A DNA stretch of 64,000 bases from assembly GCF_037198285.1 (NCBI RefSeq), contig NZ_CP147243.1, forward strand, positions 744,001 to 808,000. The letters are read 5' to 3'. A program made the position numbers and the translations under genes. Under the pieces are notes generated by a model, which worked only from the letters and a program-made list of their open reading frames with translations, did no database searches and was not told where the DNA came from. This DNA is from Haladaptatus sp. DJG-WS-42 (lineage in GTDB: Archaea > Halobacteriota > Halobacteria > Halobacteriales > Halococcaceae). Shown here piece by piece: positions 1-64,000 of the stretch (the stretch's first letter is position 1; each line of letters starts with the position of its first letter).

Positions 1-407
1 AGATACCCCGAAATCGCCGTGTCCTCGAAGGGAACCTCGACCGCTTCGACGGGCGTATCGAGGAAGTCGAGCGCCGCCCGGAACGTCTCGCGGCTTCGTT
101 CGTAGGTGGGGATACGTCGTGCGTCGTCGCCTGCTAAGAAAAATTCGGCCGTCCGGTAGTAGGTGTGCGCCCGGAAGAACGCGCCGCGAGCGGTTTCGTC
201 GCGCCCCTCGTCACGAGCGCGCTCAGCTTCGCTCGCCACCCGGTCTGCGGTTCGTCGCCACTCGGTGTGCCACGACTCGAAATCGCCGTCCTCGATGCGG
301 TCTGCAGTGGCGAGACACTCACCGAGCGCGCTCCCCTCGTAGGGCGCGTACGCAGTGGCTCTGAGCGTCTGGTAGTCAAACGTCTTGTCGGCGAAATGAA
401 CGCGCAT
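1..407 (-). CDS. Alpha/beta hydrolase with N-terminal cap (FrsA-like), partial
   Basis: The gene enters from the left edge, so only the first 135 codons are visible; the ATG is at 405-407. The segment resembles the helical cap domain that precedes the hydrolase fold in FrsA / 2,6-dihydroxypseudooxynicotine-hydrolase-like esterases. Seen are the GDFESWHTEW stretch, an RAHTYYRTAEFFL helix and, close to the cut, VEVPFEDTAISGY, which matches the first beta strand before the core. The Ser-Asp-His triad would lie outside the window, so activity cannot be judged. Substrate unknown. Confidence 0.7.
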   Translation of the reverse strand, partial: MRVHFADKTFDYQTLRATAYAPYEGSALGECLATADRIEDGDFESWHTEWRRTADRVASEAERARDEGRDETARGAFFRAHTYYRTAEFFLAGDDARRIPTYERSRETFRAALDFLDTPVEAVEVPFEDTAISGY

Positions 408-545
408 ACCGTCTCTACACGTCACTGAAGCAAAATGATTCGTGAGCGAGTTCACAAACCGAAAAAGGGTGGCAACGTGGCATGGTGGGGGCCACGTCGC
501 CGGGATGGCACACAGGTGGTCGCGGTGGCGACCGGGTCGGGAGGA

Positions 546-1871
546 TTACTCCGCTACGATGAACTGACCGGCTATTTCGACCACCTCCTCCATGCCTTTT
601 GGCTGGTCAACCGCCGCCGGGAACGGGTTCGCCACGTTGAGTTCGTTCAGGAAACTCGCGTGGCGCGCCTCGACGCTATGGATGCCCGCGGCCGCGGCGA
701 ACACGTCGTCGTTCGAGACGGAGGGTGCCGCGCCAGCGTAGGCGGCGACGCCCGTGTTCTCAAGGGCTTTGCCAACAGCGAGGAACTCCGAAGGGGTTTC
801 GTAGCCGAAATCGTAGGTTGCCTCTTCGACGGGCGTCCCGCCAAGCTTTTCGATGGTATCCGCGATAGCCGTCACGTGGGCGGCCTCGTGCTCACCAATC
901 GCCGCGAGGCGGTCTGGCACCGTCATCCGGAGCTCCGCGTCGTAGTCAGAAAGGACGCTCGCGCTGCGGAGTTCGTCCGCGCTGAACGTCTCCAGCCCTT
1001 CGCGGTAGAAGACAGCCTCTAAGTGTTCGAGCGTGAGCGCGTAGTTCAGGATGTCCACGTCGCTCGTCCCATCGTCTTCCTTGCGCATTGGCGTCGCCAT
1101 CGAATCACCGCGCGAAAGCGCACTGCTGTCGTTCGGATTCTCGGTGATGAACTGGCTCGCAATTTCGATGACCTCGTCCATCGACTTCGCCTCGTCTACG
1201 GCCTTCGGGAATGGGTCAGACGAGTTGACGAGGTTGAGGAAGCTCGCGTGGCGGGCTTCGACGCTGTGAATGCCGAGCGCAGCGGTGAGCACGTCGTTGT
1301 TGACAATGGACGGCGCGGCACCCGCGTAGGCGGCGACGCCCGTGTTCTCGAGCGCCTTGCCAACGGCGAGGAACTCCGTGGGCGTCTCGTAGCCGAAGTT
1401 GTACTCGGCTTCTTCAACGGGTGTGCCACCGAGTTGCTCGATGGTGTCTGCGATGGCCGAGACGTGGGCGGCCTCGTGTTCGCCCGTTGCTTTCAGGTAC
1501 TCTGGAACCTGCATCCGGAGAGTCTCACTGAACTTGCTCAGCGCGTCAGCCTGCATGAGTTCGTCATCCGCGAACTCATCGAGGCCGTCACGGTAGAACG
1601 CGTTCTCTAAGTGCTCGAGTGTGAGCGCGTAGTTCAGGATGGCGACGTCTGGGTTGGTGTCCACCGACCCGTCTTCGGTCGTTGTCATGGTGCCTTCGGT
1701 CGTCGTCATGCCGCCGTCTTCCGTGGTCGTTGTGGTCATACCGCCGCCGGATTCGCCACCGCTCATACAGCCAGCGAGGGCGACGCCACCGATGCTGGCG
1801 ATAGTTCCGAGGATGGTGCGGCGCGAGCGGAGGGCGCGACGGTCAGTCGGGGATGGTTCGGAGTCTCTCAT
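546..1871 (-). CDS. Ferritin-like domain lipoprotein, tandem duplicated
   Basis: 441-residue exported protein. The N-terminus has twin arginines (RRALRSRRTILG), a hydrophobic stretch and a lipobox LAGC, so a Tat-exported lipoprotein on the outer face of the membrane is likely. A Thr/Gly/Glu-rich linker follows. Then come two copies of a ferritin-like four-helix domain, about residues 75-240 and 275-440. Each copy has ILNYALTLEHLE, a GEHEAAHV motif and SVEARHASFL, which supply the Glu and Glu-x-x-His positions expected of a di-iron or other metal site. The ATG at 1869-1871 was chosen because it places the signal peptide at the N-terminus; longer starts lack support. Function (metal storage, oxidation or desiccation-related) is not known. 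Monocistronic. Confidence 0.8.
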   Translation of the reverse strand: MRDSEPSPTDRRALRSRRTILGTIASIGGVALAGCMSGGESGGGMTTTTTEDGGMTTTEGTMTTTEDGSVDTNPDVAILNYALTLEHLENAFYRDGLDEFADDELMQADALSKFSETLRMQVPEYLKATGEHEAAHVSAIADTIEQLGGTPVEEAEYNFGYETPTEFLAVGKALENTGVAAYAGAAPSIVNNDVLTAALGIHSVEARHASFLNLVNSSDPFPKAVDEAKSMDEVIEIASQFITENPNDSSALSRGDSMATPMRKEDDGTSDVDILNYALTLEHLEAVFYREGLETFSADELRSASVLSDYDAELRMTVPDRLAAIGEHEAAHVTAIADTIEKLGGTPVEEATYDFGYETPSEFLAVGKALENTGVAAYAGAAPSVSNDDVFAAAAGIHSVEARHASFLNELNVANPFPAAVDQPKGMEEVVEIAGQFIVAE

Positions 1872-2032
1872 AGTGCGGTATCTGGACGGAGCGCGAATCG
1901 ACACAAGAGGATTTGCCGAACTGCGACAGCACTGATGCCAGAGTCTCACCCAAATTCGTTCGAAATTGGCCGCAATCGATGGAGACTGCTGTCGCTCACT
2001 GTCGAGAGAACGAGAGAAAAAATGCAGAGAGA

Positions 2033-3547
2033 TTAGTAGACGGCGTCGAGAATCGCGCTGTCGAGGTCGTCGAACTGCGTCAAGTGGGCGAGGCGCTCGC
2101 CGCGCAGGTCAACGTTTTTCTGCTCGAAGTCTTCGACGTGGTCTGGGACGTAGAACTCGGTAATGTCGATGCCCGGAACGTTCGTCGGGATGGTGAGGCC
2201 GGTCTGCTCGTCACGTTCCCAATCGACGGTACCGCGAGCGATTTCACGAAGGATGGTGACGGACTCGGTCACGCCAATGTCCTGTGCGTTCGCGCCGATG
2301 TGGCCCGTGTTGAGGACGTAGCACTCGACGCCGAGGTCGGAGACGAGTTCGCGGAAGCGATTGCCTTCCTCGCCTTTCGAGCCGATGATGAACGGGTTGG
2401 TGCCGACGACGCGAATGGACTCGCCCGCTTTCGATGGGTCGCCTGCGCTGGTCTCGATGGACTCGCCAAGCATGAACGCGACGGCGGCCTCTTCGGGCGT
2501 GAGTTTGGCGACTGGCGGCATCACGGGATTGCGCGTGATGAAGAACACCTGGTCTACGTCAGGCAGGTCGATGTCTGCGTCGGCGGAGGCGAGTTGGTCG
2601 CGGACGATGATGGCCCGGCCGTTGCTCGTGTGGAGGTCAGAGTCGAAGTCAACCGTACCGTCTGTGTCGACATCGACGTTTTCGAGGATGGCCGATTCGT
2701 GGGTGACGGCGTCGTACATCGCTGGCTGTTCGTCCGCGTCTAACCCGATGGTTTTGACGAACAGGCCGTTGCCTTCACTGCCCGCGACGGTGCCGTCGGG
2801 GAGGAGCGCACACACGTCGTCTTGGAGCATCGAGGCTTCCTCGTCGTCGTCGAGCCAGAGGCCGTGGGCGGTGAGCGTGGACTTCCCCGTCGCAGAGAGG
2901 CCGAGGAACAACTGGCCAACGTCGTTCAGGGCGCCGTCGTCTCCTTTGAGGGTGACGCGCTTGCTGCCCGCGTGGAGGCCGAGGCCACCTGCCTGCTTTG
3001 CGTAGTACATGTGCAGGCGCAGGAACGACTTTTTCGCCTCGCCGGTGTAGTCGCTGCCGAGAACTGCGGTGAAGCCTTCGTCAGGGAGAATACGAACGGC
3101 GATTTCGTCCCACGCTGGAAGCTGGATGGTGACGAAGTCGGGTTCTGCTTCTTCGGTGACTGGTTCGAACAGTTTCGCCCACGCGAGTGCGATGCGGGCG
3201 AATTCTTTCTGGACGTACAGACGGCAGCGGTAGGAGTGGTCCGTGTGTCGGCCCATCATACGGTCGACACAGATCATTTCCTCCGTTTCTGCGTACTCGG
3301 CGGCCGCTTCGAGGTAGGCGTAATCTTCGTCTTCGAAGTCCGTGTCAACGGCGTTTTTGGTCTTGTCTGCGTTCCGCGAGCGTTCCTCGCTCACGTAGGA
3401 CGGCGACCCAAACTCGGTCGTGATTTCGTCTCCGCGCGCAAGCTCGCGAAGTTCGTCGAGCGATGGGTTATAGAGGACGTTGTCTGCCTCTTTTGGATTC
3501 GGAAGTGCTGTTTTGAGCGACTGGGCTGATGTAGCCAGGTCCGTCAT
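2033..3547 (-). CDS. pckA: Phosphoenolpyruvate carboxykinase (ATP)
   Basis: Converts oxaloacetate plus ATP to phosphoenolpyruvate, CO2 and ADP, the first committed step of gluconeogenesis in the cytoplasm. The protein is 504 residues, close to the 520-540 usual for the ATP-dependent family. Visible are the kinase-1 P-loop GLSATGKST at residues 216-224, the LQDDVCALLPDG kinase-2 metal-binding segment just after it, and FFITRNPVMPPVAKLTPEEAAVAFM typical of the family (residues split here across two motifs). A TATA-like TTATAG on the minus strand (3572-3577) lies 25-30 nt before the ATG, fitting a leaderless transcript. The neighbouring FAD oxidoreductase is divergent and starts about 300 nt away. 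Confidence 0.93.
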   Translation of the reverse strand: MTDLATSAQSLKTALPNPKEADNVLYNPSLDELRELARGDEITTEFGSPSYVSEERSRNADKTKNAVDTDFEDEDYAYLEAAAEYAETEEMICVDRMMGRHTDHSYRCRLYVQKEFARIALAWAKLFEPVTEEAEPDFVTIQLPAWDEIAVRILPDEGFTAVLGSDYTGEAKKSFLRLHMYYAKQAGGLGLHAGSKRVTLKGDDGALNDVGQLFLGLSATGKSTLTAHGLWLDDDEEASMLQDDVCALLPDGTVAGSEGNGLFVKTIGLDADEQPAMYDAVTHESAILENVDVDTDGTVDFDSDLHTSNGRAIIVRDQLASADADIDLPDVDQVFFITRNPVMPPVAKLTPEEAAVAFMLGESIETSAGDPSKAGESIRVVGTNPFIIGSKGEEGNRFRELVSDLGVECYVLNTGHIGANAQDIGVTESVTILREIARGTVDWERDEQTGLTIPTNVPGIDITEFYVPDHVEDFEQKNVDLRGERLAHLTQFDDLDSAILDAVY

Positions 3548-3844
3548 TATTCAATCAACAGGAGTTGAACGCTATAACTATACAAGGTTCACGGCCGATA
3601 TCGTTAGCAAGAGAGTGTGTAACACCCGAATACGGACGTCTACTGAGATTGGAAGTTGCGGACTGAATCGACCCGCTTCGCGGGAAATCGAACACGATTG
3701 TTCGAGAATTACTGAACGTTTGTGAGCGAAAGTCGTGCATTATTAGAGAAATTCGATAGAATCAGTCGTGTGTGTCATCGCCACCCGCCCGCGTGAAAAC
3801 CGACTTCCCGTAGCGTTTTATTGCACCTCGCCTTGTGTCCACAC
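3548..3844. promoter_or_regulatory. Divergent promoter region, pckA / FAD oxidoreductase
   Basis: A 297-bp A/T-richer region without a gene. For pckA (minus strand) the TATA-like TTATAG is at 3572-3577. For the plus-strand oxidoreductase TTTTATT at 3816-3822 lies 23-29 nt before its ATG. No convincing operator or small gene was seen between them. Confidence 0.55.
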
Positions 3845-4984
3845 ATGTCACGCAGTGACTCTCGTGTGGTCGTCGTCGGGGCTGGCGTCTCTGGGCTGGC
3901 GATCGCCCGCGAGTTGGCTCCCGACCACGACGTGTTGGTGTTCGACAAAGGCGGCGTCGCGGCCGATACCTCCTCGCGCGCGTCGGGGATGATTTCGCTC
4001 TCGCTCGAACCGTTCCCCGACGAGTGGGCGACGTTCGCGCTCTCGCAGTTTCACGACCTCGACGGCCAGGGAATCTTCACGTTTACCGACCGCGACACCG
4101 TCCGCCTCGTCCCCGAGGAAGACGCAGAAAAGTACACCGACCAAGCGCCCGCGGGCGGGGAGTACCTCCCGAAAGACGAACTTCGCGAGCGCTATCCTGA
4201 CGCCTTTTCCGACCTCGCTGCCTACGGCGGGGCGCTCCATTACAACGGCACGGGCTACTTAGATGCCCTCGATTACACCATGACGCTCAAGTGGGCCGCA
4301 GAACAAGCGGGCGCGGCCGTCTTCCGCGACCACGAAGTCACCGGCCTGCGCGTCGAAGACGATTCTGTGGTTGGCGTCGAGACCGAGTACGGTCCTGTGG
4401 ACGCAGACCACGTCGTCTACGCGACGGGCTGGAAAACCCGTGACCTGCTTTCTGCGTACGTCGAACTCCCGGTCAGGCCGCTTCGCTGGAACGCCGTCGT
4501 GGTCGAACCCGACACGCCACTTCCAGAAGCCGCGCCGATGGGTTCGGAGCCAACGATGCGCGTCTACTGGCGCACCACCGACCGCGGCGACGTGCTCATC
4601 GGCGGGAACGAACACCTCCTCTCAGACCCCGAAGGGACGGAGATGGGCGTCGAAGAAGAGTTTAGAGAACTGGTGATGGAGCGCGTTGGACCCCTGCTCG
4701 CCGGTGTCTCGGCGGGAACCATCCGCCGGGAAGACTGCTGTCCGACTGCCGATTGCGCTTCGCCCGACGGCCTGCCGATTATCGACGCGCCCGACGACGT
4801 GCCAGACGGCCTCGTGTTCGTGACGGGACTTCACGGCCGCGGGGTCATGCTCTCGCCCGTGACTGGCCGGGCAGTTCGGTGTCTCGTGACCGGCGAAGAC
4901 GCCCCGTTCCCGATGGAACCGTTCGAACTGGCGCGGTTCGAAGACCGGTCGCCTGACTTCGAGTATCGGAGCCACTGGGACTAA
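3845..4984 (+). CDS. FAD-dependent oxidoreductase (DAO family)
   Basis: 379-residue soluble flavoenzyme of the D-amino-acid oxidase/glycine oxidase superfamily. It begins with the Rossmann dinucleotide-binding motif VVVVGAGVSGLAIARELA and has ASGMISL after the second strand. The C-terminal FAD-closing segment is GLPIIDAPDD followed by VTGLHGRGVMLSPVTGRAV. These enzymes oxidise amines or amino acids with transfer to oxygen or another acceptor; the substrate cannot be read from the sequence. The ATG at 3845 is preferred over an in-frame ATG at 3821 because it lies directly before the Rossmann strand and fits the TATA-like box. Confidence 0.8.
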   Translation: MSRSDSRVVVVGAGVSGLAIARELAPDHDVLVFDKGGVAADTSSRASGMISLSLEPFPDEWATFALSQFHDLDGQGIFTFTDRDTVRLVPEEDAEKYTDQAPAGGEYLPKDELRERYPDAFSDLAAYGGALHYNGTGYLDALDYTMTLKWAAEQAGAAVFRDHEVTGLRVEDDSVVGVETEYGPVDADHVVYATGWKTRDLLSAYVELPVRPLRWNAVVVEPDTPLPEAAPMGSEPTMRVYWRTTDRGDVLIGGNEHLLSDPEGTEMGVEEEFRELVMERVGPLLAGVSAGTIRREDCCPTADCASPDGLPIIDAPDDVPDGLVFVTGLHGRGVMLSPVTGRAVRCLVTGEDAPFPMEPFELARFEDRSPDFEYRSHWD

Positions 4985-5126
4985 TCTCCCGCCAGCCACG
5001 AAGTGAGCGACAGAACGACGGGGTAGTTTTTCAGAGCGGGTTCAGCCCAAAATCGAGGGGCAGGGGCGACACTGTGAGGGCTACGAACTCATCGACGCAC
5101 ACAGCAATGGGTGACCAGCAGGTGAG

Positions 5127-5792
5127 CTACGGCTCAGTCTCGTCAACGTTCCCGATGACGAGCGTGTCTTCGACGAGTGACTTTAAGCCACGGCGCAGTC
5201 GCTCTGAGAGGGCTTGGTGAGAGACCCCGAAGTCGGCTGCGAGGTCTTCGAGCGAGACTTCTCGGGGGATTTCGAAATACCCCTGGTCGACCGCACGGAT
5301 GAGCGTATCGTACTGACTCTGTGTGAGGCCATATCGTCCGACGGGTTCGTCGTCGAGTTCGCGAATCGAATGAATCTCAAACGAGAGGTCTGCTTGTTCC
5401 GAGAAATCGAGGTTCTCAGAGAACTTCTCTCGATTCGGGTACATCACCCGCAGATTCCACCGATCACCGCGACCATAGGCGTTCAACACCGTCGCCTCTG
5501 CGTCCGTGAGCATATTGAGGAGTAAGATGATTTGCTCTACCCACTCCATGCGATAGAGAAACTCATCGCCCAAGTCGGCGAGCTGTGAGATGGATTCGAT
5601 GCTGTCGTCTGCTTCGAGAAGCGACTCTAGCTTGTCTTTTTCCATCCCGCGGAACCACACGAGCGGCATGACGGTTTCGTGCCCGCTCTGGACGATTCGC
5701 TCAACGTCAATCTCGACATCTAAATCAGAACGCAGTACGTGCGAAAGGGCGAGCTCAGTTGCGGGAATCGAACCCCGCACAATCACGACCAT
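5127..5792 (-). CDS. Bat-type helix-turn-helix transcription regulator
   Basis: 221-residue regulator of the bacterio-opsin-activator type common in haloarchaea. Residues about 1-150 form an N-terminal sensor-like region. The C-terminal 60 residues carry the HTH_10 signature: GLTQSQYDTLIRAVDQGYFEIPREVSLEDLAADFGVSH (in two parts), then a recognition helix ALSERLRRGLKSLVEDTL. The start codon at 5790-5792 gives MVVIVRGSIPATELAL, a usual N-terminus for this family. It stands alone between two unrelated genes; the target genes and effector are unknown. Confidence 0.85.
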   Translation of the reverse strand: MVVIVRGSIPATELALSHVLRSDLDVEIDVERIVQSGHETVMPLVWFRGMEKDKLESLLEADDSIESISQLADLGDEFLYRMEWVEQIILLLNMLTDAEATVLNAYGRGDRWNLRVMYPNREKFSENLDFSEQADLSFEIHSIRELDDEPVGRYGLTQSQYDTLIRAVDQGYFEIPREVSLEDLAADFGVSHQALSERLRRGLKSLVEDTLVIGNVDETEP

Positions 5793-5916
5793 AGGTGTCC
5801 GTTTCCCGCAAGTGAGTTAGGTGTATTTGCCACACGCATCCACACTCACAGCGGTGTCGATGAAGATGTGTCTAGTGGCTGTATCCTTAATGCCACTCTG
5901 CGCGTAGGACACAGGA

Positions 5917-7482
5917 ATGGTCGCCCTTCGAACCCGACTGCCGCCACCCCCTGCAAAGCCCGAACTCGCGGTGTTCGCCTCCGGAATGACCAGCATGGGA
6001 TTAGAAATTCTTGCTGGCCGAATGATTGCCCCCCAGTTCGGGAGTAGCATCTTCACATGGGGGAGCATCATCGGTGTGTTCCTCACGGCGCTCAGTTTGG
6101 GCTATCTACGCGGTGGTGCCTCTGCGGCGAGCCGCGCTTCAAACCGGCGGCTGGTACGGCTGTTGCTCGGCACCGCGCTCTACGTCGCGGTAGTGATTTT
6201 CGCGGGCGATACGCTGTTGCGCGCCTCGACTGCGTTTCCGCTCCCGAGCCGGTTCGCGTCACTTCCGGCCATTCTCCTCCTGTTTGCACCGCCGACCTAC
6301 CTGCTCGGGTTCATCAGTCCGTATGCGGCCGAACTGTCCGACAAACAGAGCACTGGGGCCGCCTCGGGGCGGGTGTACGCGATTGGGACGGTGGGCAGCA
6401 TCATCGGCGCGTTCGGGACGACGTTCATCCTCATCCCGTCGCTTTCCATCGACCAAATCGGCCTCGTGCTCGGGCTGATCGCCGTTCTCGCCGCCATCCT
6501 CATCGCCCGGCCCATGACGACCGACCAAGCGTTCGGGAGCACGGCGGTCGCGCTCGTGCTCGTCGCCGCGGCCGGAAGCGGCCTTGCGGGACTCAGCATC
6601 GAGGGACGCATCGTCTACGAGACACAGACGCCGTATCAAGAGTTACAGGTCATCGACTTAGGCGACACGCGCACGCTGTATCTCGACGGCCAGCGACACA
6701 GCGCGATGGACCTCTCTGACCCGAGACGCCACGTCTTTGGCTACACGCGCTATTTTCACCTTCCCTTGCTGATGAACGACGACGTTGACAACGTCCTGTT
6801 CATCGGCGGCGGCGGCTTCACCGGACCAAAGCGGTTCGTTGCTGACTACAACGTGACCGTCGATGTCGTCGAAATCGACCCGGAGGTCATTGCCGTCGCA
6901 AAAGAGTACTTCGCGGTCGAAGAATCTGAGCGGCTTCGCATCCACAACATGGACGGCCGCCAGTATCTGCGTGAGACCAACGAGACGTACGACCTCATCA
7001 TCTTAGATGCCTACCAGAAGGATAAGGTGCCGTTCCAGTTGACCACCGAAGAGTTCATGCGGCTCGCAGAAAGCCGCCTGAGCGACGACGGCATCCTGTT
7101 TGCGAACATCATCTCAGCGCCGAGTGGGTCGGCCTCCCAGTTCTACCGCGCCGAGTACAAAACCATGAGTGCGGTGTTCCCGCAGGTGTACAGCTTCCCG
7201 ACGGTCGATGCCACCGTCATCCAGAACATAGAGGTCATCGCCACGAAAAACGCGACCGTGCTCACCCGCGAGGAGTTGCTTTTGCGGAACAGCGAACGCG
7301 ACATCGGCATCAATCTCAGAAACGAGATTCAAACCTACCGCGCGAGCGAGAACACGGCTGGCGTGCCGTTGCTCAGAGACGACCAAGCGCCGATTGACAG
7401 TCTGCTCGACCCGCAGGTTGGCCAACGCTACGTAATCCAAGAGGGCAATCGCACGAATACGACCGCAACCGCAACAGGCTAG
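5917..7482 (+). CDS. Membrane-anchored spermidine-synthase-like protein
   Basis: 521 residues. The first 230 or so residues form about seven hydrophobic helices (for example FTWGSIIGVFLTALSLGYL and IGLVLGLIAVLAAILIA). The C-terminal half is a class I methyltransferase-like aminopropyltransferase fold with the binding loop FIGGGGFTGPKR and the acidic strand VDVVEIDPEVIAVA. The strand that normally carries the catalytic acid reads LIILDAYQKD. Fused membrane/spermidine-synthase proteins are widespread, and their reaction is mostly unproven. A link to polyamines is plausible because agmatinase and hypusination genes occur elsewhere in the window, but this is inference. Confidence 0.75.
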   Translation: MVALRTRLPPPPAKPELAVFASGMTSMGLEILAGRMIAPQFGSSIFTWGSIIGVFLTALSLGYLRGGASAASRASNRRLVRLLLGTALYVAVVIFAGDTLLRASTAFPLPSRFASLPAILLLFAPPTYLLGFISPYAAELSDKQSTGAASGRVYAIGTVGSIIGAFGTTFILIPSLSIDQIGLVLGLIAVLAAILIARPMTTDQAFGSTAVALVLVAAAGSGLAGLSIEGRIVYETQTPYQELQVIDLGDTRTLYLDGQRHSAMDLSDPRRHVFGYTRYFHLPLLMNDDVDNVLFIGGGGFTGPKRFVADYNVTVDVVEIDPEVIAVAKEYFAVEESERLRIHNMDGRQYLRETNETYDLIILDAYQKDKVPFQLTTEEFMRLAESRLSDDGILFANIISAPSGSASQFYRAEYKTMSAVFPQVYSFPTVDATVIQNIEVIATKNATVLTREELLLRNSERDIGINLRNEIQTYRASENTAGVPLLRDDQAPIDSLLDPQVGQRYVIQEGNRTNTTATATG

Positions 7483-7497
7483 GCGAAAGTCGGCCGG

Positions 7498-8586
7498 TTA
7501 GAGCCCGCCGACCGAGATGATGAACAGCGCGACGGAGATGGCGGCGAACAGCACACCAACGCCCTTTTTGATGATGCTCGTATCGAGCCGCGAGGCGACG
7601 TAGGGTGCAATCTGGCCGCCGGTCACGGTTGCGGGAACCGTCCAGACGACCATGTTCCACGGCGTCGAAGCGAGGTCCATCGCGTGGCCGCCAATGATGC
7701 CGCCACCGAAGACGTGGACGAGCGAGGCGAGCACGGCCGTCAACGCGACGACGATGTGGTTCGTCCCGATGGCGACTTTCACAGGAATCTCAGAGCGGAG
7801 CATCGAGATGATACCGAGTTCGCCAATCCCGAAGCCAGCGAGACCCTGGAACACGCCGCCGATGCTGTAGTTGCCAAAGCGTTCGAGGTAGCCAGAGCGC
7901 TTGTAGCGGAAGGTGTTACCGTCGCGGTCGACGCGCGTGACGGTACCGTCGTCTGCGATCGTGACGCCCGCCGGACCGAGTTTGTCGTCGTCGTCGGGGA
8001 GGCGCGTGCCGCCGTCTGCACTGACCTCGGCATCCGTACCCCCGTGAGCGCTGTCGGGTTCTTCGTGGCTCAAGTCTGCTTTGAACAGCAGGTAGGCCGC
8101 CACGACGAGTGCGAGGCCGAGCAGGAACTGGAAGATTGGCTCTGGAATCACGAACGACAGGAGCGCGCCGCCGATGACGAACGGCACGGAGCCGCCAACG
8201 AGCGTGAGCGCGAGTCTGCGGTCGACGAGTCCGTACTGGATGAACGCGAGCGCGGAACTCGACAGGCCAAAGGACTCGCTGATGAGGCCAATCTTCACGA
8301 TGGTTTCCGGTTCCAACGGGAACGCGAACACCGGGAAGATGAAGATGAGAAACGGCACGAACAGCGCAGAGCCGCTGATTCCGACCGTGTTCACAATCGT
8401 GGCCCCGAGGATGAAAAACGGGAACAGCCACCAGTATTCGAGCCAGTAGCTCGTTCCCGCATCTGTGGGGGTCGGGGCGGCGAAAAACACCCCGAGAATG
8501 AACAGGACTGGTGCGGCGAACACCAGAACGTGTTGATACTTGAGGAAGGTTCGCTTGAGTGCGCTTGCGTCCGGAGCCTCGCTCAT
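7498..8586 (-). CDS. TauE/SafE family sulfite/anion exporter
   Basis: 362-residue integral membrane protein of the TauE/SafE family, which exports sulfite, organosulfonates or related anions. Eight to nine hydrophobic helices are visible. Family-typical glycine-rich stretches are GGSVPFVIGGALLSFVIP in the first half and FGIGELGIISMLRSEIPVKVAIGT in the second. A hydrophilic insert rich in Asp/Gly (DSAHGGTDAEVSADGG and following) separates the halves at about residues 180-235. The ATG at 8584-8586 is chosen; an upstream in-frame start would add a non-membrane segment with no family resemblance. The gene is convergent with the spermidine-synthase-like gene (15-nt gap). Confidence 0.85.
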   Translation of the reverse strand: MSEAPDASALKRTFLKYQHVLVFAAPVLFILGVFFAAPTPTDAGTSYWLEYWWLFPFFILGATIVNTVGISGSALFVPFLIFIFPVFAFPLEPETIVKIGLISESFGLSSSALAFIQYGLVDRRLALTLVGGSVPFVIGGALLSFVIPEPIFQFLLGLALVVAAYLLFKADLSHEEPDSAHGGTDAEVSADGGTRLPDDDDKLGPAGVTIADDGTVTRVDRDGNTFRYKRSGYLERFGNYSIGGVFQGLAGFGIGELGIISMLRSEIPVKVAIGTNHIVVALTAVLASLVHVFGGGIIGGHAMDLASTPWNMVVWTVPATVTGGQIAPYVASRLDTSIIKKGVGVLFAAISVALFIISVGGL

Positions 8587-8763
8587 GTGGGTGCTCGGGT
8601 GCCAGTGGTTCAGCCGTAAAAGAAGTTTTCCTTGAGAGGTGGCAGTATTCTCCTCTTGAGGGGGTGAGCGGCCGGAATTCGGACGAATTATCATGTAGAG
8701 TACAGGGGTGGGATGGGCAGACATACCGCATAAAATCGAGGTGTAAACAGCCGGAGCTGTGTG

Positions 8764-9066
8764 TCAACACTGGCGAGAGCCATACCGGCCACCGGCAATC
8801 CAAAGCCCGATGAGAACGAGTGCGAGGAGCCCGAGTTTGGTCGCAGATGAGCGGCGGTTCACACCCGGAGGGGTGGAGACAACAGCTTCTCCGTCCCCCT
8901 CGGTAGCGCTCGGTACAAAGATGCGACCCGCGACGAATGCGGCGAACTCCGTCGCCTGTAGCACCGTTGCAGTGTGCCCCCGTTCTGACAGCGTGGCACC
9001 AATGTGCGCTGCGATTTTCGCGGTCTGTCCCTGCCCGGTTGCGTACACGATGAGAAACGACGCCAT
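8764..9066 (-). pseudogene. Truncated flavodoxin-domain gene
   Basis: The first 36 residues (MASFLIVYATGQGQTAKIAA and following) match the FMN phosphate-binding start of flavodoxin-domain proteins. The rest of a flavodoxin fold, including the second and third flavin loops of a normal 140-180-residue protein, is missing. Instead there is an Ala/Val-rich stretch followed by a predicted membrane helix (TKLGLLALVLIGLWIAGG) and a stop, 100 residues in all. It may be a decayed gene produced by internal deletion, or a small membrane protein that reuses the start of a flavodoxin gene. Function is unlikely to be electron transfer. Confidence 0.5.
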
Positions 9067-9203
9067 GCAAAATCCCGCAGAAAACTACACTCGCGGAGCT
9101 AATAAATGAGAATTCGATGAGAGTGCAGTCGCTCGCAGGTCGAGCAGTGTCTGAAAGAAACGAAGTATGTTGCTGTCGCCCAAAGGCGACTGTTAAATCC
9201 GAA

Positions 9204-9398
9204 TTACGCGCGAACGATGTTCGTTGCGCGTGGGCCTTTTGGGGCCTGTTCGATGTCGAATTCGATCTCGGTACCTTCCGTAAGGTCCTCACCGCCGACA
9301 TCTTCCATGTGGAAGAAAACGTCGTCGTCAGACTCGTCCGTCGCGATGAAACCGTAGCCGCCCGTGTCGTTGAAGAAATCAACTTTACCGTTTGCCAT
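9204..9398 (-). CDS. cspA: Cold-shock domain protein
   Basis: 64-residue OB-fold protein that binds single-stranded nucleic acid. It has the RNP1-like GGYGFIATD and RNP2-like VFFHMEDV motifs and the start MANGKVDFFNDTGG. The ATG at 9396-9398 is fixed by the family length. It is a third copy of the tandem pair at 35.5-35.8 kb but more diverged from them (ending GPRATNIVRA rather than GPRAKN). It stands alone, with an A/T-rich upstream region. Confidence 0.95.
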   Translation of the reverse strand: MANGKVDFFNDTGGYGFIATDESDDDVFFHMEDVGGEDLTEGTEIEFDIEQAPKGPRATNIVRA

Positions 9399-9740
9399 TA
9401 CAACTCTACAAAAACCGAGCATACGGATAAGAGTTGTGTATTTGTATTCAAAAGCCGCGTTTTGCTGGACAAATATCCTGTAGAAGAATGTTTTTGCCCG
9501 AATTTGTAGCGTGCATCGAACGATTGCCGATATTGTGTCCGTTTCAGCACATTGTGCAATGGGTTCTGTGGCATCCACAGTTCCCAATTGGATAGAGTCG
9601 CGTCAACAGCCCACACGGACGCTGACGCGACGGTTTAGCAGCCGGGAACGGAACACGAGAGTCGATAGCGCAGCCCCCGTCCGGACCGTGGCGACCGCCG
9701 TCGCAGGTCCTGAATAGTGTCGCTCTGACAGATTCCCGCG
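9399..9740. other. Intergenic region without a recognisable gene
   Basis: 342 bp between the cold-shock gene and the APC transporter. Positions 9399-9560 are A/T-rich and should hold the cold-shock promoter and leader: on the minus strand CTTATCCG lies roughly 30 nt before the start codon. The remainder is ordinary G/C-rich DNA in which short open frames have no coding signature. No repeat or RNA gene was recognised. Confidence 0.4.
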
Positions 9741-12113
9741 TCACCGACGGCCAAGAAGGTCGCCAAGCCGAGAGGGAACGTCCAACTTCCGTTTGGTCAT
9801 GATGACGGTGTTCGGGGTTCGTTGACCAACCGCCTCCGGCACCGCGCCAAAGAGAAGGCGCTGGAAGAACCCTTCGCGGGTCGCGCCGATGATGGTGAGG
9901 TCGTGGTTTTTCGCCTCGGTGACGATGCCATCGGCAACGTCCGCGTTCTCGACGAGTGCCGTCTCGACGGGCGTGTCCTCGAAGGTCGCCGCAGCAGCGT
10001 CCAACAGCGCCAGAGCGCGCTCGCGCTCTTCGGCATCGGCACGCGGGTCGATGACGTAGATGACGCGCGTGACGGCGCCCGTGGCATGCGAGATGGCCCG
10101 CGCAGTCTCTGCGGCAAGTTGTGCGTGTGGGCCGCCCGCAGTCGGGAGTAAAATCGAATCGACCACCCCGTCGGCCCGTGGGCCGATTTTCTCGACGTAC
10201 ACGTCGCAGTCGGCATTCGTGATGACGTCATCAACGGTCGAACCGAACACCACGTTCCGCCGACTCGACCAGCTCCCCCGCCAGCCGAGGATGACGGCGT
10301 CGCTCTCGTTTTGGCGAATCGTGTTGAGAATCGCGTGAGAGGCGTCGTGACTGACCCGAACGACACCGCTCGCCGGAACGTCCCACTCGCCCGCGAACTC
10401 GATGGCCCGCTCTAACACCGCCCGGCGCTGTTCTGCCAAGCGATGGCCGCTCGAAAGCGGCGTCTGGTGTGGCACGGTGACGGCGCTGACCACGAACACC
10501 TCACCGTCGTTCTCTGCGGCGAGCGTACACGCGGTGCGCATCAGCTGTTCGATGTTCGCGGGGTTGGCGATGGGGACGACGACTTGGTAGCCGCGTTCCG
10601 GTCTCGCCGCCGTGTAGTCGGCGATTGCCGTGGGCGTCTCTGCCTCGATTCGCTCGAAAGAGGGCGCTCTGTCGATGACAGCGAACCAGAGGCCAACACC
10701 GATGACTTCCGCGACGAGGCCGATGGCAAAGCTTCTCGGTTCGACGTTCGCGAGCAAGACGAGGTTTGCGAGAACCGCCAGAATCGGCACCCATGGCGCG
10801 GCAGGCACGGTAAAGGGGCGTTCTAACTCGGGGAACTTGCGCCGGGAGGCGATGATAGCGAGGTTCACGATGGTCAGCCCGGAGAGGAGCAAGAAATTCG
10901 CAAATCCAGCGAGCGTTTCGAGGCCGAGGTGGATGCCGAACGGTTGGTTGGCCCCCTCGTTTCCCGGCATGCCGCCGAAGATAACGGTGAAGATGATGAC
11001 GTAAATGAGGATGAACACACCCGTCAGCATCACCGTTTTGTACGGCGTGTTGAGCCGTGGGTGGAGTTGTTCGAACTGCCGGGGGAGATGGTCGCGCCGT
11101 GCCATCGCCAGCTTCACGCGCGAGCCAGCCATAATCGTCGCATTTGCCGCAGAAAGCATCGAGAACAGCGCGCCGACGATGACGACGTAGAAGCCGACGC
11201 TCCCGAGGTAGTACTGGGCGGCGAGCCCCATCGCCACCTCGCCGTTTTGGCCCACGAAGTCACGGGCAGCGTCGCTCCCACCCAAGGCGAGTTGGTCTGA
11301 GAGAAACGACAGGAAGCCGACGTCGTTGACGGCGATGACGATGACGAGCACGACGAGCGTGTAGATGACCGTGACAAAGCCCATGCTGAAGTAAATCGCG
11401 CGGGGTACCGTCCGGGCGGGCGACTGGATTTCCTCTGCGTTCGTCGCAATCGCCGAGAAGCCGAAGAAGGTGATGAACACGAGCGCGCTCGTCAGCCCGA
11501 TGTCTCTGAACTGGGTGATGTTTTCTGCCATCGACGCCGTGATGGCACTCGAATCGAGCGCTTGCAATCCACCGTAGAGAAACAGCACGATGAGAACGAT
11601 TTTGAGCGCGGTCACGACGATTTGGAACGTGTTCGACTCCTCCGTGCCTTTGAGGTTGAGGCCGACGAGCAAGAGGAGAATCACGACGCCAGCGACCCAG
11701 AACGGGACTGCTTCGGGGATGTTGAGGACGGGGTAGATGAATCGGAAAAACCACTCTGAGAAACTCGCGAGATAGAAGGCAGCGCTTGCGGGGTAACCAA
11801 GAATCATCGTCCACCCCATGATGTATGTGAGGTCGGTGTCGAACGTCTCTGCGACGTACATGTAGCCGCCGCCACTCTCTGGATAGATTGAGGAAAACTC
11901 GCCGTAGGCGGCCGCGGTAAACGCTGCGACGATGGCCGCGAGCAGGAAGGCGACGATAGCGGCGGCTCCGACCTTGCTCACTGCAAGCCCAGAGAGGACG
12001 AAAATACCCGCCGCAATCATCGTTCCAATCCCGATCGCAGACGCCCCGATGAACCCGATTTGACGGTCAAGCTTCTCCTCAACCACTCTCTCGGGCGTAG
12101 ATTCCTGACTCAT
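9741..12113 (-). CDS. APC amino-acid transporter with two C-terminal USP domains
   Basis: 790-residue fusion. Residues about 15-470 form an amino acid/polyamine/organocation permease with around 12 membrane helices; helix 1 has GASAIGIGTMIAAGIFVLSG, the unwound substrate site with the family GIG/GAGIF pattern. Two universal-stress-protein domains follow in the cytoplasm, about 500-640 (starting GYQVVVPIANP) and 650-780 (VDSILLPTAGGPHAQ). Their ends keep the G-2x-G-like nucleotide loop in part (WRGSWSSRRNVVFGSTVDDV; TREGFFQRLLFGAVPEAV). Such fusions are common in haloarchaea and suggest nucleotide-sensed control of uptake. The ATG at 12113 is preferred to a TTG at 12146. Confidence 0.88.
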   Translation of the reverse strand: MSQESTPERVVEEKLDRQIGFIGASAIGIGTMIAAGIFVLSGLAVSKVGAAAIVAFLLAAIVAAFTAAAYGEFSSIYPESGGGYMYVAETFDTDLTYIMGWTMILGYPASAAFYLASFSEWFFRFIYPVLNIPEAVPFWVAGVVILLLLVGLNLKGTEESNTFQIVVTALKIVLIVLFLYGGLQALDSSAITASMAENITQFRDIGLTSALVFITFFGFSAIATNAEEIQSPARTVPRAIYFSMGFVTVIYTLVVLVIVIAVNDVGFLSFLSDQLALGGSDAARDFVGQNGEVAMGLAAQYYLGSVGFYVVIVGALFSMLSAANATIMAGSRVKLAMARRDHLPRQFEQLHPRLNTPYKTVMLTGVFILIYVIIFTVIFGGMPGNEGANQPFGIHLGLETLAGFANFLLLSGLTIVNLAIIASRRKFPELERPFTVPAAPWVPILAVLANLVLLANVEPRSFAIGLVAEVIGVGLWFAVIDRAPSFERIEAETPTAIADYTAARPERGYQVVVPIANPANIEQLMRTACTLAAENDGEVFVVSAVTVPHQTPLSSGHRLAEQRRAVLERAIEFAGEWDVPASGVVRVSHDASHAILNTIRQNESDAVILGWRGSWSSRRNVVFGSTVDDVITNADCDVYVEKIGPRADGVVDSILLPTAGGPHAQLAAETARAISHATGAVTRVIYVIDPRADAEERERALALLDAAAATFEDTPVETALVENADVADGIVTEAKNHDLTIIGATREGFFQRLLFGAVPEAVGQRTPNTVIMTKRKLDVPSRLGDLLGRR

Positions 12114-12270
12114 GGCACTCGTCGTCTGGCTATCGGTGATAGCCAACCTGGAGAATACCCTGTATTACGAACCCAGAGTATAGATAGGTTCTGTGACGTT
12201 TTCGTTCGGATACGTGTTCGCGACGAACTGGTGAACAACGGCTATCGTTCCAACAAACGTACTGAGAGAG

Positions 12271-13122
12271 ATGACTCCGCCCCACGCAGAGCCGCCCGAG
12301 GGACACGCCACGCTCAAAACCGGTTACGTGACCGTGGATGGCACCCGTCTGTTCTACCGGACCGCCGGACACGGCACGCCACTCGTATTCGTGCACGCGG
12401 GCGTTGCCTACAGCCGACTGTGGAACGAGCAACTCGACGTATTCGCCGACGACTACCGCGCCATCGCATACGATTTGCGGGGGTTCGGCCGGTCGAAGCT
12501 TCCGCCGAAATCCTATGCCCACCACCGCGACCTCGCCACCGTGCTCGACGCGCTCAACGTCGAATCCGCCCACCTCGTCGGCGCGTCGATGGGCGGAGCG
12601 GCCGCCCTCGATTTCACCCTCACCCACCCACACCGCGTCAAGAGTCTCACCCTCGTCGCACCGGGCCTGAGCGGGTGCGAAGTCACCGACGCACAACTCC
12701 GCACTCGCTGGGACGAGGTCGAAGCCGCGTTCGAGGCGGGTGATTTTGAGCGAACCGCGACCATCGAGAGCGAGATGTGGCTGTCCGGGCCGTCGCGGGC
12801 GCTCAACGAGGTGGATGCAGAGAGTCGGGAACTGGTTCGGAGAATGCTCCTCCGGAGCTACGAGCTGTATACTGATGATGCGACGGAAGAGGAGTTAGAG
12901 CCACCCGCGATTGGCAGGTTGGGAGAGGTTGCGGTTCCTGTGTTGTTGATTTCGGGGACACTCGATGCGCCCGTCATGGAGGACACTGCGGCGGTGTTGG
13001 AAGCGGGGTTGGAAGATGTGCGGGTTGAAATGATTGCAGGGGCAGCGCATCTGCCATCGCTTGAGAAATCGGGGGAGTTCAATGGGTTGCTGAAGGACTT
13101 TTTGAATGCGATTGCTGAGTAG
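12271..13122 (+). CDS. Alpha/beta hydrolase
   Basis: 283-residue alpha/beta-fold hydrolase. The oxyanion strand is PLVFVHAGVAY, the nucleophile elbow GASMGG (Ser106), the acid ISGTLDAPV and the histidine GAAHLPSLE near the C-terminus, so the catalytic triad is complete. The best match in kind is the small-molecule ester/lactone hydrolase group; the substrate is unknown. Codon use changes within the gene: up to about 12850 it uses the C-ending codons of its neighbours, afterwards TTG, GTT, GGG and GCG dominate. The next gene downstream is the frameshifted CPBP protease of the accessory island. Confidence 0.8.
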   Translation: MTPPHAEPPEGHATLKTGYVTVDGTRLFYRTAGHGTPLVFVHAGVAYSRLWNEQLDVFADDYRAIAYDLRGFGRSKLPPKSYAHHRDLATVLDALNVESAHLVGASMGGAAALDFTLTHPHRVKSLTLVAPGLSGCEVTDAQLRTRWDEVEAAFEAGDFERTATIESEMWLSGPSRALNEVDAESRELVRRMLLRSYELYTDDATEEELEPPAIGRLGEVAVPVLLISGTLDAPVMEDTAAVLEAGLEDVRVEMIAGAAHLPSLEKSGEFNGLLKDFLNAIAE

Positions 13123-13367
13123 CGGGTCGCTCGGTTGTAGAAAATAGGTCGGTCAGGGTCTCTCTGCAGGTGGGCGAATTTTCTCAGTATTGCGGTTCGA
13201 AGTACGCCTTACCACGCACGACTCGTAGTCGATCCACAGAAAAGCACGTCCTCGTTTCAAATTCACGACCGTGGCACGCATTCTTTCAGGTAGGGTATCG
13301 GGTGGGATGGGTGCTCCCAGAACGTCCCGCTCAGCACCTATAAGCTATCAGTAGTCGAACTAGCGGT

Positions 13368-14215
13368 GTGAAAACCGGAGCCCCATCAGCCGACTCCACG
13401 GGTGTTGGATGGAGAGGGGTTGTCGCGTTCCTCGTGCTTACGTTCGGGTTTTCGTGGGGGATTTGGGTGCCACAAGCACTCGTCGCTGAGGGGTTCATAG
13501 AGAGTGTTCCAACGCTCCCAAGTATCGGCGCTTATGGCCCGACCGTCGCCGCGTTCGTCCTCGTGACGTACGCAAACGGGTTGACCGGGGCAAAACAGCT
13601 CGCGGTGCGAGCCGTACAACTGGATTTCCCGAAGCGTTGGCTCATTCCTGCACTCGTTCTCGCCCCGGTAATCGTGTTCCTCTCGCTTGGGGTTGCCGTC
13701 GTGACTGAAACGACTCCGTCGTTCCCGTGGACCGGGAACCTCGTCGTCCTCCCCATCGCGTTCGTGGCCATCTCTTGTTGGGCGGTCCCATCCAGGAGGA
13801 GTTCGGCTGGAGAGGATACCTGCTTGGGCCATTGCAAGAACGGTTTACGGCACTCGGCGGGGGTGTTGCGGTTGGGCTCATCTGGGCACTCTGGCACGTC
13901 CCACTCTTCTACATCCCGAGTGAGACGATTTACTATCAGAGTTCGTTCGTCGGGTTCACCGTCTCGATAACCCTGCTCTCGGTCCTCATGACGTGGGTGT
14001 ACAACAACACGAACGCGAGCCTCCTGCCCGCACTGCTCTTCCACGCGACGTGGAACTGGTCACAGGGGATGTTTCCAATTCTCGAATCCGACCCGGCGAG
14101 CCTCACAATGGTCGTACTGCTTGTCGGTACGACCGGCGCAGTCGTTGCGTACTGGGGGCCACGGCGACTCCTTTGCGCCGACGATTCTGTGGCCACACAC
14201 GCGCCTTCGCGATAG
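13368..14215 (+). pseudogene. CPBP-family intramembrane metalloprotease, frameshifted
   Basis: Two overlapping frames together give one CPBP (Abi/Rce1-like) membrane protease of about 280 residues. The first frame (GTG at 13368) covers the first membrane helices and ends sensibly at IAFVAIS near 13772. The second frame resumes at 13775 with LLGGPIQEEFGWRGY, the catalytic Glu-Glu-x3-Arg motif, followed by LIWALWHVP and LLFHATWN with the two histidine motifs. One missing base in the TCTCTTGTTG stretch explains the break. All catalytic residues lie after the break, so the protein is probably not made. TATAAG at 13339-13344 is correctly placed for the GTG start. Confidence 0.75.
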
Positions 14216-14297
14216 GTTTCTGCAGCTTCGTCACGGTACTCAGCGGTTGTGATTGCGGTTTTCAGGGTCGAATTCAGTGTTGAGAGCTATTGGGTAG

Positions 14298-14492
14298 AAA
14301 GCAGGCCTCGGCACACGAGCCAGTGAATATTACCGACTCGCTGAACTATTTATAGAAGAAGACTTGGTTTTTACTCAAATAGACATACGGCGCTACGATA
14401 TCTCGAGGAATGCGCCCTATGTAGCGGAATACTCTGAGCCTGCTCGCAACCGAACTCGCTACGGACTCGACAGAGATTCCAAGACGAGATAA
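14298..14492 (+). pseudogene. Possible gene remnant, unrecognised
   Basis: An open frame of 64 codons bounded upstream by a stop and with no credible start. The translation (…EYYRLAELFIEEDL…, then …RNAPYVAEYSEP…, ending RTRYGLDRDSKTR) has an amino-acid mix and codon use like a real haloarchaeal protein, with charged helices and no cysteine. It looks like the C-terminal part of a deleted gene at the edge of the island. I do not recognise the family. It could also be an accidental open frame. Confidence 0.3.
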
Positions 14493-14500
14493 TCCCGTTT

Positions 14501-14535
14501 CACTTTCACTCTGGTTTGCAGACACTTATTGTCTG
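14501..14535 (+). promoter_or_regulatory. Operon promoter with 19-bp element and inverted repeat
   Basis: CACTTTCACTCTGGTTTGC (14501-14519) recurs exactly at 17115-17133. It runs into an inverted repeat, CAGACA-CTTAT-TGTCTG (14519-14535). The loop and first base of the right arm form the TATA-like CTTATT (14525-14530), 24-29 nt before the ATG at 14554. The arrangement suggests a regulator that binds over the TATA box, with the 19-mer as an upstream site. Confidence 0.55.
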
Positions 14536-14553
14536 ACGCACGCATGACAACAT

Positions 14554-14814
14554 ATGAGCGATAAAGGAAATTCCCTTGCCAACATCAAGGTGAACAAAAA
14601 GCCCATCAAAGACCTCGACAGCGAAGTTGTGACAGCTCGAGAGATCATCAGTGCCTCCGGCCGAGACCCCGACGAGGTCGATGTCTTCCAACTCGAGAAT
14701 CAGGGAGACGAAGACGGCGACAAAGTGGCACTGTCCACGGAGTTCGACCGAACCGAGAAGCCCACGAAAACGCTCTTCTTCCGAGCGGTTCCTCAGCGAA
14801 ATGTCGGCTGCTGA
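14554..14814 (+). CDS. Ubiquitin-like modifier (single multiubiquitin-type beta-grasp)
   Basis: 86-residue small protein, first gene of a three-gene operon. The sequence fits the prokaryotic multiubiquitin-type beta-grasp: strand IKVNKKPI, strand/helix VVTAREIISASGRDPDEV, strand VFQLENQ, an acidic turn, KVALSTEF and a final strand TLFFRAVP at residues 73-80. Where many family members carry several tandem copies, this has one. The tail is QRNVGC, so the penultimate residue is Gly and a single Cys follows. By analogy with ubiquitin systems the C-terminal Gly would be activated by the downstream E1 after the JAB peptidase trims the tail. The last 14 nt overlap the E2-like gene, so the products are translationally coupled. 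Identification rests on pattern plus neighbours. Confidence 0.7.
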   Translation: MSDKGNSLANIKVNKKPIKDLDSEVVTAREIISASGRDPDEVDVFQLENQGDEDGDKVALSTEFDRTEKPTKTLFFRAVPQRNVGC

Positions 14815-15196
14815 GTTCCCTCCAAAGCTCCAACAAGACGCCGAGTATCTTCGGAAGGAAGGATACGACGTGGAGCTAGAGCGAGAAGGGAACAATGTCT
14901 ATGCGCTGTTCCACGAGTTCCAGCTACCTGAGGGGAAATACAACAAGCAAACGGTGACTATCCTACAACCAGTCCCGATTCCATATCCTGACGGAGAGAT
15001 GGAGATGTTCTGGACCGACGAAGACATTCGGACCACAAATGGAGAGATTCCTGAAAAGGCAGGTACGGTAAACTCCTATTTTGGTGAAAAATGGCGGCGG
15101 TTCTCGTGGCACAGAAAAAAGAAATGGGACCCTGCTACTGACGACCTGATAGACCAGGTCTCATTCATCGAGCAGCGGTTCGTCGAACACGACTAA
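14801..15196 (+). CDS. E2-like (UBC-fold) protein without cysteine
   Basis: 131 residues from the ATG at 14801, which overlaps the end of the modifier gene. It resembles the prokaryotic E2 family E: an N-terminal helix (PPKLQQDAEYLRKEGY), strands NVYALFHEFQLPEGKYN and TVTILQPVPIPYPDGEMEMFW. The YPDGEMEMF stretch corresponds to the YPxxxPxxxF region of E2 enzymes. A distal WRRFSWH (98-104) occupies the usual active-site neighbourhood. There is no cysteine anywhere in the protein, so a normal thioester with the modifier cannot form. It may be a non-catalytic partner (UEV-like), or use Ser, Lys or His instead. It is followed after 12 nt by the JAB-E1 gene. Confidence 0.65.
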   Translation: MSAAEFPPKLQQDAEYLRKEGYDVELEREGNNVYALFHEFQLPEGKYNKQTVTILQPVPIPYPDGEMEMFWTDEDIRTTNGEIPEKAGTVNSYFGEKWRRFSWHRKKKWDPATDDLIDQVSFIEQRFVEHD

Positions 15197-15208
15197 TCCT
15201 ACCTCACG

Positions 15209-16582
15209 ATGAACAAACTAGCCATCCTATCAGAGCCATGGTCGCATATTCAACAGCACATGACGAGAGAGTTTCCGGACGAATCTGGAGGCTTTCTTCT
15301 CGCGCGTGCAGTAGAAACAGAGAGCGGAGTCCGACTTGTCGTAGATGAAATCATAGACCCGTCCGAGGGAGACGATAGATGGCGACTGCAAAACCAACAG
15401 CAGCTCGCCCCTAGTGGTGAGTACATGAGCAAGACCGCTGCACGGGCCGATAACACTGGTCGAATTCCCGTATTCATCCACAACCACCCATCAGGAACGC
15501 TGAAAACGTTTAGCTACGCCGACGATTGGGCGCACGAAGCTTGGGCACCGTTCTTTGAGGAAGTCGGGCAAAACGGCTTCATTAGTGTCCTTGTTGCAGG
15601 CGATGGTGACAACATCGAGGCCGCCATTGCAGATGTTTGGTCCGAGGGAGAGCAATACGAGGTCGACACCGTCACGATTGCCGGGGAGCAGTTTCATCGC
15701 TCAGTTCGGGCAGTTGTGGACTCAGACTCCCATCCCTCTAATCCTCAGATGGACCGCCAAGAACGGATGTGGAGCGAGTATGGGCAGGCGCTCTTAGAGA
15801 ACTCACGAGTAGCAATCGTAGGTCTGGGTGGAACGGGAAGCGCCGCTGCAGTCCAGTGCGCTCGTGCAGGTGTAGGCGAACTTCTGCTGGTAGATTATGA
15901 CGATGCCGAGGAATCGAATTTGAATCGGCTCTACGGACTAACACCCTCGCAAGCTGAAAATGGTGCCTCAAAGACGGATGTAGTAGCTAGACACCTGCAA
16001 TCAATTTCTGGTGTTGATATCGAAACCATTGATACAGAGATTACGGACTATCGAATTCTACCCACTCTTCTGGATGCAGATGTCATTCTCGGCTGCACCG
16101 ATTCCGAGCAGAGTCGAGCGTATCTGAACAAACAAGCCCTTCTCTACGGAATCCCCTATGTCGATGTTGGCTGTGGACCCGAGGCGAACGAGGGAGAGGT
16201 GCTTTCGCTCTGGGCCGAAGTCCGTCGCGTTCTCTCGGGCGGTCCGTGTTTGTTCTGTATGGACGCCGTCGATTCCCAAGCAGTAGGCGGAGAAGGACTT
16301 CCAGACGAGGCACGAGAGGATGCACAGCGTGATGAGTATCTCCCAGACGATGTCATTGAGCCGAGTTTGGTAACGATGACGACGACAGCAGCCTCAATGG
16401 GTGTTACTCAAGCATTCGCTCTGCTCGTGTCACAACCAATCTACTGGGATCCACAGCACGCTATCGATGTCTGGTCGGGACTCAACCACATCGAAGTCAA
16501 AGAACCACAAACCGGCTGCGTATGCCAATCCGACCAGTGGGTCCCTCATCAAGCTTCGTTAGTAGACTGTAATCTGTATTGA
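15209..16582 (+). CDS. JAB peptidase - E1 (ThiF) fusion protein
   Basis: 457 residues, two domains. The N-terminal JAB/MPN metallopeptidase (about 1-145) has Glu25 in DESGG, then H91-N-H93-P and S102-Y-A-D105, the JAMM zinc site with one extra residue in its spacing. It should remove residues after the modifier glycine or cleave conjugates. The E1/ThiF adenylation domain (about 190-457) has GLGGTG at 205-210, Asp229, the E-S-N-L-N-R motif (235-240), ILGCTDSEQSR, a CLFC pair (347/350) and a CVC pair (437/439) that may hold zinc as in MoeB/ThiF. Other cysteines (322, 454) could be catalytic. It is the third gene of the operon and would activate and recycle the 86-residue modifier. Confidence 0.85.
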   Translation: MNKLAILSEPWSHIQQHMTREFPDESGGFLLARAVETESGVRLVVDEIIDPSEGDDRWRLQNQQQLAPSGEYMSKTAARADNTGRIPVFIHNHPSGTLKTFSYADDWAHEAWAPFFEEVGQNGFISVLVAGDGDNIEAAIADVWSEGEQYEVDTVTIAGEQFHRSVRAVVDSDSHPSNPQMDRQERMWSEYGQALLENSRVAIVGLGGTGSAAAVQCARAGVGELLLVDYDDAEESNLNRLYGLTPSQAENGASKTDVVARHLQSISGVDIETIDTEITDYRILPTLLDADVILGCTDSEQSRAYLNKQALLYGIPYVDVGCGPEANEGEVLSLWAEVRRVLSGGPCLFCMDAVDSQAVGGEGLPDEAREDAQRDEYLPDDVIEPSLVTMTTTAASMGVTQAFALLVSQPIYWDPQHAIDVWSGLNHIEVKEPQTGCVCQSDQWVPHQASLVDCNLY

Positions 16583-16633
16583 CCCTGTAGACAGGTCTGA
16601 AACTTCGACTAGCTCCCTCTGGACGCTATTGCA

Positions 16634-16990
16634 TCAGAAGTCATCCAATGCCCGTTGGTATATTTCATATCGGTCTGCTACGTGAGCAGCACCTTCTGAA
16701 ACACCTTCTTCACAGGACTCCTGATAGTACCTAAGCTCTCGCCCAAAGTTATCAATTCCAAACGCGCAAATGAGTGCGACTTCTGCAGTAGAGATTGCAG
16801 AGTAGGCTAACAGTCGGATTGCCCTGTCGATGAACTTGATGTAGCCCGGCCCATACAGCCGGCTGAATATTCCGCCATGTTCGTAGTTGGCCCATTCTCG
16901 GAGTAGTTTGAATACGTGGTAGAAAGTAGAGGTGTCCTGCCCATCAGCCCATGTCCTGATATTTTTTGCTTTGATATATACCGCATTCAT
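16634..16990 (-). CDS. Hypothetical protein, probably 5'-truncated
   Basis: From the ATG at 16988-16990 the protein has 118 residues and no recognised family. It contains FYHVFKLLREWANYEHGG, an amphipathic segment FIDRAIRLLAYSAISTAEVALI and an acidic C-terminus. The frame stays open and coding-like upstream (reading …KPFPYFIVVENEEWIPE…, then GQREEKYANHYERQ) as far as a TGA at 17120-17122. No start codon lies in that stretch; beyond the TGA the same frame has a short ATG-led run, MNVSKPE, from 17143. So the natural N-terminus has been lost, or the gene carries a nonsense mutation. It runs convergent to the ubiquitin-like operon, A/T-richer than the core genome; a role in that system is only inferred from position. 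Confidence 0.5.
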   Translation of the reverse strand: MNAVYIKAKNIRTWADGQDTSTFYHVFKLLREWANYEHGGIFSRLYGPGYIKFIDRAIRLLAYSAISTAEVALICAFGIDNFGRELRYYQESCEEGVSEGAAHVADRYEIYQRALDDF

Positions 16991-17114
16991 TTGACGCTCA
17001 TAGTGATTTGCATATTTTTCCTCACGCTGACCACGGATTTCAGGTATCCATTCTTCATTTTCAACGACAATGAAGTACGGAAATGGTTTCCTGAAGTCGA
17101 AGAATTGCCGAGAC

Positions 17115-17133
17115 CACTTTCACTCTGGTTTGC
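17115..17133 (+). repeat. Second copy of the 19-bp promoter element
   Basis: Exact copy of CACTTTCACTCTGGTTTGC found at 14501. Similarity continues into the next 12 bases (8 of 12 identical), the stretch that holds the TATA-like box of the ubiquitin-like operon. Both copies point towards a plus-strand gene: 35 nt before the modifier ATG and 47 nt before the WYL-like ATG. A shared promoter/operator is favoured over a recombination site. Confidence 0.6.
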
Positions 17134-17179
17134 TGACATTCATGGTTGTTGGCTACGGAGACTTTCATAGGCGAAAACG

Positions 17180-17473
17180 ATGAACGACGTAATCTGTAAA
17201 TCAATTCGAGAGCAGAAAGTCATCGAGTTCATTTACGATGGGCATCATCGAAAGGTCGAACCCTTCTGCCACGGTCGGAGCAAGAAGGGCAAAGAATCGC
17301 TTAGAGGTTATCAAATTGCAGGAGGGAGCAACTCACGGCAAGTTCCATTTTGGCGGCTTTTTACGGTCACAAAAATGAGGAATCTGAATTTGACAGACGA
17401 AACATTCACCGGAAATCGCCCTCGATACAACCCGAATGATAAGGATTTGTCTCCGGTCCACTGCAGCATCTGA
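17180..17473 (+). CDS. Small WYL-like domain protein
   Basis: 97 residues. It follows the pattern of short stand-alone WYL-type proteins: VICKSIREQKVIEFIYDG, HHRKVEPFCHGRSKKG, LRGYQIAGGSNS, PFWRLFTVTKM, then FTGNRPRYNPNDKD. The Trp-Tyr-Leu triad itself is replaced (RGYQ), as is common in these short relatives. WYL domains bind ligands and often control defence loci. There is no HTH here, so it would need a partner to bind DNA. It shares its upstream element with the ubiquitin-like operon. Base composition is A/T-rich like the rest of the island. Confidence 0.6.
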   Translation: MNDVICKSIREQKVIEFIYDGHHRKVEPFCHGRSKKGKESLRGYQIAGGSNSRQVPFWRLFTVTKMRNLNLTDETFTGNRPRYNPNDKDLSPVHCSI

Positions 17474-17773
17474 TAATATTTCAGGAACTTTCGAAAAGAG
17501 GAACCATCTCGGTAATAGGTCGGCCTCGGCACTCATAGGGCTCCGCATCACCAACTGCCTAGGTTGGTTCGGAGTCGGTGCCTCGTCATTGGCCACCTGA
17601 ATGTACCCAACCGACGAGCAAGTCAGTTTTCTTCTGGAGAGCACGTTTCGACCCGACCGGAGAACCAGCAGGCGACGACCGGCTACGAGGAGGCGTGACG
17701 AGGAGTGCGAAGACGGTGGGCGAATCCGCTATCCCGAGGCGTTGCTCGACGTGGTAAAAACGGACTGGGCGGG
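17474..17773. other. Right flank of the accessory island
   Basis: 300 bp without a recognisable gene. Composition is A/T-rich up to about 17510 and returns to the G/C-rich host pattern by about 17640, so the island edge probably lies here. No integrase, tRNA or long repeat is visible. Confidence 0.4.
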
Positions 17774-18259
17774 TTAGAATTTCGCGGCGAGCACCGGGTA
17801 GAGCGCGCCGAGAACGACGCCGTAGACGGCGTGGCCGATGAAGCTCGATGGCGCGAGGTTCGGAATCGGTGGCGCCATCGGGAAGCCAACGGCCTGCAAC
17901 CAGAGTGGCATGATGAAGCCGACCGCGACGATGGTCAGGAGGACGCTGAAGACAATTCCCAGAAGGGCACCGGTCGGGATATTTTCGGCGTACTCACGGA
18001 GTGGCTTTGGGGTGGCGAAGGCGGCATAAGCGATGCCGAGCAGTGCGCCGTGGACGAGGTGAATCCCCCAGCCAACGGCGAGGGCTGGTCCCTGAACCCC
18101 GTACAGGGCGGGGAGGGCGTGTGCGATGACGCTGCTCGACCCCATCACGGTCTGGAAGCCGCCGAAGGCGAACGTTGCGAGGAGTCCGGCGACGGCTGCG
18201 CCGAGCCAGTTGTCGGAGACGGTTCGTGTGGTCGTTGCCGTCTGCGTTTCTGAAACCAT
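17774..18259 (-). CDS. Haloarchaeal membrane protein, unknown function
   Basis: 161 residues from the ATG at 18257-18259; about four membrane helices (LGAAVAGLLATFAFGGFQ, GIHLVHGALLGIAYAAF, ALLGIVFSVLLTIVAVGFI, SSFIGHAVYGVVLGALYPVL). Several small-residue helix motifs and His residues lie within membrane segments (HLVHG, GHAVYG). No catalytic motif was recognised. An in-frame upstream extension exists but is basic and unlike a haloarchaeal N-terminus, so it was rejected. Confidence 0.7.
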   Translation of the reverse strand: MVSETQTATTTRTVSDNWLGAAVAGLLATFAFGGFQTVMGSSSVIAHALPALYGVQGPALAVGWGIHLVHGALLGIAYAAFATPKPLREYAENIPTGALLGIVFSVLLTIVAVGFIMPLWLQAVGFPMAPPIPNLAPSSFIGHAVYGVVLGALYPVLAAKF

Positions 18260-18340
18260 ACGTTCGCGTCTCGGACGCGGATAAAAAGTGCACCTCGGAC
18301 GGGCGGAAATGCAACACACGCGCCCAGCCGGTCGGGGTTT

Positions 18341-19363
18341 TTACGACGATTCCTGAATCTTCTCGCGTGCGCCCGCAACCACGAGCGGGAGGGTTATCGT
18401 GGCGTCTGCGTACACCGAGACGTTTCGCGCAGCTTTCTCTAATTTGCCCCACGAGCGGGCTTCGTCGAGCGTCGCCCCGGAGAGGCCGCCCGTGTTCGGC
18501 GCGTCCATCGTGAGCTGGACGGCGTAGTTGTAGGCGTCGGGGACGACGAGCATCGTCTGGAGGACGAAGTTCTTCGGGACCCCGCCGCCGACGACCATCG
18601 CGGCCGCCTGCTCTGCGTCGAAGGCAATGTCCGTGAGACCGGTCATGTCAGAGAGCGCATCGAGGCTGAAGTCGTTGACCTGTGAGTACATCCACGCTTG
18701 CAGGCCGAGCACGGAGTCCTGAATCGCAGGGACGTAGATTGGCACGTCGTTCTCGTACGCCGCGGCGGCGATACCAGCGTCTTCCTTGATTCCCTCGCGT
18801 TCGTTGACCTCGGCGTTTGCCCGGCCGAGTTCTTCGGTGAGTTCCTGAATGGTGACCGTCCGGTCGATGTTCGGGAACACTTCGGAGCGGAGGTGACCCT
18901 CAAAGGCAGTGAAATGTTCTTGGGGGAGATAGACGTTGTAGATGCGGTCGACCCACTCGTCGCGGAGTTTTTCGTCGAAGTCGCGCGGCGTGGATTCGCC
19001 GTCGTGGTCGCGGCCGTGATGGTGCTTGCCGCCGATGGCTTCGATGGCGTCGTGGGTGAGGTTCGCGCCGGTCGTTACGAGCACGTCGATGTGGCCATCG
19101 CGGATGAGGTCGGCCACGAGGTTGCGCATTCCCGTTGGCACCATTGCGCCCGCGAGGCCGAAGAAGTTGGTCACGTCATCGTTGCCAATCATTTCGGCGT
19201 AGATGTCCACGGCTTCGTGGAGGTCTTTCGCGCCAATGCCAGCGTGGCCGTACTCGGAGACGAGGTCGCCTACGCTCATGCCTGCCCACACATCGGTGTG
19301 CCCGATTGGATCGTGGTGGAACTCCTCGCGAGGTGGGAGTTCGTGGTCTGCGTCGTCGCTCAT
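18341..19363 (-). CDS. dhs: Deoxyhypusine synthase
   Basis: 340-residue DHS-family enzyme that transfers a butylamine (or, in halophiles, probably an agmatine-derived) group to one lysine of eIF5A using NAD. Seen are the NAD-site stretches FFGLAGAMVPTGMRNLVADLI and LVTTGANLTHD and the C-terminal GGGVPKNFVLQTMLV, whose lysine is the family's catalytic intermediate. The ATG at 19361-19363 is used; a GTG two codons earlier is possible. Its substrate eIF5A and agmatinase lie about 1-2 kb away on the same strand. Confidence 0.9.
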   Translation of the reverse strand: MSDDADHELPPREEFHHDPIGHTDVWAGMSVGDLVSEYGHAGIGAKDLHEAVDIYAEMIGNDDVTNFFGLAGAMVPTGMRNLVADLIRDGHIDVLVTTGANLTHDAIEAIGGKHHHGRDHDGESTPRDFDEKLRDEWVDRIYNVYLPQEHFTAFEGHLRSEVFPNIDRTVTIQELTEELGRANAEVNEREGIKEDAGIAAAAYENDVPIYVPAIQDSVLGLQAWMYSQVNDFSLDALSDMTGLTDIAFDAEQAAAMVVGGGVPKNFVLQTMLVVPDAYNYAVQLTMDAPNTGGLSGATLDEARSWGKLEKAARNVSVYADATITLPLVVAGAREKIQESS

Positions 19364-19428
19364 TGACACAGGGTGCGGGTTGCGAAGGTTTGAACGACGC
19401 GGTCTGTCACGAGGGTACGTACAGCCCG

Positions 19429-20190
19429 TCAGAGCCCCGTCGGTTCACCGATAAAGGTCGTGTCGAGCCCCCACTCCTCGGTGAGTTCCTGAAGCGCACG
19501 CACCCCGAACGTCTCGGTTGCGTAGTGGCCAGCAAGCACGACGTGGATGCCCGCTTCCTTCGAATTGTGGTAGGCAGGCTGTTTCCCCTCGCCCGTGATG
19601 AGCGCGTCGAGGCCTGCTTCTTCGGCTTCCGGAAGCCAATCGGTGCCGCTGCCCGTGATGATGCCAATGTCCTCGATTTTCTCTGGGCCGTGGTCGAGTA
19701 TCTGCACGCCTTGTCCGCCGTTGTCGAGGCCGATAAGGGCTTCTCGGAGGCCGGTGACCGAAAGCGGGTCGGGCGCAGTCCCGCGAATCCCGATGTACTC
19801 TGAAGCCTCCACGCCGAATCGCTCGCGATTTTCGAGCGCCAGTAAGTCCGCGATACCGGCGGCGTTGCCGAGTGCTTCGTGCCCGTCGAGCGGGAGGTGC
19901 GAGGCGTAGAGCGCGATGTCGTTTTCCACAAGCAGGCGAATCCGCTCGTAGGTCGCGCCCGTGACGCGCTCGATACCACCCCACGAGAGCCCGTGGTGGA
20001 CGACAAACACGTCCGCCCCTGCATCGGCCGCAGCTTCGATAGTCGAGACGGCGGCGTCCACGCCGAAAGCGACTTTCGAGACGTCCGTCTCCTCGGGGCC
20101 GACTTGCAACCCGTTCGCACTCACGTCGAACGCATAGTCTTCGGTGCGAAGGCGCTCGTCGTAGCGCGAGACGAGATCGGTGAGTTTCAT
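19429..20190 (-). CDS. Nif3-like dinuclear metal protein
   Basis: 253 residues, the usual size of single-domain Nif3/YbgI proteins, which form toroidal hexamers with a two-metal site. Expected ligands are visible: FVVHHGLSWGG, ALYASHLPLDGH, ITGEG and VVLAGHYATETFG. The biochemical role of the family is unsettled (hydrolase or GTP cyclohydrolase-like have been suggested). It lies between deoxyhypusine synthase and agmatinase on the same strand, without overlap. Confidence 0.85.
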   Translation of the reverse strand: MKLTDLVSRYDERLRTEDYAFDVSANGLQVGPEETDVSKVAFGVDAAVSTIEAAADAGADVFVVHHGLSWGGIERVTGATYERIRLLVENDIALYASHLPLDGHEALGNAAGIADLLALENRERFGVEASEYIGIRGTAPDPLSVTGLREALIGLDNGGQGVQILDHGPEKIEDIGIITGSGTDWLPEAEEAGLDALITGEGKQPAYHNSKEAGIHVVLAGHYATETFGVRALQELTEEWGLDTTFIGEPTGL

Positions 20191-20412
20191 AGCACAGAAT
20201 TAGCCACCAGCGTTAAGAAATGCGGCGATAACAGAGCGACTACCCGCCTTCTGCGGGTCGGACAACGGAGTTGCTTCCCAATGGGAAAATTCCGCAACGC
20301 CGCATTCGTTTGGCGTCGATTGCCTCGACGAACAAAGAATCGGATTGTCCGAACAGCACGGGGACTCGTGCGCCGGGTGACCCCCGGGTCATAACCGGCC
20401 GCGTTCCCGTTC

Positions 20413-21213
20413 TTACGTCGAATCGGCGTGCGAGAAGACGAATTCTCTGCACAGCTTCGCCCCGAGCGTCGCCGCCTGCCCGTCGTCGCGATCGTTCACC
20501 TCAACAATGTCAAAACCGACAGCGTGGGGTGCGACTTCTCTGATCACGTCTCGCATCTCACGCGGCGTGAGGCCGTAGGGTTCCATCGTCCCCGTCCCCG
20601 GTGCGAAGCCGGGGTCTGCGGCGTCGATGTCTACGCTCAGGTAGACTGCGCCATCGCCCTCGAACGTCCAGTCTGCCACGTCTTCGGGGGGAATCACGGT
20701 CACGTCGCCGTCTGCGGCGCGCTCCCACTCGGCTTTGTTGCCCGTCCGTGCGCCGAGGATGATGGCCTCGTCTGCGACGGAGAGGGCGTGGCGGGTGACA
20801 GTTGCGTGGCTGAGCGGATTGCCAGCGTACTCCTCGCGGAGGTCGAGATGGGCGTCGAGACAGACGAACGTGTCGGGGGCGGTTGCCCGCACGCCCGCCA
20901 CCGTTACCGTGTGTTCGCCCCCGAGCAAAATGGGGAGTGCCTCGTCACGCTCGATGTCGGTGACCATCCCCTGTAAGAAATCGAGGTAATCGGCCGCGTC
21001 GTCCCACGCGTGGAGGTCCCCCTCGTCTGCTACCTGCAAGTCAGTAAAATGTGCGTCCGTCCGGTGGTCGTAGTCGTCGAAGTTCTCTGCGTACTGTCGG
21101 ATGCGTCCGGGGCCGAATCGAGCCCCGGGCTGGAACGAAGTAGAAATGTCAAGCGGCGCGCCGAGAATGACGTACGAAGCGTCGGTGCGAGAAGCCAGCG
21201 CGCCCGGGAACAT
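20413..21213 (-). CDS. speB: Agmatinase / ureohydrolase
   Basis: 266-residue arginase-family enzyme; hydrolyses the guanidino group of agmatine (or an agmatine-derived hypusine intermediate) to urea. The two-manganese ligands are present: GGEHTVT, LDAHLDLRE and LSVDIDAADPGFAPGTG. It abuts the eIF5A gene with no spacer (eIF5A stop at 21214), so both are probably co-transcribed. Such linkage fits the halophilic pathway in which deoxyhypusine formation uses agmatine and a ureohydrolase finishes the side chain; that assignment here is by context. Confidence 0.88.
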   Translation of the reverse strand: MFPGALASRTDASYVILGAPLDISTSFQPGARFGPGRIRQYAENFDDYDHRTDAHFTDLQVADEGDLHAWDDAADYLDFLQGMVTDIERDEALPILLGGEHTVTVAGVRATAPDTFVCLDAHLDLREEYAGNPLSHATVTRHALSVADEAIILGARTGNKAEWERAADGDVTVIPPEDVADWTFEGDGAVYLSVDIDAADPGFAPGTGTMEPYGLTPREMRDVIREVAPHAVGFDIVEVNDRDDGQAATLGAKLCREFVFSHADST

Positions 21214-21591
21214 TTAGATAATTTTGCGCTGGTCGTCCATCTCGAGGTATTCGATTTCGTCTTCCGGCGTCAGCGTCTTGTCACCGGGCACCTTGATGGA
21301 GAAGGTTTCGTAGGTATCGAGGTCCATGACCTGTGCGACGTCGGAGCTTTCGACGCTCACGACTTGGCCCTGTTTGCGCTCAATGATTGGAATCCAGATT
21401 TTCGCGTCAACGGGCTGGGAGAAAGTGCGCTTTTTGCTGTCGAAGACGCCCTTGCCCTCGACACGGGCCTTTGCGCTGCCGTGTTTGCCGGGCTTTGCCG
21501 TGCTGTAAGCGGTGATGAGGCACGGAACGTTGTTGATCATAACGTAGCTGCCTTCCTGGAGGTCGCGGACCTCGCCTTGTTGCTTCGCCAT
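21214..21591 (-). CDS. eif5A: Translation factor aIF5A
   Basis: 125-residue two-domain factor that relieves ribosome stalling. The hypusine loop reads [13 protein letters not shown], with the modified lysine in PGKHG. The C-terminal OB fold follows. It begins [14 protein letters not shown], an ordinary archaeal N-terminus. GTTTATAC on the minus strand (21615-21622) is 24-31 nt before the ATG, fitting a leaderless promoter that would also serve the abutting agmatinase gene. Confidence 0.95.
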
Positions 21592-21633
21592 GTGTCTGCT
21601 TTTTCCACGAGACTGTATAAACGGTTTGGAACG

Positions 21634-22701
21634 CTATTCGTGCCGCCGGAGACAGGTTTCAAGCCGTGAGAGACCCTCAATGAGTTCCTCGGTTGGTAGC
21701 CCAAATCCGAGACGAAATCGGTCGGGGTAGCCAAAGAACTCGCCCGGTGCGAGGACGACACTTTCTTCTCCGACAACCGCCCGACAGAACTCCTTTCCGC
21801 TGGAAAACGAATCGGGAATCTCGATAAACGCGTTCACGCCAACCGGCTCAAAACACGACAGATCCCACATCTCAACGAACTCCGCAACGAGCGCCCGGTT
21901 CGTGGCGGCAATCTCGCGACTCTCTGTGAGCAGTTCATCTTCGCGCTCGAACGCTTGCCGTGCGATGTGCTGGCCGAACTGAGACGGCGAGATGGTCGTG
22001 TAATCTTTCCAGTGCCACGCCGCTTCGACGACTTCCGGTGGGCCAACAATCCATCCAAATCGCAGGCCTGCAAGGCCGTATGCTTTCGAGAGACTGGCCG
22101 TGCTGATGGCGCGTCGACCAAGACTCGCCGCTGGCGGATGGGGCTCGTCTGCGAGCAGTCGGTACACCTCGTCTACGAGCAGGTAGGCGTCGTTTTCAAC
22201 CGCGAGGTCGTACAGTGCAGCCATCGTCTCCGCGTCGTGGTATTTCCCCGTAGGGTTGTTCGGGTTGTTGACGACGAGAAGGCGAGTATCTTCACGAATT
22301 GCCATCTCAACGGCAGCTACGTCGAGTTCCCACGTCGGTGCGTCAAGTTCGACCGTCGTCACCTCACCAAAGGCGTCCGGAATCGCGTGGAGCGACTGGT
22401 ACGTTGGCGTGACCGTAACCGCGTGGCCGCCCTGCCCGAGCAAGGCGAGAAAGACGAGAAAGTTGGCTTCCTGTGCGCCACAGGTGAAGATGACTTCGTC
22501 TGTATCCCGGTCGTACCGAGCGGCGAGTTGTTCGCGCAGTTCGTCGTCACCGTTGGTCGGAATGACGTAGCCGAGTTCGCCGGGGTCGGTGTCGAACCGG
22601 CTCGCCGGAAGCGACCGAATCCCACTCTCTGCGAGCATAATGTCAGCGTCAGGTTCGTACCGGGCGAACCAGCGTTCGAGACCGAACGAATCGATTTCCA
22701 T
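21634..22701 (-). CDS. Class I/II pyridoxal-phosphate aminotransferase
   Basis: 355 residues of the fold type I aspartate-aminotransferase superfamily. Motifs: TCGAQEANFL (phosphate-binding loop), VVNNPNNPTG (substrate/cofactor Asn), LLVDEVYRLL (cofactor ring Asp/Tyr) and STASLSKAYGLAGLRFGW with the Schiff-base lysine and phosphate-binding Arg. The amino donor is not predictable; the early RSLPASRFDTDP and the overall pattern resemble capreomycidine-synthase-like/unspecified aminotransferases. The ATG at 22699-22701 was chosen over a TTG two codons upstream. Confidence 0.85.
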   Translation of the reverse strand: MEIDSFGLERWFARYEPDADIMLAESGIRSLPASRFDTDPGELGYVIPTNGDDELREQLAARYDRDTDEVIFTCGAQEANFLVFLALLGQGGHAVTVTPTYQSLHAIPDAFGEVTTVELDAPTWELDVAAVEMAIREDTRLLVVNNPNNPTGKYHDAETMAALYDLAVENDAYLLVDEVYRLLADEPHPPAASLGRRAISTASLSKAYGLAGLRFGWIVGPPEVVEAAWHWKDYTTISPSQFGQHIARQAFEREDELLTESREIAATNRALVAEFVEMWDLSCFEPVGVNAFIEIPDSFSSGKEFCRAVVGEESVVLAPGEFFGYPDRFRLGFGLPTEELIEGLSRLETCLRRHE

Positions 22702-22862
22702 ACCCAAAGTAACAGCCGAGTCGGAGAAAAGTAGCGGGGTTCGACCAAGCGTTTTTACCCAAAGACGCGGCCAGCGACGTCATGTTCTGACGAGCCACCA
22801 CGAAGCGCCGCGCGGGTGTACGGCACACCGCTTCGTGACAGCCCCGTGTCGTCTGTTTGCCC

Positions 22863-24521
22863 CTACTTGCCCTGTCGCTGGCGGAGGTTCTGTCGCGTGA
22901 ACTGCGGGGTTGCCCGAATCCCGCGGCGTTTGCGAAAGGAGAGATAAAGCAACCCAGCGATAGCGAGCGAGAACACGCCAGCCACCGCACTCGATTCCGG
23001 CGTCGAAAAGGCGTAGAGCACCGCGGTTGCAATCAGCCCGACCGAGAGCAACATCCCGTAGATGAGGCGTTTTGCGAGCCGCGTAAGGTGACCATCAGAG
23101 TCCTCGATGTCCGCCCGCACGTAGAAGTCATCGCGGTTGACCCGGTCGAGTGCTCGTTCGAGCTTCGGCGGGGTGCGAAGCCCTGACCACGCCGCCTGTC
23201 GAACCTCGTCGCCCCGGTCTTCTAAAAACTGCCTGACCCCCGCCTCGCGGTAGCCCTGCTCGGTGAGGTACTGCGTTGCAACCGAGATGAAGTCGAAATC
23301 GGGGTCAAGCGTCACGCAAACGCCCTCTACGACCGTCGCCACGCGCAAGACGAGCGCGAGGTTCGATGGCAAGCGAAGCGGGAACTCGTAGATTGTGTCT
23401 TCGACCTGACTCACAATCTGCTGGACGCGGTACTGTTCGATGTTCTCGCCGCGGGCGTCGGCGATGGCGAGCTCCATCACGTCGCCCATCACCCGGCGGT
23501 CTGCATCCGGACTCAGCGTGCCCATCTCGATGAGCGCATCGAGGATACCTTCGATGTCCTGATTCGCAACCGCGATGTAGAATTCGATGATTTTCTGCTG
23601 GACGAACTCGTCTACCCGCCCGCTCATCCCGAAGTCGTAGAAGACAATTTTTCCGTCCGGTCGCACCGCGAGATTCCCGGGATGGGGGTCTGCGTGGAAC
23701 ACCCCATCGTCGATAATCATCTGCAGGTAGATGCGCTGGAGCGTCTCTGCGAGCACCGAGCGGTCGACGTTCATCGCGTCGATGTCTTCGATATCGTTGA
23801 TTTTCGTCCCGCTCACGTACTCCATCGTGAGGACGCGCGAATCGGAGTGCGATTCGATGACCCGTGGAATCACGATTCGGTCTTCGTTTTCGAAGTTCGC
23901 GCGAATCTCCGTGAGCATCTGCCCCTCGCGGCGGTAGTCCATCTCCTCGCGGATAGTTCTCGCAAATTCGTCTGCTAGGTTTTCGAGCGAGAACGCCCGC
24001 GCCGTGCCGGTAAACCGCATCAACACCGGCAGGCTCCAGCGGATGACCCGCAGGTCGGCTTCCACGAGGTCTTCGATATTCGGCCGTCTCACCTTGACGG
24101 CGACGGCTTGCCCATCGAGTTCGGCGTAGTACACCTGTCCGAGGCTCGCGCCGCTTATCGCCTCCGTCTCAAAGGTATCGAACTCCGCGTCTATCGGGCC
24201 GAGTTCGGCTTCGATGACCTGTTTCGCCTCCGGCCACGGTGCTGGCGGGACGCTGTCTTGGAGTTTGGCGAACTCGTCGATGTACTCTGGCGGGAGGATG
24301 TCCGGACGCGTCGAGAGGAGTTGACCGAGTTTGATGAACGTCGGCCCGAGCGTGAGCATCGCATCGAGGAGGGCTTGTGCTCGCTGGCGGCGAATCTCTG
24401 GGGTGACGGTTCTGCGCCCGCCGAACAGCAAGAATCGGCGTCGGTCGCGTGCGTAGGCGAGAAGCAGCGGTAAAAACTGTCTGGCGACGGTGAAAAACCG
24501 TCGGTACGGACGAAGGTTCAC
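22863..24521 (-). CDS. ABC1/UbiB-family atypical kinase
   Basis: 552 residues. The N-terminal extension carries the family KxGQ motif (FIKLGQLLSTRPDILP), then the altered glycine loop SGASLGQVY, the lysine VAVKVRRP, the catalytic HADPHPGN and the metal-binding YDFGMSG. Two C-terminal hydrophobic helices (LIYGMLLSVGLIATAVLYAF and SAVAGVFSLAIAGLLYLSF) anchor it to the membrane. UbiB-type proteins support isoprenoid quinone synthesis or lipid homeostasis, probably as ATPases. Its stop lies 160 nt from the aminotransferase start; the gene upstream (hsp20) is on the same strand and ends 15 nt before it. Confidence 0.9.
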   Translation of the reverse strand: MNLRPYRRFFTVARQFLPLLLAYARDRRRFLLFGGRRTVTPEIRRQRAQALLDAMLTLGPTFIKLGQLLSTRPDILPPEYIDEFAKLQDSVPPAPWPEAKQVIEAELGPIDAEFDTFETEAISGASLGQVYYAELDGQAVAVKVRRPNIEDLVEADLRVIRWSLPVLMRFTGTARAFSLENLADEFARTIREEMDYRREGQMLTEIRANFENEDRIVIPRVIESHSDSRVLTMEYVSGTKINDIEDIDAMNVDRSVLAETLQRIYLQMIIDDGVFHADPHPGNLAVRPDGKIVFYDFGMSGRVDEFVQQKIIEFYIAVANQDIEGILDALIEMGTLSPDADRRVMGDVMELAIADARGENIEQYRVQQIVSQVEDTIYEFPLRLPSNLALVLRVATVVEGVCVTLDPDFDFISVATQYLTEQGYREAGVRQFLEDRGDEVRQAAWSGLRTPPKLERALDRVNRDDFYVRADIEDSDGHLTRLAKRLIYGMLLSVGLIATAVLYAFSTPESSAVAGVFSLAIAGLLYLSFRKRRGIRATPQFTRQNLRQRQGK

Positions 24522-24536
24522 TGACTTTGGAACCCC

Positions 24537-24893
24537 CTATTCGTCACTGATTGGGATGCTCGTCCCGGGAGCAGCACGCCATTTCGGGAGAGTGATTTCG
24601 AGCACGCCACGCGACACCGACCCCTCCGCTTCAGTTCCGGTCACTTTCGGTGGGAGCGGCAGGTCTACGTCGAGGAACATAGAGCGGTCTTCCCGAAGAT
24701 AGCGGTAGTCGGTCGGGAGGTCTTTCTCTCGGCGCGCCTCGATGTGGAGTCGTCCGTTCTCAACACGCACATCCACGGTGTCTTTCGTGACGCCGGGGAA
24801 GTCAATCACGAGGAGATACGAGTCGTCGTTTTCGAGGAGGTCTGCGAACACTGCGTCTGGAAGGTCTCGCAGAGCATCGCGCAGCGCTGACAT
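24537..24893 (-). CDS. hsp20: Small heat shock protein, Hsp20/alpha-crystallin
   Basis: 118 residues, a chaperone that holds unfolded proteins. The alpha-crystallin domain runs from YLLVIDFPGVTKDTVDVRVENGRL (split over two strands) to SVSRGVLEITLPK, the conserved A/S-x-x-x-GVL motif, and ends in TSIPISDE, whose I-P-I is the C-terminal oligomer contact. Two ATGs in a row are possible (24893 and 24899) and both lie in a 16-bp perfect palindrome. The same frame is open for a further 900 nt upstream but only as the antisense of moeA. Confidence 0.9.
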   Translation of the reverse strand: MSALRDALRDLPDAVFADLLENDDSYLLVIDFPGVTKDTVDVRVENGRLHIEARREKDLPTDYRYLREDRSMFLDVDLPLPPKVTGTEAEGSVSRGVLEITLPKWRAAPGTSIPISDE

Positions 24894-24906
24894 ACCCATG
24901 GGTATG
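24891..24906. promoter_or_regulatory. 16-bp perfect palindrome over the hsp20 start
   Basis: CATACCCATGGGTATG reads the same on both strands and contains both candidate hsp20 start codons. It lies in the 90-bp space between hsp20 and moeA, which are transcribed apart. It could be an operator or an accident of the Met-Gly-Met start. Confidence 0.3.
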
Positions 24907-24983
24907 GACGCAGGAGCGAAAAAGCCCCCGGTAGCGGGAATCTGTCCGGGTGCTTTTTGTCGGCCGGGTCGTAGGGGCCTGCC

Positions 24984-26201
24984 ATGAGCGACCTCCTGAG
25001 AGACGCCGGGTTCAAAGAACTCACCCGCATCTCCACCGCCCGCACCCGCCTTCAGGACGTAACCACACGACACGAGCGGACTGTGCGCCGCCCGCTTGCC
25101 GAGGCAGACGGCTGTGTGCTGGCCGAAGCCGTCGTGAGCGGACAAAGCGTCCCTCACTACGACCGCGCGGCGATGGACGGGTTCGCGGTCAGAGCCGAAG
25201 ACACGTTCGGCGCGTCGAGCAGAGCACCGAACCACCTCCGCATCACAACCGGTGAAGTCGCGCCCGGTGGCGCTGTCCAGGTGCACACGGGGAGCGAACT
25301 TCCGCCCGGCGCGGACGCCGTCGTGATGGTCGAACACGTAGAGCCAGTGGGTGACGACCTCGAAGTGTTCGACGCGGTCGCAGAAGGCGAGAACGTCGCA
25401 CCCGAAGGCGAGGACGTCAAAAAAGGTCAAAATCTCTACGAGGCGGGCCACCGACTGCGCCCCTCCGACCTCGGCTTGCTCAAATCGACGGGCGTGACCG
25501 AGGTCACGGTGTCCGAAAAACCGCGCGTGGCCGTCATCCCGACTGGGGAAGAACTCGTGGAAGCAGACCCCGAACCGGGCGAAGTCATCGAGACGAACGG
25601 CCTGACGGTTTCGAGGCTGGTCGAACGCTGGGGTGGCGCGGCGAGCTATCACGACATCGTGACCGACGACGAAACGAGTCTCCGCGAAGCGGTCGAAGGG
25701 AATCTTGACGCCGACATCATCGTCACCACCGGCGGCTCGTCGGTCGGTGAACGCGACCTGATTCCGGAGGTCATCGAAGAGATTGGTGACGTGTTTGTCC
25801 ACGGCGTTGCACTTAAGCCGGGCCACCCGGTTGCGCTCGGCGTGGTTTCTGAGACACCCGTCATCATGCTTCCGGGCTATCCCGTCGCGTGCATCATCAA
25901 CGCTGTCCAGTTCCTTCGCCCGGCACTCAAATGGGCTGGCGGGCTGCCACTAGACGAGTTCCCGACGGTCGAAGCCAAACTCGAGCGGAAGATACACAGC
26001 GACGTGGGCGACCGGACGTTCGTCCGCGTGCGCTTGAGCGAAGACGACGGCGAGCGCGTCGCCACCCCGACACGGGCGAGCGGGTCCGGCGTGCTGTCGA
26101 GCGTCGCGCTCGCAGACGGCTGGGTTGAAGTACCCGAATCGAGCGAAGGGATTGCAAAAGGAGCGACCGTCACGGTACAGAACTGGGAGTGGCTCGCATG
26201 A
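24984..26201 (+). CDS. moeA: Molybdopterin molybdotransferase MoeA (first copy)
   Basis: 405 residues. Inserts molybdate (or tungstate) into adenylylated molybdopterin. Domain order is the normal one: N-terminal domains with DRAAMDGFAVRAEDT and LPPGADAVVMVE, then the MogA-like domain with VTTGGSSVGERDL and LPGYPVACIINAVQF, then the small beta barrel. It overlaps the next moeA-like gene by four bases (ATGA), so the two are co-translated. A T-rich TATA-like stretch sits about 28 nt before the ATG. Confidence 0.92.
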   Translation: MSDLLRDAGFKELTRISTARTRLQDVTTRHERTVRRPLAEADGCVLAEAVVSGQSVPHYDRAAMDGFAVRAEDTFGASSRAPNHLRITTGEVAPGGAVQVHTGSELPPGADAVVMVEHVEPVGDDLEVFDAVAEGENVAPEGEDVKKGQNLYEAGHRLRPSDLGLLKSTGVTEVTVSEKPRVAVIPTGEELVEADPEPGEVIETNGLTVSRLVERWGGAASYHDIVTDDETSLREAVEGNLDADIIVTTGGSSVGERDLIPEVIEEIGDVFVHGVALKPGHPVALGVVSETPVIMLPGYPVACIINAVQFLRPALKWAGGLPLDEFPTVEAKLERKIHSDVGDRTFVRVRLSEDDGERVATPTRASGSGVLSSVALADGWVEVPESSEGIAKGATVTVQNWEWLA

Positions 26202-28081
26202 GCAGAAAGGAGTTTCACGACCTCGCTGCGCCCCATGTCGCCCACGATGCGATTGCCTCGTTGGAGCTTGGTGGGCAAACCGAGACGGTTTCGCTTGCAG
26301 CGTCTCGCGGCCGCGTGCTCGCAAAACGAGTAGACGCCCATCTGGACGTGCCCGGTTTCGACCGGGCGAGCATGGACGGGTACGCAGTGCAAGCGCGCGA
26401 CACCTTCGGCGCAGACGAAGCGAATCCTGCAGTACTGTCGCTCGTCGGTGAAGTACACGCGGGCGCAGAGCCAGCCGTCTCGGTTGGCGAGGGCGAGTGT
26501 GCGGAGATTTCAACCGGTGCGGTGCTGCCACCCGGCGCGGACGCCGTGGTCATGGTCGAGCGCACCGACGAACGCGACGGCGAGATAGCGTTTCGCACCG
26601 CCGTTGCGCCCGGCGACAGCGTGATGTTTGCGGGGGCGGACATCGCGGCTGGAGAGCGCGCGCTCGGCCCCGGAACCCGCATCACGCCCCGCGAGATTGG
26701 CCTCCTTTCGGCGCTCGGCGTGGACGAAGTTCCCGTCCGTGGGAAGCCCCGTGTCGGCATCGTCTCGACCGGCGACGAGCTTGTGCGACCGGGTGAGTCG
26801 CTCAACAGCGCGGCCGGACAGATTTTCGACGTGAACAGCACCACCATCGCCGCGGGCGTCGAGGACGCAGGCGGCGAAGCCGTGTTGTACCCTCACGCGG
26901 GCGACGACTACGACGAGATGGAGCGACTGTTGACGAACGCCGCGAGTGAGTGCGACCTCGTGCTCTCGTCGGGTTCGACGAGCGCATCCGCGGTGGACGT
27001 CATCTATCGTGTCATCGAAGACCAGGGCGAACTACTCCTCCACGGCGTGGCCGTGAAACCGGGCAAGCCCATGCTCATCGGCCGCCTCGAACAGTCCGCG
27101 TATATCGGTCTGCCCGGCTATCCGGTGTCCGCGCTCACCATCTTTCAGGCGTTCGTCGCGCCCGCCATCCGGAAGGCAGCGGGACTCCCCGAACCCGCGG
27201 CGGCAACCGTCACGGGAAAGATGGCCGTCCGCGAGCGCTACGCCGAAGGCCGGATGCGACTCATGCCCGTTGGCTTGGTCGAAGACGGCGCGGGCGACCT
27301 GCTCGTGTACCCGGTAGACAAAGGCAGCGGCGCGACGACGAGCCTCGTCGAGGCGGACGGCGTGGTCGAAGTACATCCCGACACCTCGTTTCTCGACGTG
27401 GATGAAGCCGTTTCAGTGTCGCTGTTTTCGCCCGACATCGTGCCACCCACGGTGTTCGGCGTGGGTGAGGACGACCCCGCACTCTCCCGAATACTCGACG
27501 GCGTCGAACGCCCGCGCTACCTCTCGGTGGGGAGTCGCGAGGGCCTCCGACGGCTTCGCAACGGCATTGCGGACGTTGCCGTGACGTCGATGGGTGGCGA
27601 ACCGGAATTCGACGCCGTCTCCCTCGGTTCGTGGTCGCGCGAGTGGGGCCTCGTCGTTGCGGCAGGGAACCCGAAAGAAGTGACCGGGCTTGCAGCCCTC
27701 GTAGACCGCGACCTCAGATTCGTGAATCGTTCGACAGCGTCCGGGCTCAGAACCTCGCTCACGGAGGCGCTTTCGACGCTCGCGGCGGAGCGTGGCGAGA
27801 CGCGCCACGACCTCGTGAGCGCGATTGCTGGCTTCGACCACACGGTCAAAGCCCACGAGAGTCCGGCGCGAACGGTTGCGGCGGGCAGTGCGGACGTTGG
27901 CCTCGGGCTCCGGGCGACCGCCGAGAAACTGGGGCTCTCTTTCGTCTCGCTCGGGACGGAGCCGGTCACTGTGTACGGAAATCCTGACCGTATGGAAAAG
28001 TCGGGTGTTCGCGCGCTTACAGCCGCGATTGCGGCGGCTGACGACGTTTTCCAGGCAATACCGGGCTACGATCGCCGCTGA
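26198..28081 (+). CDS. moeA: MoeA paralogue fused to a PBP-like domain
   Basis: 627 residues. The first 400 residues repeat the MoeA domain order (FDRASMDGYAVQARDTFG, LPPGADAVVMVE, LSSGSTSASAVDVIYR, GLPGYPVSALTIFQAF). In the MogA-like site the usual Gly-Gly-x-S is here SSGSTSAS. The last 220 residues are a periplasmic-binding-protein-like domain (LSVGSREGLRRLRNGIADVAVTSMGG, divided; RFVNRSTASGLRTSL) of the type fused to MoeA in archaea, which probably senses molybdate, tungstate or the cofactor. The start ATG overlaps the first moeA stop. Confidence 0.9.
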   Translation: MSRKEFHDLAAPHVAHDAIASLELGGQTETVSLAASRGRVLAKRVDAHLDVPGFDRASMDGYAVQARDTFGADEANPAVLSLVGEVHAGAEPAVSVGEGECAEISTGAVLPPGADAVVMVERTDERDGEIAFRTAVAPGDSVMFAGADIAAGERALGPGTRITPREIGLLSALGVDEVPVRGKPRVGIVSTGDELVRPGESLNSAAGQIFDVNSTTIAAGVEDAGGEAVLYPHAGDDYDEMERLLTNAASECDLVLSSGSTSASAVDVIYRVIEDQGELLLHGVAVKPGKPMLIGRLEQSAYIGLPGYPVSALTIFQAFVAPAIRKAAGLPEPAAATVTGKMAVRERYAEGRMRLMPVGLVEDGAGDLLVYPVDKGSGATTSLVEADGVVEVHPDTSFLDVDEAVSVSLFSPDIVPPTVFGVGEDDPALSRILDGVERPRYLSVGSREGLRRLRNGIADVAVTSMGGEPEFDAVSLGSWSREWGLVVAAGNPKEVTGLAALVDRDLRFVNRSTASGLRTSLTEALSTLAAERGETRHDLVSAIAGFDHTVKAHESPARTVAAGSADVGLGLRATAEKLGLSFVSLGTEPVTVYGNPDRMEKSGVRALTAAIAAADDVFQAIPGYDRR

Positions 28082-28147
28082 CCGGCCGCCGAAGTATATA
28101 ACCAGTCGTGCGACGTTATACCATACGCCGAATTCCGGTGGTGGCAC

Positions 28148-28360
28148 ATGAGCTGCGCGCATCCACTTGAGGCGGAATACCTGTACCCCTCAGACACAGA
28201 AGTGTTAGGCATCGAACATCGAAACGGCGACGTTGTCGTCGTACTGGCACTACCGTGTCCAGAGTGCGGTCACGACCTGCGTGTCAATTCGACGATTACA
28301 ACGGTCGAAGAAACCGTGATGGGGGCGCGACTCGAAGACCCACAGGACACCTACGATTAA
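28148..28360 (+). CDS. Small CPxC zinc-binding protein, unknown function
   Basis: 70 residues. Cys3, His5 and a CPECGH knuckle at about residues 37-42 could bind one zinc ion; the rest is beta-rich and acidic. TATA-like boxes at 28095-28102 and 28116-28122 lie before the ATG, the second at the right distance. Its stop codon overlaps the stop of the convergent HAD gene by four bases (TTAA read on both strands). Family not recognised beyond haloarchaeal small zinc proteins. Confidence 0.65.
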   Translation: MSCAHPLEAEYLYPSDTEVLGIEHRNGDVVVVLALPCPECGHDLRVNSTITTVEETVMGARLEDPQDTYD

Positions 28361-29031
28361 GCATCGTCTGGTGACGGACGCGAGAACTCTACGTTGCTGT
28401 TTTGCCACAACTGTTCGAACGACGTGAGACGATAGTCTCCGAGCACGCACTCACCCCGCCGGTGTGGGTCGTGGCGTTCGACGTGAATCCCGTCGAGCCC
28501 CGCGTTCCACGCCGCGCCGATGTCGTTCGAGCCGTCGCCCGCGAGCACACCGTGGGCAGCGGGAGACACGCCGAGTTCGCTCATCGCAAACGAAACAGGG
28601 CCGGGGTCTGGTTTCCAGCCCACGTCGTCGCTACAGCAGACGATGGTGTCGAACCAGTCGGTGATATCGAGATGGGCGAGCACCGGATGGGCGAGAAACG
28701 GCTGACAGTGGGTGACGAGGCCAACCGGCGTCTGAATATCTGCGACGAACGCGGCATCGTCGTGGAGATACGTTGCCTCGGCGCGGGCGGCTGGGTCTTC
28801 GACAGCGTGGAAGGCGGGCCAGAACTCGTTTGAGTCGATGTCCCACTCGGCCAGTTTATCGTCGCGCTTGCCCCCGAGACCGTGCCAGAGAATTTCGGCT
28901 TCGCGGTCTGAAAAGGGCCGCCCAAGGCGGTCGCCAACCCGGTCGAACACCTCACGAGTGTAGCGCCACTCCACGTCGATGAGCGTCCCGTCTAAATCAA
29001 AAAGCCAGAAATCGTAGTCAGCGACGACCAT
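28357..29031 (-). CDS. HAD-family hydrolase
   Basis: 224-residue HAD phosphatase of the phosphoglycolate-phosphatase-like group. Motif I is FDLDGTLID, motif II VGLVTHCQPF, motif III lysine GWKPDPGP and motif IV AGDGSNDIGAAWNAG, with the GD...ND acids that hold Mg. An alpha-helical cap lies between motifs I and II. The substrate is unknown; small phosphosugars or phosphoglycolate are likely. Confidence 0.88.
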   Translation of the reverse strand: MVVADYDFWLFDLDGTLIDVEWRYTREVFDRVGDRLGRPFSDREAEILWHGLGGKRDDKLAEWDIDSNEFWPAFHAVEDPAARAEATYLHDDAAFVADIQTPVGLVTHCQPFLAHPVLAHLDITDWFDTIVCCSDDVGWKPDPGPVSFAMSELGVSPAAHGVLAGDGSNDIGAAWNAGLDGIHVERHDPHRRGECVLGDYRLTSFEQLWQNSNVEFSRPSPDDA

Positions 29032-29072
29032 TCACGAAGAAATACGTCACGAACCGATAAGACGCTTTCCGC

Positions 29073-29444
29073 CTACGTGACCTGAATCGAACTGCCGAGA
29101 TACTTATTGAGCACCTCATCGACCGTGTCTGCATTGAACAGGTCGAGATGGCCGTGAATCTCGTCTTTCAGCGCGTCGAGATACGCAGTCGAGGTCTGGA
29201 GGCCTTTGAACTCAACGCTCACCACGCGCAGGGAATATGCCGCTTCGAGGTCACTGCGAAACGGGGCTGTCTCGTTCAATTTTCCGCGCCAGAGATAGTC
29301 TCGGAAGAACAGCCAGCCGTCTTCACCCGGTTGTGCCGCATCCTTATAGAGCTTGACCGACATCTCCGCGGGCGACAGCGTGAGGTCATCACGAGTGCTC
29401 TCTGGGCGGACACGAATCTCGAACACGTAGCGTGCGTGGCTCAC
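29073..29444 (-). CDS. LWR-salt family protein
   Basis: 123 residues, haloarchaea-specific. It carries the DYLWRGKLN motif from which the family is named and a predicted alpha/beta fold. No enzymatic motif is visible. Its ATG overlaps the stop of the PCD gene (29441-29444), so the two are translated together, which may point to a related role. Confidence 0.75.
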   Translation of the reverse strand: MSHARYVFEIRVRPESTRDDLTLSPAEMSVKLYKDAAQPGEDGWLFFRDYLWRGKLNETAPFRSDLEAAYSLRVVSVEFKGLQTSTAYLDALKDEIHGHLDLFNADTVDEVLNKYLGSSIQVT

Positions 29445-29716
29445 TGCTCGTCGTTGAACCGCCCCGCGAGGTGCGTGTCCTGCTCGGTGATACCGCCCGC
29501 TTCGTGGCTTGTGAGCCGCACTTCAACCTGTTTGTAGCCGATGATGATTTCCGGATGATGGAACTCGTCTTCTGCGATTTCTGCGATGTTCGTGACGAAC
29601 TCGACGCCGTCTAGATAATCGTCGAACTCGTAGGTGCGCGTAATTTCGTCGCCGTCTCGTTCCCAGCCACTGGGGAGTCGGGATGCGATTTCGTCGTCGG
29701 AGAGCAGGTCTGCCAT
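29441..29716 (-). CDS. Pterin-4a-carbinolamine dehydratase
   Basis: 91 residues, full length for the family. Dehydrates 4a-hydroxytetrahydropterins, recycling the pterin cofactor. Active-site motif is DEFHHPEIIIGYKQVEVRLTSHE (read in two parts), corresponding to the E-x-x-HHP...W/Y...V-x-L-x-T-H pattern. A role in molybdopterin or other pterin metabolism is possible because moeA genes lie nearby. Confidence 0.92.
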   Translation of the reverse strand: MADLLSDDEIASRLPSGWERDGDEITRTYEFDDYLDGVEFVTNIAEIAEDEFHHPEIIIGYKQVEVRLTSHEAGGITEQDTHLAGRFNDEQ

Positions 29717-29763
29717 ATCCTAACAACTCGTTCAATTGAAATAACCGTTTTTGCTAGTTGTGG

Positions 29764-30198
29764 TTACGGGAGGGCGTACGGCGGTGATTCAGACCGGATG
29801 ACCTCTGAGAGGTCGTGTAGCTCGTCTTCGAGCAACACAATAATGTCATCGAGCGTCAGAATGCCTGCCAGTTCGCCGTTGTCCATGACGGGCACCCGGC
29901 GCACTCCGCTCTCGCGCATCGTCCGGCAGACGTCGAAGACGCCATCGTTGACATCCACGGTGATGGTATTGCCGTTCATCACGTCCGCAGCCGTCATGTC
30001 GCGCGGGTCTTTGCCCGCGGCGACGATTTTCATGGCGAGGTCACGATCGGTGACGATGCCAACGGGCTTTCGTTCTGCTTCGATGACCACGCTCCCGACG
30101 GTTCGTTCTCGCATCATCGTCGCGAGTTCTGTTACCGGCGTCTCCTTCGTCGCAGAGACGAGTTCCTCTCGTGGCCGCGCAATATCTCTGATTGTCAT
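29764..30198 (-). CDS. CBS-domain pair protein
   Basis: 144 residues with two CBS domains forming one Bateman module. Repeats are seen at VTELATMMRERTVGSVVIEA...GIVTDRDLAMKIV and NDGVFDVCRTMRESGVRRVPVMD...GILTLDDIIVLL. Such modules bind adenosine nucleotides and regulate partners. There is no attached effector domain, and the neighbours give no clear partner. Confidence 0.9.
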   Translation of the reverse strand: MTIRDIARPREELVSATKETPVTELATMMRERTVGSVVIEAERKPVGIVTDRDLAMKIVAAGKDPRDMTAADVMNGNTITVDVNDGVFDVCRTMRESGVRRVPVMDNGELAGILTLDDIIVLLEDELHDLSEVIRSESPPYALP

Positions 30199-30296
30199 AA
30201 CGTCTTCCGTCGCCGTATCGTGCGGGCAAACGGTCGTAAGAGAGTACGCCTTCGCTGGAGAAATAGCTAATTCAGCCCCGACAGAAACTCGGCAAA

Positions 30297-31616
30297 TCAG
30301 TCGTCTTCGGCGCTCGTCGCGGCGGGGTCTGGATGGTCGTTTTCGGTCATCGCTTTGACGAACGCTGGTGGCTCTGCCCCAAACTCGGGGTTGAACAGTT
30401 GGAGTGCCGTGTTGATGGTCGTCCAGTCGTCTTCTTCTGCCGCGTCGCGCAGACTCTTCGTCGGCGCGGCGAGCAACTGGCCGACAAGCGAGTTGGCGAG
30501 CGATTCGACAACCTCACGCTGTTCGTCGGTCAGTCCGCCGGTTGCCTCGAGTTGGGAGAATGCCGTCTGCAACTCCCGGGTCTTCAGGTGGTCTGCGCTC
30601 TCGTACATCGCCGCTATCACGCGGTCTGCGCGCTTTCGTTTGTACTGGGCGAGCAGGTGGTCGAACTCGCGGTCGATCATCTCAGCGACGCGCTGTGCAG
30701 CGGCTTTGCGTTGCTCGTGGGCCTCGTCGGTGACCGATTCGAGCCGGTCTAAGTCGAAGATGGTGATGTCCGGGAGCGACGCCGCAGCAAGCGCGACGTC
30801 GCGGGGTTGGGCGAGGTCGATGATGAGCGTCTTGGCTGCCTTCGAGAGCGTTTTTTCTGAGAGGATCGGCTCCGGGCTACCGGTTGCAGTGATGATGACC
30901 GACACGTCTGCGACGACGGCGGGAACATCGTCGAGTGAGATGGCCGTTGCTTCGGTTTCGAGCACCTCCGCGATGGCTTCTGCGCGCGGGAGGGTTCGGT
31001 TTGCGACGTAGAGCGTGGAAACGGTGTCTGCGAGCGACGTGGCCGCGAGTGACCCCATCTCACCCGCGCCGATGACGAGGGCGGTGGCGTCTTCGAGGTC
31101 GCACTCACGGGCGGCGAGTGAGGTGGCCGCGCTCGCAAGCGAGACGGTTCCTTCGTTGATTTCAGTCTCCGTTCGGGCGCGCTCACCGACGTGGATTGCC
31201 TTCGCAATGCCATCGTCGAGGAGGCGACCGAGCCCGCCAACGCCGCTCGCGTCGAGATAGGCGGTGCGCAACTGGCCGAGAATCTGGTCTTCGCCAATGA
31301 CGAGCGACTCTAAGCCCGCCGCCACGCGCATGAGGTGGCGCAGGCTCCCTTCGTGGGTGAGCGAAACGACTGCCTCCTCGGGCACGTCCGCAACGTAGTC
31401 TGCGAGGATGCGCCGCCCGAGTTCGGGGGTTGCCGTGACGACGTACGCCTCCGCGCGATTGCACGTCTGGAGGACAAATGCCTCTTTGACGCCCTCTTCT
31501 GCAAGCAGCGTCTCGACGCCGGTTTGCTGGTCTGGCGCACACGCCGCTTCAATCGTCTCTACGCACGCGTTTTTGTGCGACACGCTCACGCCCGAGATGA
31601 CGCCCGACTCACGCAT
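30297..31616 (-). CDS. hemA: Glutamyl-tRNA reductase
   Basis: 439 residues. Reduces glutamyl-tRNA to glutamate-1-semialdehyde, first step of tetrapyrrole synthesis. Catalytic cysteine is in LQTCNRAEAYV; VIGEDQILGQ binds substrate; the NADPH domain has VIGAGEMGSLAA; a C-terminal dimerisation helix region follows. The ATG at 31614-31616 gives MRESGVISGVSVSHKN and overlaps the previous gene by 8 nt, making it the last gene of a tetrapyrrole operon. Confidence 0.93.
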   Translation of the reverse strand: MRESGVISGVSVSHKNACVETIEAACAPDQQTGVETLLAEEGVKEAFVLQTCNRAEAYVVTATPELGRRILADYVADVPEEAVVSLTHEGSLRHLMRVAAGLESLVIGEDQILGQLRTAYLDASGVGGLGRLLDDGIAKAIHVGERARTETEINEGTVSLASAATSLAARECDLEDATALVIGAGEMGSLAATSLADTVSTLYVANRTLPRAEAIAEVLETEATAISLDDVPAVVADVSVIITATGSPEPILSEKTLSKAAKTLIIDLAQPRDVALAAASLPDITIFDLDRLESVTDEAHEQRKAAAQRVAEMIDREFDHLLAQYKRKRADRVIAAMYESADHLKTRELQTAFSQLEATGGLTDEQREVVESLANSLVGQLLAAPTKSLRDAAEEDDWTTINTALQLFNPEFGAEPPAFVKAMTENDHPDPAATSAEDD

Positions 31617-32265
31617 CAAAATCACCGCCAACGACTGTTTCGTCTATCACGCTCTGTGCCTCGTTGCGCGCTTTTGCTGTCCCAGTACCTAAAGCCTTCC
31701 AAACGCGGTCAGATTTGACCACTGCGCGAATTGCCTCGCGGCGAGCCTCGGGGGCGACGTTCGCAGACTGGAGTTCGAGTCTGAGTTCGCTCGTCAGCTC
31801 CGCCATCGCGCCCGCACCCGCGATGTCCTGTTCGATGCGTTGTCTGAGCAGTTTCGAAAGTGCAGGACTCGCCCCGCCGGTTGAAATCGCCACCGTCACG
31901 GGGTCGTCGTGGACGGTCGCGGGGACGACGACGCTTCCCGCCTCGCGCTCGCCCGACTGGTCGGTGCGGTTTACGAGCGTTTGACGCTCTCTGGCCGCTT
32001 TCGTGATGGCTTCGTTCAGGGCGGCTTCGTCCGTCGCCGCGACGACGAGCACCGGTTCAAAGCGGTCTATCCACTCGCCAACCTCGGGAATCGACGGCGC
32101 GCCACGAACGCGCTCTGCGCCGCCAAACGAATCGTCTGCAAACGCCGGGCTGACCACGACCACGGTCGCTTCGCGGGCGAACCGGCGGGCTTTGCGCGCG
32201 CCGACGGAGCCGCCGCCAAAGATGAGGACGGTCTCGCCGCTGAAGTCGTGGAACAGGGGTATCAT
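31609..32265 (-). CDS. Precorrin-2 dehydrogenase / siroheme synthase domain
   Basis: 218 residues of the Met8p/CysG N-terminal family; oxidises precorrin-2 to sirohydrochlorin with NAD and may insert iron. It has the Rossmann motif VLIFGGGSVGARKARRF, the central VNRTDQSGEREAGSVVVPA region and the TGGASPALSKLLRQRIE helix that carries the catalytic region. It overlaps AhbAB by four bases upstream and HemA downstream. Confidence 0.9.
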   Translation of the reverse strand: MIPLFHDFSGETVLIFGGGSVGARKARRFAREATVVVVSPAFADDSFGGAERVRGAPSIPEVGEWIDRFEPVLVVAATDEAALNEAITKAARERQTLVNRTDQSGEREAGSVVVPATVHDDPVTVAISTGGASPALSKLLRQRIEQDIAGAGAMAELTSELRLELQSANVAPEARREAIRAVVKSDRVWKALGTGTAKARNEAQSVIDETVVGGDFDA

Positions 32266-33317
32266 TCGGTGTTTGCAGTTGCGCGTTCGGTGATGCGGAT
32301 GCCCGTCTTCTTCAAAATACGCGTCGAGAACAGCGTATCCCAGTCTTCGTCGCCTACCTCCCAGAACTCGCTCATTCGGTCTTTGACGAGGCCGATGTGT
32401 TTCTGGCTCTCTGCCTCGGTACGGCCGTGAGTCATCGCGAAGAAGTTGTACGGCCAGACGCCCTCATGACGGGGTCGTTCGTAGCAGTGGGTCACAAAGT
32501 CGAGGCTCGCAATCGCAGGGCCAACCTCCGAAAGCAGTTCGTCGGGGACGTTCCAGACGGTCATGCCGTTTTCCGTGTAGCCGAGTTTGTAGTGGTTCGG
32601 GATGACGCCGACGCGCCGAACTTTGCCCTCTTGGTTGAATCGCTTAATCGTCGAGATAACCCACTCAGTGTCTTGGCCGATGGCCGCCGCCACGTCCGCG
32701 TACGGCGTTGCGGTGATGGGGAGGCCACCCTGAATTTCGACCACGAGGTCGCGCTCTGCGGGGGTCAGCGTAGCGCGTGCCTTCGGCGTCACGTCCGGGC
32801 CGAGGTGCGAGAGGTCGACGTCACCCGCTGAGAGAGGACCAGAAAGGAGGAACTTTGCCTCGACGCGAAACTCCTGTTGTTTCGGGAGGTTGTACGTCTG
32901 CTGGCCGGTTTGTTCCTCGATTTCAGCGAGCACTTCCTCGACGCGAGCGGCGTCGCCAACGGAGACGACGAACCACATGTTGAGGTGCGGGTGTTCGCGC
33001 TCGTAGTTGTGGGCGACTTCCCGGAAGGCGTTTACCTGTTCTGCCACCTCGTCGTAGCGTTCCGGGGGCGCGTGCATGGCGACGAGCGTGGCCGTGCCGC
33101 CGATGGCTTCGGCGTTGATGAGCGCCCCAAAGCGTGTGAGGACGCCGCGCTCGTCGAGCGATTGGATACGAGAAAGCAGGTCGTCAGCGGAGATGTCGAT
33201 ACCGCGTTCGCGGAGCGCCGCGGCGGCGGGTTCAAACGGGCGTTCGGTAACGGGAAACCCGCCCTGGAAGGCGTTGACGATGGCGCGGTCAGTCGGGCCG
33301 AGGTCCGCCTCTGTCAT
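32262..33317 (-). CDS. ahbAB: Siroheme decarboxylase, AhbA-AhbB fusion
   Basis: 351 residues, two Lrp/AsnC-like halves in one chain (about 1-170 and 180-345). Each half has a winged-helix segment (ISADDLLSRIQSLDERGVLTRFG; EWVISTIKRFNQEGKVRRVG, both shown in part) followed by a ferredoxin-like domain. AhbA/AhbB decarboxylate siroheme to 12,18-didecarboxysiroheme, so this organism should make heme from siroheme, as haloarchaea do. First gene of the operon ahbAB - precorrin-2 dehydrogenase - hemA. Confidence 0.88.
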   Translation of the reverse strand: MTEADLGPTDRAIVNAFQGGFPVTERPFEPAAAALRERGIDISADDLLSRIQSLDERGVLTRFGALINAEAIGGTATLVAMHAPPERYDEVAEQVNAFREVAHNYEREHPHLNMWFVVSVGDAARVEEVLAEIEEQTGQQTYNLPKQQEFRVEAKFLLSGPLSAGDVDLSHLGPDVTPKARATLTPAERDLVVEIQGGLPITATPYADVAAAIGQDTEWVISTIKRFNQEGKVRRVGVIPNHYKLGYTENGMTVWNVPDELLSEVGPAIASLDFVTHCYERPRHEGVWPYNFFAMTHGRTEAESQKHIGLVKDRMSEFWEVGDEDWDTLFSTRILKKTGIRITERATANTE

Positions 33318-33360
33318 GCCTGCTCTTCAGAAGGCGGCGGGCATAAGCACCTCGCTTGGG

Positions 33361-34809
33361 TCAGCGCAACTCGACTTCGACCGTGTTCTCCGAGATGTGG
33401 AGGAAGTAGAGCGTGTAGTTTCGCTGGTCGTAGTGGATAGTGCCCTCAGAGACGCTTTCGTTGATCGTCTGTGCACTCTTGTCAACGACCGTGAGGTCGA
33501 TGTCTGGCCCCACCTCGCCGAGGTAGTTGCTCAACACCAGTCCAAGCTCGGTGTCTGCGCCACCGTTGTAGGCTTCGTCAGCCGAAAGGCGGTCTGCGTC
33601 GAGGCTCACGCCGCTTGCGCCGCCAACGACATCGTTGTTGCTGATAGATGAGTACTCCATCGTGACGTTCATCGAGTTGAGGTCAGCGTAGAGGTACGAT
33701 TCGTCAGCAGTCCCATCGCCGTCGGCGTCGTAGCACGAGGTTTTGAACGCCTTGTCGTTCTTCCAGCCCTCGTAGACCGAACCGTTCTCGTAGTAGATGG
33801 TTATTCCCACCCACTTCTTATCGCAGGCTTCCCCGTCGTCAGGCGCGTTACCACTGTTTCTGAGGTGAATCTCGAACTCTTCATCGACTTGCTTCGAGAC
33901 GAACGACCACTTCAGGTTGTTGTACCACGCGCTGTCGGTGTCGTCTGGGTACATCGTGACCGTGAACTCAGACAGTGGGTGGTTTTCATCGACCGCCCGG
34001 ATGTGGAGTGAATCACCCTCTTCAGGCATCCGGAACCAACCCATGTCGTAGGGCACCGTCAGGTCGAGGGTCACGGTCTGGGTCGCCGCATCGACCGTCA
34101 CCGTCCCCTCCGTGCGAGTTTCGAAATATTGTGCCCAGCCCTCGTAGTAGCGCGACTGGACGATGACCGTCATCGACCCCTCTGCGCCGGGGTTCGACCA
34201 CGTCTCGCCGTTTGCGAGCGTCCGGCTCGCGTCTGGGAAGACGATGTCCGAGGGGGCCCCGCGCGTGGCTTCAATTCGCGCATTGTCGCCGGAAATCGAG
34301 CCGTCGCCCGTCACTCGGATGACCGGAACCGTGAGCGTCGCCGCACGGTAGTGGAACTCAGGCGCAGAGATCATGCGCGCCTGGCCGTTTGCGTCAAGCC
34401 GCCAGATACCGCCGCCCTGATACGCGATTTCGGTGTTGTCCTGTTTGTAGACAAGTGCGCCGAGGTCGTTGTTGTACAATACGGTGTCGCTGCCGTCTAA
34501 GTCGGTGTGAATAATCACCATCGACCCTTCGTCTTCATCGACGAACAGCTCCCCCTCACCCGTGTTGCCGAACGCAACCGTCTGGAGGTCAGACTCGCCG
34601 AACGTGACCGCGCTTGCCCGCATATCGAACACTCCCATCGCGGTTTCCGCTTTGCTTACTTCCGCCGTGGCTTGAATACTCGCCACCCCACCCGAGGCGG
34701 TAATCACCATGAAGCTGACCATCGCGATGGACAGCGCCGTGACGAGCAAGAATCCAAGTAGCTCCGACTGCGCCCGCTGTTGGGCCCCCATTCCCCCCTT
34801 CGTTCCCAT
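33361..34809 (-). CDS. Pilin-like secreted protein (DUF7289-type)
   Basis: 482 residues. The N-terminus, GAQQRAQSELLGFLLVTALSIAMVSFMVI (read in two parts), is like archaeal type IV pilins and related haloarchaeal membrane-anchored proteins: a short basic leader, then a conserved hydrophobic helix. The rest is beta-rich, acidic and extracellular, with a Cys pair (ACDKKW and TSCYDADGDGTAD) and an Asp-rich DxDGDGxxD loop that may bind calcium. Role unknown; probably a surface or pilus-associated protein. DUF name from memory. Confidence 0.7.
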   Translation of the reverse strand: MGTKGGMGAQQRAQSELLGFLLVTALSIAMVSFMVITASGGVASIQATAEVSKAETAMGVFDMRASAVTFGESDLQTVAFGNTGEGELFVDEDEGSMVIIHTDLDGSDTVLYNNDLGALVYKQDNTEIAYQGGGIWRLDANGQARMISAPEFHYRAATLTVPVIRVTGDGSISGDNARIEATRGAPSDIVFPDASRTLANGETWSNPGAEGSMTVIVQSRYYEGWAQYFETRTEGTVTVDAATQTVTLDLTVPYDMGWFRMPEEGDSLHIRAVDENHPLSEFTVTMYPDDTDSAWYNNLKWSFVSKQVDEEFEIHLRNSGNAPDDGEACDKKWVGITIYYENGSVYEGWKNDKAFKTSCYDADGDGTADESYLYADLNSMNVTMEYSSISNNDVVGGASGVSLDADRLSADEAYNGGADTELGLVLSNYLGEVGPDIDLTVVDKSAQTINESVSEGTIHYDQRNYTLYFLHISENTVEVELR

Positions 34810-34966
34810 GTAAGTTCCCCGAACATACCTATGCGCGAGATGGTCATTGTTACAAGCCGATTTCCACTGACTGTTCAGGCGTTAGCCAGCTCCTTCCATG
34901 GCAAACGGCGACACCAGCGGCTCTCGGTTTCAGTGCCTAACAGCGAAACGCGCATCGGTTGGGTAG

Positions 34967-35365
34967 TTAGCCAAGTACGCCCGTGACCTCGAAGCCGAGG
35001 TCGCGGATGTCGTCGAGGATTGCCTCGTGGTTATGCGCCGCTTCATAGTAGATGACGATGTGGAACGTGCCCTTCCGGAGCAGTTGCTGGCACTCCCAGA
35101 CGAACTCGTCTTCCTCGATGGTCAGCCCCTGATGCTGGTTCGAGGAGAATTTCGGGTTGTCGTTGCCCGAATACACGTAGGTTTCGCCCGCGAGACCGGC
35201 GTATTCGGCGATGATGTCGCCGACATCGAGTGTGGCTTGATGCATCTCGATGTCTTGGTCGCTCGTGAGGCCCGTATGGACGATTGCCCCGTTTAACTCG
35301 ATGTCACCCGGCTCTAACAGCGCCTTCGTTCGCTTGTATAAATCCTCGTCAAGCACGTCGCTCAT
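34967..35365 (-). CDS. Conserved haloarchaeal protein (probably DUF5778)
   Basis: 132 residues, soluble, acidic; begins SDVLDEDLYKRTKALLEPGDIELNG (in part) and ends in DIRDLGFEVTGVLG. There is one cysteine (VWECQQLL) and the histidine-rich YYEAAHNHEAI near the end. No catalytic motif recognised. Highly conserved small proteins like this recur through haloarchaeal genomes; function unknown. Confidence 0.7.
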   Translation of the reverse strand: MSDVLDEDLYKRTKALLEPGDIELNGAIVHTGLTSDQDIEMHQATLDVGDIIAEYAGLAGETYVYSGNDNPKFSSNQHQGLTIEEDEFVWECQQLLRKGTFHIVIYYEAAHNHEAILDDIRDLGFEVTGVLG

Positions 35366-35454
35366 ACACCGCAGTCAGCACTGGGGGGGTTTACACGTCA
35401 CGGTCGCCACTCGGGGCGGAAGAAAATATGGAAATAAGTCGTTCGAAAGCCGCC

Positions 35455-35649
35455 TTACAGCCGCTTTACGTTCTTTGCGCGCGGGCCTTTGTCGGCCTGC
35501 TCGATGTCGAACTCGACTTCCGTCCCTTCTTCAAGGTCCGGGCCGCCGACGTCTTCCATGTGGAAGAACACGTCGTCGTCTGCGTCGTCCGTTTTAATGA
35601 ATCCGTAGCCGCCGGTATCGTTGAAGAAATCAACCGTACCTTTCGCCAT
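35455..35649 (-). CDS. cspA: Cold-shock domain protein (tandem copy B)
   Basis: 64 residues, MAKGTVDFFNDTGGYGFIKTD and VFFHMEDV (two motifs), ending in GPRAKNVKRL. It is almost identical to the copy 2 nt upstream (35652-35846), so the pair arose by tandem duplication and is probably read as one transcript. Confidence 0.95.
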   Translation of the reverse strand: MAKGTVDFFNDTGGYGFIKTDDADDDVFFHMEDVGGPDLEEGTEVEFDIEQADKGPRAKNVKRL

Positions 35650-35651
35650 GA

Positions 35652-35846
35652 TTAGAGACGCTCCAAGTTCTTTGCGCGGGGACCTTTGTCCGCCTGCTCA
35701 ATATCGAATTCCACTTCCTGCCCTTCCTCGAGGTCCGGGCCGCCGACGTCTTCCATGTGGAAGAACACATCTTCATCAGAGTCGTCGGACTTGATGAATC
35801 CGTAGCCGCCAGTATCGTTGAAAAAGTCTACCGTACCTTTTGCCAT
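35652..35846 (-). CDS. cspA: Cold-shock domain protein (tandem copy A)
   Basis: 64 residues with GGYGFIKSDD and VFFHMEDVGG nucleic-acid-binding motifs. The ATG at 35844-35846 is set by family length; a longer in-frame start is rejected. It is the promoter-proximal gene of the pair; a TATA-like GTATTTACG lies about 33 nt before the start. Confidence 0.95.
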   Translation of the reverse strand: MAKGTVDFFNDTGGYGFIKSDDSDEDVFFHMEDVGGPDLEEGQEVEFDIEQADKGPRAKNLERL

Positions 35847-35976
35847 TGCAACCGTTGTGAGTAGTCCCACACGTAAATACCTGCGCACCAATTTGCCACT
35901 GGTTTCTGTGAGTGTCATCTCGACCGACTGGTTAGGTCACAAGACTCATAGAGTCGGAGCAAGACCTCTCAGGTGA

Positions 35977-36900
35977 ATGCGCACGTGGGTTCGGTCGCAA
36001 CTCAGGCGGACGTACGAGCGATTGCTCGAACGCGAGATTTCGGGCGTGCCAACGCACGTCGCCGTGATTCAAGACGGCAACCGTCGCTACGCAGACGCGA
36101 ACGGCGACGAGACGAGCGACGGCCACCGGAAGGGTGCGAAAACCACCGAGAACCTGCTGTTTTGGTGTGATGACCTCGGCATCGAGGAACTCACCCTGTA
36201 TGCCTTTTCGACGGAGAATTTCAACCGCCCCGAGGACGAGCGCGAAGCGCTGTTCGACCTCATCTGTGAGAAGCTCACCGAGTTCGCAGACGCAGACCGT
36301 ATCCACGAAAACGAGGTGCGAATCCGCGCGATTGGCCAACTCGACATGCTTCCCCCGCGCGTCCAAGAGACCATCGACTACGCCCACGAGCGAACCGAAG
36401 GCTACGACCGCCTTCGGCTGAATATCGCGCTTGCCTACGGCGGGCGAGCGGAACTCCTCGAAGCCAGCCGCGACGTGGCGCGCTCGGTGCAAGCGGGCTC
36501 GCTCGCACCCGACGATATTACGGTCGAAACCCTCGAAGAACGCATCTACGACGGCCCAGCCCGCGACGTAGACCTCATCATCCGTACCGGCGGCGACGAG
36601 CGCACGAGCAACTTCCTGCCGTGGCACGCAAACGGCAACGAAGCCGCCGTGTTCTTCTGTACGCCCTACTGGCCGGAGTTCTCGAAGATCGACTTCCTGC
36701 GCTCGATTCGCACCTACGAAGCGCGCGAAGCCAGTTGGCGGCGCACCCGCGCCCAGCGCGCCGTCGCGCTCGTCAAATCCTTTGGTGGGACGGAGCTCGA
36801 CGAAGCGAAACGCATCATCACGCGCTTTCGCGACCAGCTCCCGAACGGCGAGCTAGAGGGCGTCGAAGCAGACGACTTACGCGAGACGCAAGTCGAGTAA
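35977..36900 (+). CDS. uppS: Cis-prenyltransferase, catalytic subunit type
   Basis: 307 residues. Builds long-chain cis-polyprenyl diphosphate for glycosyl carrier lipids. The catalytic DGNRR is at residues 33-37, with STENFNRP, NIALAYGGRAEL and LIIRTGGDERTSNFLPW. The C-terminal RxG motif found in single-subunit enzymes (RRFGG in bacteria) is missing: the equivalent stretch reads YEAREASWRRTRAQ. This matches the catalytic half of two-subunit cis-prenyltransferases. The likely partner lies 1 kb downstream on the other strand (37967-38575). Confidence 0.9.
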   Translation: MRTWVRSQLRRTYERLLEREISGVPTHVAVIQDGNRRYADANGDETSDGHRKGAKTTENLLFWCDDLGIEELTLYAFSTENFNRPEDEREALFDLICEKLTEFADADRIHENEVRIRAIGQLDMLPPRVQETIDYAHERTEGYDRLRLNIALAYGGRAELLEASRDVARSVQAGSLAPDDITVETLEERIYDGPARDVDLIIRTGGDERTSNFLPWHANGNEAAVFFCTPYWPEFSKIDFLRSIRTYEAREASWRRTRAQRAVALVKSFGGTELDEAKRIITRFRDQLPNGELEGVEADDLRETQVE

Positions 36901-36948
36901 TTCCCCGCAACCGAGAGCAATAATTATCCGGCGACCATCAGCAAACTC

Positions 36949-37863
36949 GTGAACCACCGTTTCGGCGTCGTTGGCATGTTCGTCACCCTCGCGTTCTGTT
37001 GGGGGTTTTCGTTTCTGGCAATCGCCGTCGGCCTCGAATCGCTCGAACCCGTGCTGTTTGCCGCGTTTCGCTACGACACCGCAGCCATCCTCCTGCTCGC
37101 CTACGCCCTCGTCTCTGGGGCGTCGTGGCGACCAACCGGCCGCGCAAACCTGTCTGCCGTCATCGCCGGCGGCCTCTTTCTCGTCGCCGCGAATGGGATG
37201 TTGTTCATCGGCCAGCAGACGGTGCCAAGTGGCGTCGCCGCCATCATGCAGAGCCTCATTCCCATCCTGACTTCGCTGTGGGCGCTTGGCCTGCTGCCAG
37301 AAGAGCGTGTTTCTGCGGTCGGCGCAGTCGGCATCCTCCTCGGCTTCGTCGGCGTCGGCTTCATCGTCCGCCCCGACCCCGGAAATCTGCTTGGCTCCTC
37401 GGTCGTTGGCCGTCTGTTGATTCTCGTCCAAGTCGCGGGCGTCGCCCTCGGCGGGGTCTTGATTCAGCGCGCAAATCCAACGCTCGATAAGTCCGCGCTT
37501 TCGGGCTGGTCAATGCTCATCGGCGGTGTCATCCTCCACGCCACGAGCACCACCATTGGTGAACCGTTCTCGCTCCCCACGACGCTCGAATCCGCCGCCG
37601 CCGTCGCGTATCTCGGCGTCATCGCAACCGCGCTTGCCTTCCTCATCTACTTCACGCTCCTCGAGGTGCGCGGCGCGCTCGAAACCTCGCTGGTCGCCTA
37701 TCTAGTGCCCATCGTCGCCACGATAACCGGTGTCGTCGTTCTTGACGAGAAACTCACTCCGCTCACCCTCCTCGGCTTCCTCGTCGTGTTTTCGGGGTTC
37801 ATCATCCTCAAACGCGAGGCAATCGCGGAGTTGGTGGGTGAAATTCGAGGCTCGGTGGCCTGA
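36949..37863 (+). CDS. DMT-family (EamA) transporter
   Basis: 304 residues with ten predicted membrane helices in two EamA repeats (AFCWGFSFLAIAVGLESLEP and GGVLIQRANPTLDKSALSGW begin the halves; each shown in part). Drug/metabolite family exporters move amino acids, nucleobases or other small molecules; substrate unknown. Start is GTG at 36949, 48 nt after uppS. Confidence 0.88.
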   Translation: MNHRFGVVGMFVTLAFCWGFSFLAIAVGLESLEPVLFAAFRYDTAAILLLAYALVSGASWRPTGRANLSAVIAGGLFLVAANGMLFIGQQTVPSGVAAIMQSLIPILTSLWALGLLPEERVSAVGAVGILLGFVGVGFIVRPDPGNLLGSSVVGRLLILVQVAGVALGGVLIQRANPTLDKSALSGWSMLIGGVILHATSTTIGEPFSLPTTLESAAAVAYLGVIATALAFLIYFTLLEVRGALETSLVAYLVPIVATITGVVVLDEKLTPLTLLGFLVVFSGFIILKREAIAELVGEIRGSVA

Positions 37864-37966
37864 GTTCGTCCTGACGGCCAAACTACCGCCTCTCGCATTG
37901 CTCGCGGCGTGATTTGGTCTATCGACCAAATCGTCATCGCTCTCGTTGGTCGTGATGTGGTTCGCC

Positions 37967-38575
37967 CTATCGGCCGAACCTCCGCTGGCGATTCTGATAA
38001 TCCAACACCGCGCGTAGGTAGTCGCGCCGTCGGAAGTCCCGCCAGTTCACGTCCGTGAAGTAGAGCTCAGAGTAGACCGACTGCCAAATCATGAAATCAG
38101 AAAGCCGCTCTGCGCCGGTTTTGATGACGAGGTCCGGGTCGGTGGGGAACACGAGATGGTCTTCGATGACCGCCTCGTCGATGTCATCTGGGGTGAGGTC
38201 GCCTGCGTCCACGCTTTCTGCGGTGGCGCGCACCGCTTTGGCGAACTCGTGTTTGCCGCCGAGCCCGATGCTCACCTGCACCGGGGTGTCTGCACGTTCG
38301 GTGTCGTCGCGGCCTCGAATCGCGAGCGGACGCGGGCTTTGGAGCTGGGAGAACGCGCGCTGGAGCGCCGGAACCGCGGCGGGGTCTAAGACGCTGATGT
38401 ACACCATAATCCGCTCTGCGCCGAGTTCGAACGCCCACCCGAGGAAGGCTTCGAGCGTCCGGTAGGCCCCGCGCTCTAAGAGGTCGCGCTCCGTGAGGAC
38501 GACGGCCACGCGTTCGGGGACGGGCGCGTCGTGGCGGCGGATGCGCATGGCGAGGTAGCGGTCGTAGAGACCCAT
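37967..38575 (-). CDS. Cis-prenyltransferase-like partner subunit (NgBR-type)
   Basis: 202 residues, clearly of the cis-prenyltransferase family by its C-terminal half: DLVIKTGAERLSDFMIWQSV, SELYFTDVNWRDF and the final YQNRQRRFGR. The catalytic DGNR is absent; the aligned segment is VAVVLTERDLLER, so the essential Asp is Thr. It does keep the C-terminal RRFG motif that the neighbouring uppS lacks. This is the division seen in eukaryotic DHDDS/NgBR and in reported archaeal heteromeric enzymes. It is most likely the non-catalytic subunit that completes the active site. Confidence 0.8.
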   Translation of the reverse strand: MGLYDRYLAMRIRRHDAPVPERVAVVLTERDLLERGAYRTLEAFLGWAFELGAERIMVYISVLDPAAVPALQRAFSQLQSPRPLAIRGRDDTERADTPVQVSIGLGGKHEFAKAVRATAESVDAGDLTPDDIDEAVIEDHLVFPTDPDLVIKTGAERLSDFMIWQSVYSELYFTDVNWRDFRRRDYLRAVLDYQNRQRRFGR

Positions 38576-38673
38576 TGCTCTGCAGGTTCCTGCGGGGAGG
38601 GGTAAAACTCACGGGTTGGCGCGCCGACACTGCTTCAGGAAGGTTAAATAAGCGACGCCGGAAAAACGGAGAC

Positions 38674-39993
38674 GTGACTTCGACTGTCCGACGGGCCGGC
38701 GCATTCGCTCTCGTTGGAATGCTTTCGCTCTCCGCGCCGGTGTTGGGACAAGCCGCCGCGCTGCCGTTCGTCGCCATTGCGGTGCTCGCGCTGTTCGTCG
38801 TGAGCGAGGGTACCCTGTTCGAGTTGTTCGCCCGCCCGGGCGACCATCAGGACAAACGCCTCTACGGCCTCGCCTCGTTTTCGCTCGCCGCAGCGGGACT
38901 CGCCATCCTCGCCTCGCTCTTTGCCCTCCCCGTCTCCGTGTTCATCACGAGCGTGTTGATTCTCGCTTTCGGGAATCTCGCGCAAGAACTCCTCCGCCAG
39001 TACAGCGACAACCCCTTCATGGCCACGGTGGGGTTTTCGACCGGCGGCTTTCTCGCCGGGCTGGTCAGCCAAATCGGCCTGACCGCCGCCGAAATTTCGA
39101 TGACAACCGTCCCCCTCGCAGCGTTTCTCGCGGCGAGTGGTGCGTTGCTCGGGGCACTCCTCCGCGCAGTGCTGTTCGAGCGTGACGACCCGTTGGTCAT
39201 GCTCACGATTGGCTTCCTGCTCTGGCTGTTCGTTGACCTCGGCATCGAGGTGACCGGCCCGCAAATCGCCATCGCGCTCACGCTTACCGTCGTCCTTGGC
39301 TACGTCTCCTACGCGCTCGAAACCGCGTCGATTCCGGGGATGCTCACCGGCGTCCTCCTCAGCCTGCTCACCATCGTGCTCGGCGGACTCGGCTGGTTTG
39401 CCATGCTCATCTCGTTTTTCGGCATCGGCGGCCTCTCGACGAAATTCCGCTACGACGAAAAACAGCAGCGTGGCATCGCAGAGGAAAACGACGGCGCACG
39501 CGGGAGCGGGAACGTCCTCGCAAACTCTGCGGTGGCGATTGCCGCCGTCGTTGGGTACGCCGCAAGTCCCGCGCTGACGACGCTTTCGCCCGACCTGTTT
39601 CTCTTTGCGTTCGCCGGGTCGATTGCCGCCGCGATGAGCGATACCCTCTCAAGTGAGATTGGCGGCCTCTTCGACCACCCACGACTCATCACGACGCTCA
39701 AGCCCGTCCCCGCCGGAACCGACGGCGGCGTGACGTGGCAGGGCGAGGTTGCGGGCATCGTCGGGGCCGCGCTCATCGCGGCGATTGCGTTCGTGCTGTT
39801 CGACACCGTCGGCACCACGGGCGCGAGCATCGTCGTCCTCGCAGGTGTGGCCGGAATGACCGTCGATAGCCTTCTTGGAGCCACCCTCGAAGGCTCACGC
39901 CTCTCGAACCAGGGCGTCAACTTCCTCGCGACGCTCGCTGCGGCCCTCGTCGGCGTTGGGCTGGCGCTCGTCACCAACACCATCGTGCTATGA
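38674..39993 (+). CDS. DUF92-family membrane protein (TMEM19/VTE6-like)
   Basis: 439 residues with about a dozen membrane helices. The C-terminal DUF92 domain has GIGGLSTKFRYDEKQQRGIA (in part), AGSIAAAMSDTLSSEIGG and GMTVDSLLGATLEG. Plant VTE6, a phytyl-phosphate kinase, belongs to this family, so a CTP-dependent kinase acting on polyprenyl or phytyl phosphates is plausible, especially beside two cis-prenyltransferase genes. The GTG at 38674 is supported by TTAAATA (38644-38650), 24-30 nt upstream. Confidence 0.8.
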   Translation: MTSTVRRAGAFALVGMLSLSAPVLGQAAALPFVAIAVLALFVVSEGTLFELFARPGDHQDKRLYGLASFSLAAAGLAILASLFALPVSVFITSVLILAFGNLAQELLRQYSDNPFMATVGFSTGGFLAGLVSQIGLTAAEISMTTVPLAAFLAASGALLGALLRAVLFERDDPLVMLTIGFLLWLFVDLGIEVTGPQIAIALTLTVVLGYVSYALETASIPGMLTGVLLSLLTIVLGGLGWFAMLISFFGIGGLSTKFRYDEKQQRGIAEENDGARGSGNVLANSAVAIAAVVGYAASPALTTLSPDLFLFAFAGSIAAAMSDTLSSEIGGLFDHPRLITTLKPVPAGTDGGVTWQGEVAGIVGAALIAAIAFVLFDTVGTTGASIVVLAGVAGMTVDSLLGATLEGSRLSNQGVNFLATLAAALVGVGLALVTNTIVL

Positions 39994-40397
39994 TTCGAGC
40001 CGCGGCCGAGGCGGATTTGCCCGCGCTCCGGGCGATTCAACAAGTCTCGCTCGATGAACCGTGGCCAGACCTGCTCGCAACCACCGCAGACGGGCCGCTC
40101 ATTCTCGTCGCAGAAGACCCCACGCCGGTTGGCTACCTCGTGGCGATTCCCGGTGAGACGCACACCTACCTCGCAGAATTAGCAGTGACGCCCGCCGCTC
40201 GGCGAAGCGGGTATGGAACCGAACTGCTCGACGCCCTCACAGAGCGCACGAGTGGCCGCATCGAACTCACGGTCCAAGAATCAGACGACGGGGCACGCGC
40301 GTTTTACAACAGTCACGGCTTCGTGGTCGCAGAACGCCTCGAAAGCTACTATAAAAACGGCGACGGGTTGCTACTCGTCTCCGCGTTAGGCGAGTAG
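39990..40397 (+). CDS. GNAT-family N-acetyltransferase
   Basis: 135 residues. Acetyl-CoA site motif A is [23 protein letters not shown], with R-x-x-G-x-G/A as R-R-S-G-Y-G; motif B is [14 protein letters not shown]. It resembles RimI-type enzymes that acetylate protein N-termini, but the substrate is open. Its ATG overlaps the DUF92 stop by four bases. The 3' end overlaps the convergent dnaG by 12 nt. Confidence 0.88.
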
Positions 40398-41699
40398 CTG
40401 GTCTGCGGTGCGAATCCGGACGGCTGCGGGCTTTTTGACGAACTCGCCTTCGAGCTTTGCGACGATTTGTTCGACGCCGCGCTGGGCAGCCACGTCAAGC
40501 ACTTTCTGTCCGAGTTCGCCGTCTAAGACGACCGCGTGCGGCGGCACGTCCGCGTCCTTGAGGAGGTCGAAGGCGTTTGCAGCGGGGGCGTCTGCCACCG
40601 TTTTGAAGTCTGCATCGAGCAGGCGAACCGTCCCGGTTTCGTCTCCGATGACGGCTTTGACGTGCCCGAGCAGCGTTTCGGGTTCGGGTTTTTCCGCTGG
40701 TTCTGCTTCAGCCACAGCTTCGACGTCAGCTTCAACCGGTGGTTCTTCGACCACGGTTTCGGGCTCCGTTCCGTCGTCTGTGAGCGGTGCGTCCGGTTCT
40801 CCGTCCACGTCCTCGATGACCGCGGGCGTCGCTTCTGGTTGGACGGTCTGTACCGCACCGTCGGTCACGGCGACGGCTTCGCGGGCGGCGGGAGCGGTTT
40901 TCGCCTCGTCGTACGGCACTTTCTCGCGCAGCGCGGCCATGACCTCGTGGCGGTCTAAGTCCTCGACCGAGAGGCCGGACGGCGCGAAGGCGACGTAATC
41001 TAAGTCACCGACTTGCGAGAGTTCCTTGAGGATGAGTTCTCCGCCGCGGTCGCCGTCTAAGAAGGCGGTAACGGTCTTCTGTTTCGTGAGTTTTGCCACG
41101 GCCTGTGGGACGTTCGTCCCTTCGACGGCAATCGCGTTTTTGATGCCGTATTTGAGGAGGGTGAGCACGTCTGAGCGGCCTTCGACCACGATGATGGCGT
41201 CGCTCGTTTCGACGCGTGGCCCCGCAGGGAGGCCCTCGTACTCGGTGATGTCTTCGACGCGAATCGAGCGGCGGACTTCCTCGATGAGCTCCTCACTGGA
41301 GAGGACGCTGTCGTCGAAAGCGCTCACGAGCAGGTCTTTCGCGCGGTCGACGACGCGACGACGCTTTGCGGCGCGCACGTCTTCGATGTTCGAGACCTCG
41401 ACGGTCGAGCGACACGGCCCGACGCGGTCGATGGTTTCGAGTGCAGCGGCGAGGATGGATGTCTCGACCTTGTCGAGACTGCTTGCGATGGTGATGTTGC
41501 CAAACGAGTTGCCTCGTTCTGAGTCGATACTGACGTCTATCCGGCCGACTTTTGATGAGTTCTGGAGGTCGCGGAGGTCTAAGTCGTCGCCGAGAAGTCC
41601 CTCGGTTTGGCCAAAGATGGCCCCGACAACGTCACTCCGTTCGACCACCCCGTCGGCGGTGATGTCTGCGTGAATGAGGTATTTTGCTGAATCCTCCAT
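40386..41699 (-). CDS. dnaG: Archaeal DnaG primase-like protein
   Basis: 437 residues. It has the TOPRIM domain ([21 protein letters not shown] with the catalytic Glu, and [11 protein letters not shown] with DxD). Archaeal DnaG is linked to both primase activity and the exosome. The region from about 260 to 370 is a low-complexity, Glu/Pro-rich linker ([21 protein letters not shown] in part) unique to the halophilic branch. The N-terminus matches archaeal DnaG ([18 protein letters not shown]). Confidence 0.92.
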
Positions 41700-41891
41700 G
41701 AGTGATGAACTGCCCCGGTTGGGGGCTTGATGATGATGAGACCATGATTGCGTTCATGGACACCCATATAGGTTCGCCACCCGCGATTCATATACCTTGT
41801 CGTCGCCACAGTCAGACCGCTCGCAGTGGTCGATTTTCGACAGGTTCCAGCGGGAAAAACTACTCGTCGCCGCCCCGTGAGATGCCTGCAT

Positions 41892-42239
41892 ATGGGTATC
41901 GACCAACCCGACATCGACCCGGCACAGTTTCTTTCGGACGTAGAGATGCGCATCGGCGAAATCGTCGCAGTAAGCCCGTTTCCCGAGGCGCGAAAGGACG
42001 TGTACAAACTGCGCGTCGATTTTGGTGACACCGTTCTCCAGTCTGCGGCAGGCCTCACGGACAACTACACCCAAGACGACCTCCTTGGCTGCCAAGTCGT
42101 CGCCGTCGTGAACCTCGGGACGGTGACCATCGCGGGGTTCGAGAGCGAGTGTCTCGTGACCGGCGTCGACGACGAATCGGGCAATGTCGTCCATCTCCAG
42201 CCCGAACGACCGGTCGAAAACGGCACCCGCGTGTATTGA
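41892..42239 (+). CDS. tRNA-binding (EMAP/CsaA-type) domain protein
   Basis: 115-residue OB-fold protein like the free-standing C-terminal domain of methionyl-tRNA synthetase or CsaA. Motifs are MRIGEIVAVSPFPEARKDVYKL (in part), DFGDTVLQSAAGL and VAVVNLGTVTIAGFESECLV. It probably binds tRNA or acts as a chaperone. It starts 192 nt from the divergent dnaG. Confidence 0.85.
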   Translation: MGIDQPDIDPAQFLSDVEMRIGEIVAVSPFPEARKDVYKLRVDFGDTVLQSAAGLTDNYTQDDLLGCQVVAVVNLGTVTIAGFESECLVTGVDDESGNVVHLQPERPVENGTRVY

Positions 42240-42315
42240 AGGAAAATTCTCTTCAAAAACACGCTTTGGTCATAACTAGCAACGTTTAGATACTAGTAGA
42301 AGATATTATCCAGTA

Positions 42316-42537
42316 ATGAACGGCAATAGTTCGATATACATTCTGTGGACGGTGATTGCCCTCGCGCTCGTGGCGCTTTCTGTCCCATGGTTCCTCTGGG
42401 GCGACTCGCGGGTCGCCTTCGGCCTCCCGCTGTGGCTCTGGTGGCACGTTGGCTGGATGCTCGTCACCGCGGGCGTGTTCTCCGTCTTCGCCCAGCGCGC
42501 GTGGGGCCTCGGCGTCGAGGGGGTCACCAATGGCTGA
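42316..42537 (+). CDS. DUF3311 small membrane protein
   Basis: 73 residues, two membrane helices (YILWTVIALALVALSVPWF and WHVGWMLVTAGVFSVFA). DUF3311 proteins are the small partners encoded directly before solute:sodium symporters, and here the stop overlaps the symporter start by eight bases. Probably needed for assembly or activity of the transporter. Confidence 0.88.
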   Translation: MNGNSSIYILWTVIALALVALSVPWFLWGDSRVAFGLPLWLWWHVGWMLVTAGVFSVFAQRAWGLGVEGVTNG

Positions 42538-43996
42538 AACTGGCCTCCAACTCGGCATCATCGGTGGCTACTTGCTCCTGACGCTCGCCATCGGCCTCGT
42601 CGCCTACCGGCTAACCGACAAGACGGCAGAGGACTACTACCTCGCCAGTCGCACCTTCGGCACCGTCGTCTTGCTTTTCACGACGTTCGCAACGCTGCTC
42701 TCTGCGTTCACCTTCTTTGGCGGCCCGAACCTCGCCTACGCCGCCGGACCCGAGTGGATTCTCGTGATGGGCGTCATGGACGGCGTGCTGTTCGGGATTC
42801 TCTGGTACGTCATCGGCTACAAGCAGTGGGCCGTCGGCAAAGCCCACGGCTACGTCACGCTTGGTGAGATGCTCGGCGACCGCTTCGGGTCGAAAGCACT
42901 CAGAGTGTTTGTGGCCGCCATCAGCATCTTCTGGCTGTTTCCCTACGTCATGCTCCAGCAGAAAGGCGCGGGGACGGCGCTCGTCGCGCTCACCGACGGC
43001 GCAGTGCCCTACTGGGTCGGCGCCGGCGGCATCACGCTGTTCATGATTGCCTACGTCGTCGCCTCCGGGATGCGCGGGGTGGCGTGGACCGACACCATGC
43101 AGGGCGCGTTCATGCTCCTCATGGTGTGGGCGGCGGTGCTCTGGATTCTCGCCTCCCTCGGCGGCCCAAGCGCCGCAACCGCCGGAATGGGCGCGACGAA
43201 CCCCGAGTTCCTCTCGCTTGGCGGCGGCCTCTACACACCCCAGTTCATCATCGGAACTGCCATCAGCATCGCCTTCGGCGTCACCATGTTCCCGCAGGTG
43301 AACCAGCGCTTCTTCGTCGCCCGCTCGAAGACCGTGCTGAAGCAAACGTTCGTCCTCTGGCCGATTCTCGTCCTCCTACTGTTCGTCCCGGCGTTCATGC
43401 TCGGGTCGTGGGCCGTGGGGCTGAACCTGAACGTGCCAGAAGGCGGAAACGTGCTCTCGGTGCTGCTTCGAGACACCACGCCCGCGTGGTTCGCCGCGCT
43501 CGTCATCGCCGGGGCGATGGCCGCGATGATGAGTTCCTCAGACTCAATGTTGCTGTCGGGGTCGTCGTACCTCACCCGCGACATCTACCGTCCGCTCGTG
43601 AGTGCCGCAGGCAACCGCGAGGACACGATTGCTCGCGTTGGCGTCGCCGTGTTTGCGACGCTTTCGTTCGTAGCGAGCATCTACACGCCGGGGACGCTCA
43701 TCGAAATCGGTGAGACTGCCTTCGGCGGGTTCGCCCAGCTCGCCCTGCCCGTCATGGTCGCGCTCTACTGGGCGCGCACGACGAAGTGGGGGATGCTCGC
43801 CGGCGTCGTCGGCGCACAGACATTCTACCTCGCAAGCGTGTTCATCCCGCAGGTGCCCGCAACCATCATGACGTGGGACGCGTCACTGTACGGCATGGCG
43901 CTCGGCCTCGTCCTCACCGTCGGCGTGTCGCTCATCACCGCACCCGCTCCGACCGAAAAGCGGTCGGTCTACTTCGAGGAGGCTCGCGCCGACTGA
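42530..43996 (+). CDS. Sodium:solute symporter (SSS family)
   Basis: 488 residues, about 13 membrane helices. Family signatures are LASRTFGTVVLLFTTFATLLSAFTFFGGP (in part) and FGVTMFPQVNQRFFVARSKTVLK, followed by ALVIAGAMAAMMSSSDSMLLSGSS, the sodium-2 site helix with its serines. Organic acids or amino acids are likely substrates. The ATG at 42530 overlaps DUF3311. The next gene's ATG overlaps its stop (TGATG). Confidence 0.9.
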   Translation: MAETGLQLGIIGGYLLLTLAIGLVAYRLTDKTAEDYYLASRTFGTVVLLFTTFATLLSAFTFFGGPNLAYAAGPEWILVMGVMDGVLFGILWYVIGYKQWAVGKAHGYVTLGEMLGDRFGSKALRVFVAAISIFWLFPYVMLQQKGAGTALVALTDGAVPYWVGAGGITLFMIAYVVASGMRGVAWTDTMQGAFMLLMVWAAVLWILASLGGPSAATAGMGATNPEFLSLGGGLYTPQFIIGTAISIAFGVTMFPQVNQRFFVARSKTVLKQTFVLWPILVLLLFVPAFMLGSWAVGLNLNVPEGGNVLSVLLRDTTPAWFAALVIAGAMAAMMSSSDSMLLSGSSYLTRDIYRPLVSAAGNREDTIARVGVAVFATLSFVASIYTPGTLIEIGETAFGGFAQLALPVMVALYWARTTKWGMLAGVVGAQTFYLASVFIPQVPATIMTWDASLYGMALGLVLTVGVSLITAPAPTEKRSVYFEEARAD

Positions 43997-44904
43997 TGGC
44001 GCGCGCTGAGACTAGCTACGACCAGACGCACGTCGTGCCCGTCGGCTTCGACTACGACCGCCTCATCGCGCCGCTCGTGCGCGACCAGCACTCCGTTGAC
44101 CGGGTGATTCTCTTAGAGGGCGCGGTCGGCAGTGAGGCGAACGTCGCCTACAGCAAGCGCCTCGCAAAGAAGTTGGAGCGCGATTTTTCGAACTTGCTCG
44201 GCGCGGAGACCGAACGCCTCGTCATCGCGGACGTGTACGATTATGATACGGCCTTCGAGCAGGCGTACGACCTCGTGAACGACGAACTCGACGCCGACAA
44301 CGAGGTGTGGGTGAACCTCTCTGCGATGCCCCGCACCGTGAGTTTCGCCTTTGCGATGGCCGCCCACTCGGTGATGGTCGAACGCCAGGAAGACCGCGAA
44401 CGGATTCACACCTACTACACTGCCCCCGAGAAGTATCTGGAGACGGAGTTAGCCGAGGTGTTGCGCCGGGGAACCGACCTCGTGACGGAGATGAACGACG
44501 TAGAGAACGACCGCGTGACGACGTGGTTGCGTGAGGCCGAATCCCTCCTCTCCGAGTTCGACGAACGCGGGACGACCATCGGCGCGAAATCCGTCGAGGG
44601 AAGCCATATTGTCGAACTGCCCGTGGCCTCATTTTCGAGCGTCAAACCGTTCGAGGAGGTTATTCTGTTCAAACTCGGCGAGGACGGCGAGTTCGAGAGC
44701 GTGAGCGAGTTGGCCCAAGCGCTCGCTCGCGACTTGGGCGAGGAGTACTCAGACAGCTTCCGCTCGCGGGTGATTTACACCGTTGACCGCCTCGGACCGG
44801 GCGGAAAGGGCTACATCGAACAGCAAGAGGACGGAAAATCGTATCGGACGAAGCTCTCACGCATCGGGACGTTGTGGGTCCGCGCCCACGCAAACGGCGA
44901 CTAA
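43996..44904 (+). CDS. CARF-like winged-helix regulator (HFX_2341 type)
   Basis: 302 residues. The N-terminal half (THVVPVGFDYDRLIAPLV, VDRVILLEG, NEVWVNLSAMPRTVSFAFAMAAHSVM in part) has the Rossmann-like alternation of CARF/DUF6293 domains of the HFX_2341 family. The C-terminal 70 residues (SVSELAQALARDLGEEYSD, RSRVIYTVDRLGPGGKGYIEQ) form a winged HTH. CARF domains commonly sense cyclic oligonucleotides or other nucleotides; its ligand is unknown. It directly overlaps a solute symporter, so it may control that transporter rather than a CRISPR locus. Confidence 0.75.
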   Translation: MARAETSYDQTHVVPVGFDYDRLIAPLVRDQHSVDRVILLEGAVGSEANVAYSKRLAKKLERDFSNLLGAETERLVIADVYDYDTAFEQAYDLVNDELDADNEVWVNLSAMPRTVSFAFAMAAHSVMVERQEDRERIHTYYTAPEKYLETELAEVLRRGTDLVTEMNDVENDRVTTWLREAESLLSEFDERGTTIGAKSVEGSHIVELPVASFSSVKPFEEVILFKLGEDGEFESVSELAQALARDLGEEYSDSFRSRVIYTVDRLGPGGKGYIEQQEDGKSYRTKLSRIGTLWVRAHANGD

Positions 44905-45620
44905 GCTTCGAGTTTTTTCACGCGGGTGGCAAGCGCGAGGAACGTTGCGAGCACCGTGAGCGTTACTGCACCTGCGGCGGCGAGTTCGTGGCCCGGACTC
45001 GTGTGTTGCACCACGCCGTTGACGATTGGCTCAACCGCAGGCGGGAGCAGGGTGTGGTGGGCGTTGCCCACGAGTGGGATGAAGTAGTCCACGAGGTCGT
45101 TGAGCAGATACCACCCGGCGGCGACGGCCACTGCCTTGACGGGAAAGTTCGTGATACGGTGCAGGAGAAAGCCCTCGACGACCATGGCGAGGTGGCTCCA
45201 GAAGAGGAAGTTGTACATCGCCCAGTGGAGGTAGCCAAACTCGGTCATGAACGTCCCAAGGACAAACGGCGTCCACGCGCCGAGTTTCAGACAGCCGAAG
45301 AAGGCCAACGCTGAGAGGTAGTCGTTCTGTCTGCCGAGCAGCCACGCACCGAGCGCGAGCGCGATGAACAGCGTGGCGACGGGGCTGTCCGGAACGAGGG
45401 GCCACATCACGACCGGTTCGAGCGAGAACTGAAACAGGTAGTAGTAGAAGCCAAAGGCCGTCCCCGCGAGGTTGATGAACACGATGAGCCACGCGATACG
45501 TAGCCCGAAATCTTCGAGCCATTTGGGGAGGGGCGCAACGTACCACGGCAGGTCGTCGGGTTCGGGAACCGGTTTGGAGAAAAGGCGAGAGAGCAGTCCG
45601 CGCCCGGTTTCTGAGGCCAT
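44901..45620 (-). CDS. DUF1405 membrane protein
   Basis: 239 residues, about seven membrane helices, with LIVFINLAGTAFGFYYYLFQF, FGYLHWAMYNFLFWSHLAMVVEGF (in part) and AAGWYLLNDLVDYFIP, typical of DUF1405/YpjA proteins. Histidines and an Asn-Asp pair inside the helices suggest a polar substrate path. No known function. Convergent with the CARF-like gene; stops overlap by four bases. Confidence 0.85.
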   Translation of the reverse strand: MASETGRGLLSRLFSKPVPEPDDLPWYVAPLPKWLEDFGLRIAWLIVFINLAGTAFGFYYYLFQFSLEPVVMWPLVPDSPVATLFIALALGAWLLGRQNDYLSALAFFGCLKLGAWTPFVLGTFMTEFGYLHWAMYNFLFWSHLAMVVEGFLLHRITNFPVKAVAVAAGWYLLNDLVDYFIPLVGNAHHTLLPPAVEPIVNGVVQHTSPGHELAAAGAVTLTVLATFLALATRVKKLEA

Positions 45621-45669
45621 TGCCAGCAGAGAGGGACGGGTGGGACAAAAACGCTACTGATAGACGAGA

Positions 45670-45858
45670 TTAGTCAGCGTAAAAGAGTACGCGGCGGCAC
45701 TCAGCGCAGACGTAGGCGTTCACGTTCGTCGCGCCTTTGTAGCCGAACTTTCCGAGCACACCACTGCCCTCGCGGAGGCGAATCATGTCACCGTTCACGT
45801 CGGTGTCGTATTCGACCGATTGGAGCGTGCCGTCGCAATCTGGACACGGTTTACTCAT
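45670..45858 (-). CDS. Small zinc-ribbon protein
   Basis: 62 residues with two Cys pairs, CPDCDG and CAECRR, forming a zinc ribbon around a beta-rich middle (QSVEYDTDVNGDMIRLREGSG in part). It starts MSKPCPDC at 45856-45858. Function unknown; it lies between the DUF1405 gene and pdxS, with pdxS divergent. Confidence 0.8.
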   Translation of the reverse strand: MSKPCPDCDGTLQSVEYDTDVNGDMIRLREGSGVLGKFGYKGATNVNAYVCAECRRVLFYAD

Positions 45859-46001
45859 ACGACGGCTATCACCCAGAGGGCGAAAATCGTTCTGTCCGCT
45901 CACGTGGGAATAAAAGACGCCCGGACGACACCGTTGTCACCCTCGTGTGCCGAGGTGACACAATCGGTACGCATTAACCCTCCCACACGCTAGTGTCGCG
46001 T

Positions 46002-46910
46002 ATGCCTGAGGAGACCAATCTTGAGGAACTAAAGCGCGGCACCGAACTGGTGAAGCGTGGGTTCGCAAAGATGCAGAAAGGCGGCGTCATCATGGACGTC
46101 GTCAACGCAGAACAGGCCCGCATCGCAGAAGACGCCGGTGCGGTCGCCGTCATGTCGCTCGAAGCCGTCCCCGCGGACATCCGCAAGCGCGGCGGCGTCT
46201 CGCGGATGGCAGACCCGGCGCTCGTCAATGAAATCATCGACGAAGTGTCGATTCCGGTGATGGGCAAAGCCCGCATCGGCCACACGACCGAGGCCCAGAT
46301 TCTCGAAGCCATCGGCGTGGACATGATCGACGAATCCGAAGTCCTGACGCCCGCAGACGACGCCTACCACATCGACAAGCGCGAGTTCACCTCGCCGTTC
46401 GTCTGTGGCGCACGCAACCTCGGCGAGGCGCTCCGCCGCATCAACGAGGGCGCGGCCATGATTCGCACGAAGGGTGAAGCCGGTACTGGCGACGTCAATC
46501 AGGCCGTCAAACACCAGCGCGCCATCCGCGGCGCAATCCGCGAACTCGAAGGCATGACCTTCGAAGAGCGCGAGGCCTACGCCCGCGAAATCAGCGCGCC
46601 CGCAGAACTCGTCCACGAGACGGCCGAGATGGGTCGCCTCCCAGTCGTCAACTTCGCCGCAGGTGGCATCGCAACGCCCGCAGACGCGGCGCTCATGATG
46701 CACCACGGCTGTGACGGCATCTTCGTTGGCTCCGGTATCTTCGGCGCAGAGAACCCCGCCGTCATGGGCGAGGCAATCGTCGAAGCGGTCAACAACTGGG
46801 ACAACCCAGAGAAACTCGCAGAAATCTCGTCGAACATCGGCAAAGGCATGAAAGGCGAAGCGAACGTCGACATGCCAGAAGAGAAGAAGCTGCAGGGCCG
46901 CGGCGTCTAA
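46002..46910 (+). CDS. pdxS: Pyridoxal 5'-phosphate synthase lyase subunit PdxS
   Basis: 302 residues, the ribose-5-phosphate-dependent PLP synthase barrel. Visible are [23 protein letters not shown] (in part), [20 protein letters not shown] with the substrate lysine region, [30 protein letters not shown] and FVGSGIF, the phosphate loop. The glutaminase partner PdxT is not in the window. The ATG at 46002 is preferred to a GTG three codons upstream; a TATA-like element CATTAAC lies about 26 nt before it. Confidence 0.96.
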
Positions 46911-46991
46911 CTACCACCTCCTTTGCTTTCGTGTTTCGTGGGCAGTGACGACGAGAGCGACGCGTGCGGAGAAAGTCGCGAATACGAAACC

Positions 46992-47870
46992 TCAGCGGAA
47001 AATCGTCGCGCCCTGTCCCATCTTCGTCTGGAAGGCGCGGGCTTCGACGCCCTCGCGGGCGAACCCTTCGATCATCGCGTTCGCAATCTCGCGCTGGTCG
47101 CGTTCGTAGCAGGCGGCGATGACCGTCGGGCCCGCGCCGCTCACGGTGACGCCGGTTGCGCCCGCTTCGAGGGCGTTCTCGCGGACGGTGTCGTAACCCG
47201 TGATGAGTTCTGCGCGAGCGGGCGTGACGACGGTATCGTGCATGCCCCGACCAACCAATTCCGGGTCGTTTCTGGCCATCCCCGCGGTGAGGGTTGCAGC
47301 CTTACCGACGGTGTCGATGAGCTGTGAGACGCTGGTCGTCTCGGGGACGACCCGGCGGGCGTCGCGCGTCGAGACAACGATGTCCGGCAGACACGCCACG
47401 AGCGGGATGGAGGCGTCGATTTGGGTGATGCCGTCTGGGGTTGCGATGGTGAACCCGCCAAGAATCGAGGGGGCGACGTTGTCGTCGTGGGCGTCCCCGG
47501 AGACGACGGCCTCGCCTTTCGCAGCAATTGGGACGAGTTCCTTACGCGTGAGGCCGCGGTCGTACAGTTCGTTCAGGCCAACGGCAGCGGCCGCGGCGCT
47601 TGCGGCCGACGAGCCCAGCCCGGAAGCAGGCCGGATGCCCTTGTCGATGTGGATGTGGGCGGGTGCGTCGAGGGCGCGGGCAACGGCCCCGACCGTGTTC
47701 TTGTCCGGGTCTTCGGGGATGTACTGCGCCCCGGCACCCGTCACCTCGATGGTCGTCCGGTCTGCCTTTTTCACACGGACGATGTCCGCGGGTCGTTCGA
47801 GCGCCACCCCAAACACGTCGAAGCCACTCCCCAGATTCGCACTCGTCGCAGGCGCTCGCACGGTAAGCAT
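46992..47870 (-). CDS. thrB: Homoserine kinase
   Basis: 292-residue GHMP kinase. Phosphorylates homoserine on the way to threonine. Motif 1 is APATSANLGSGFDVFGVAL, motif 2 the ATP loop RPASGLGSSAASAAAAAVGL, motif 3 TVSGAGPTVIAACY. The ATG at 47868-47870 begins MLTVRAPATSANLG, the normal position; an upstream in-frame extension is not homologous. Confidence 0.93.
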   Translation of the reverse strand: MLTVRAPATSANLGSGFDVFGVALERPADIVRVKKADRTTIEVTGAGAQYIPEDPDKNTVGAVARALDAPAHIHIDKGIRPASGLGSSAASAAAAAVGLNELYDRGLTRKELVPIAAKGEAVVSGDAHDDNVAPSILGGFTIATPDGITQIDASIPLVACLPDIVVSTRDARRVVPETTSVSQLIDTVGKAATLTAGMARNDPELVGRGMHDTVVTPARAELITGYDTVRENALEAGATGVTVSGAGPTVIAACYERDQREIANAMIEGFAREGVEARAFQTKMGQGATIFR

Positions 47871-47970
47871 GGCACAGGGTTGTGTGAGGGCCTGTTTATA
47901 TTTAGCGGAGCGTCGTTTCGCCTGACAGGAAGCCAAAACGTACATTTGCGCCGGTCAAATAGCTCCGGGC

Positions 47971-49278
47971 ATGATAGGGGTCGTCGGCGGCGGTATCGCC
48001 GGACTCGCAGCGGCGTATCGCCTGCAGAACCACGGTCACGACGTCCACGTCTTCGAAGCGAGCGACGACGTGGGCGGCCTCGCGGGGGTCTACGAGACCC
48101 GCGGCGACCGCATCGAGAAGTTCTACCACCACCTCTCTGCCTCGGAACAAACCATCATCGACCTCATTTCTGAACTCGGCCTCGATGACAAGCTCGAATG
48201 GCCGATTGGCAAAAACGCCTACTACGTCGATGGCGTCATCCACCCGCTCGACAAGCCGTGGGAAATTGCGGCCTACCCGCACATGAGCGTCTACGACAAG
48301 TTCCGGCTCACGATGCTCACCATGGAAATCGACATGCGTGGAGGCATCCCGAAGTTCGACACCTACGAGAATCTTGAGGACTTCGAGGACGTGCCAATCA
48401 AGCAGTTCCTCGTCGAACACACCACCCGCGGCGTGTACGAGAACTTCTTCGAGCCACTCTTGGACGCCAAGTTCGGGAGCAAAAAGGAGTCCGTCTCTGC
48501 GGCGTGGCTCCTCGGGCGCATCAAGTTCCGCGGCGAGCGCGACCTGCTTCGCGGCGAACCGCTTGGCTACCTCATGGGTGGCTTCGGGCAACTGCTCGAC
48601 GCGCTCGTCGAGGAAGTCGGCCGCGAGAACATCACGACCGGCGCGCGCGTGACCGACGTCGAGTTCGACGACGAAGTGCGCTCGATTACGGTCGAAACAG
48701 AAGACGGTGAAGAGGAACACGCAGTCGAATCGGTCATTGTCGCGTCGATGCCGAACGTGCTCGAAGATCTCACCGGCTACACCTGCGACATCGACTTCCA
48801 AGGAACGGTGTGCTCGGTCATCTCAATGGACGAACCGCTCACCGACACCTACTGGCTCAACATCGCAGACGACGCGCCGTTTGGCGCGCTCATCGAACAC
48901 ACGAACTACATCCCGCCCGAGCGCTACGGCGGCGAGCACATTCTGTACGCGCCAATGTACATCCAAGAGCCGAGCGAACGCCTCTGGCAGGCGAGCGACG
49001 ACGAAGTCGAGGAGATTTGGCTGTCGGGCTTAGAAGACCTGTTCCCCAAATTCGACCGCGACGCAGTGAACTGGATTAAGACCGCGCGCAACCCGCGCAC
49101 CGCGCCCGTCTACGAGCGCGGCTACCTCGACATGGTCGTACCGTACGACCTCAAAAACGAGGTGGCAGCGGGTGTTTACTACGCTGGCATGGCGTCGAAA
49201 GCACAGTACCCAGAGCGGTCGCTCAACGGCGGCATCGTCGCTGGCTTCGAGTGTGCAGACGCGATTGGACGAAACTGA
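47971..49278 (+). CDS. FAD-dependent protoporphyrinogen-oxidase-like enzyme
   Basis: 435 residues of the flavin amine oxidase/protoporphyrinogen oxidase superfamily. The FAD motif is IGVVGGGIAGLAAAYRLQNHGHDVHVFEASDDVGGL (in two parts); the C-terminal motif is YYAGMASKAQYPERSLNGGIVAGF. The substrate is unknown; related archaeal proteins include carotenoid and lipid-modifying enzymes. The gene is divergent from thrB with 100 nt between starts. Confidence 0.8.
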   Translation: MIGVVGGGIAGLAAAYRLQNHGHDVHVFEASDDVGGLAGVYETRGDRIEKFYHHLSASEQTIIDLISELGLDDKLEWPIGKNAYYVDGVIHPLDKPWEIAAYPHMSVYDKFRLTMLTMEIDMRGGIPKFDTYENLEDFEDVPIKQFLVEHTTRGVYENFFEPLLDAKFGSKKESVSAAWLLGRIKFRGERDLLRGEPLGYLMGGFGQLLDALVEEVGRENITTGARVTDVEFDDEVRSITVETEDGEEEHAVESVIVASMPNVLEDLTGYTCDIDFQGTVCSVISMDEPLTDTYWLNIADDAPFGALIEHTNYIPPERYGGEHILYAPMYIQEPSERLWQASDDEVEEIWLSGLEDLFPKFDRDAVNWIKTARNPRTAPVYERGYLDMVVPYDLKNEVAAGVYYAGMASKAQYPERSLNGGIVAGFECADAIGRN

Positions 49279-49379
49279 CGCGCTACTGTGAAATTTCGGC
49301 ACACATTCGAGGAAATCGCTCGCGCGCCCGGCGCAAACGCATCCGCCGAACAAGACCGAAGCTGAAAAGCTGTTGCGCG

Positions 49380-49967
49380 TTACTCGTGACCGCGCATGCC
49401 GGGCGCGTCGCTCAGGTCAACGTCCGCAGGTTCCTCGACATCGCCACCTTTTCTGAGGTCGCCGTCGCCGTCTTCGACGTACACGTCGTCTGCGAAGCCA
49501 GCGATGGCGTTCTCGTACTCGGCAGTCTCTCGCTTTTCGAGCGTTTTCGGGGCCGCTGGGATGCCGTCTTCGGGGGTGAACGCGCCGAGCGGGTCATCGA
49601 TGGTGATGTCGTAGGTTTTGAAAAACTCCTCGTAGCGGCGGTAGTGGGCTTCGAGTTCGTCGCCCGGAATCTCCATCATCTCCGTCCAGCCGTGGTTGAA
49701 GAAGTCGAAGTTGGCTTGGATGTGCGTGATTTCGCGGGCTTCTGCCTCGGGGAGTCCGGCTTCGAGTCCGGCAACGTAGGAGTCCATCGTCGCGTCGAAA
49801 AAGGCGTCTAAATGGGCGCGGCGTTCCTCGCGGTGATCGTCAGGAGCCTTCTTGAGGAAGATGCCGGTGTGGAGGGAGACGAGTTTGCCCGAGACAACCG
49901 CTCCGACGACTGGCATGGTCAGCGCTTGTTTCGCGGCGAAGTGGCGAACGTTCTGGCGGAGTTTCAT
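49380..49967 (-). CDS. Conserved haloarchaeal protein (probably DUF6149)
   Basis: 195 residues; starts MKLRQNVRHFAAKQAL at 49965-49967, then a mildly hydrophobic segment and a helix-rich domain with THIQANFDFFNHGWTEMMEIP. The C-terminal 60 residues are acidic and disordered. No catalytic motif. An in-frame extension upstream was rejected because it is not homologous-looking. DUF number from memory. Confidence 0.7.
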   Translation of the reverse strand: MKLRQNVRHFAAKQALTMPVVGAVVSGKLVSLHTGIFLKKAPDDHREERRAHLDAFFDATMDSYVAGLEAGLPEAEAREITHIQANFDFFNHGWTEMMEIPGDELEAHYRRYEEFFKTYDITIDDPLGAFTPEDGIPAAPKTLEKRETAEYENAIAGFADDVYVEDGDGDLRKGGDVEEPADVDLSDAPGMRGHE

Positions 49968-50088
49968 TGCCGGGGGCTTAGGACTGGGCGGTAAAAACTG
50001 CTCGCCTGTGTGAAACCCGCTCACGGCGAATGTTGCGTGGTCATGAAGATAGCAATTCACATTAACCCCCAAGACGAACCTTCCTGCC

Positions 50089-51351
50089 ATGACCGAGGCG
50101 TACGTCATCATCGGCGACGGAATTGCGGGTAGTTCCGCAGCCGAAACAATCCGGCAGGAGCAACCGGATGCGGAAGTCATCGTCGTCACTGATGAGGGTG
50201 AGGCGCTGTATAACCGCATTCTGACAAAAGAATTTGCCAAAGGAAAACTCCCTGAGGCGCCGATCTCTATTCACGACGGGAGCTGGTACGACGAGCGAGA
50301 TATTACGCTCAAACTCAATACGCTCGTCACCAGCATCGACCGCGAGGCAAAAGAGATCGTAACCCACGAAGGCGAGACCATCGAGTACGGCAAACTCCTC
50401 CTCGCGACGGGCGGCACGCCGACCCAACTGCCCGTTGAGAACTCCGATGCTGAGGGCATCCACCACTTCTGGACCTTCCAAGATGCCCGCAACATCCGCG
50501 ACCACGCAGAGCAGGCCGAAACGGGCGCCGTCATCGGTGCAGGGCTGCTCGGCATCGACCTCGCGGCCATCTGCGCCGCACAGGGTGTCGAGGCGAACTA
50601 CCTCATGCGCGGCAACGCATGGTGGCGCTACGCGCTCTCAGAGCAAGGTGCAGACATCATCCACCAAGCGCTCGACGAACGCGGCGTGACCCCTGTCTTC
50701 CAGTCCGGTGTTGACCACTTCGAAACCGACGAGAACGGGAAGGTCGTCGCCACCGTTGACCCGAACGGCGAGCGCTACGAGAGCGACTTCGTGGGCATCG
50801 CCATCGGCCTCGACTTCAACACCGAACTGCTCGTCGAAACCGGCCTCGAACTAGACGACGGCATCGTCGTCGACCAGTACATGCGCACCAACGACCCGGA
50901 CGTGTACGCCGCCGGTGACATCACCCGCTTCTACGACGTCATCCTAGAGGAGTACGCCCAGAACGGCGCGTGGGGCAGCGCAAAACAGCAGGGCATGGTC
51001 GCGGGCAAGAACATGGTCAAAGAGGCAAACGGCGAGCCAGCAGAAGACGACTTAGAAGAGTTCCGCTGGGTCTCCTCGTACTCGATTACGCACTTTGACT
51101 TCCCGTTCCTCTCCTTTGGCCACCCGACGATTGGCGACGACGAAGCCGAGATGAAGTACTCTGACACCGAGTGGCGGCGCCTTGCGTTCAAAGACGGTAA
51201 AATCGTCGGTGGCGTCCTGATTGGCGACCTCTCGCCACAGGGCAAGTACAAGAAACTCATCCGCGAGCAGACGGTCGTCGCAGACCAGAAGGACATCCTC
51301 TTAGAGAAGATGTTCGAGCCAGAAAAGCTCGCGACGCCGACCGAACAGTAA
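50089..51351 (+). CDS. NAD(P)/FAD-dependent oxidoreductase (rubredoxin/nitrite-reductase-like)
   Basis: 420 residues with two Rossmann domains: AYVIIGDGIAGSSAAETI for FAD at the N-terminus and AVIGAGLLGIDLAAICAAQG for NAD(P) at about residue 150. The FAD-closing segment is DPDVYAAGDITRFYD. A C-terminal domain of about 100 residues follows, of the type found in the ferredoxin/rubredoxin reductase part of nitrite reductase-like enzymes. Electron acceptor unknown. A TATA-like CACATTAACCC sits about 30 nt before the ATG. Confidence 0.85.
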   Translation: MTEAYVIIGDGIAGSSAAETIRQEQPDAEVIVVTDEGEALYNRILTKEFAKGKLPEAPISIHDGSWYDERDITLKLNTLVTSIDREAKEIVTHEGETIEYGKLLLATGGTPTQLPVENSDAEGIHHFWTFQDARNIRDHAEQAETGAVIGAGLLGIDLAAICAAQGVEANYLMRGNAWWRYALSEQGADIIHQALDERGVTPVFQSGVDHFETDENGKVVATVDPNGERYESDFVGIAIGLDFNTELLVETGLELDDGIVVDQYMRTNDPDVYAAGDITRFYDVILEEYAQNGAWGSAKQQGMVAGKNMVKEANGEPAEDDLEEFRWVSSYSITHFDFPFLSFGHPTIGDDEAEMKYSDTEWRRLAFKDGKIVGGVLIGDLSPQGKYKKLIREQTVVADQKDILLEKMFEPEKLATPTEQ

Positions 51352-51393
51352 AAGACCGAAGCCGTTTTCGCGTGCGCTACCTGAAGTTCATCC

Positions 51394-51801
51394 ATGAGTA
51401 CCGACGGCGAGATGACCCTCGCATTCGAGCTTGAAGCGTTGAAAGAGCTCGCAAAACCCTCGGAGGCGTTCGCGGACGCCCGAACGTGGAGCAAATACGT
51501 GGGCGTCGTTTCCGAAAAACCAACGTACGTCGTGACGAATTTCACGCGCAAAAACCGCATCCGGCAGGACTTCTTCTCCGGGCCACGCGGCAAAGAAGAG
51601 AGTTTGGAGAACGTCAAACGCCAGTTCGACACCGCCCGCCACGTCTTCGTCGGCACCGACGACGAAGACAAGGCACTCGCAGAGAAGTTAGAGTGGGAGT
51701 TCCTCCACATCGAAGACGCAGCGAGCGCCGCAGACTGGCCGCTCGCACGAGACCAACCCGAAGACGAAACTGAAGAACCAGTCCGCGACGACTGGCCCTG
51801 A
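51394..51801 (+). CDS. Conserved haloarchaeal protein (probably DUF7124)
   Basis: 135 residues, acidic, soluble: TLAFELEALKELAKPSEAFADAR and YVVTNFTRKNRIRQDFFSGPRG (both in part), ending in a disordered EDETEEPVRDDWP tail. It follows the oxidoreductase by 42 nt on the same strand and may be co-transcribed. No function recognised; DUF number from memory. Confidence 0.7.
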   Translation: MSTDGEMTLAFELEALKELAKPSEAFADARTWSKYVGVVSEKPTYVVTNFTRKNRIRQDFFSGPRGKEESLENVKRQFDTARHVFVGTDDEDKALAEKLEWEFLHIEDAASAADWPLARDQPEDETEEPVRDDWP

Positions 51802-51871
51802 CACAAGCGGTATTCTCGTCGTTTCTGCAAGCTGGGCCACTGGCTCGTCCCTGCCCCGACAGTGAAAGTGG

Positions 51872-52138
51872 TTAGTTCTGTCGCCGGTTTTGCGCCCACA
51901 CAATCCCCTTCTCTAAGAGCACGCCGCTCGCCGCAACCGAAAAGCAGATGAAGAGAAACGCGGCGAGTAGTTCGACGCTCTGACTCGTGGTGAGTCGAGA
52001 GGCACCCATTGCGAGGGCGAACAGTACCGTCGCCATCAGTACAATTGGGACGACGTAGTACTTGAACGCCCAGTGGTCGTCTAAGAACAGCGAGGTTCGG
52101 TGGGCGACGGCCGCCACGAAATTGCGAACGCCTGACAT
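51872..52138 (-). CDS. Small membrane protein, unknown function
   Basis: 88 residues with two hydrophobic helices (YVVPIVLMATVLFALAMGA and LLAAFLFICFSVAASGVLL) and charged ends. Nothing recognisable beyond that. An in-frame longer reading upstream is spurious. Confidence 0.6.
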   Translation of the reverse strand: MSGVRNFVAAVAHRTSLFLDDHWAFKYYVVPIVLMATVLFALAMGASRLTTSQSVELLAAFLFICFSVAASGVLLEKGIVWAQNRRQN

Positions 52139-52224
52139 TCGGTGACCGACGCACAGCGAGATATTATTGTTTGGGGTGGGTCGTACCCGCGGCGTTTTTA
52201 GGGCAGAGACCCAAAAGAGCGCGT

Positions 52225-52755
52225 ATGTCAGAACCGCGCGTGCCCGGAAGCCGGGACGCCAGTCTCACGCTCCCCTGTGGTGAGTCCGTCGATGTCCGCA
52301 GATTCGACATGGGGATGCGCGAGTTTCGCTGTGAGTGTGGCGAGGTTCACGCAATCGTGATGGACGTCCACCCGCTTGGGCGGTTCGTCCCCGAGTTCCT
52401 CGAAACCATCCTCTTAGAAACCATCGACACCGCCTCCGGGGCCGATTTCGGAACCCTCCACATGCTGGGCATCGTCAAAGAAGAGTTCCCGCAGAAAGTC
52501 GTGAGCAAGGACGTCTCGAACGACGGACAGTTGGGCTGTTCGATGCTCTGGGTGAGCGACTTCGACGACCGCCGACTCCACGAAATCGTTGTTGAACTGA
52601 TTATCGAACTCATGGAACACGCCGTGAGCCACGCAGATGACGACGCTGCGATGAGCGAGTTCGAAGAGCAGATGCTGTCGTTCGACGTGGCGGCGTTCGT
52701 AGAGGAGTATCGCAGCCAGCGGGATTTCCACTCGGCGTCTGACCAGCCGGTCTGA
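52225..52755 (+). CDS. Conserved haloarchaeal protein (probably DUF5815)
   Basis: 176 residues; starts MSEPRVPGSRDASLTLPCGE at 52225. A CEC pair with nearby His (FRCECGEVHA) and another early Cys could bind zinc. The C-terminal half is helical and acidic (IVVELIIELMEHAVSHADDDA). No function recognised. Confidence 0.7.
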   Translation: MSEPRVPGSRDASLTLPCGESVDVRRFDMGMREFRCECGEVHAIVMDVHPLGRFVPEFLETILLETIDTASGADFGTLHMLGIVKEEFPQKVVSKDVSNDGQLGCSMLWVSDFDDRRLHEIVVELIIELMEHAVSHADDDAAMSEFEEQMLSFDVAAFVEEYRSQRDFHSASDQPV

Positions 52756-52821
52756 ACCGTTTCATCAGCAAGCTTACCGCTTTGACTAGTACCTTTGTAG
52801 GAAGAACACGTATGGTGACGT

Positions 52822-53049
52822 ATGCGACAGCAGGGGGGTGACTTCGAGCGGATTCGCGCAGTGTTGGCCGAAGTCGAGCCAGAGGGGGCACTGACGGCAA
52901 AAGAGATCTGTTCGATTCTGTCGAAACACGGCGAAGAGTTCGAGAGTGCCCACCGTGTGGCGACGGTGCTCGGTCGCCGCGCGCACGAAGGGGATATAGA
53001 GGTCATCGAAGGCCAGCCGTACCGGTATCGAATCCCGGAGTTTGCCTGA
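52822..53049 (+). CDS. Small winged-helix protein
   Basis: 75 residues, predicted winged HTH: LTAKEICSILSKHGEEF, then SAHRVATVLGRRAHEGDIEVIEGQPYRYRI (in part) forming recognition helix and wing. Possibly a DNA-binding regulator. The next gene, carB, starts 136 nt downstream on the same strand. Confidence 0.7.
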   Translation: MRQQGGDFERIRAVLAEVEPEGALTAKEICSILSKHGEEFESAHRVATVLGRRAHEGDIEVIEGQPYRYRIPEFA

Positions 53050-53102
53050 CACGAATCGAGAATTTGCCAGCCACACCGAGTGACACCCCCACGCAGCCAA
53101 TA

Positions 53103-53157
53103 ATTCGAAATTCGAAATTTGGCTTCGCTATTCGTAATTTATCGTCGGACTTATTAC
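53103..53157 (+). promoter_or_regulatory. carB upstream region with TTCGAA/TTCGTA half-sites
   Basis: The A/T-rich stretch contains TTCGAA-A-TTCGAA (53104-53116) and TTCGTAAT (53131-53138), followed by a TATA-like CTTATTACG (about 53150-53158), 27-35 nt before the carB ATG. The 9-mer CGAAATTCG also occurs upstream of carA. Confidence 0.5.
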
Positions 53158-53184
53158 GATGTACGGACTTGAGCCGAATAACCA

Positions 53185-56100
53185 ATGACCGACGGAGACG
53201 ACCGGACGATTCTTTTGATCGGGAGTGGGCCAATTCAGATTGGGCAGGCCGCGGAGTTTGACTACTCCGGCGCGCAGGCGTGCCGTGCACTCAGAGAAGA
53301 GGGGGCCCGAGTTGTTCTGGTAAACTCCAACCCGGCAACCATCATGACCGACCCGGAGATGGCAGATGCTGTCTACATCGAGCCAATCAACACCGAGGCG
53401 CTCACGGAAATCATCGAAAAAGAGCGCCCAGACGGCGTTATCGCTGGCTTGGGTGGGCAGACCGGGCTGAACGTGACCGCAGAACTCGCAGAGGAAGGCG
53501 TCCTCGAAAAATACGACGTCGAGATTATGGGGACACCCCTCGACACCATCTACGCCACCGAAGACCGCGACCTGTTCCGCCAGCGCATGGAGTCGATTGG
53601 CCAGCCAGTGCCCCGGTCTGAGACCATCGACGACATGGACCAGCTCGAAGACGCCGTCGAAGCGGTTGGCGGGCTGCCCGTCATCATGCGGACGACCTAC
53701 ACCCTTGGCGGGAGCGGGTCGGGCGTCGTCGGTGAGATGGACGAACTCAAAGAGCGCACGCGCAAGGGGCTTCGCCTCTCGCGCAACGGCGAGGTGCTCA
53801 TCACCGAGTCCATCGCGGGCTGGATCGAACTCGAATACGAGGTGATGCGCGACGCAGACGACTCGTGTATCATCATCTGCAACATGGAGAACATCGACCC
53901 GATGGGCATCCACACCGGCGAGTCCATCGTCGTCACCCCGAGTCAGGTCATCCCTGACGAGGGCCACCAAGAGATGCGCACCGCCGCGCTCGACGTCATC
54001 CGCGAACTCGGGATTCAAGGCGGCTGTAACATCCAGTTCGCGTGGCACGACGACGGTACGCCCGGCGGCGAGTACCGCGTCGTCGAAGTGAACCCGCGTG
54101 TCTCACGCTCCTCTGCGCTCGCCTCGAAGGCGACGGGCTACCCGATTGCCCGCGTGACCGCGAAAGTCGCCCTCGGCAAGCGCCTCCACGAAATCGAGAA
54201 CGAGATCACCGGCGAGACGACAGCGGCGTTCGAGCCAGCCATCGACTATGTCGTCAGCAAGATTCCACGCTGGCCAAAGGACAAGTTCACCGAGGTAGAC
54301 TTCACCCTCAGTACGGCGATGAAATCGACCGGCGAGGCCATGGCCATCGGGCGCACATTTGAGGAGAGTTTCCTCAAAGCACTGCGTTCGACGGAGTACG
54401 AGCCAAGCGCCGACTGGGACGAGGTTGACGACGAGACGCTTGAAACCGAGTACCTCGTCAAGCCAACACCAGACCGGCCGTTCGCGCTGTTCGAGGCGTT
54501 CAATCGCGGCTACACGGTCGACCAAATCTGTGAACTCACGGGCATCCGCGAGTGGTACGCAGAGCGCTTCGAGCGCATCGCAGACGCGACCGTCGCCGCC
54601 CAGAACGGCAACTTCGCGGAGGCCGCACAGGCGGGCTACACGAACGCCCAAGTCGCGGCCATCGCGGGCGTCGGCGTCGATGAAGTCGAAACCGTCGCCC
54701 CAGAGCGCACGTACAAGCAGGTGGACACCTGCGCTGGGGAGTTCGCCGCGAGTACGCCGTATTACTACTCGGCGCGCGACCCCGTAAGCGAGATGCGCCA
54801 CAACGAGGTGAAGGTGAACGAGGACGTCGAAAGCGTCGTCGTGGTCGGCGGCGGCCCCATCCGCATCGGCCAGGGCGTGGAGTTCGACTACTGTGCGGTG
54901 CACGCCGTCCGCGCGCTGCGCGAAATGGGCATCGAAGCCCACGTCGTGAACAACAACCCCGAAACGGTGAGCACGGACTACGACACCTCTGATGGCCTGT
55001 TTTTCGAGCCAATCACCGCAGAGGAGATTGCAGATATCGTCGAACGCACCAACGCAGACGGCGTGATGGTGCAGTTCGGCGGCCAAACCTCCGTGAACGT
55101 CGGCCACCCGCTTGAGGAGGAACTCGAACGCCGCGGCCTCGACTGTCAGGTGCTCGGCACCTCCATCGACGCGATGGACTTAGCCGAGAACCGCGACCGC
55201 TTCAACGCGCTAATGGATGACCTCGGCATCGCCCAGCCAGAAGGTGGGACGGCGCGCTCTGAGGAGGAAGCCCTCGCCCTCGCGGGCGACCTCGGCTACC
55301 CCGTCCTCGTGCGCCCAAGCTACGTGCTCGGCGGTCGCGCCATGGAAATCGTCGACGACGACGAGGAGCTGAAAACCTACATCGAAGAGGCGGTTCGCGT
55401 GAGTCCAGACCAGCCGATTCTCGTCGACCAGTTCCTTGATGGTGCAGTCGAACTCGACGTGGACGCCGTCTCTGACGGCGAGGACGTGCTCATCGGTGGC
55501 ATCATGGAGCACATCGAGACGGCCGGCGTCCACTCGGGTGACTCTGCGTGTATGATTCCGCCGCGCTCGCTCGACGACGACCTGCTGGCCCGCGTCCGCG
55601 AAGTGACGGTTGACATCGCCCGCGCGCTCGAAACCGTGGGCCTGCTCAACGTCCAGTTGGCTGTCAAGGACGGCGAAGTGTACGTCCTCGAAGCCAACCC
55701 ACGCTCCTCGCGTACCGTCCCGTTCGTCTCGAAAGCAACGGGCGTCCCGATTGCGAAACTCGCGGCGAAGGTGATGGGCGGCGCGATGCTCGCAGACTTA
55801 GACGTCCAGGAGCAGATTCCAGAGCACGTGAGCGTCAAAGAAGTCGTCCTGCCGTTCGACCGCCTCGAAGGCAGCGACCCACGTCTCGGCCCCGAGATGA
55901 AATCGACGGGTGAAGTGATGGGCTCTGCGCGCTCGTTTGCCAAAGCCTACGAGAAGGCACAGGCCGCCGCCGGGTTGGAGCTTCCTGAAAGCGGCACCAT
56001 CGTGGTTGACCTCGACGTGGACGGTTTCGGGGCGTTCTACGACGTTGTCGAGTTCGATGACGTGCCCGCGGCGATTCGCAACGGCGACGTTGACCTCATC

Positions 56101-56277
56101 GTCTCCCGCGACGTGAAGGCGCTCCAGATGGCCGTCGAGGAGGACATCCCGTACTTCTCGACCGCAGAGAGCGCGAACGCCGCGCTCGAAGCCCTCGCCG
56201 CCCGCGACGAGCCACTCGACGTCGAAACGGTCGAGAAGCGGCCAAAGCAGGTGCGCAACTGGGGCGAACCTCAGTAG
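53185..56277 (+). CDS. carB: Carbamoyl-phosphate synthase large subunit
   Basis: 1030 residues. Makes carbamoyl phosphate from bicarbonate, ATP and ammonia supplied by CarA, for arginine and pyrimidines. Two homologous synthetase halves: the first starts LLIGSGPIQIGQAAEFDYSG and the second VVVGGGPIRIGQGVEFDYCA at about residue 550; each has an ATP-grasp domain (VNPRVSRSSALASKATGYPIA and ANPRSSRTVPFVSKATGVPIA, split). The allosteric MGS-like C-terminal domain is short. The 3' end overlaps the convergent ubiA gene by 7 nt. carA lies 1 kb away, separated by ubiA. Confidence 0.97.
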   Translation: MTDGDDRTILLIGSGPIQIGQAAEFDYSGAQACRALREEGARVVLVNSNPATIMTDPEMADAVYIEPINTEALTEIIEKERPDGVIAGLGGQTGLNVTAELAEEGVLEKYDVEIMGTPLDTIYATEDRDLFRQRMESIGQPVPRSETIDDMDQLEDAVEAVGGLPVIMRTTYTLGGSGSGVVGEMDELKERTRKGLRLSRNGEVLITESIAGWIELEYEVMRDADDSCIIICNMENIDPMGIHTGESIVVTPSQVIPDEGHQEMRTAALDVIRELGIQGGCNIQFAWHDDGTPGGEYRVVEVNPRVSRSSALASKATGYPIARVTAKVALGKRLHEIENEITGETTAAFEPAIDYVVSKIPRWPKDKFTEVDFTLSTAMKSTGEAMAIGRTFEESFLKALRSTEYEPSADWDEVDDETLETEYLVKPTPDRPFALFEAFNRGYTVDQICELTGIREWYAERFERIADATVAAQNGNFAEAAQAGYTNAQVAAIAGVGVDEVETVAPERTYKQVDTCAGEFAASTPYYYSARDPVSEMRHNEVKVNEDVESVVVVGGGPIRIGQGVEFDYCAVHAVRALREMGIEAHVVNNNPETVSTDYDTSDGLFFEPITAEEIADIVERTNADGVMVQFGGQTSVNVGHPLEEELERRGLDCQVLGTSIDAMDLAENRDRFNALMDDLGIAQPEGGTARSEEEALALAGDLGYPVLVRPSYVLGGRAMEIVDDDEELKTYIEEAVRVSPDQPILVDQFLDGAVELDVDAVSDGEDVLIGGIMEHIETAGVHSGDSACMIPPRSLDDDLLARVREVTVDIARALETVGLLNVQLAVKDGEVYVLEANPRSSRTVPFVSKATGVPIAKLAAKVMGGAMLADLDVQEQIPEHVSVKEVVLPFDRLEGSDPRLGPEMKSTGEVMGSARSFAKAYEKAQAAAGLELPESGTIVVDLDVDGFGAFYDVVEFDDVPAAIRNGDVDLIVSRDVKALQMAVEEDIPYFSTAESANAALEALAARDEPLDVETVEKRPKQVRNWGEPQ

Positions 56278-57182
56278 ATGAGGTAGAAGCCAGCGACGTG
56301 GAACCACGCGGCGCTCTGGGCAACCGCGAGGACGGTCAGAGCCAACACGGTCGGTAACGGGCTTTCTGTTTTTGTGTACGTACTCGCACCCCACGCGAGC
56401 AGCGGCACGATGGCGTAACTCGCAAGCGCAACTGGGCGCGGGAGCACAGACCCGGTGAGCGCCGCGAGCGAGACGAACGTGGCGAGGACGGCACTCAGGT
56501 AGAGCCGACGCAGCCACGTCGCAGAGAGCCGCGTGGCGAGGGTCCGTTTCCCGACCTCGGCGTCCGCCTCGCGGTCTGGCCACATCAGCGCGAGCAGGTT
56601 GACGAACACGAGCAGACAGAGTGGCGCGGTGGCGAGGGCGGCCGCGCGGCTGTACGTCCCCGACGCCACGGCGACGCCGTATTGAGGTAAGAGCACGCCG
56701 CCGAGCAGTGCGTGTTCGAGTTCACCGAGGCCGCGCCACGCGAGCGCGAGCGGCGGGAGCGAGTACGACCAGCCGAGCAGCGCGCCGAGCGCGAGAATGG
56801 CGACGGCGTGAACCGAGAGCCAGCCACGGTAGGAGCCGTAGCCAGCCACGACCGCGCCGACGGCCAGCGAGACACTGGCGGCGTAGAGTGCGACGGTCGG
56901 TGAGAGCTCCGTCTCAGGGAGTGCGCCACTCCCTCCAGAAAAGCGCGTGCGCGTCGTCAGCGCGTCCGTCTCGTGGTCTGCGTACTCGTTCGCGTAGTGG
57001 ATACTCGCAGTGACAGGTACGAGCGCAGCGAAGCCAGCAACGAGCGAGAGCCGGTCGAAGAATGCACCGTGTGCGAGCGCAATCCCGACGCCGAGGACGT
57101 ACACCAGCGCCACGATCAGCAGGTGGACGGGACGGCTCATCACGAGGAGAGCCCACGCGGTCGTGGACGGAGCGCGGTCCAT
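56271..57182 (-). CDS. UbiA-family prenyltransferase
   Basis: 303 residues, about eight to nine membrane helices. Two Asp-rich motifs bind the prenyl diphosphate through Mg: YANEYADHETDA (N-x3-D-x3-D) and WPDREADAEVGKRTL. Could be a 1,4-dihydroxy-2-naphthoate or digeranylgeranyl-type prenyltransferase (menaquinone or lipid synthesis). The ATG at 57180-57182 was chosen over a GTG at 57200. Confidence 0.85.
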   Translation of the reverse strand: MDRAPSTTAWALLVMSRPVHLLIVALVYVLGVGIALAHGAFFDRLSLVAGFAALVPVTASIHYANEYADHETDALTTRTRFSGGSGALPETELSPTVALYAASVSLAVGAVVAGYGSYRGWLSVHAVAILALGALLGWSYSLPPLALAWRGLGELEHALLGGVLLPQYGVAVASGTYSRAAALATAPLCLLVFVNLLALMWPDREADAEVGKRTLATRLSATWLRRLYLSAVLATFVSLAALTGSVLPRPVALASYAIVPLLAWGASTYTKTESPLPTVLALTVLAVAQSAAWFHVAGFYLIY

Positions 57183-57288
57183 ACCGGGGGAACCAGTCAC
57201 GACTAAATAGTGTCTTCGAATCTCGTAAAATCCCGTTTTCGCGGGCGTCAGGACTCAGTGGGTGAAAATACGGAATAAAGTGGGTTGG

Positions 57289-58359
57289 TTAGTCGCAGGT
57301 GACGAGACGGCGTGTTGACTTTGCCATCGCGAGTACGTCGTCGAAGAACCCAAGCGTGTCGAGTGGGCCGGGGTGGGCTTCTGGGTGGTACTGACGGGTG
57401 AGGATGTTGAGGTCCTCGTTTTCCAGTCCCTCCGGCGTGTCGTCGTTGACGTTAATCTGGGTCACGTCGAGTTTGTCGCCGGGGTCTGCGACCGTGTAGC
57501 CGTGGTTCTGCGTCGTCATGACGACCTGCTTCGTTTCGAGGTCGAGGACGGGCTGGTTCACGCCGCGGTGGCCAAAGGCCATCTTCTCGGTCGTGCCGCC
57601 GAGTGCGCCCGCGACGACCTGTTGGCCGAGGCAGATGCCCGCGATTGGCAGGTCGCCAACGAACTCGCTGACGAGCGCCTGTGCCTCAGAGAAGTTCTCT
57701 GGGTCGCCGGGGCCGTTCGAGACGAACAGGATGTCTGCGTCGACAGCCGTCACGTCTTCCGGTGTTGCGTCGTGGGGCAGGACGTGGACGACTGCGTCGC
57801 GCTCTGCGAGCGAGTCGATGATGCTGCCTTTCGCGCCACAGTCAACGAGTGCGACCGACGGACCGTCGCCGTTTGCGTTCACGACTTTCGGTTCTGTCAC
57901 ACTCACCTGTGCGCCGATGTTCGTGTGCTCGCTCATCCCCTTGCACTCGCCGAGTGCTTCGAGTGCCTTTTCGGGAGAGGCGTCCGGGCCGGCGGAGATG
58001 CCACACTTGATGGCCCCGCCTTCGCGGATGGTGATGACGAGGTCGCGCGTGTCGATGTTATCGACGGCTGGAACACCCTCGTGGGTGAGCCAGTCTGCGA
58101 CGTCGTCTGTGAGCTCACGAGCAACGACGGCACGAGGGTGGACTCGGTCGGACTCGAATCGTTCCGCTCGGACGCCATAGTTACCGATGAGTGGGTATGA
58201 GAAGGTGAGGATCTGTTCCTCGTACGAGGGGTCAGTGAGACTCTCCTCATAACCAGTGTACGCTGTTGTAAAAACCAGTTCCCCGCGGGCTTGACCCGGA
58301 GCACGCGACCGCGCCTCAACGACGCGACCGCCCTCCAGTGCCACGTAGGCGTCCGACAT
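57289..58359 (-). CDS. carA: Carbamoyl-phosphate synthase small subunit
   Basis: 356-residue glutamine amidotransferase subunit. Catalytic cysteine in AGICLGQQV; the His-x-Glu pair in QYHPEAHPGP completes the class I GATase triad; GRGVNQPV-like segment appears as GHRGVNQPVLDLETK. The N-terminal domain starts AYVALEGGRVVEA. TTATGG on the minus strand (58385-58390) is 26-31 nt before the ATG. An inverted-repeat operator lies just upstream, beside the divergent Lrp gene. Confidence 0.95.
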   Translation of the reverse strand: MSDAYVALEGGRVVEARSRAPGQARGELVFTTAYTGYEESLTDPSYEEQILTFSYPLIGNYGVRAERFESDRVHPRAVVARELTDDVADWLTHEGVPAVDNIDTRDLVITIREGGAIKCGISAGPDASPEKALEALGECKGMSEHTNIGAQVSVTEPKVVNANGDGPSVALVDCGAKGSIIDSLAERDAVVHVLPHDATPEDVTAVDADILFVSNGPGDPENFSEAQALVSEFVGDLPIAGICLGQQVVAGALGGTTEKMAFGHRGVNQPVLDLETKQVVMTTQNHGYTVADPGDKLDVTQINVNDDTPEGLENEDLNILTRQYHPEAHPGPLDTLGFFDDVLAMAKSTRRLVTCD

Positions 58360-58398
58360 TACGAGATACGTATGAAAGCCCCCACCATAAGTGTTACT

Positions 58399-58423
58399 TT
58401 CGTAGAATCGCTACGAATTTCGT
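58399..58423. promoter_or_regulatory. Inverted-repeat operator between carA and lrp
   Basis: TTCGTAG-AATCG-CTACGAA (58399-58417) is a perfect 7-bp inverted repeat; a further T and TTCGTA (58419-58424) make a second, 6-bp repeat sharing the right arm. The site lies upstream of the carA TATA-like box and 38-63 nt before the lrp ATG, so one regulator could control both. Its core CGAAATTCG recurs before carB. Confidence 0.6.
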
Positions 58424-58461
58424 AATCGTCAAGTGTTGCCATCGAGTAGGTGCTAATCTCC

Positions 58462-58875
58462 ATGGACGCGCTTGACCGAGAGATTCTGAGCATCCTTCGC
58501 CACGACGCCCGAACGCCGTACACCGAAATCGCGTCAACCGTCGGTACGTCTGAGGGTACCGTCAGAAATCGCGTCGAGCGGATGACCGAAGACGGCGTCA
58601 TCGAACGGTTCACCGTCACCACCCGCACGGGCAACATCAAGGCGATGATTGAGGTCCGCGTCGCCGTAGACGTGGACACGCGCACGGTGACCGACAAGAT
58701 GGCCGAATGGGAGGAAGTGGACTTCGTCTGGCAGGTGTCGGGCGAAGAGGACATTGTCCTCATCGTGGACGCCGCGGACACACAGGGCGTAAACGAACTC
58801 ATCACGCAGGCGCGTGAGATGGACGAAGTCGTCCGGACGAAAACGAGACTGATTCTCGACGAGCGCCTCGGTTAA
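58462..58875 (+). CDS. Lrp/AsnC-family regulator
   Basis: 137 residues: N-terminal HTH (DALDREILSILRHDARTPYTE, IASTVGTSEGTVRNRVERM, each in part) and C-terminal RAM-like ligand/oligomer domain (VDFVWQVSGEEDIVLIVDAA). It is transcribed away from carA; the likely operator lies between them, so it probably controls carA and itself, perhaps in response to arginine, glutamine or another amino acid. Its 3' end overlaps the PHP gene by four bases. The ATG at 58462 is preferred to an upstream start. Confidence 0.9.
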   Translation: MDALDREILSILRHDARTPYTEIASTVGTSEGTVRNRVERMTEDGVIERFTVTTRTGNIKAMIEVRVAVDVDTRTVTDKMAEWEEVDFVWQVSGEEDIVLIVDAADTQGVNELITQAREMDEVVRTKTRLILDERLG

Positions 58876-59576
58876 CTCTCTGATTCTTGCGGAGGTTCGC
58901 CAATCCCCGGCGAAGACGTATCAGGGTTCGACATCCAGCCTTTGTGTCCGTGAGTGAGTTTGTAGCCGCGGTGGGCGAGGCGGTTGATGAAGTTGATCGA
59001 GACGTGCGGTTCAACTCGGCCGTCTCTGATGGCCTCGACGATGTTTTCTGGGGTCGGATTTTCGACATCGACGGTCGTGTAGGCGCGGCCGACTTCGACC
59101 GGGTAGTGGGCGTCTGAGCCGCCGACCAGCGGAAGGTCGCGTTTGCGCGCGAGGCGACGCACCCACTCGTGCGTGCGCGGGTGCTTGCCGTTTATTTCGA
59201 TGGCGTCGAAGTCGGCTTTCACGTCGCGGACGGTGCTGTTTCTGTAGGGGTGGGCGATGATGGCCGCACAGCCGCGAGAATGAGCAATATCGACCACCAC
59301 TTCGGGCGTTAACTCGCCCGGCGTCGTCTCTGTTGGGGGGTTCGGGCCGACGACGAGGATGTGGCCCTGCGACGAGGAAACTTCGATGCCCGGAAGGATG
59401 TCCACTGACCCAGAAAACGGCGTGTAGTAGTCGTGGTTGGTCGTCGCCACCGCGTCAAGCCCGCGCATCGCTGCGGCCTTCGTGAGCAGGCGTACCCCGA
59501 TGGGGTCGAACGCGTCCCCGAGGGCCCGATGGCCGTGGAAAAAGCGGGTATGCGAGTGGAGGTCGATGGCGTACAC
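58872..59576 (-). CDS. PHP-domain protein
   Basis: 234 residues with the polymerase-and-histidinol-phosphatase metal-site pattern: IDLHSHTRFFHG at the start, TTNHDYYTPF, AAIIAHPYRNST and VGGSDAHYPVEVG. Ligands for the two or three metals are therefore present, so a phosphoesterase is expected. It begins with GTG (59574-59576), only 8 nt from the divergent ATG of the next gene. Confidence 0.85.
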   Translation of the reverse strand: MYAIDLHSHTRFFHGHRALGDAFDPIGVRLLTKAAAMRGLDAVATTNHDYYTPFSGSVDILPGIEVSSSQGHILVVGPNPPTETTPGELTPEVVVDIAHSRGCAAIIAHPYRNSTVRDVKADFDAIEINGKHPRTHEWVRRLARKRDLPLVGGSDAHYPVEVGRAYTTVDVENPTPENIVEAIRDGRVEPHVSINFINRLAHRGYKLTHGHKGWMSNPDTSSPGIGEPPQESES

Positions 59577-59584
59577 AGCTATCG

Positions 59585-59827
59585 ATGGGGGCCAACAGCC
59601 CTTTTGTCTTCTGGCGTCTGACGGGTGACACTATCCCGCAGCTGCAATCCGAACAGCAGGGGCGGCGACCACACGCCACAGTTTTTCGATTCCTCGGCAG
59701 CGAAGCCGCCCACTTCAGCGTAGACGATGAGCTGCTCGAAACAGCCATTCTGACCATCGAAACGCGCCCGCAGGTGCGTTCGGTGTTCGTAGGTGAGGAC
59801 TCTGAGCCAATTCCAGAGAGGGCGTAG
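59585..59827 (+). CDS. Small hypothetical protein
   Basis: 80 residues; begins MGANSPFVFWRLTGDTIPQL and contains TVFRFLGSEAAHFSVDDELLE (in part). No family was recognised. It lies upstream of, and 30 nt from, the diacylglycerol-kinase-like gene on the same strand. It starts 8 nt from the divergent PHP gene, so both must use compact promoters inside the coding region. Confidence 0.6.
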   Translation: MGANSPFVFWRLTGDTIPQLQSEQQGRRPHATVFRFLGSEAAHFSVDDELLETAILTIETRPQVRSVFVGEDSEPIPERA

Positions 59828-59857
59828 ACCTTTCACGCCGCCGTCCGAGATTCGCCC

Positions 59858-60790
59858 ATGAGCGATGCGCGACGGATTATCGTCCGAAACCCGAACAGTG
59901 GCGACCGAAAGCGCAGCAAACGCGCGAATGAGATTGGTGAGAAACGCGGCTACGAGGTGTGGAACAGCACGAAGAAAGGCGAAACCCACACCCTCGCGCG
60001 CGAAGCGGCCGCGGAGGCAGACCTCGTCGTCGCGTGTGGTGGCGACGGCACGCTGAATGAGGTCGTGCGCGGCGTTGCGGAGGCTGAGGCACTTTCCGAC
60101 GTGGAACTCGGTGTGATTCCCGCAGGAACGGGCAACGATTTTGCGGACAACATCGGCATCAAAAGCGTCCCGCATGCCTTCGACGTGCTCGAAAAGGGAG
60201 CGGTGCGGACACTTGACCTCGGGTGGGCGGCAGACCGGCCGTTCATCAACTCGTGTGTGGCGGGGGTCACCGCCGAAGCAAGCGCGGCGACGACGCCCGC
60301 CCAAAAGCGCCGCCTCGGCGTTTTAGCCTATGTGATGAACACCCTCCAGAAAACGCAGGCGTTCGACGGGCTGAAAATCGACGTGCGAGCGAGCGAGAAC
60401 GGCGACGTGCTCTGGCAGGGCGAGGCTATCATGCTCCTCATCGGCAACGGACGGCGCTTCCCCGGCGAGCAGATGAAGCAGGCGAACATGGAAGACGGAC
60501 TCATGAACGTCGTCATCTTAAAACGCGTCCCGACGATTGATTATTTCACGCAGGGCGCGGTAAATCGCCTGCTTCAGCGCGGAGCCTCGCATCTGACGCG
60601 GCTCAAAGTGCCTCAACTCACCCTCACCCACGAGGGCGAACCCGTTCACTTCAGTCTCGATGGCGAGATGCTGAAGCTGAACACGCTGTCGGCGCGGAGT
60701 CGGCGCGGCGCGATGCGATTTCACGTCGGCCCGACCTACGACCCGGCGCCAGAAGAGTGGGGCGTCAAACCAAATCCGAAGGGTGTTTGA
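59858..60790 (+). CDS. Diacylglycerol-kinase-family (YegS/BmrU-like) lipid kinase
   Basis: 310 residues. Nucleotide-binding region IIVRNPNSGDRKRSKRANE and catalytic loop VVACGGDGTLNEVVRGVA; substrate side GVIPAGTGNDFADNIGI. C-terminal beta domain with VHFSLDGEMLKLN. The family phosphorylates lipids such as diacylglycerol or sphingosine; in haloarchaea a CDP-archaeol or archaeol-type lipid is a reasonable guess only. Confidence 0.88.
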   Translation: MSDARRIIVRNPNSGDRKRSKRANEIGEKRGYEVWNSTKKGETHTLAREAAAEADLVVACGGDGTLNEVVRGVAEAEALSDVELGVIPAGTGNDFADNIGIKSVPHAFDVLEKGAVRTLDLGWAADRPFINSCVAGVTAEASAATTPAQKRRLGVLAYVMNTLQKTQAFDGLKIDVRASENGDVLWQGEAIMLLIGNGRRFPGEQMKQANMEDGLMNVVILKRVPTIDYFTQGAVNRLLQRGASHLTRLKVPQLTLTHEGEPVHFSLDGEMLKLNTLSARSRRGAMRFHVGPTYDPAPEEWGVKPNPKGV

Positions 60791-60813
60791 AAGGGGTCGT
60801 TGTCTGTAGCATC

Positions 60814-61404
60814 ATGAGCACGACGAACTCTCCTGAGGATTCTGCGGCCGAGGCCGAGGGCGAAGTCCACAAAAACGCCATGCAGGACGTGATTGCAGTT
60901 GACGAAGACGACAACGAACTCGAACTCGTCAACCGACTCGACGCCCACATGGGTGACGGCATCCGACACCGCGCGTTCACCGCGCTCGTCTTCGACGAAG
61001 ACGACAACATCTTGCTCGCCCAGCGTGCCTTCGACAAGCGCCTCTGGGACACCTGCTGGGACGGCACCGTCGCCTCACATCCCGTCGAGGGTCAGACCCA
61101 AGAGGAAGCCACGATGGAGCGCTTAGAAGAGGAACTCGGCATCACGCCAGACCAGTACGACGACCTTCGGGTCACGGACAAATTCGAATACAAGCGCTAC
61201 TACGAGAACGAAGGCCTCGAATGGGAAGTTTGCTCCGTCCTCAAGTGCACCCTCCAAGACACCAGCCTCGACGTGAACGAGGAGGAAGTGGCCGGGCTGA
61301 TGTGGGTGCCATACGAGTACCTGCACGAGAACCCACGCTTCTACCGCCAGCTCCGTCTCTGCCCGTGGTTCGAAATTGCGATGCGCCGCGACTTCAAGCA
61401 GTAG
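60814..61404 (+). CDS. idi: Isopentenyl-diphosphate delta-isomerase (type I)
   Basis: 196-residue Nudix isomerase; interconverts isopentenyl and dimethylallyl diphosphate for lipid and carotenoid precursors. Active site: HRAFTALVFDEDD, LWDTCWDGTVASHPVEGQT (catalytic Cys and metal His) and ERLEEELGI. The C-terminal Glu motif is EYKRYYENEGLEWEV. The ATG at 60814 is preferred to an upstream in-frame start that overlaps the previous gene. The stem-loop at 61462 lies after it. Confidence 0.95.
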   Translation: MSTTNSPEDSAAEAEGEVHKNAMQDVIAVDEDDNELELVNRLDAHMGDGIRHRAFTALVFDEDDNILLAQRAFDKRLWDTCWDGTVASHPVEGQTQEEATMERLEEELGITPDQYDDLRVTDKFEYKRYYENEGLEWEVCSVLKCTLQDTSLDVNEEEVAGLMWVPYEYLHENPRFYRQLRLCPWFEIAMRRDFKQ

Positions 61405-61461
61405 CAACTTTTTCTTCGTCGGGATTCACCTTCGGCGAACCGCTCCTCGAAAAACTTGCAC

Positions 61462-61482
61462 CGAAGCAGGGAACCTGCTTCG
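61462..61482. terminator. Stem-loop after idi
   Basis: A 9-bp perfect inverted repeat with a 3-nt loop, CGAAGCAGG-GAA-CCTGCTTCG, 58 nt after the idi stop. A second, weaker hairpin (CTTCGT...ACGAAG) follows. No run of U is visible beyond the stem, so it may be an RNA-processing or a weak termination site rather than a classic terminator. Confidence 0.4.
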
Positions 61483-61611
61483 AGCCTTCGTTCGCTCCGC
61501 TCACGAAGACATGAAAAAGGTCGAGAGCGACGACGTCGCTCACGGGTGTAACAGGGAACTCTCCGCCCAGCACCGCCACACGCTTTTGCTGATTCCGTGC
61601 GTCTCTCTGCC

Positions 61612-62313
61612 ATGGACGAACCCCGACTCTACGACTCGCTTGATGGCCAAGTTGCGCTCGTGACCGGGGCGACACGCGGGATTGGCAAGGAGGTGGCGTC
61701 GATACTCACAGCCCACGGCGCGACCGTCTACGCCGGGGCGCGCAACGTGGACGATGGTACCGCAGACGACCAGCACGCCATCCAGCTCGATGTGACCGAC
61801 ACAGCCCAGATTCAGGCCGCCGCTGACCGCATCCGCTCCGAACACGGGAAACTCGACATTCTCGTGAACAACGCGGGCGTGGTTGGAAGTGGGCGTGCGC
61901 TCCACGAGACGGACATCAACGCCCTCGACCACACGCTTTCGGTGAATCTGCGCGGGGCGACGTTGGTCGCGCGGGCCTGTCTCCCCCTCCTGCTCGAAAC
62001 TACGGCACCCCGAATCGTGAACCTCTCCTCGGGGATGGGCGCACTTGGCGAACGAATGTCCGGCGGCTATCCGGCCTACCGCATCTCGAAAACCGCGATT
62101 AACGGCCTCACGGCGTATTTGCATGGTGAGTACAACCGACGCGGCCTGCTTGCAAACTCAGTCTGTCCGGGCTGGGTGCGCACCGACATGGGCGGGCCGG
62201 GAGCCTCTCGAAGCGTCGAGGAGGGCGCGGACACTCCGGCGTGGCTCGCACGCTTCGCGCCGGGAAGTCCGTCGGGGTTGTTCTGGCGCTCGCGGACGGT
62301 CATCGACTGGTAA
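61612..62313 (+). CDS. Short-chain dehydrogenase/reductase
   Basis: 233 residues. The cofactor motif TGATRGIGKEVASIL and the NNAG motif (LVNNAGVVG) are intact; the catalytic Ser-Tyr-Lys appears as NLSSGMG...YPAYRISKTAING, with the triad in normal spacing. VCPGWVRTDMGG follows. Similar haloarchaeal SDRs act on carbonyls of unknown identity. ATG at 61612. Confidence 0.9.
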   Translation: MDEPRLYDSLDGQVALVTGATRGIGKEVASILTAHGATVYAGARNVDDGTADDQHAIQLDVTDTAQIQAAADRIRSEHGKLDILVNNAGVVGSGRALHETDINALDHTLSVNLRGATLVARACLPLLLETTAPRIVNLSSGMGALGERMSGGYPAYRISKTAINGLTAYLHGEYNRRGLLANSVCPGWVRTDMGGPGASRSVEEGADTPAWLARFAPGSPSGLFWRSRTVIDW

Positions 62314-62345
62314 ACACCTAACTCGGTTCGCGCCACTGTGTTCGC

Positions 62346-62789
62346 ATGGCCGGACGCGTCACCGACATCCACATCGCCCGCGAGAAAAGCGCCCCCGTCG
62401 AATCGGTTTCGTCCGCAGCCGCCGTTGCTGGTGCAGGACTCCGCGGTGACCGACACTTTCTCCCCGACGACGACAAACCAGACCTGACGCTCATCGACGC
62501 AGACGCGTTCGCTGCGGCGGGCGACGACCTCGGTGTCGAACTCGAACCCGGCGAACACCGACGCAACGTAACCGTCTCCGGCATCGACCTCGATTCGCTC
62601 ATTGGCACGGAGTTCACGATTGGCGAGGTGCGCTGTCAGGGGCTCGCCGATTGCCCGCCGTGTGCCCACCTCGAAAATCTCACTGCGCGCGACGGGCTAC
62701 AGGTCGCCATGACAGACCGCGGCGGCCTCGAAGTACGCATTCTCACTGACGGCACCATCCGCGTCGGAGATACGGTCGAGCCGCTGTAA
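62346..62789 (+). CDS. MOSC-domain protein
   Basis: 147 residues; MOSC domains move sulfur or molybdenum ligands. It has GLRGDRHFLP, RRNVTVSGIDLDSLIGTEFTIGEV (in part) and a conserved cysteine in LADCPPCAHL. It may serve in molybdenum cofactor sulfuration; the two moeA genes are elsewhere in the window. Starts 32 nt after the SDR gene. Confidence 0.85.
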   Translation: MAGRVTDIHIAREKSAPVESVSSAAAVAGAGLRGDRHFLPDDDKPDLTLIDADAFAAAGDDLGVELEPGEHRRNVTVSGIDLDSLIGTEFTIGEVRCQGLADCPPCAHLENLTARDGLQVAMTDRGGLEVRILTDGTIRVGDTVEPL

Positions 62790-62831
62790 GCCGCCAGCAG
62801 AGTTACCCGTCTGTTTGTTCTAGCTTAGCAC

Positions 62832-64000
62832 ATGCAACGCGTGAATCCAGCGACGGGAGAGACGCTGAGCGAAATCGCCGAACACAGCGACGACGAGGTT
62901 GACGCGGCGCTCGACACCTCGATGGACGCCTTCGACGAGTGGCGCGACGTGCCGATTAGAGAGCGCCAGCAGTTGCTCTCGAACGCCGCAGTCGTCCTCC
63001 GCGAGAACAAACAGGAGTACGCAGACGTGATGACCGAAGAGATGGGCAAACCCATCGCCGCCTCGGTCGCTGAAGTGGAAAAATGTGCATGGGTGTGTGA
63101 CTACTACGCCGAGCACGCGGGCGAGCAGTTACAGGACCACGTCATCGGGAGCGAGCCACACGCACAGACGAAAGTCACCTACGAACCGCTCGGCGCGGTG
63201 CTCGCGGTCATGCCGTGGAACTTCCCGTTCTGGCAAGTGTTCCGGTTTGCCGCCCCGCACCTGACCTCGGGGAACGTTGGTCTGCTCAAACACGCCTCGA
63301 ACGTCCCCGAGTGCGCGCTCGCCATCGAAGACGTGTTCCGGAAAGCAGGCTACCCGGAGGGCGTCTTCCAGACGCTTCTCATTGGTTCGTCGAAAGTCGG
63401 CGACGTCATCGCAGACGACCGGGTTGCGGCCGTCACGCTCACCGGGAGCGAGGCCGCCGGACGGTCGGTCGCAGAGACTGCGGGCAAGAACCTCAAGAAG
63501 ACCGTGCTCGAACTCGGTGGGAGCGACCCGTTCGTCGTCCTCGACGACGCAGACGTGACGACCGCCGCGAAGGTCGGCGCACGCGCGCGAACCATCAACT
63601 CGGGCCAGTCGTGTATCGCGGCAAAACGCTTCATCGTCCATGAAGCCGTCTACGACGAGTTCCTCGACGCGTTCCTCGCAGAACTCGAATCGCTCACCGT
63701 TGGCGATCCGACCGACGAGGAGACAGACATCGGCCCACAGGCCCGTGAGGGACTGATGGACGGCCTGCACGAGCAGGTCACGAAGAGCGTAGACGCGGGC
63801 GCGACCGTCGCGCTCGGTGGAGAGCCACTCGACCGCGATGGGTTCTACTACCCACCAACGGTGCTCACGGACGTGCCGGACGGCTCACCAGCAGCCGAAG
63901 AGGAGATCTTCGGCCCTGTTGCCTCCGTATTCAAAGTCGCAGACGAAGCCGAGGCGATTCGCGTAGCCAACGACACGAATCTCGGCCTCGGTGCGAGCGT
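62832..64000 (+). CDS. NAD(P)-dependent aldehyde / succinate-semialdehyde dehydrogenase, partial
   Basis: The gene runs off the right edge: 389 of about 455 codons are visible from the ATG at 62832. Features of the ALDH superfamily: GAVLAVMPWNFPFWQVFRFA (in part), VTLTGSEAAGRSVAETAGK, the catalytic Glu in VLELGGSDPFVV and the catalytic cysteine in NSGQSCIAAKRF. The short form (about 455 residues, starting directly at NPATGE) is typical of SSADH-like enzymes. Complete near the active site; the last part of the cofactor domain is outside. Confidence 0.9.
   Translation, partial: MQRVNPATGETLSEIAEHSDDEVDAALDTSMDAFDEWRDVPIRERQQLLSNAAVVLRENKQEYADVMTEEMGKPIAASVAEVEKCAWVCDYYAEHAGEQLQDHVIGSEPHAQTKVTYEPLGAVLAVMPWNFPFWQVFRFAAPHLTSGNVGLLKHASNVPECALAIEDVFRKAGYPEGVFQTLLIGSSKVGDVIADDRVAAVTLTGSEAAGRSVAETAGKNLKKTVLELGGSDPFVVLDDADVTTAAKVGARARTINSGQSCIAAKRFIVHEAVYDEFLDAFLAELESLTVGDPTDEETDIGPQAREGLMDGLHEQVTKSVDAGATVALGGEPLDRDGFYYPPTVLTDVPDGSPAAEEEIFGPVASVFKVADEAEAIRVANDTNLGLGAS

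Follow-up and report, generated by a model that had tools for sequence, protein, structure and literature searches.

A bub-type operon in a haloarchaeon, carried by an insert at the 3' end of the sR-tMet guide RNA gene

Background

The operons of class 6e have been described as encoding a ubiquitin-like protein (Ubl), mostly in tandem, an inactive E2-/RWD-like protein, a JAB-E1 fusion and a metal-binding protein (Iyer et al. 2006, PMC1779556). The solved Citrobacter proteins BubA, BubB and BubCD (9ea4, 9ea5, 9ea8, 9eae, 9eav) belong to the Bub (bacterial ubiquitination-like) pathway (Ye et al. 2026 and Gong et al. 2025, as cited in PMC13373217), and class 6e is here equated with Bub, a link of our own drawn through the PDB names. 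Bub operons have no demonstrated protection against phage (PMC13373217). Among archaea, the E1/E2 cascade of an uncultured archaeon has been reconstructed (PMC5654768).

The present analysis concerns a stretch of 64,000 nucleotides of Haladaptatus sp. DJG-WS-42 (contig NZ_CP147243.1), hereafter the window. The reading that we favour, with a probability of about 0.7, is that a bub operon resides in this haloarchaeon on a small element that carried it in by site-specific integration next to the 3' end of sR-tMet, and that its products would work without cysteine. The haloarchaea are the class in which SAMPylation was discovered, and for which genetics exists. A complete bub operon in one of them makes it possible to ask if two unrelated Ubl systems can share a cell, and if an E2 devoid of Cys is functional in an archaeal host.

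The operon and its products

An initial annotation, made from the DNA letters and their reading frames, had placed three overlapping or adjacent genes on one strand, and the open reading frame coordinates bear this out. The order is bubA-bubB-bubCD, all within 14554-16582:

14554..14814, plus strand: bubA, putative solo beta-grasp Ubl of 86 aa with the C-terminus ...VGC (weak Multi_ubiq match, orthologue alignment, Foldseek)
14801..15196, plus strand: bubB, E2-fold protein (Prok-E2_E) of 131 aa, with 0 Cys and S102-x-H104
15209..16582, plus strand: bubCD, fusion of a JAB (JAMM) metallopeptidase with an E1/ThiF adenylating domain, 457 aa

The ATG of bubB, at 14801, lies within bubA, giving an overlap of 14 nt. 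The second gene had been read as an E2-like protein of UBC fold, which agrees with a Pfam match to Prok-E2_E (7e-26, well above the cut-off) and with its AlphaFold model (pLDDT 94), whose sole significant structural match in Foldseek is Citrobacter BubB in 9eae (TM 0.82); this is also its nearest solved sequence (1e-9). The third had been read as a JAB domain fused to E1/ThiF, and BubCD matches Pfam ThiF at 1e-33 and Prok-JAB at 2e-5, the latter borderline (24.7 bits against a cut-off of 25), with JAMM and adenylation residues intact. The nearest solved sequence is Citrobacter BubCD (2e-23, residues 2-404). With the E1-E2 models of PADLOC, the match is confined to the E1 part of the window proteins.

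The claim of a solo Ubl of multiubiquitin type is supported cumulatively. BubA matches Multi_ubiq (Pfam) at 0.019, under the cut-off, and a search of the own genome with this family returned no match, because the window Ubl is too divergent for the model. For a profile built from 14 upstream Ubls, BubA is the top of the 947 window ORFs, yet with E=0.07. Its structural model is of low confidence (pLDDT 60), and bacterial multi-ubiquitin proteins lead its Foldseek matches (prob 0.93-0.98, E about 0.1, none significant), the first of them from E. coli; high in the list stands, in addition, Citrobacter BubA in complex with BubCD, at an E-value that is not significant. In the alignment, a C-terminal Gly (Gly85 of BubA) is common to the orthologues and is followed by 0-15 residues; two orthologous Ubls terminate exactly at it, and in BubA the tail beyond it is a single residue, Cys86. 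The position of BubA upstream of the E2 is the expected operon slot. It is the joint weight of profile, fold, Gly tail and operon position that carries the probable assignment of BubA as a Ubl. The identity of the operon as bub is well supported.

Active sites and proposed mechanism

BubB has no cysteine in its whole sequence. Among 68 aligned E2 sequences, S102 is kept in 66, H104 in 67, W109 in 67 and D114 in 64; Cys stands at position 104 in none and at position 102 in one. In two haloarchaeal relatives with a real Cys (G336 and Natribaculum), this residue aligns with S102. The JAMM set of BubCD is complete (E25, H91, H93, S102 and D105), and D105 aligns with D104 of Citrobacter BubCD, for which a D104A mutant is present in the PDB. 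The E1 domain keeps G207, R240, K255 and D298, which we assign to G41, R73, K86 and D130 of MoeB (residues listed in PMC12355090). Between C350 and C439 this domain has no Cys, that is, no thioester Cys, and the first CxxC pair is missing from Citrobacter BubCD too.

The three genes had been described as a minimal conjugation and deconjugation set. As regards gene content this stands; the classical E1-to-E2 thioester cascade falls, as the sequences of both proteins lack the catalytic Cys without which it is impossible. Any conjugation must therefore bypass thioesters. The papers on the Bub mechanism are said to describe a route without cysteine thioesters.

From the conservation of the active sites and of the Gly tail we infer trimming, adenylation and a Cys-free transfer. 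The JAB domain of BubCD would first trim Cys86 off BubA, exposing Gly85, which the E1 domain would then adenylate. Since the E1 lacks a thioester Cys, the activated BubA would reach BubB by a thioester-free route, most likely being bound as an ester to Ser102 with the aid of His104, a step suggested by the conservation of these residues; from BubB it would go on to target proteins. Finally, the JAB domain could undo the modification.

The E2 of class 6e was read as inactive by Iyer et al. (2006, PMC1779556), and BubB might accordingly be a catalytically dead UEV/RWD-like Ubl binder that only positions the Ubl or the substrate, the E1 domain by itself moving adenylated BubA on to its targets or to a single fixed partner. 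The lack of Cys in BubB would agree with this, as would the fact that MoeB-like E1s act by adenylation without an E2. However, a surface that only binds would not need S102 and H104 to be so conserved, and S102 occupies the very position of the Cys, which makes a dead BubB unlikely in our judgement, although deserving of attention.

That no protein is tagged at all appears improbable. BubA would then serve a sulfur-carrier or small-molecule pathway like those of MoaD/MoeB or MccB, in which the JAB domain would set the carrier free. The closest non-Bub relatives of the E1 are indeed MoeB, ThiF and MccB, and the thioester Cys is absent; against this, the insert holds no biosynthetic gene, the partner has a UBC fold, the solved Bub relatives bear titles as a Ubl system, and the genome already has UbaA and its SAMP route.

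The insert and its attachment site

The surroundings of the operon comprise the following features:

14304..14314, minus strand: distal attachment-site copy, last 11 nt of sR-tMet (GTGCCGAGGCC on the minus strand); single copy in G124
14315..17521, no strand: inserted DNA of ~3.2 kb that holds the operon, GC 50.5%; G124 and G356 lack it at the same site
16634..16990, minus strand: truncated gene, open 3' part, related to a gene within a Halobaculum BREX locus
17180..17473, plus strand: intact WYL-like protein, 97 aa, no HTH (plasmid-protein identity, weak PADLOC WYL match)
17522..17594, minus strand: intact sR-tMet box C/D guide RNA gene (Rfam RF02163, 61.1 bits, gathering 50)
17522-17532: proximal attachment core, within sR-tMet

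In the congeners G124 and G356, the chromosomal site is present and the operon absent. In G124 both flanks are contiguous, with an 11-bp overlap, GGCCTCGGCAC, which occurs twice in the window (14304-14314 and 17522-17532) and is the final 11 nt of sR-tMet. The proposal of horizontal acquisition in an A/T-richer island therefore holds for this insert of ~3.2 kb, absent from both congeners, the GC content of which is 50.5% against about 60%. Acquisition of the operon by insertion is well supported.

The other genes of the insert have relatives elsewhere. For the truncated gene, tblastn gives 42% identity over 92 aa and 7.7e-23 over a longer stretch; the similarity continues past a stop to about 17128, the 5' part is missing, and the Halobaculum BREX relative lies between pglX and a PglZ-domain gene. 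The WYL-like protein is 83% and 80% identical to proteins of haloarchaeal plasmids.

A broken CPBP gene had been counted as part of the island. The gene (Rce1-like, 13368-14215) is indeed frameshifted in the window, being one intact frame in G124, and the frameshift is either a real mutation or a sequencing error. Since it lies ~0.5 kb outside the insert, its breakage is unrelated to the insertion, and the idea that the insertion broke the gene was rejected.

A site-specific integrative element of the tyrosine integrase type is expected to adjoin the 3' end of an RNA gene, to be flanked by short direct repeats and to leave relatives with an unoccupied site, and all three features are found here. 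The insert has no integrase (no PF00589 match), and four other sR-tMet elements have one; it is therefore called an integrated element and not an autonomous one. The absence of an integrase would also suit insertion by transposition or illegitimate recombination, the 11-bp repeat being an ordinary target duplication, and the 11-nt duplicate is by itself not distinct from controls, in which 11- and 12-nt matches arise by chance. We give this little credence: the end of the duplicate coincides with the 3' end of the sRNA, which also holds for 12 of the 13 other genomes that have duplicates of 13-15 nt, sR-tMet elements carry closely related integrases, the distal arm resembles that of other elements (TCGTG before TGCCGAGGCC), and there are no notable terminal inverted repeats. 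Site-specific integration remains the favoured reading.

sR-tMet as an integration target

sR-tMet was found in all 116 haloarchaeal genomes searched. Of 60 genomes, 13 carry a second copy of its 3' end, 13-15 nt long, no more than about 20 kb downstream, and two control readings gave no duplicates of at least 13 nt. Distal copies often share the arm GTGAGTCG. Other elements thus use the 3' end of sR-tMet too. Those of G016, G091 and G076, whose hosts span two families, encode tyrosine integrases of 310 aa with 87-91% mutual identity, and G017 has a relative at about 69%. Cargo was looked at for selected elements, with no enrichment claimed, and includes Hachiman HamA/HamB (G053), a HEC-06-like protein (G016) and two methyltransferases (G076).

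A few sR-tMet elements measure just 0.4-1.1 kb. Very small elements of ~0.9 kb lie downstream of sR-tMet in G013, G015 and G083 (L202, L199 and L211), and in two of these a short ORF resembles a PIN protein on visual inspection. At the other extreme, G017 has a 20-kb sR-tMet element (L170 and L171; C1:648000-672000) with three integrase matches, which also encloses another full sR-tMet-like RNA and may consist of two elements in tandem.

A review of archaeal integrases (PMC8371274) names tRNA genes, coding genes and intergenic sites as targets, and a term search of it gave no guide-RNA target. It can be put forward tentatively, at slightly less than even odds, that the 3' end of sR-tMet serves as a dedicated hotspot for integration and defence, with an integrase family of its own, and that it has brought to a haloarchaeon a Ubl conjugation pathway with a Cys-free serine (ester) E2, alongside the native SAMP/UbaA. 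As a universal marker, the sR-tMet site can be scanned for new haloarchaeal defence cargo.

Shared upstream element and possible role

A 32-nt element is present in two copies in the genome, both in the window:

14501..14532, plus strand: copy 1, upstream of bubA, candidate shared promoter/operator
17115..17146, plus strand: copy 2, upstream of the WYL-like gene

The copies are 88% identical, with 19 nt identical, and begin 53 nt 5' of bubA and 65 nt 5' of the WYL-like gene. A Natrinema homologue of the latter has a matching motif at about equal upstream distance. As the motif CACTTTCACTCTGGTTTGC, with at most 2 mismatches, this element occurs in 50 of 292 haloarchaeal genomes and is commoner than a backward-read control pattern. 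The 32-nt repeat (D2) had been considered as a second attachment pair, which was rejected, given that the copies lie 53-65 nt upstream of start codons and that the matching motif precedes a WYL homologue elsewhere.

Bacterial bub operons often stand beside CapW, a WYL regulator, or CapH+CapP (219/544; PMC13373217). The WYL-like protein of the insert lacks an HTH and is therefore at most a partial analogue. The shared element suggests that the operon and the WYL-like gene are co-regulated, in which case the operon would probably be a switchable stress or defence module. From its context, a defence role of the operon is plausible.

Relatives and distribution

The genomes of 84,980 prokaryote species were scanned with an E1 alignment and the best 80 loci kept. 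Nearly all of these are bacterial, and in 65 a Prok-E2_E gene adjoins or overlaps the E1 gene on its upstream side, so that the gene order is kept in (bacterial) relatives. The alignment was needed to find them, a scan of genome contigs with the JAB-E1 protein alone having returned no relative; in viral contigs, partial E1 matches only were obtained.

Prok-E2_E is matched in 8 of 392 Halobacteria, the match in the window being much the strongest, and the congeners in this sample have none. Of the other seven matches, one is of a Cys-containing form, and six represent another form, in which a long acidic helical part precedes the Ubl and is mostly fused to the E2. In four loci (L009, L011, L012 and L013, of G091, G369, G373 and G332), the acidic helical part, Ubl and E2 make up one protein, followed by a JAB-E1 of ~600 aa; a conserved gene of 255 aa, divergently oriented, accompanies them, and several have a tyrosine-recombinase-like gene next to it. 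L015 (4535-6638) and L045 (3345-6632) represent a third form among haloarchaea, in which the E2 position is held by Cys (WFKWC, IKYC). Natribaculum has two Ubl/E2 pairs in tandem, then one JAB-E1 gene with a C-terminal hydrophobic stretch.

In a tree of 75 rows of concatenated E1+E2, the window shares its side with 31 further rows, which include every archaeal one. Its own long branch (2.13 changes per site) leaves its exact place, and hence its nearest kin, unsettled; by path, the nearest rows are loci of Nitrospirota, Thermoplasmatota and Chloroflexota. An origin from the other haloarchaeal bub-like loci was considered; these form separate branches, within the limit that the long branch sets on the placing of the window.

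The metal-binding protein DUF6527 is encoded in 46 of the 53 relatives with enough flank, and is not taken as defining because the other 7 lack it. It is absent from the window, from the own genome and from the three nearest tree loci; the three-gene form may thus characterise a lineage and need not reflect decay. A decaying, functionless remnant is the alternative that this absence brings to mind, as do the truncated neighbour gene, the missing integrase and the long branch. It is nevertheless quite unlikely: none of the three frames is broken, every recognised active-site residue is kept, the loci closest by tree path are likewise without DUF6527, and the candidate promoter element is retained.

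Comparison with known systems

Bil and the type II CBASS proteins Cap2/Cap3 rely on thioester cysteines and on other E2s. They share with the window operon a prokaryotic conjugation of Ubl type and JAB proteases, and are known for phage defence. An E1-E2 fusion, or a Cys E2 with a thioester E1, sets them apart, and the window proteins have neither. The phage-active relatives (Bil, CBASS Cap2) belong to other classes than Bub.

Haloarchaeal SAMP/UbaA/JAMM systems are similar in having a beta-grasp modifier, an E1 of ThiF/MoeB fold and a JAMM protease, but work without an E2 and with unlinked genes. The same genome has a canonical UbaA, encoded by a separate gene at C1:1814604.

Class 6e operons also combine a Ubl, an inactive E2-/RWD-like protein and a JAB-E1 fusion; unlike the window, they are bacterial and mostly have tandem Ubls and a metal-binding protein, a solo Ubl being noted for one species. 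The plasmid cassettes of Deinococcus and Bradyrhizobium (L041, L046) share the solo Ubl, the separate E2 and the JAB-E1, the Bradyrhizobium one with an identical 14-nt overlap, but both have an additional phosphotransferase and DUF6527.

Citrobacter Bub is alike in its Prok-E2_E E2 with S-x-H, its JAB-E1 fusion without a thioester Cys in the E1, its gene order and the position of the JAMM Asp. In contrast, the window has an archaeal host, a solo Ubl with the one-residue tail Cys86 where Citrobacter has tandem Ubl domains, and no DUF6527 gene, and the E2s are 24-30% identical. The operon is a new archaeal case of a known kind, and the island that targets an sRNA gene is the fresher part.
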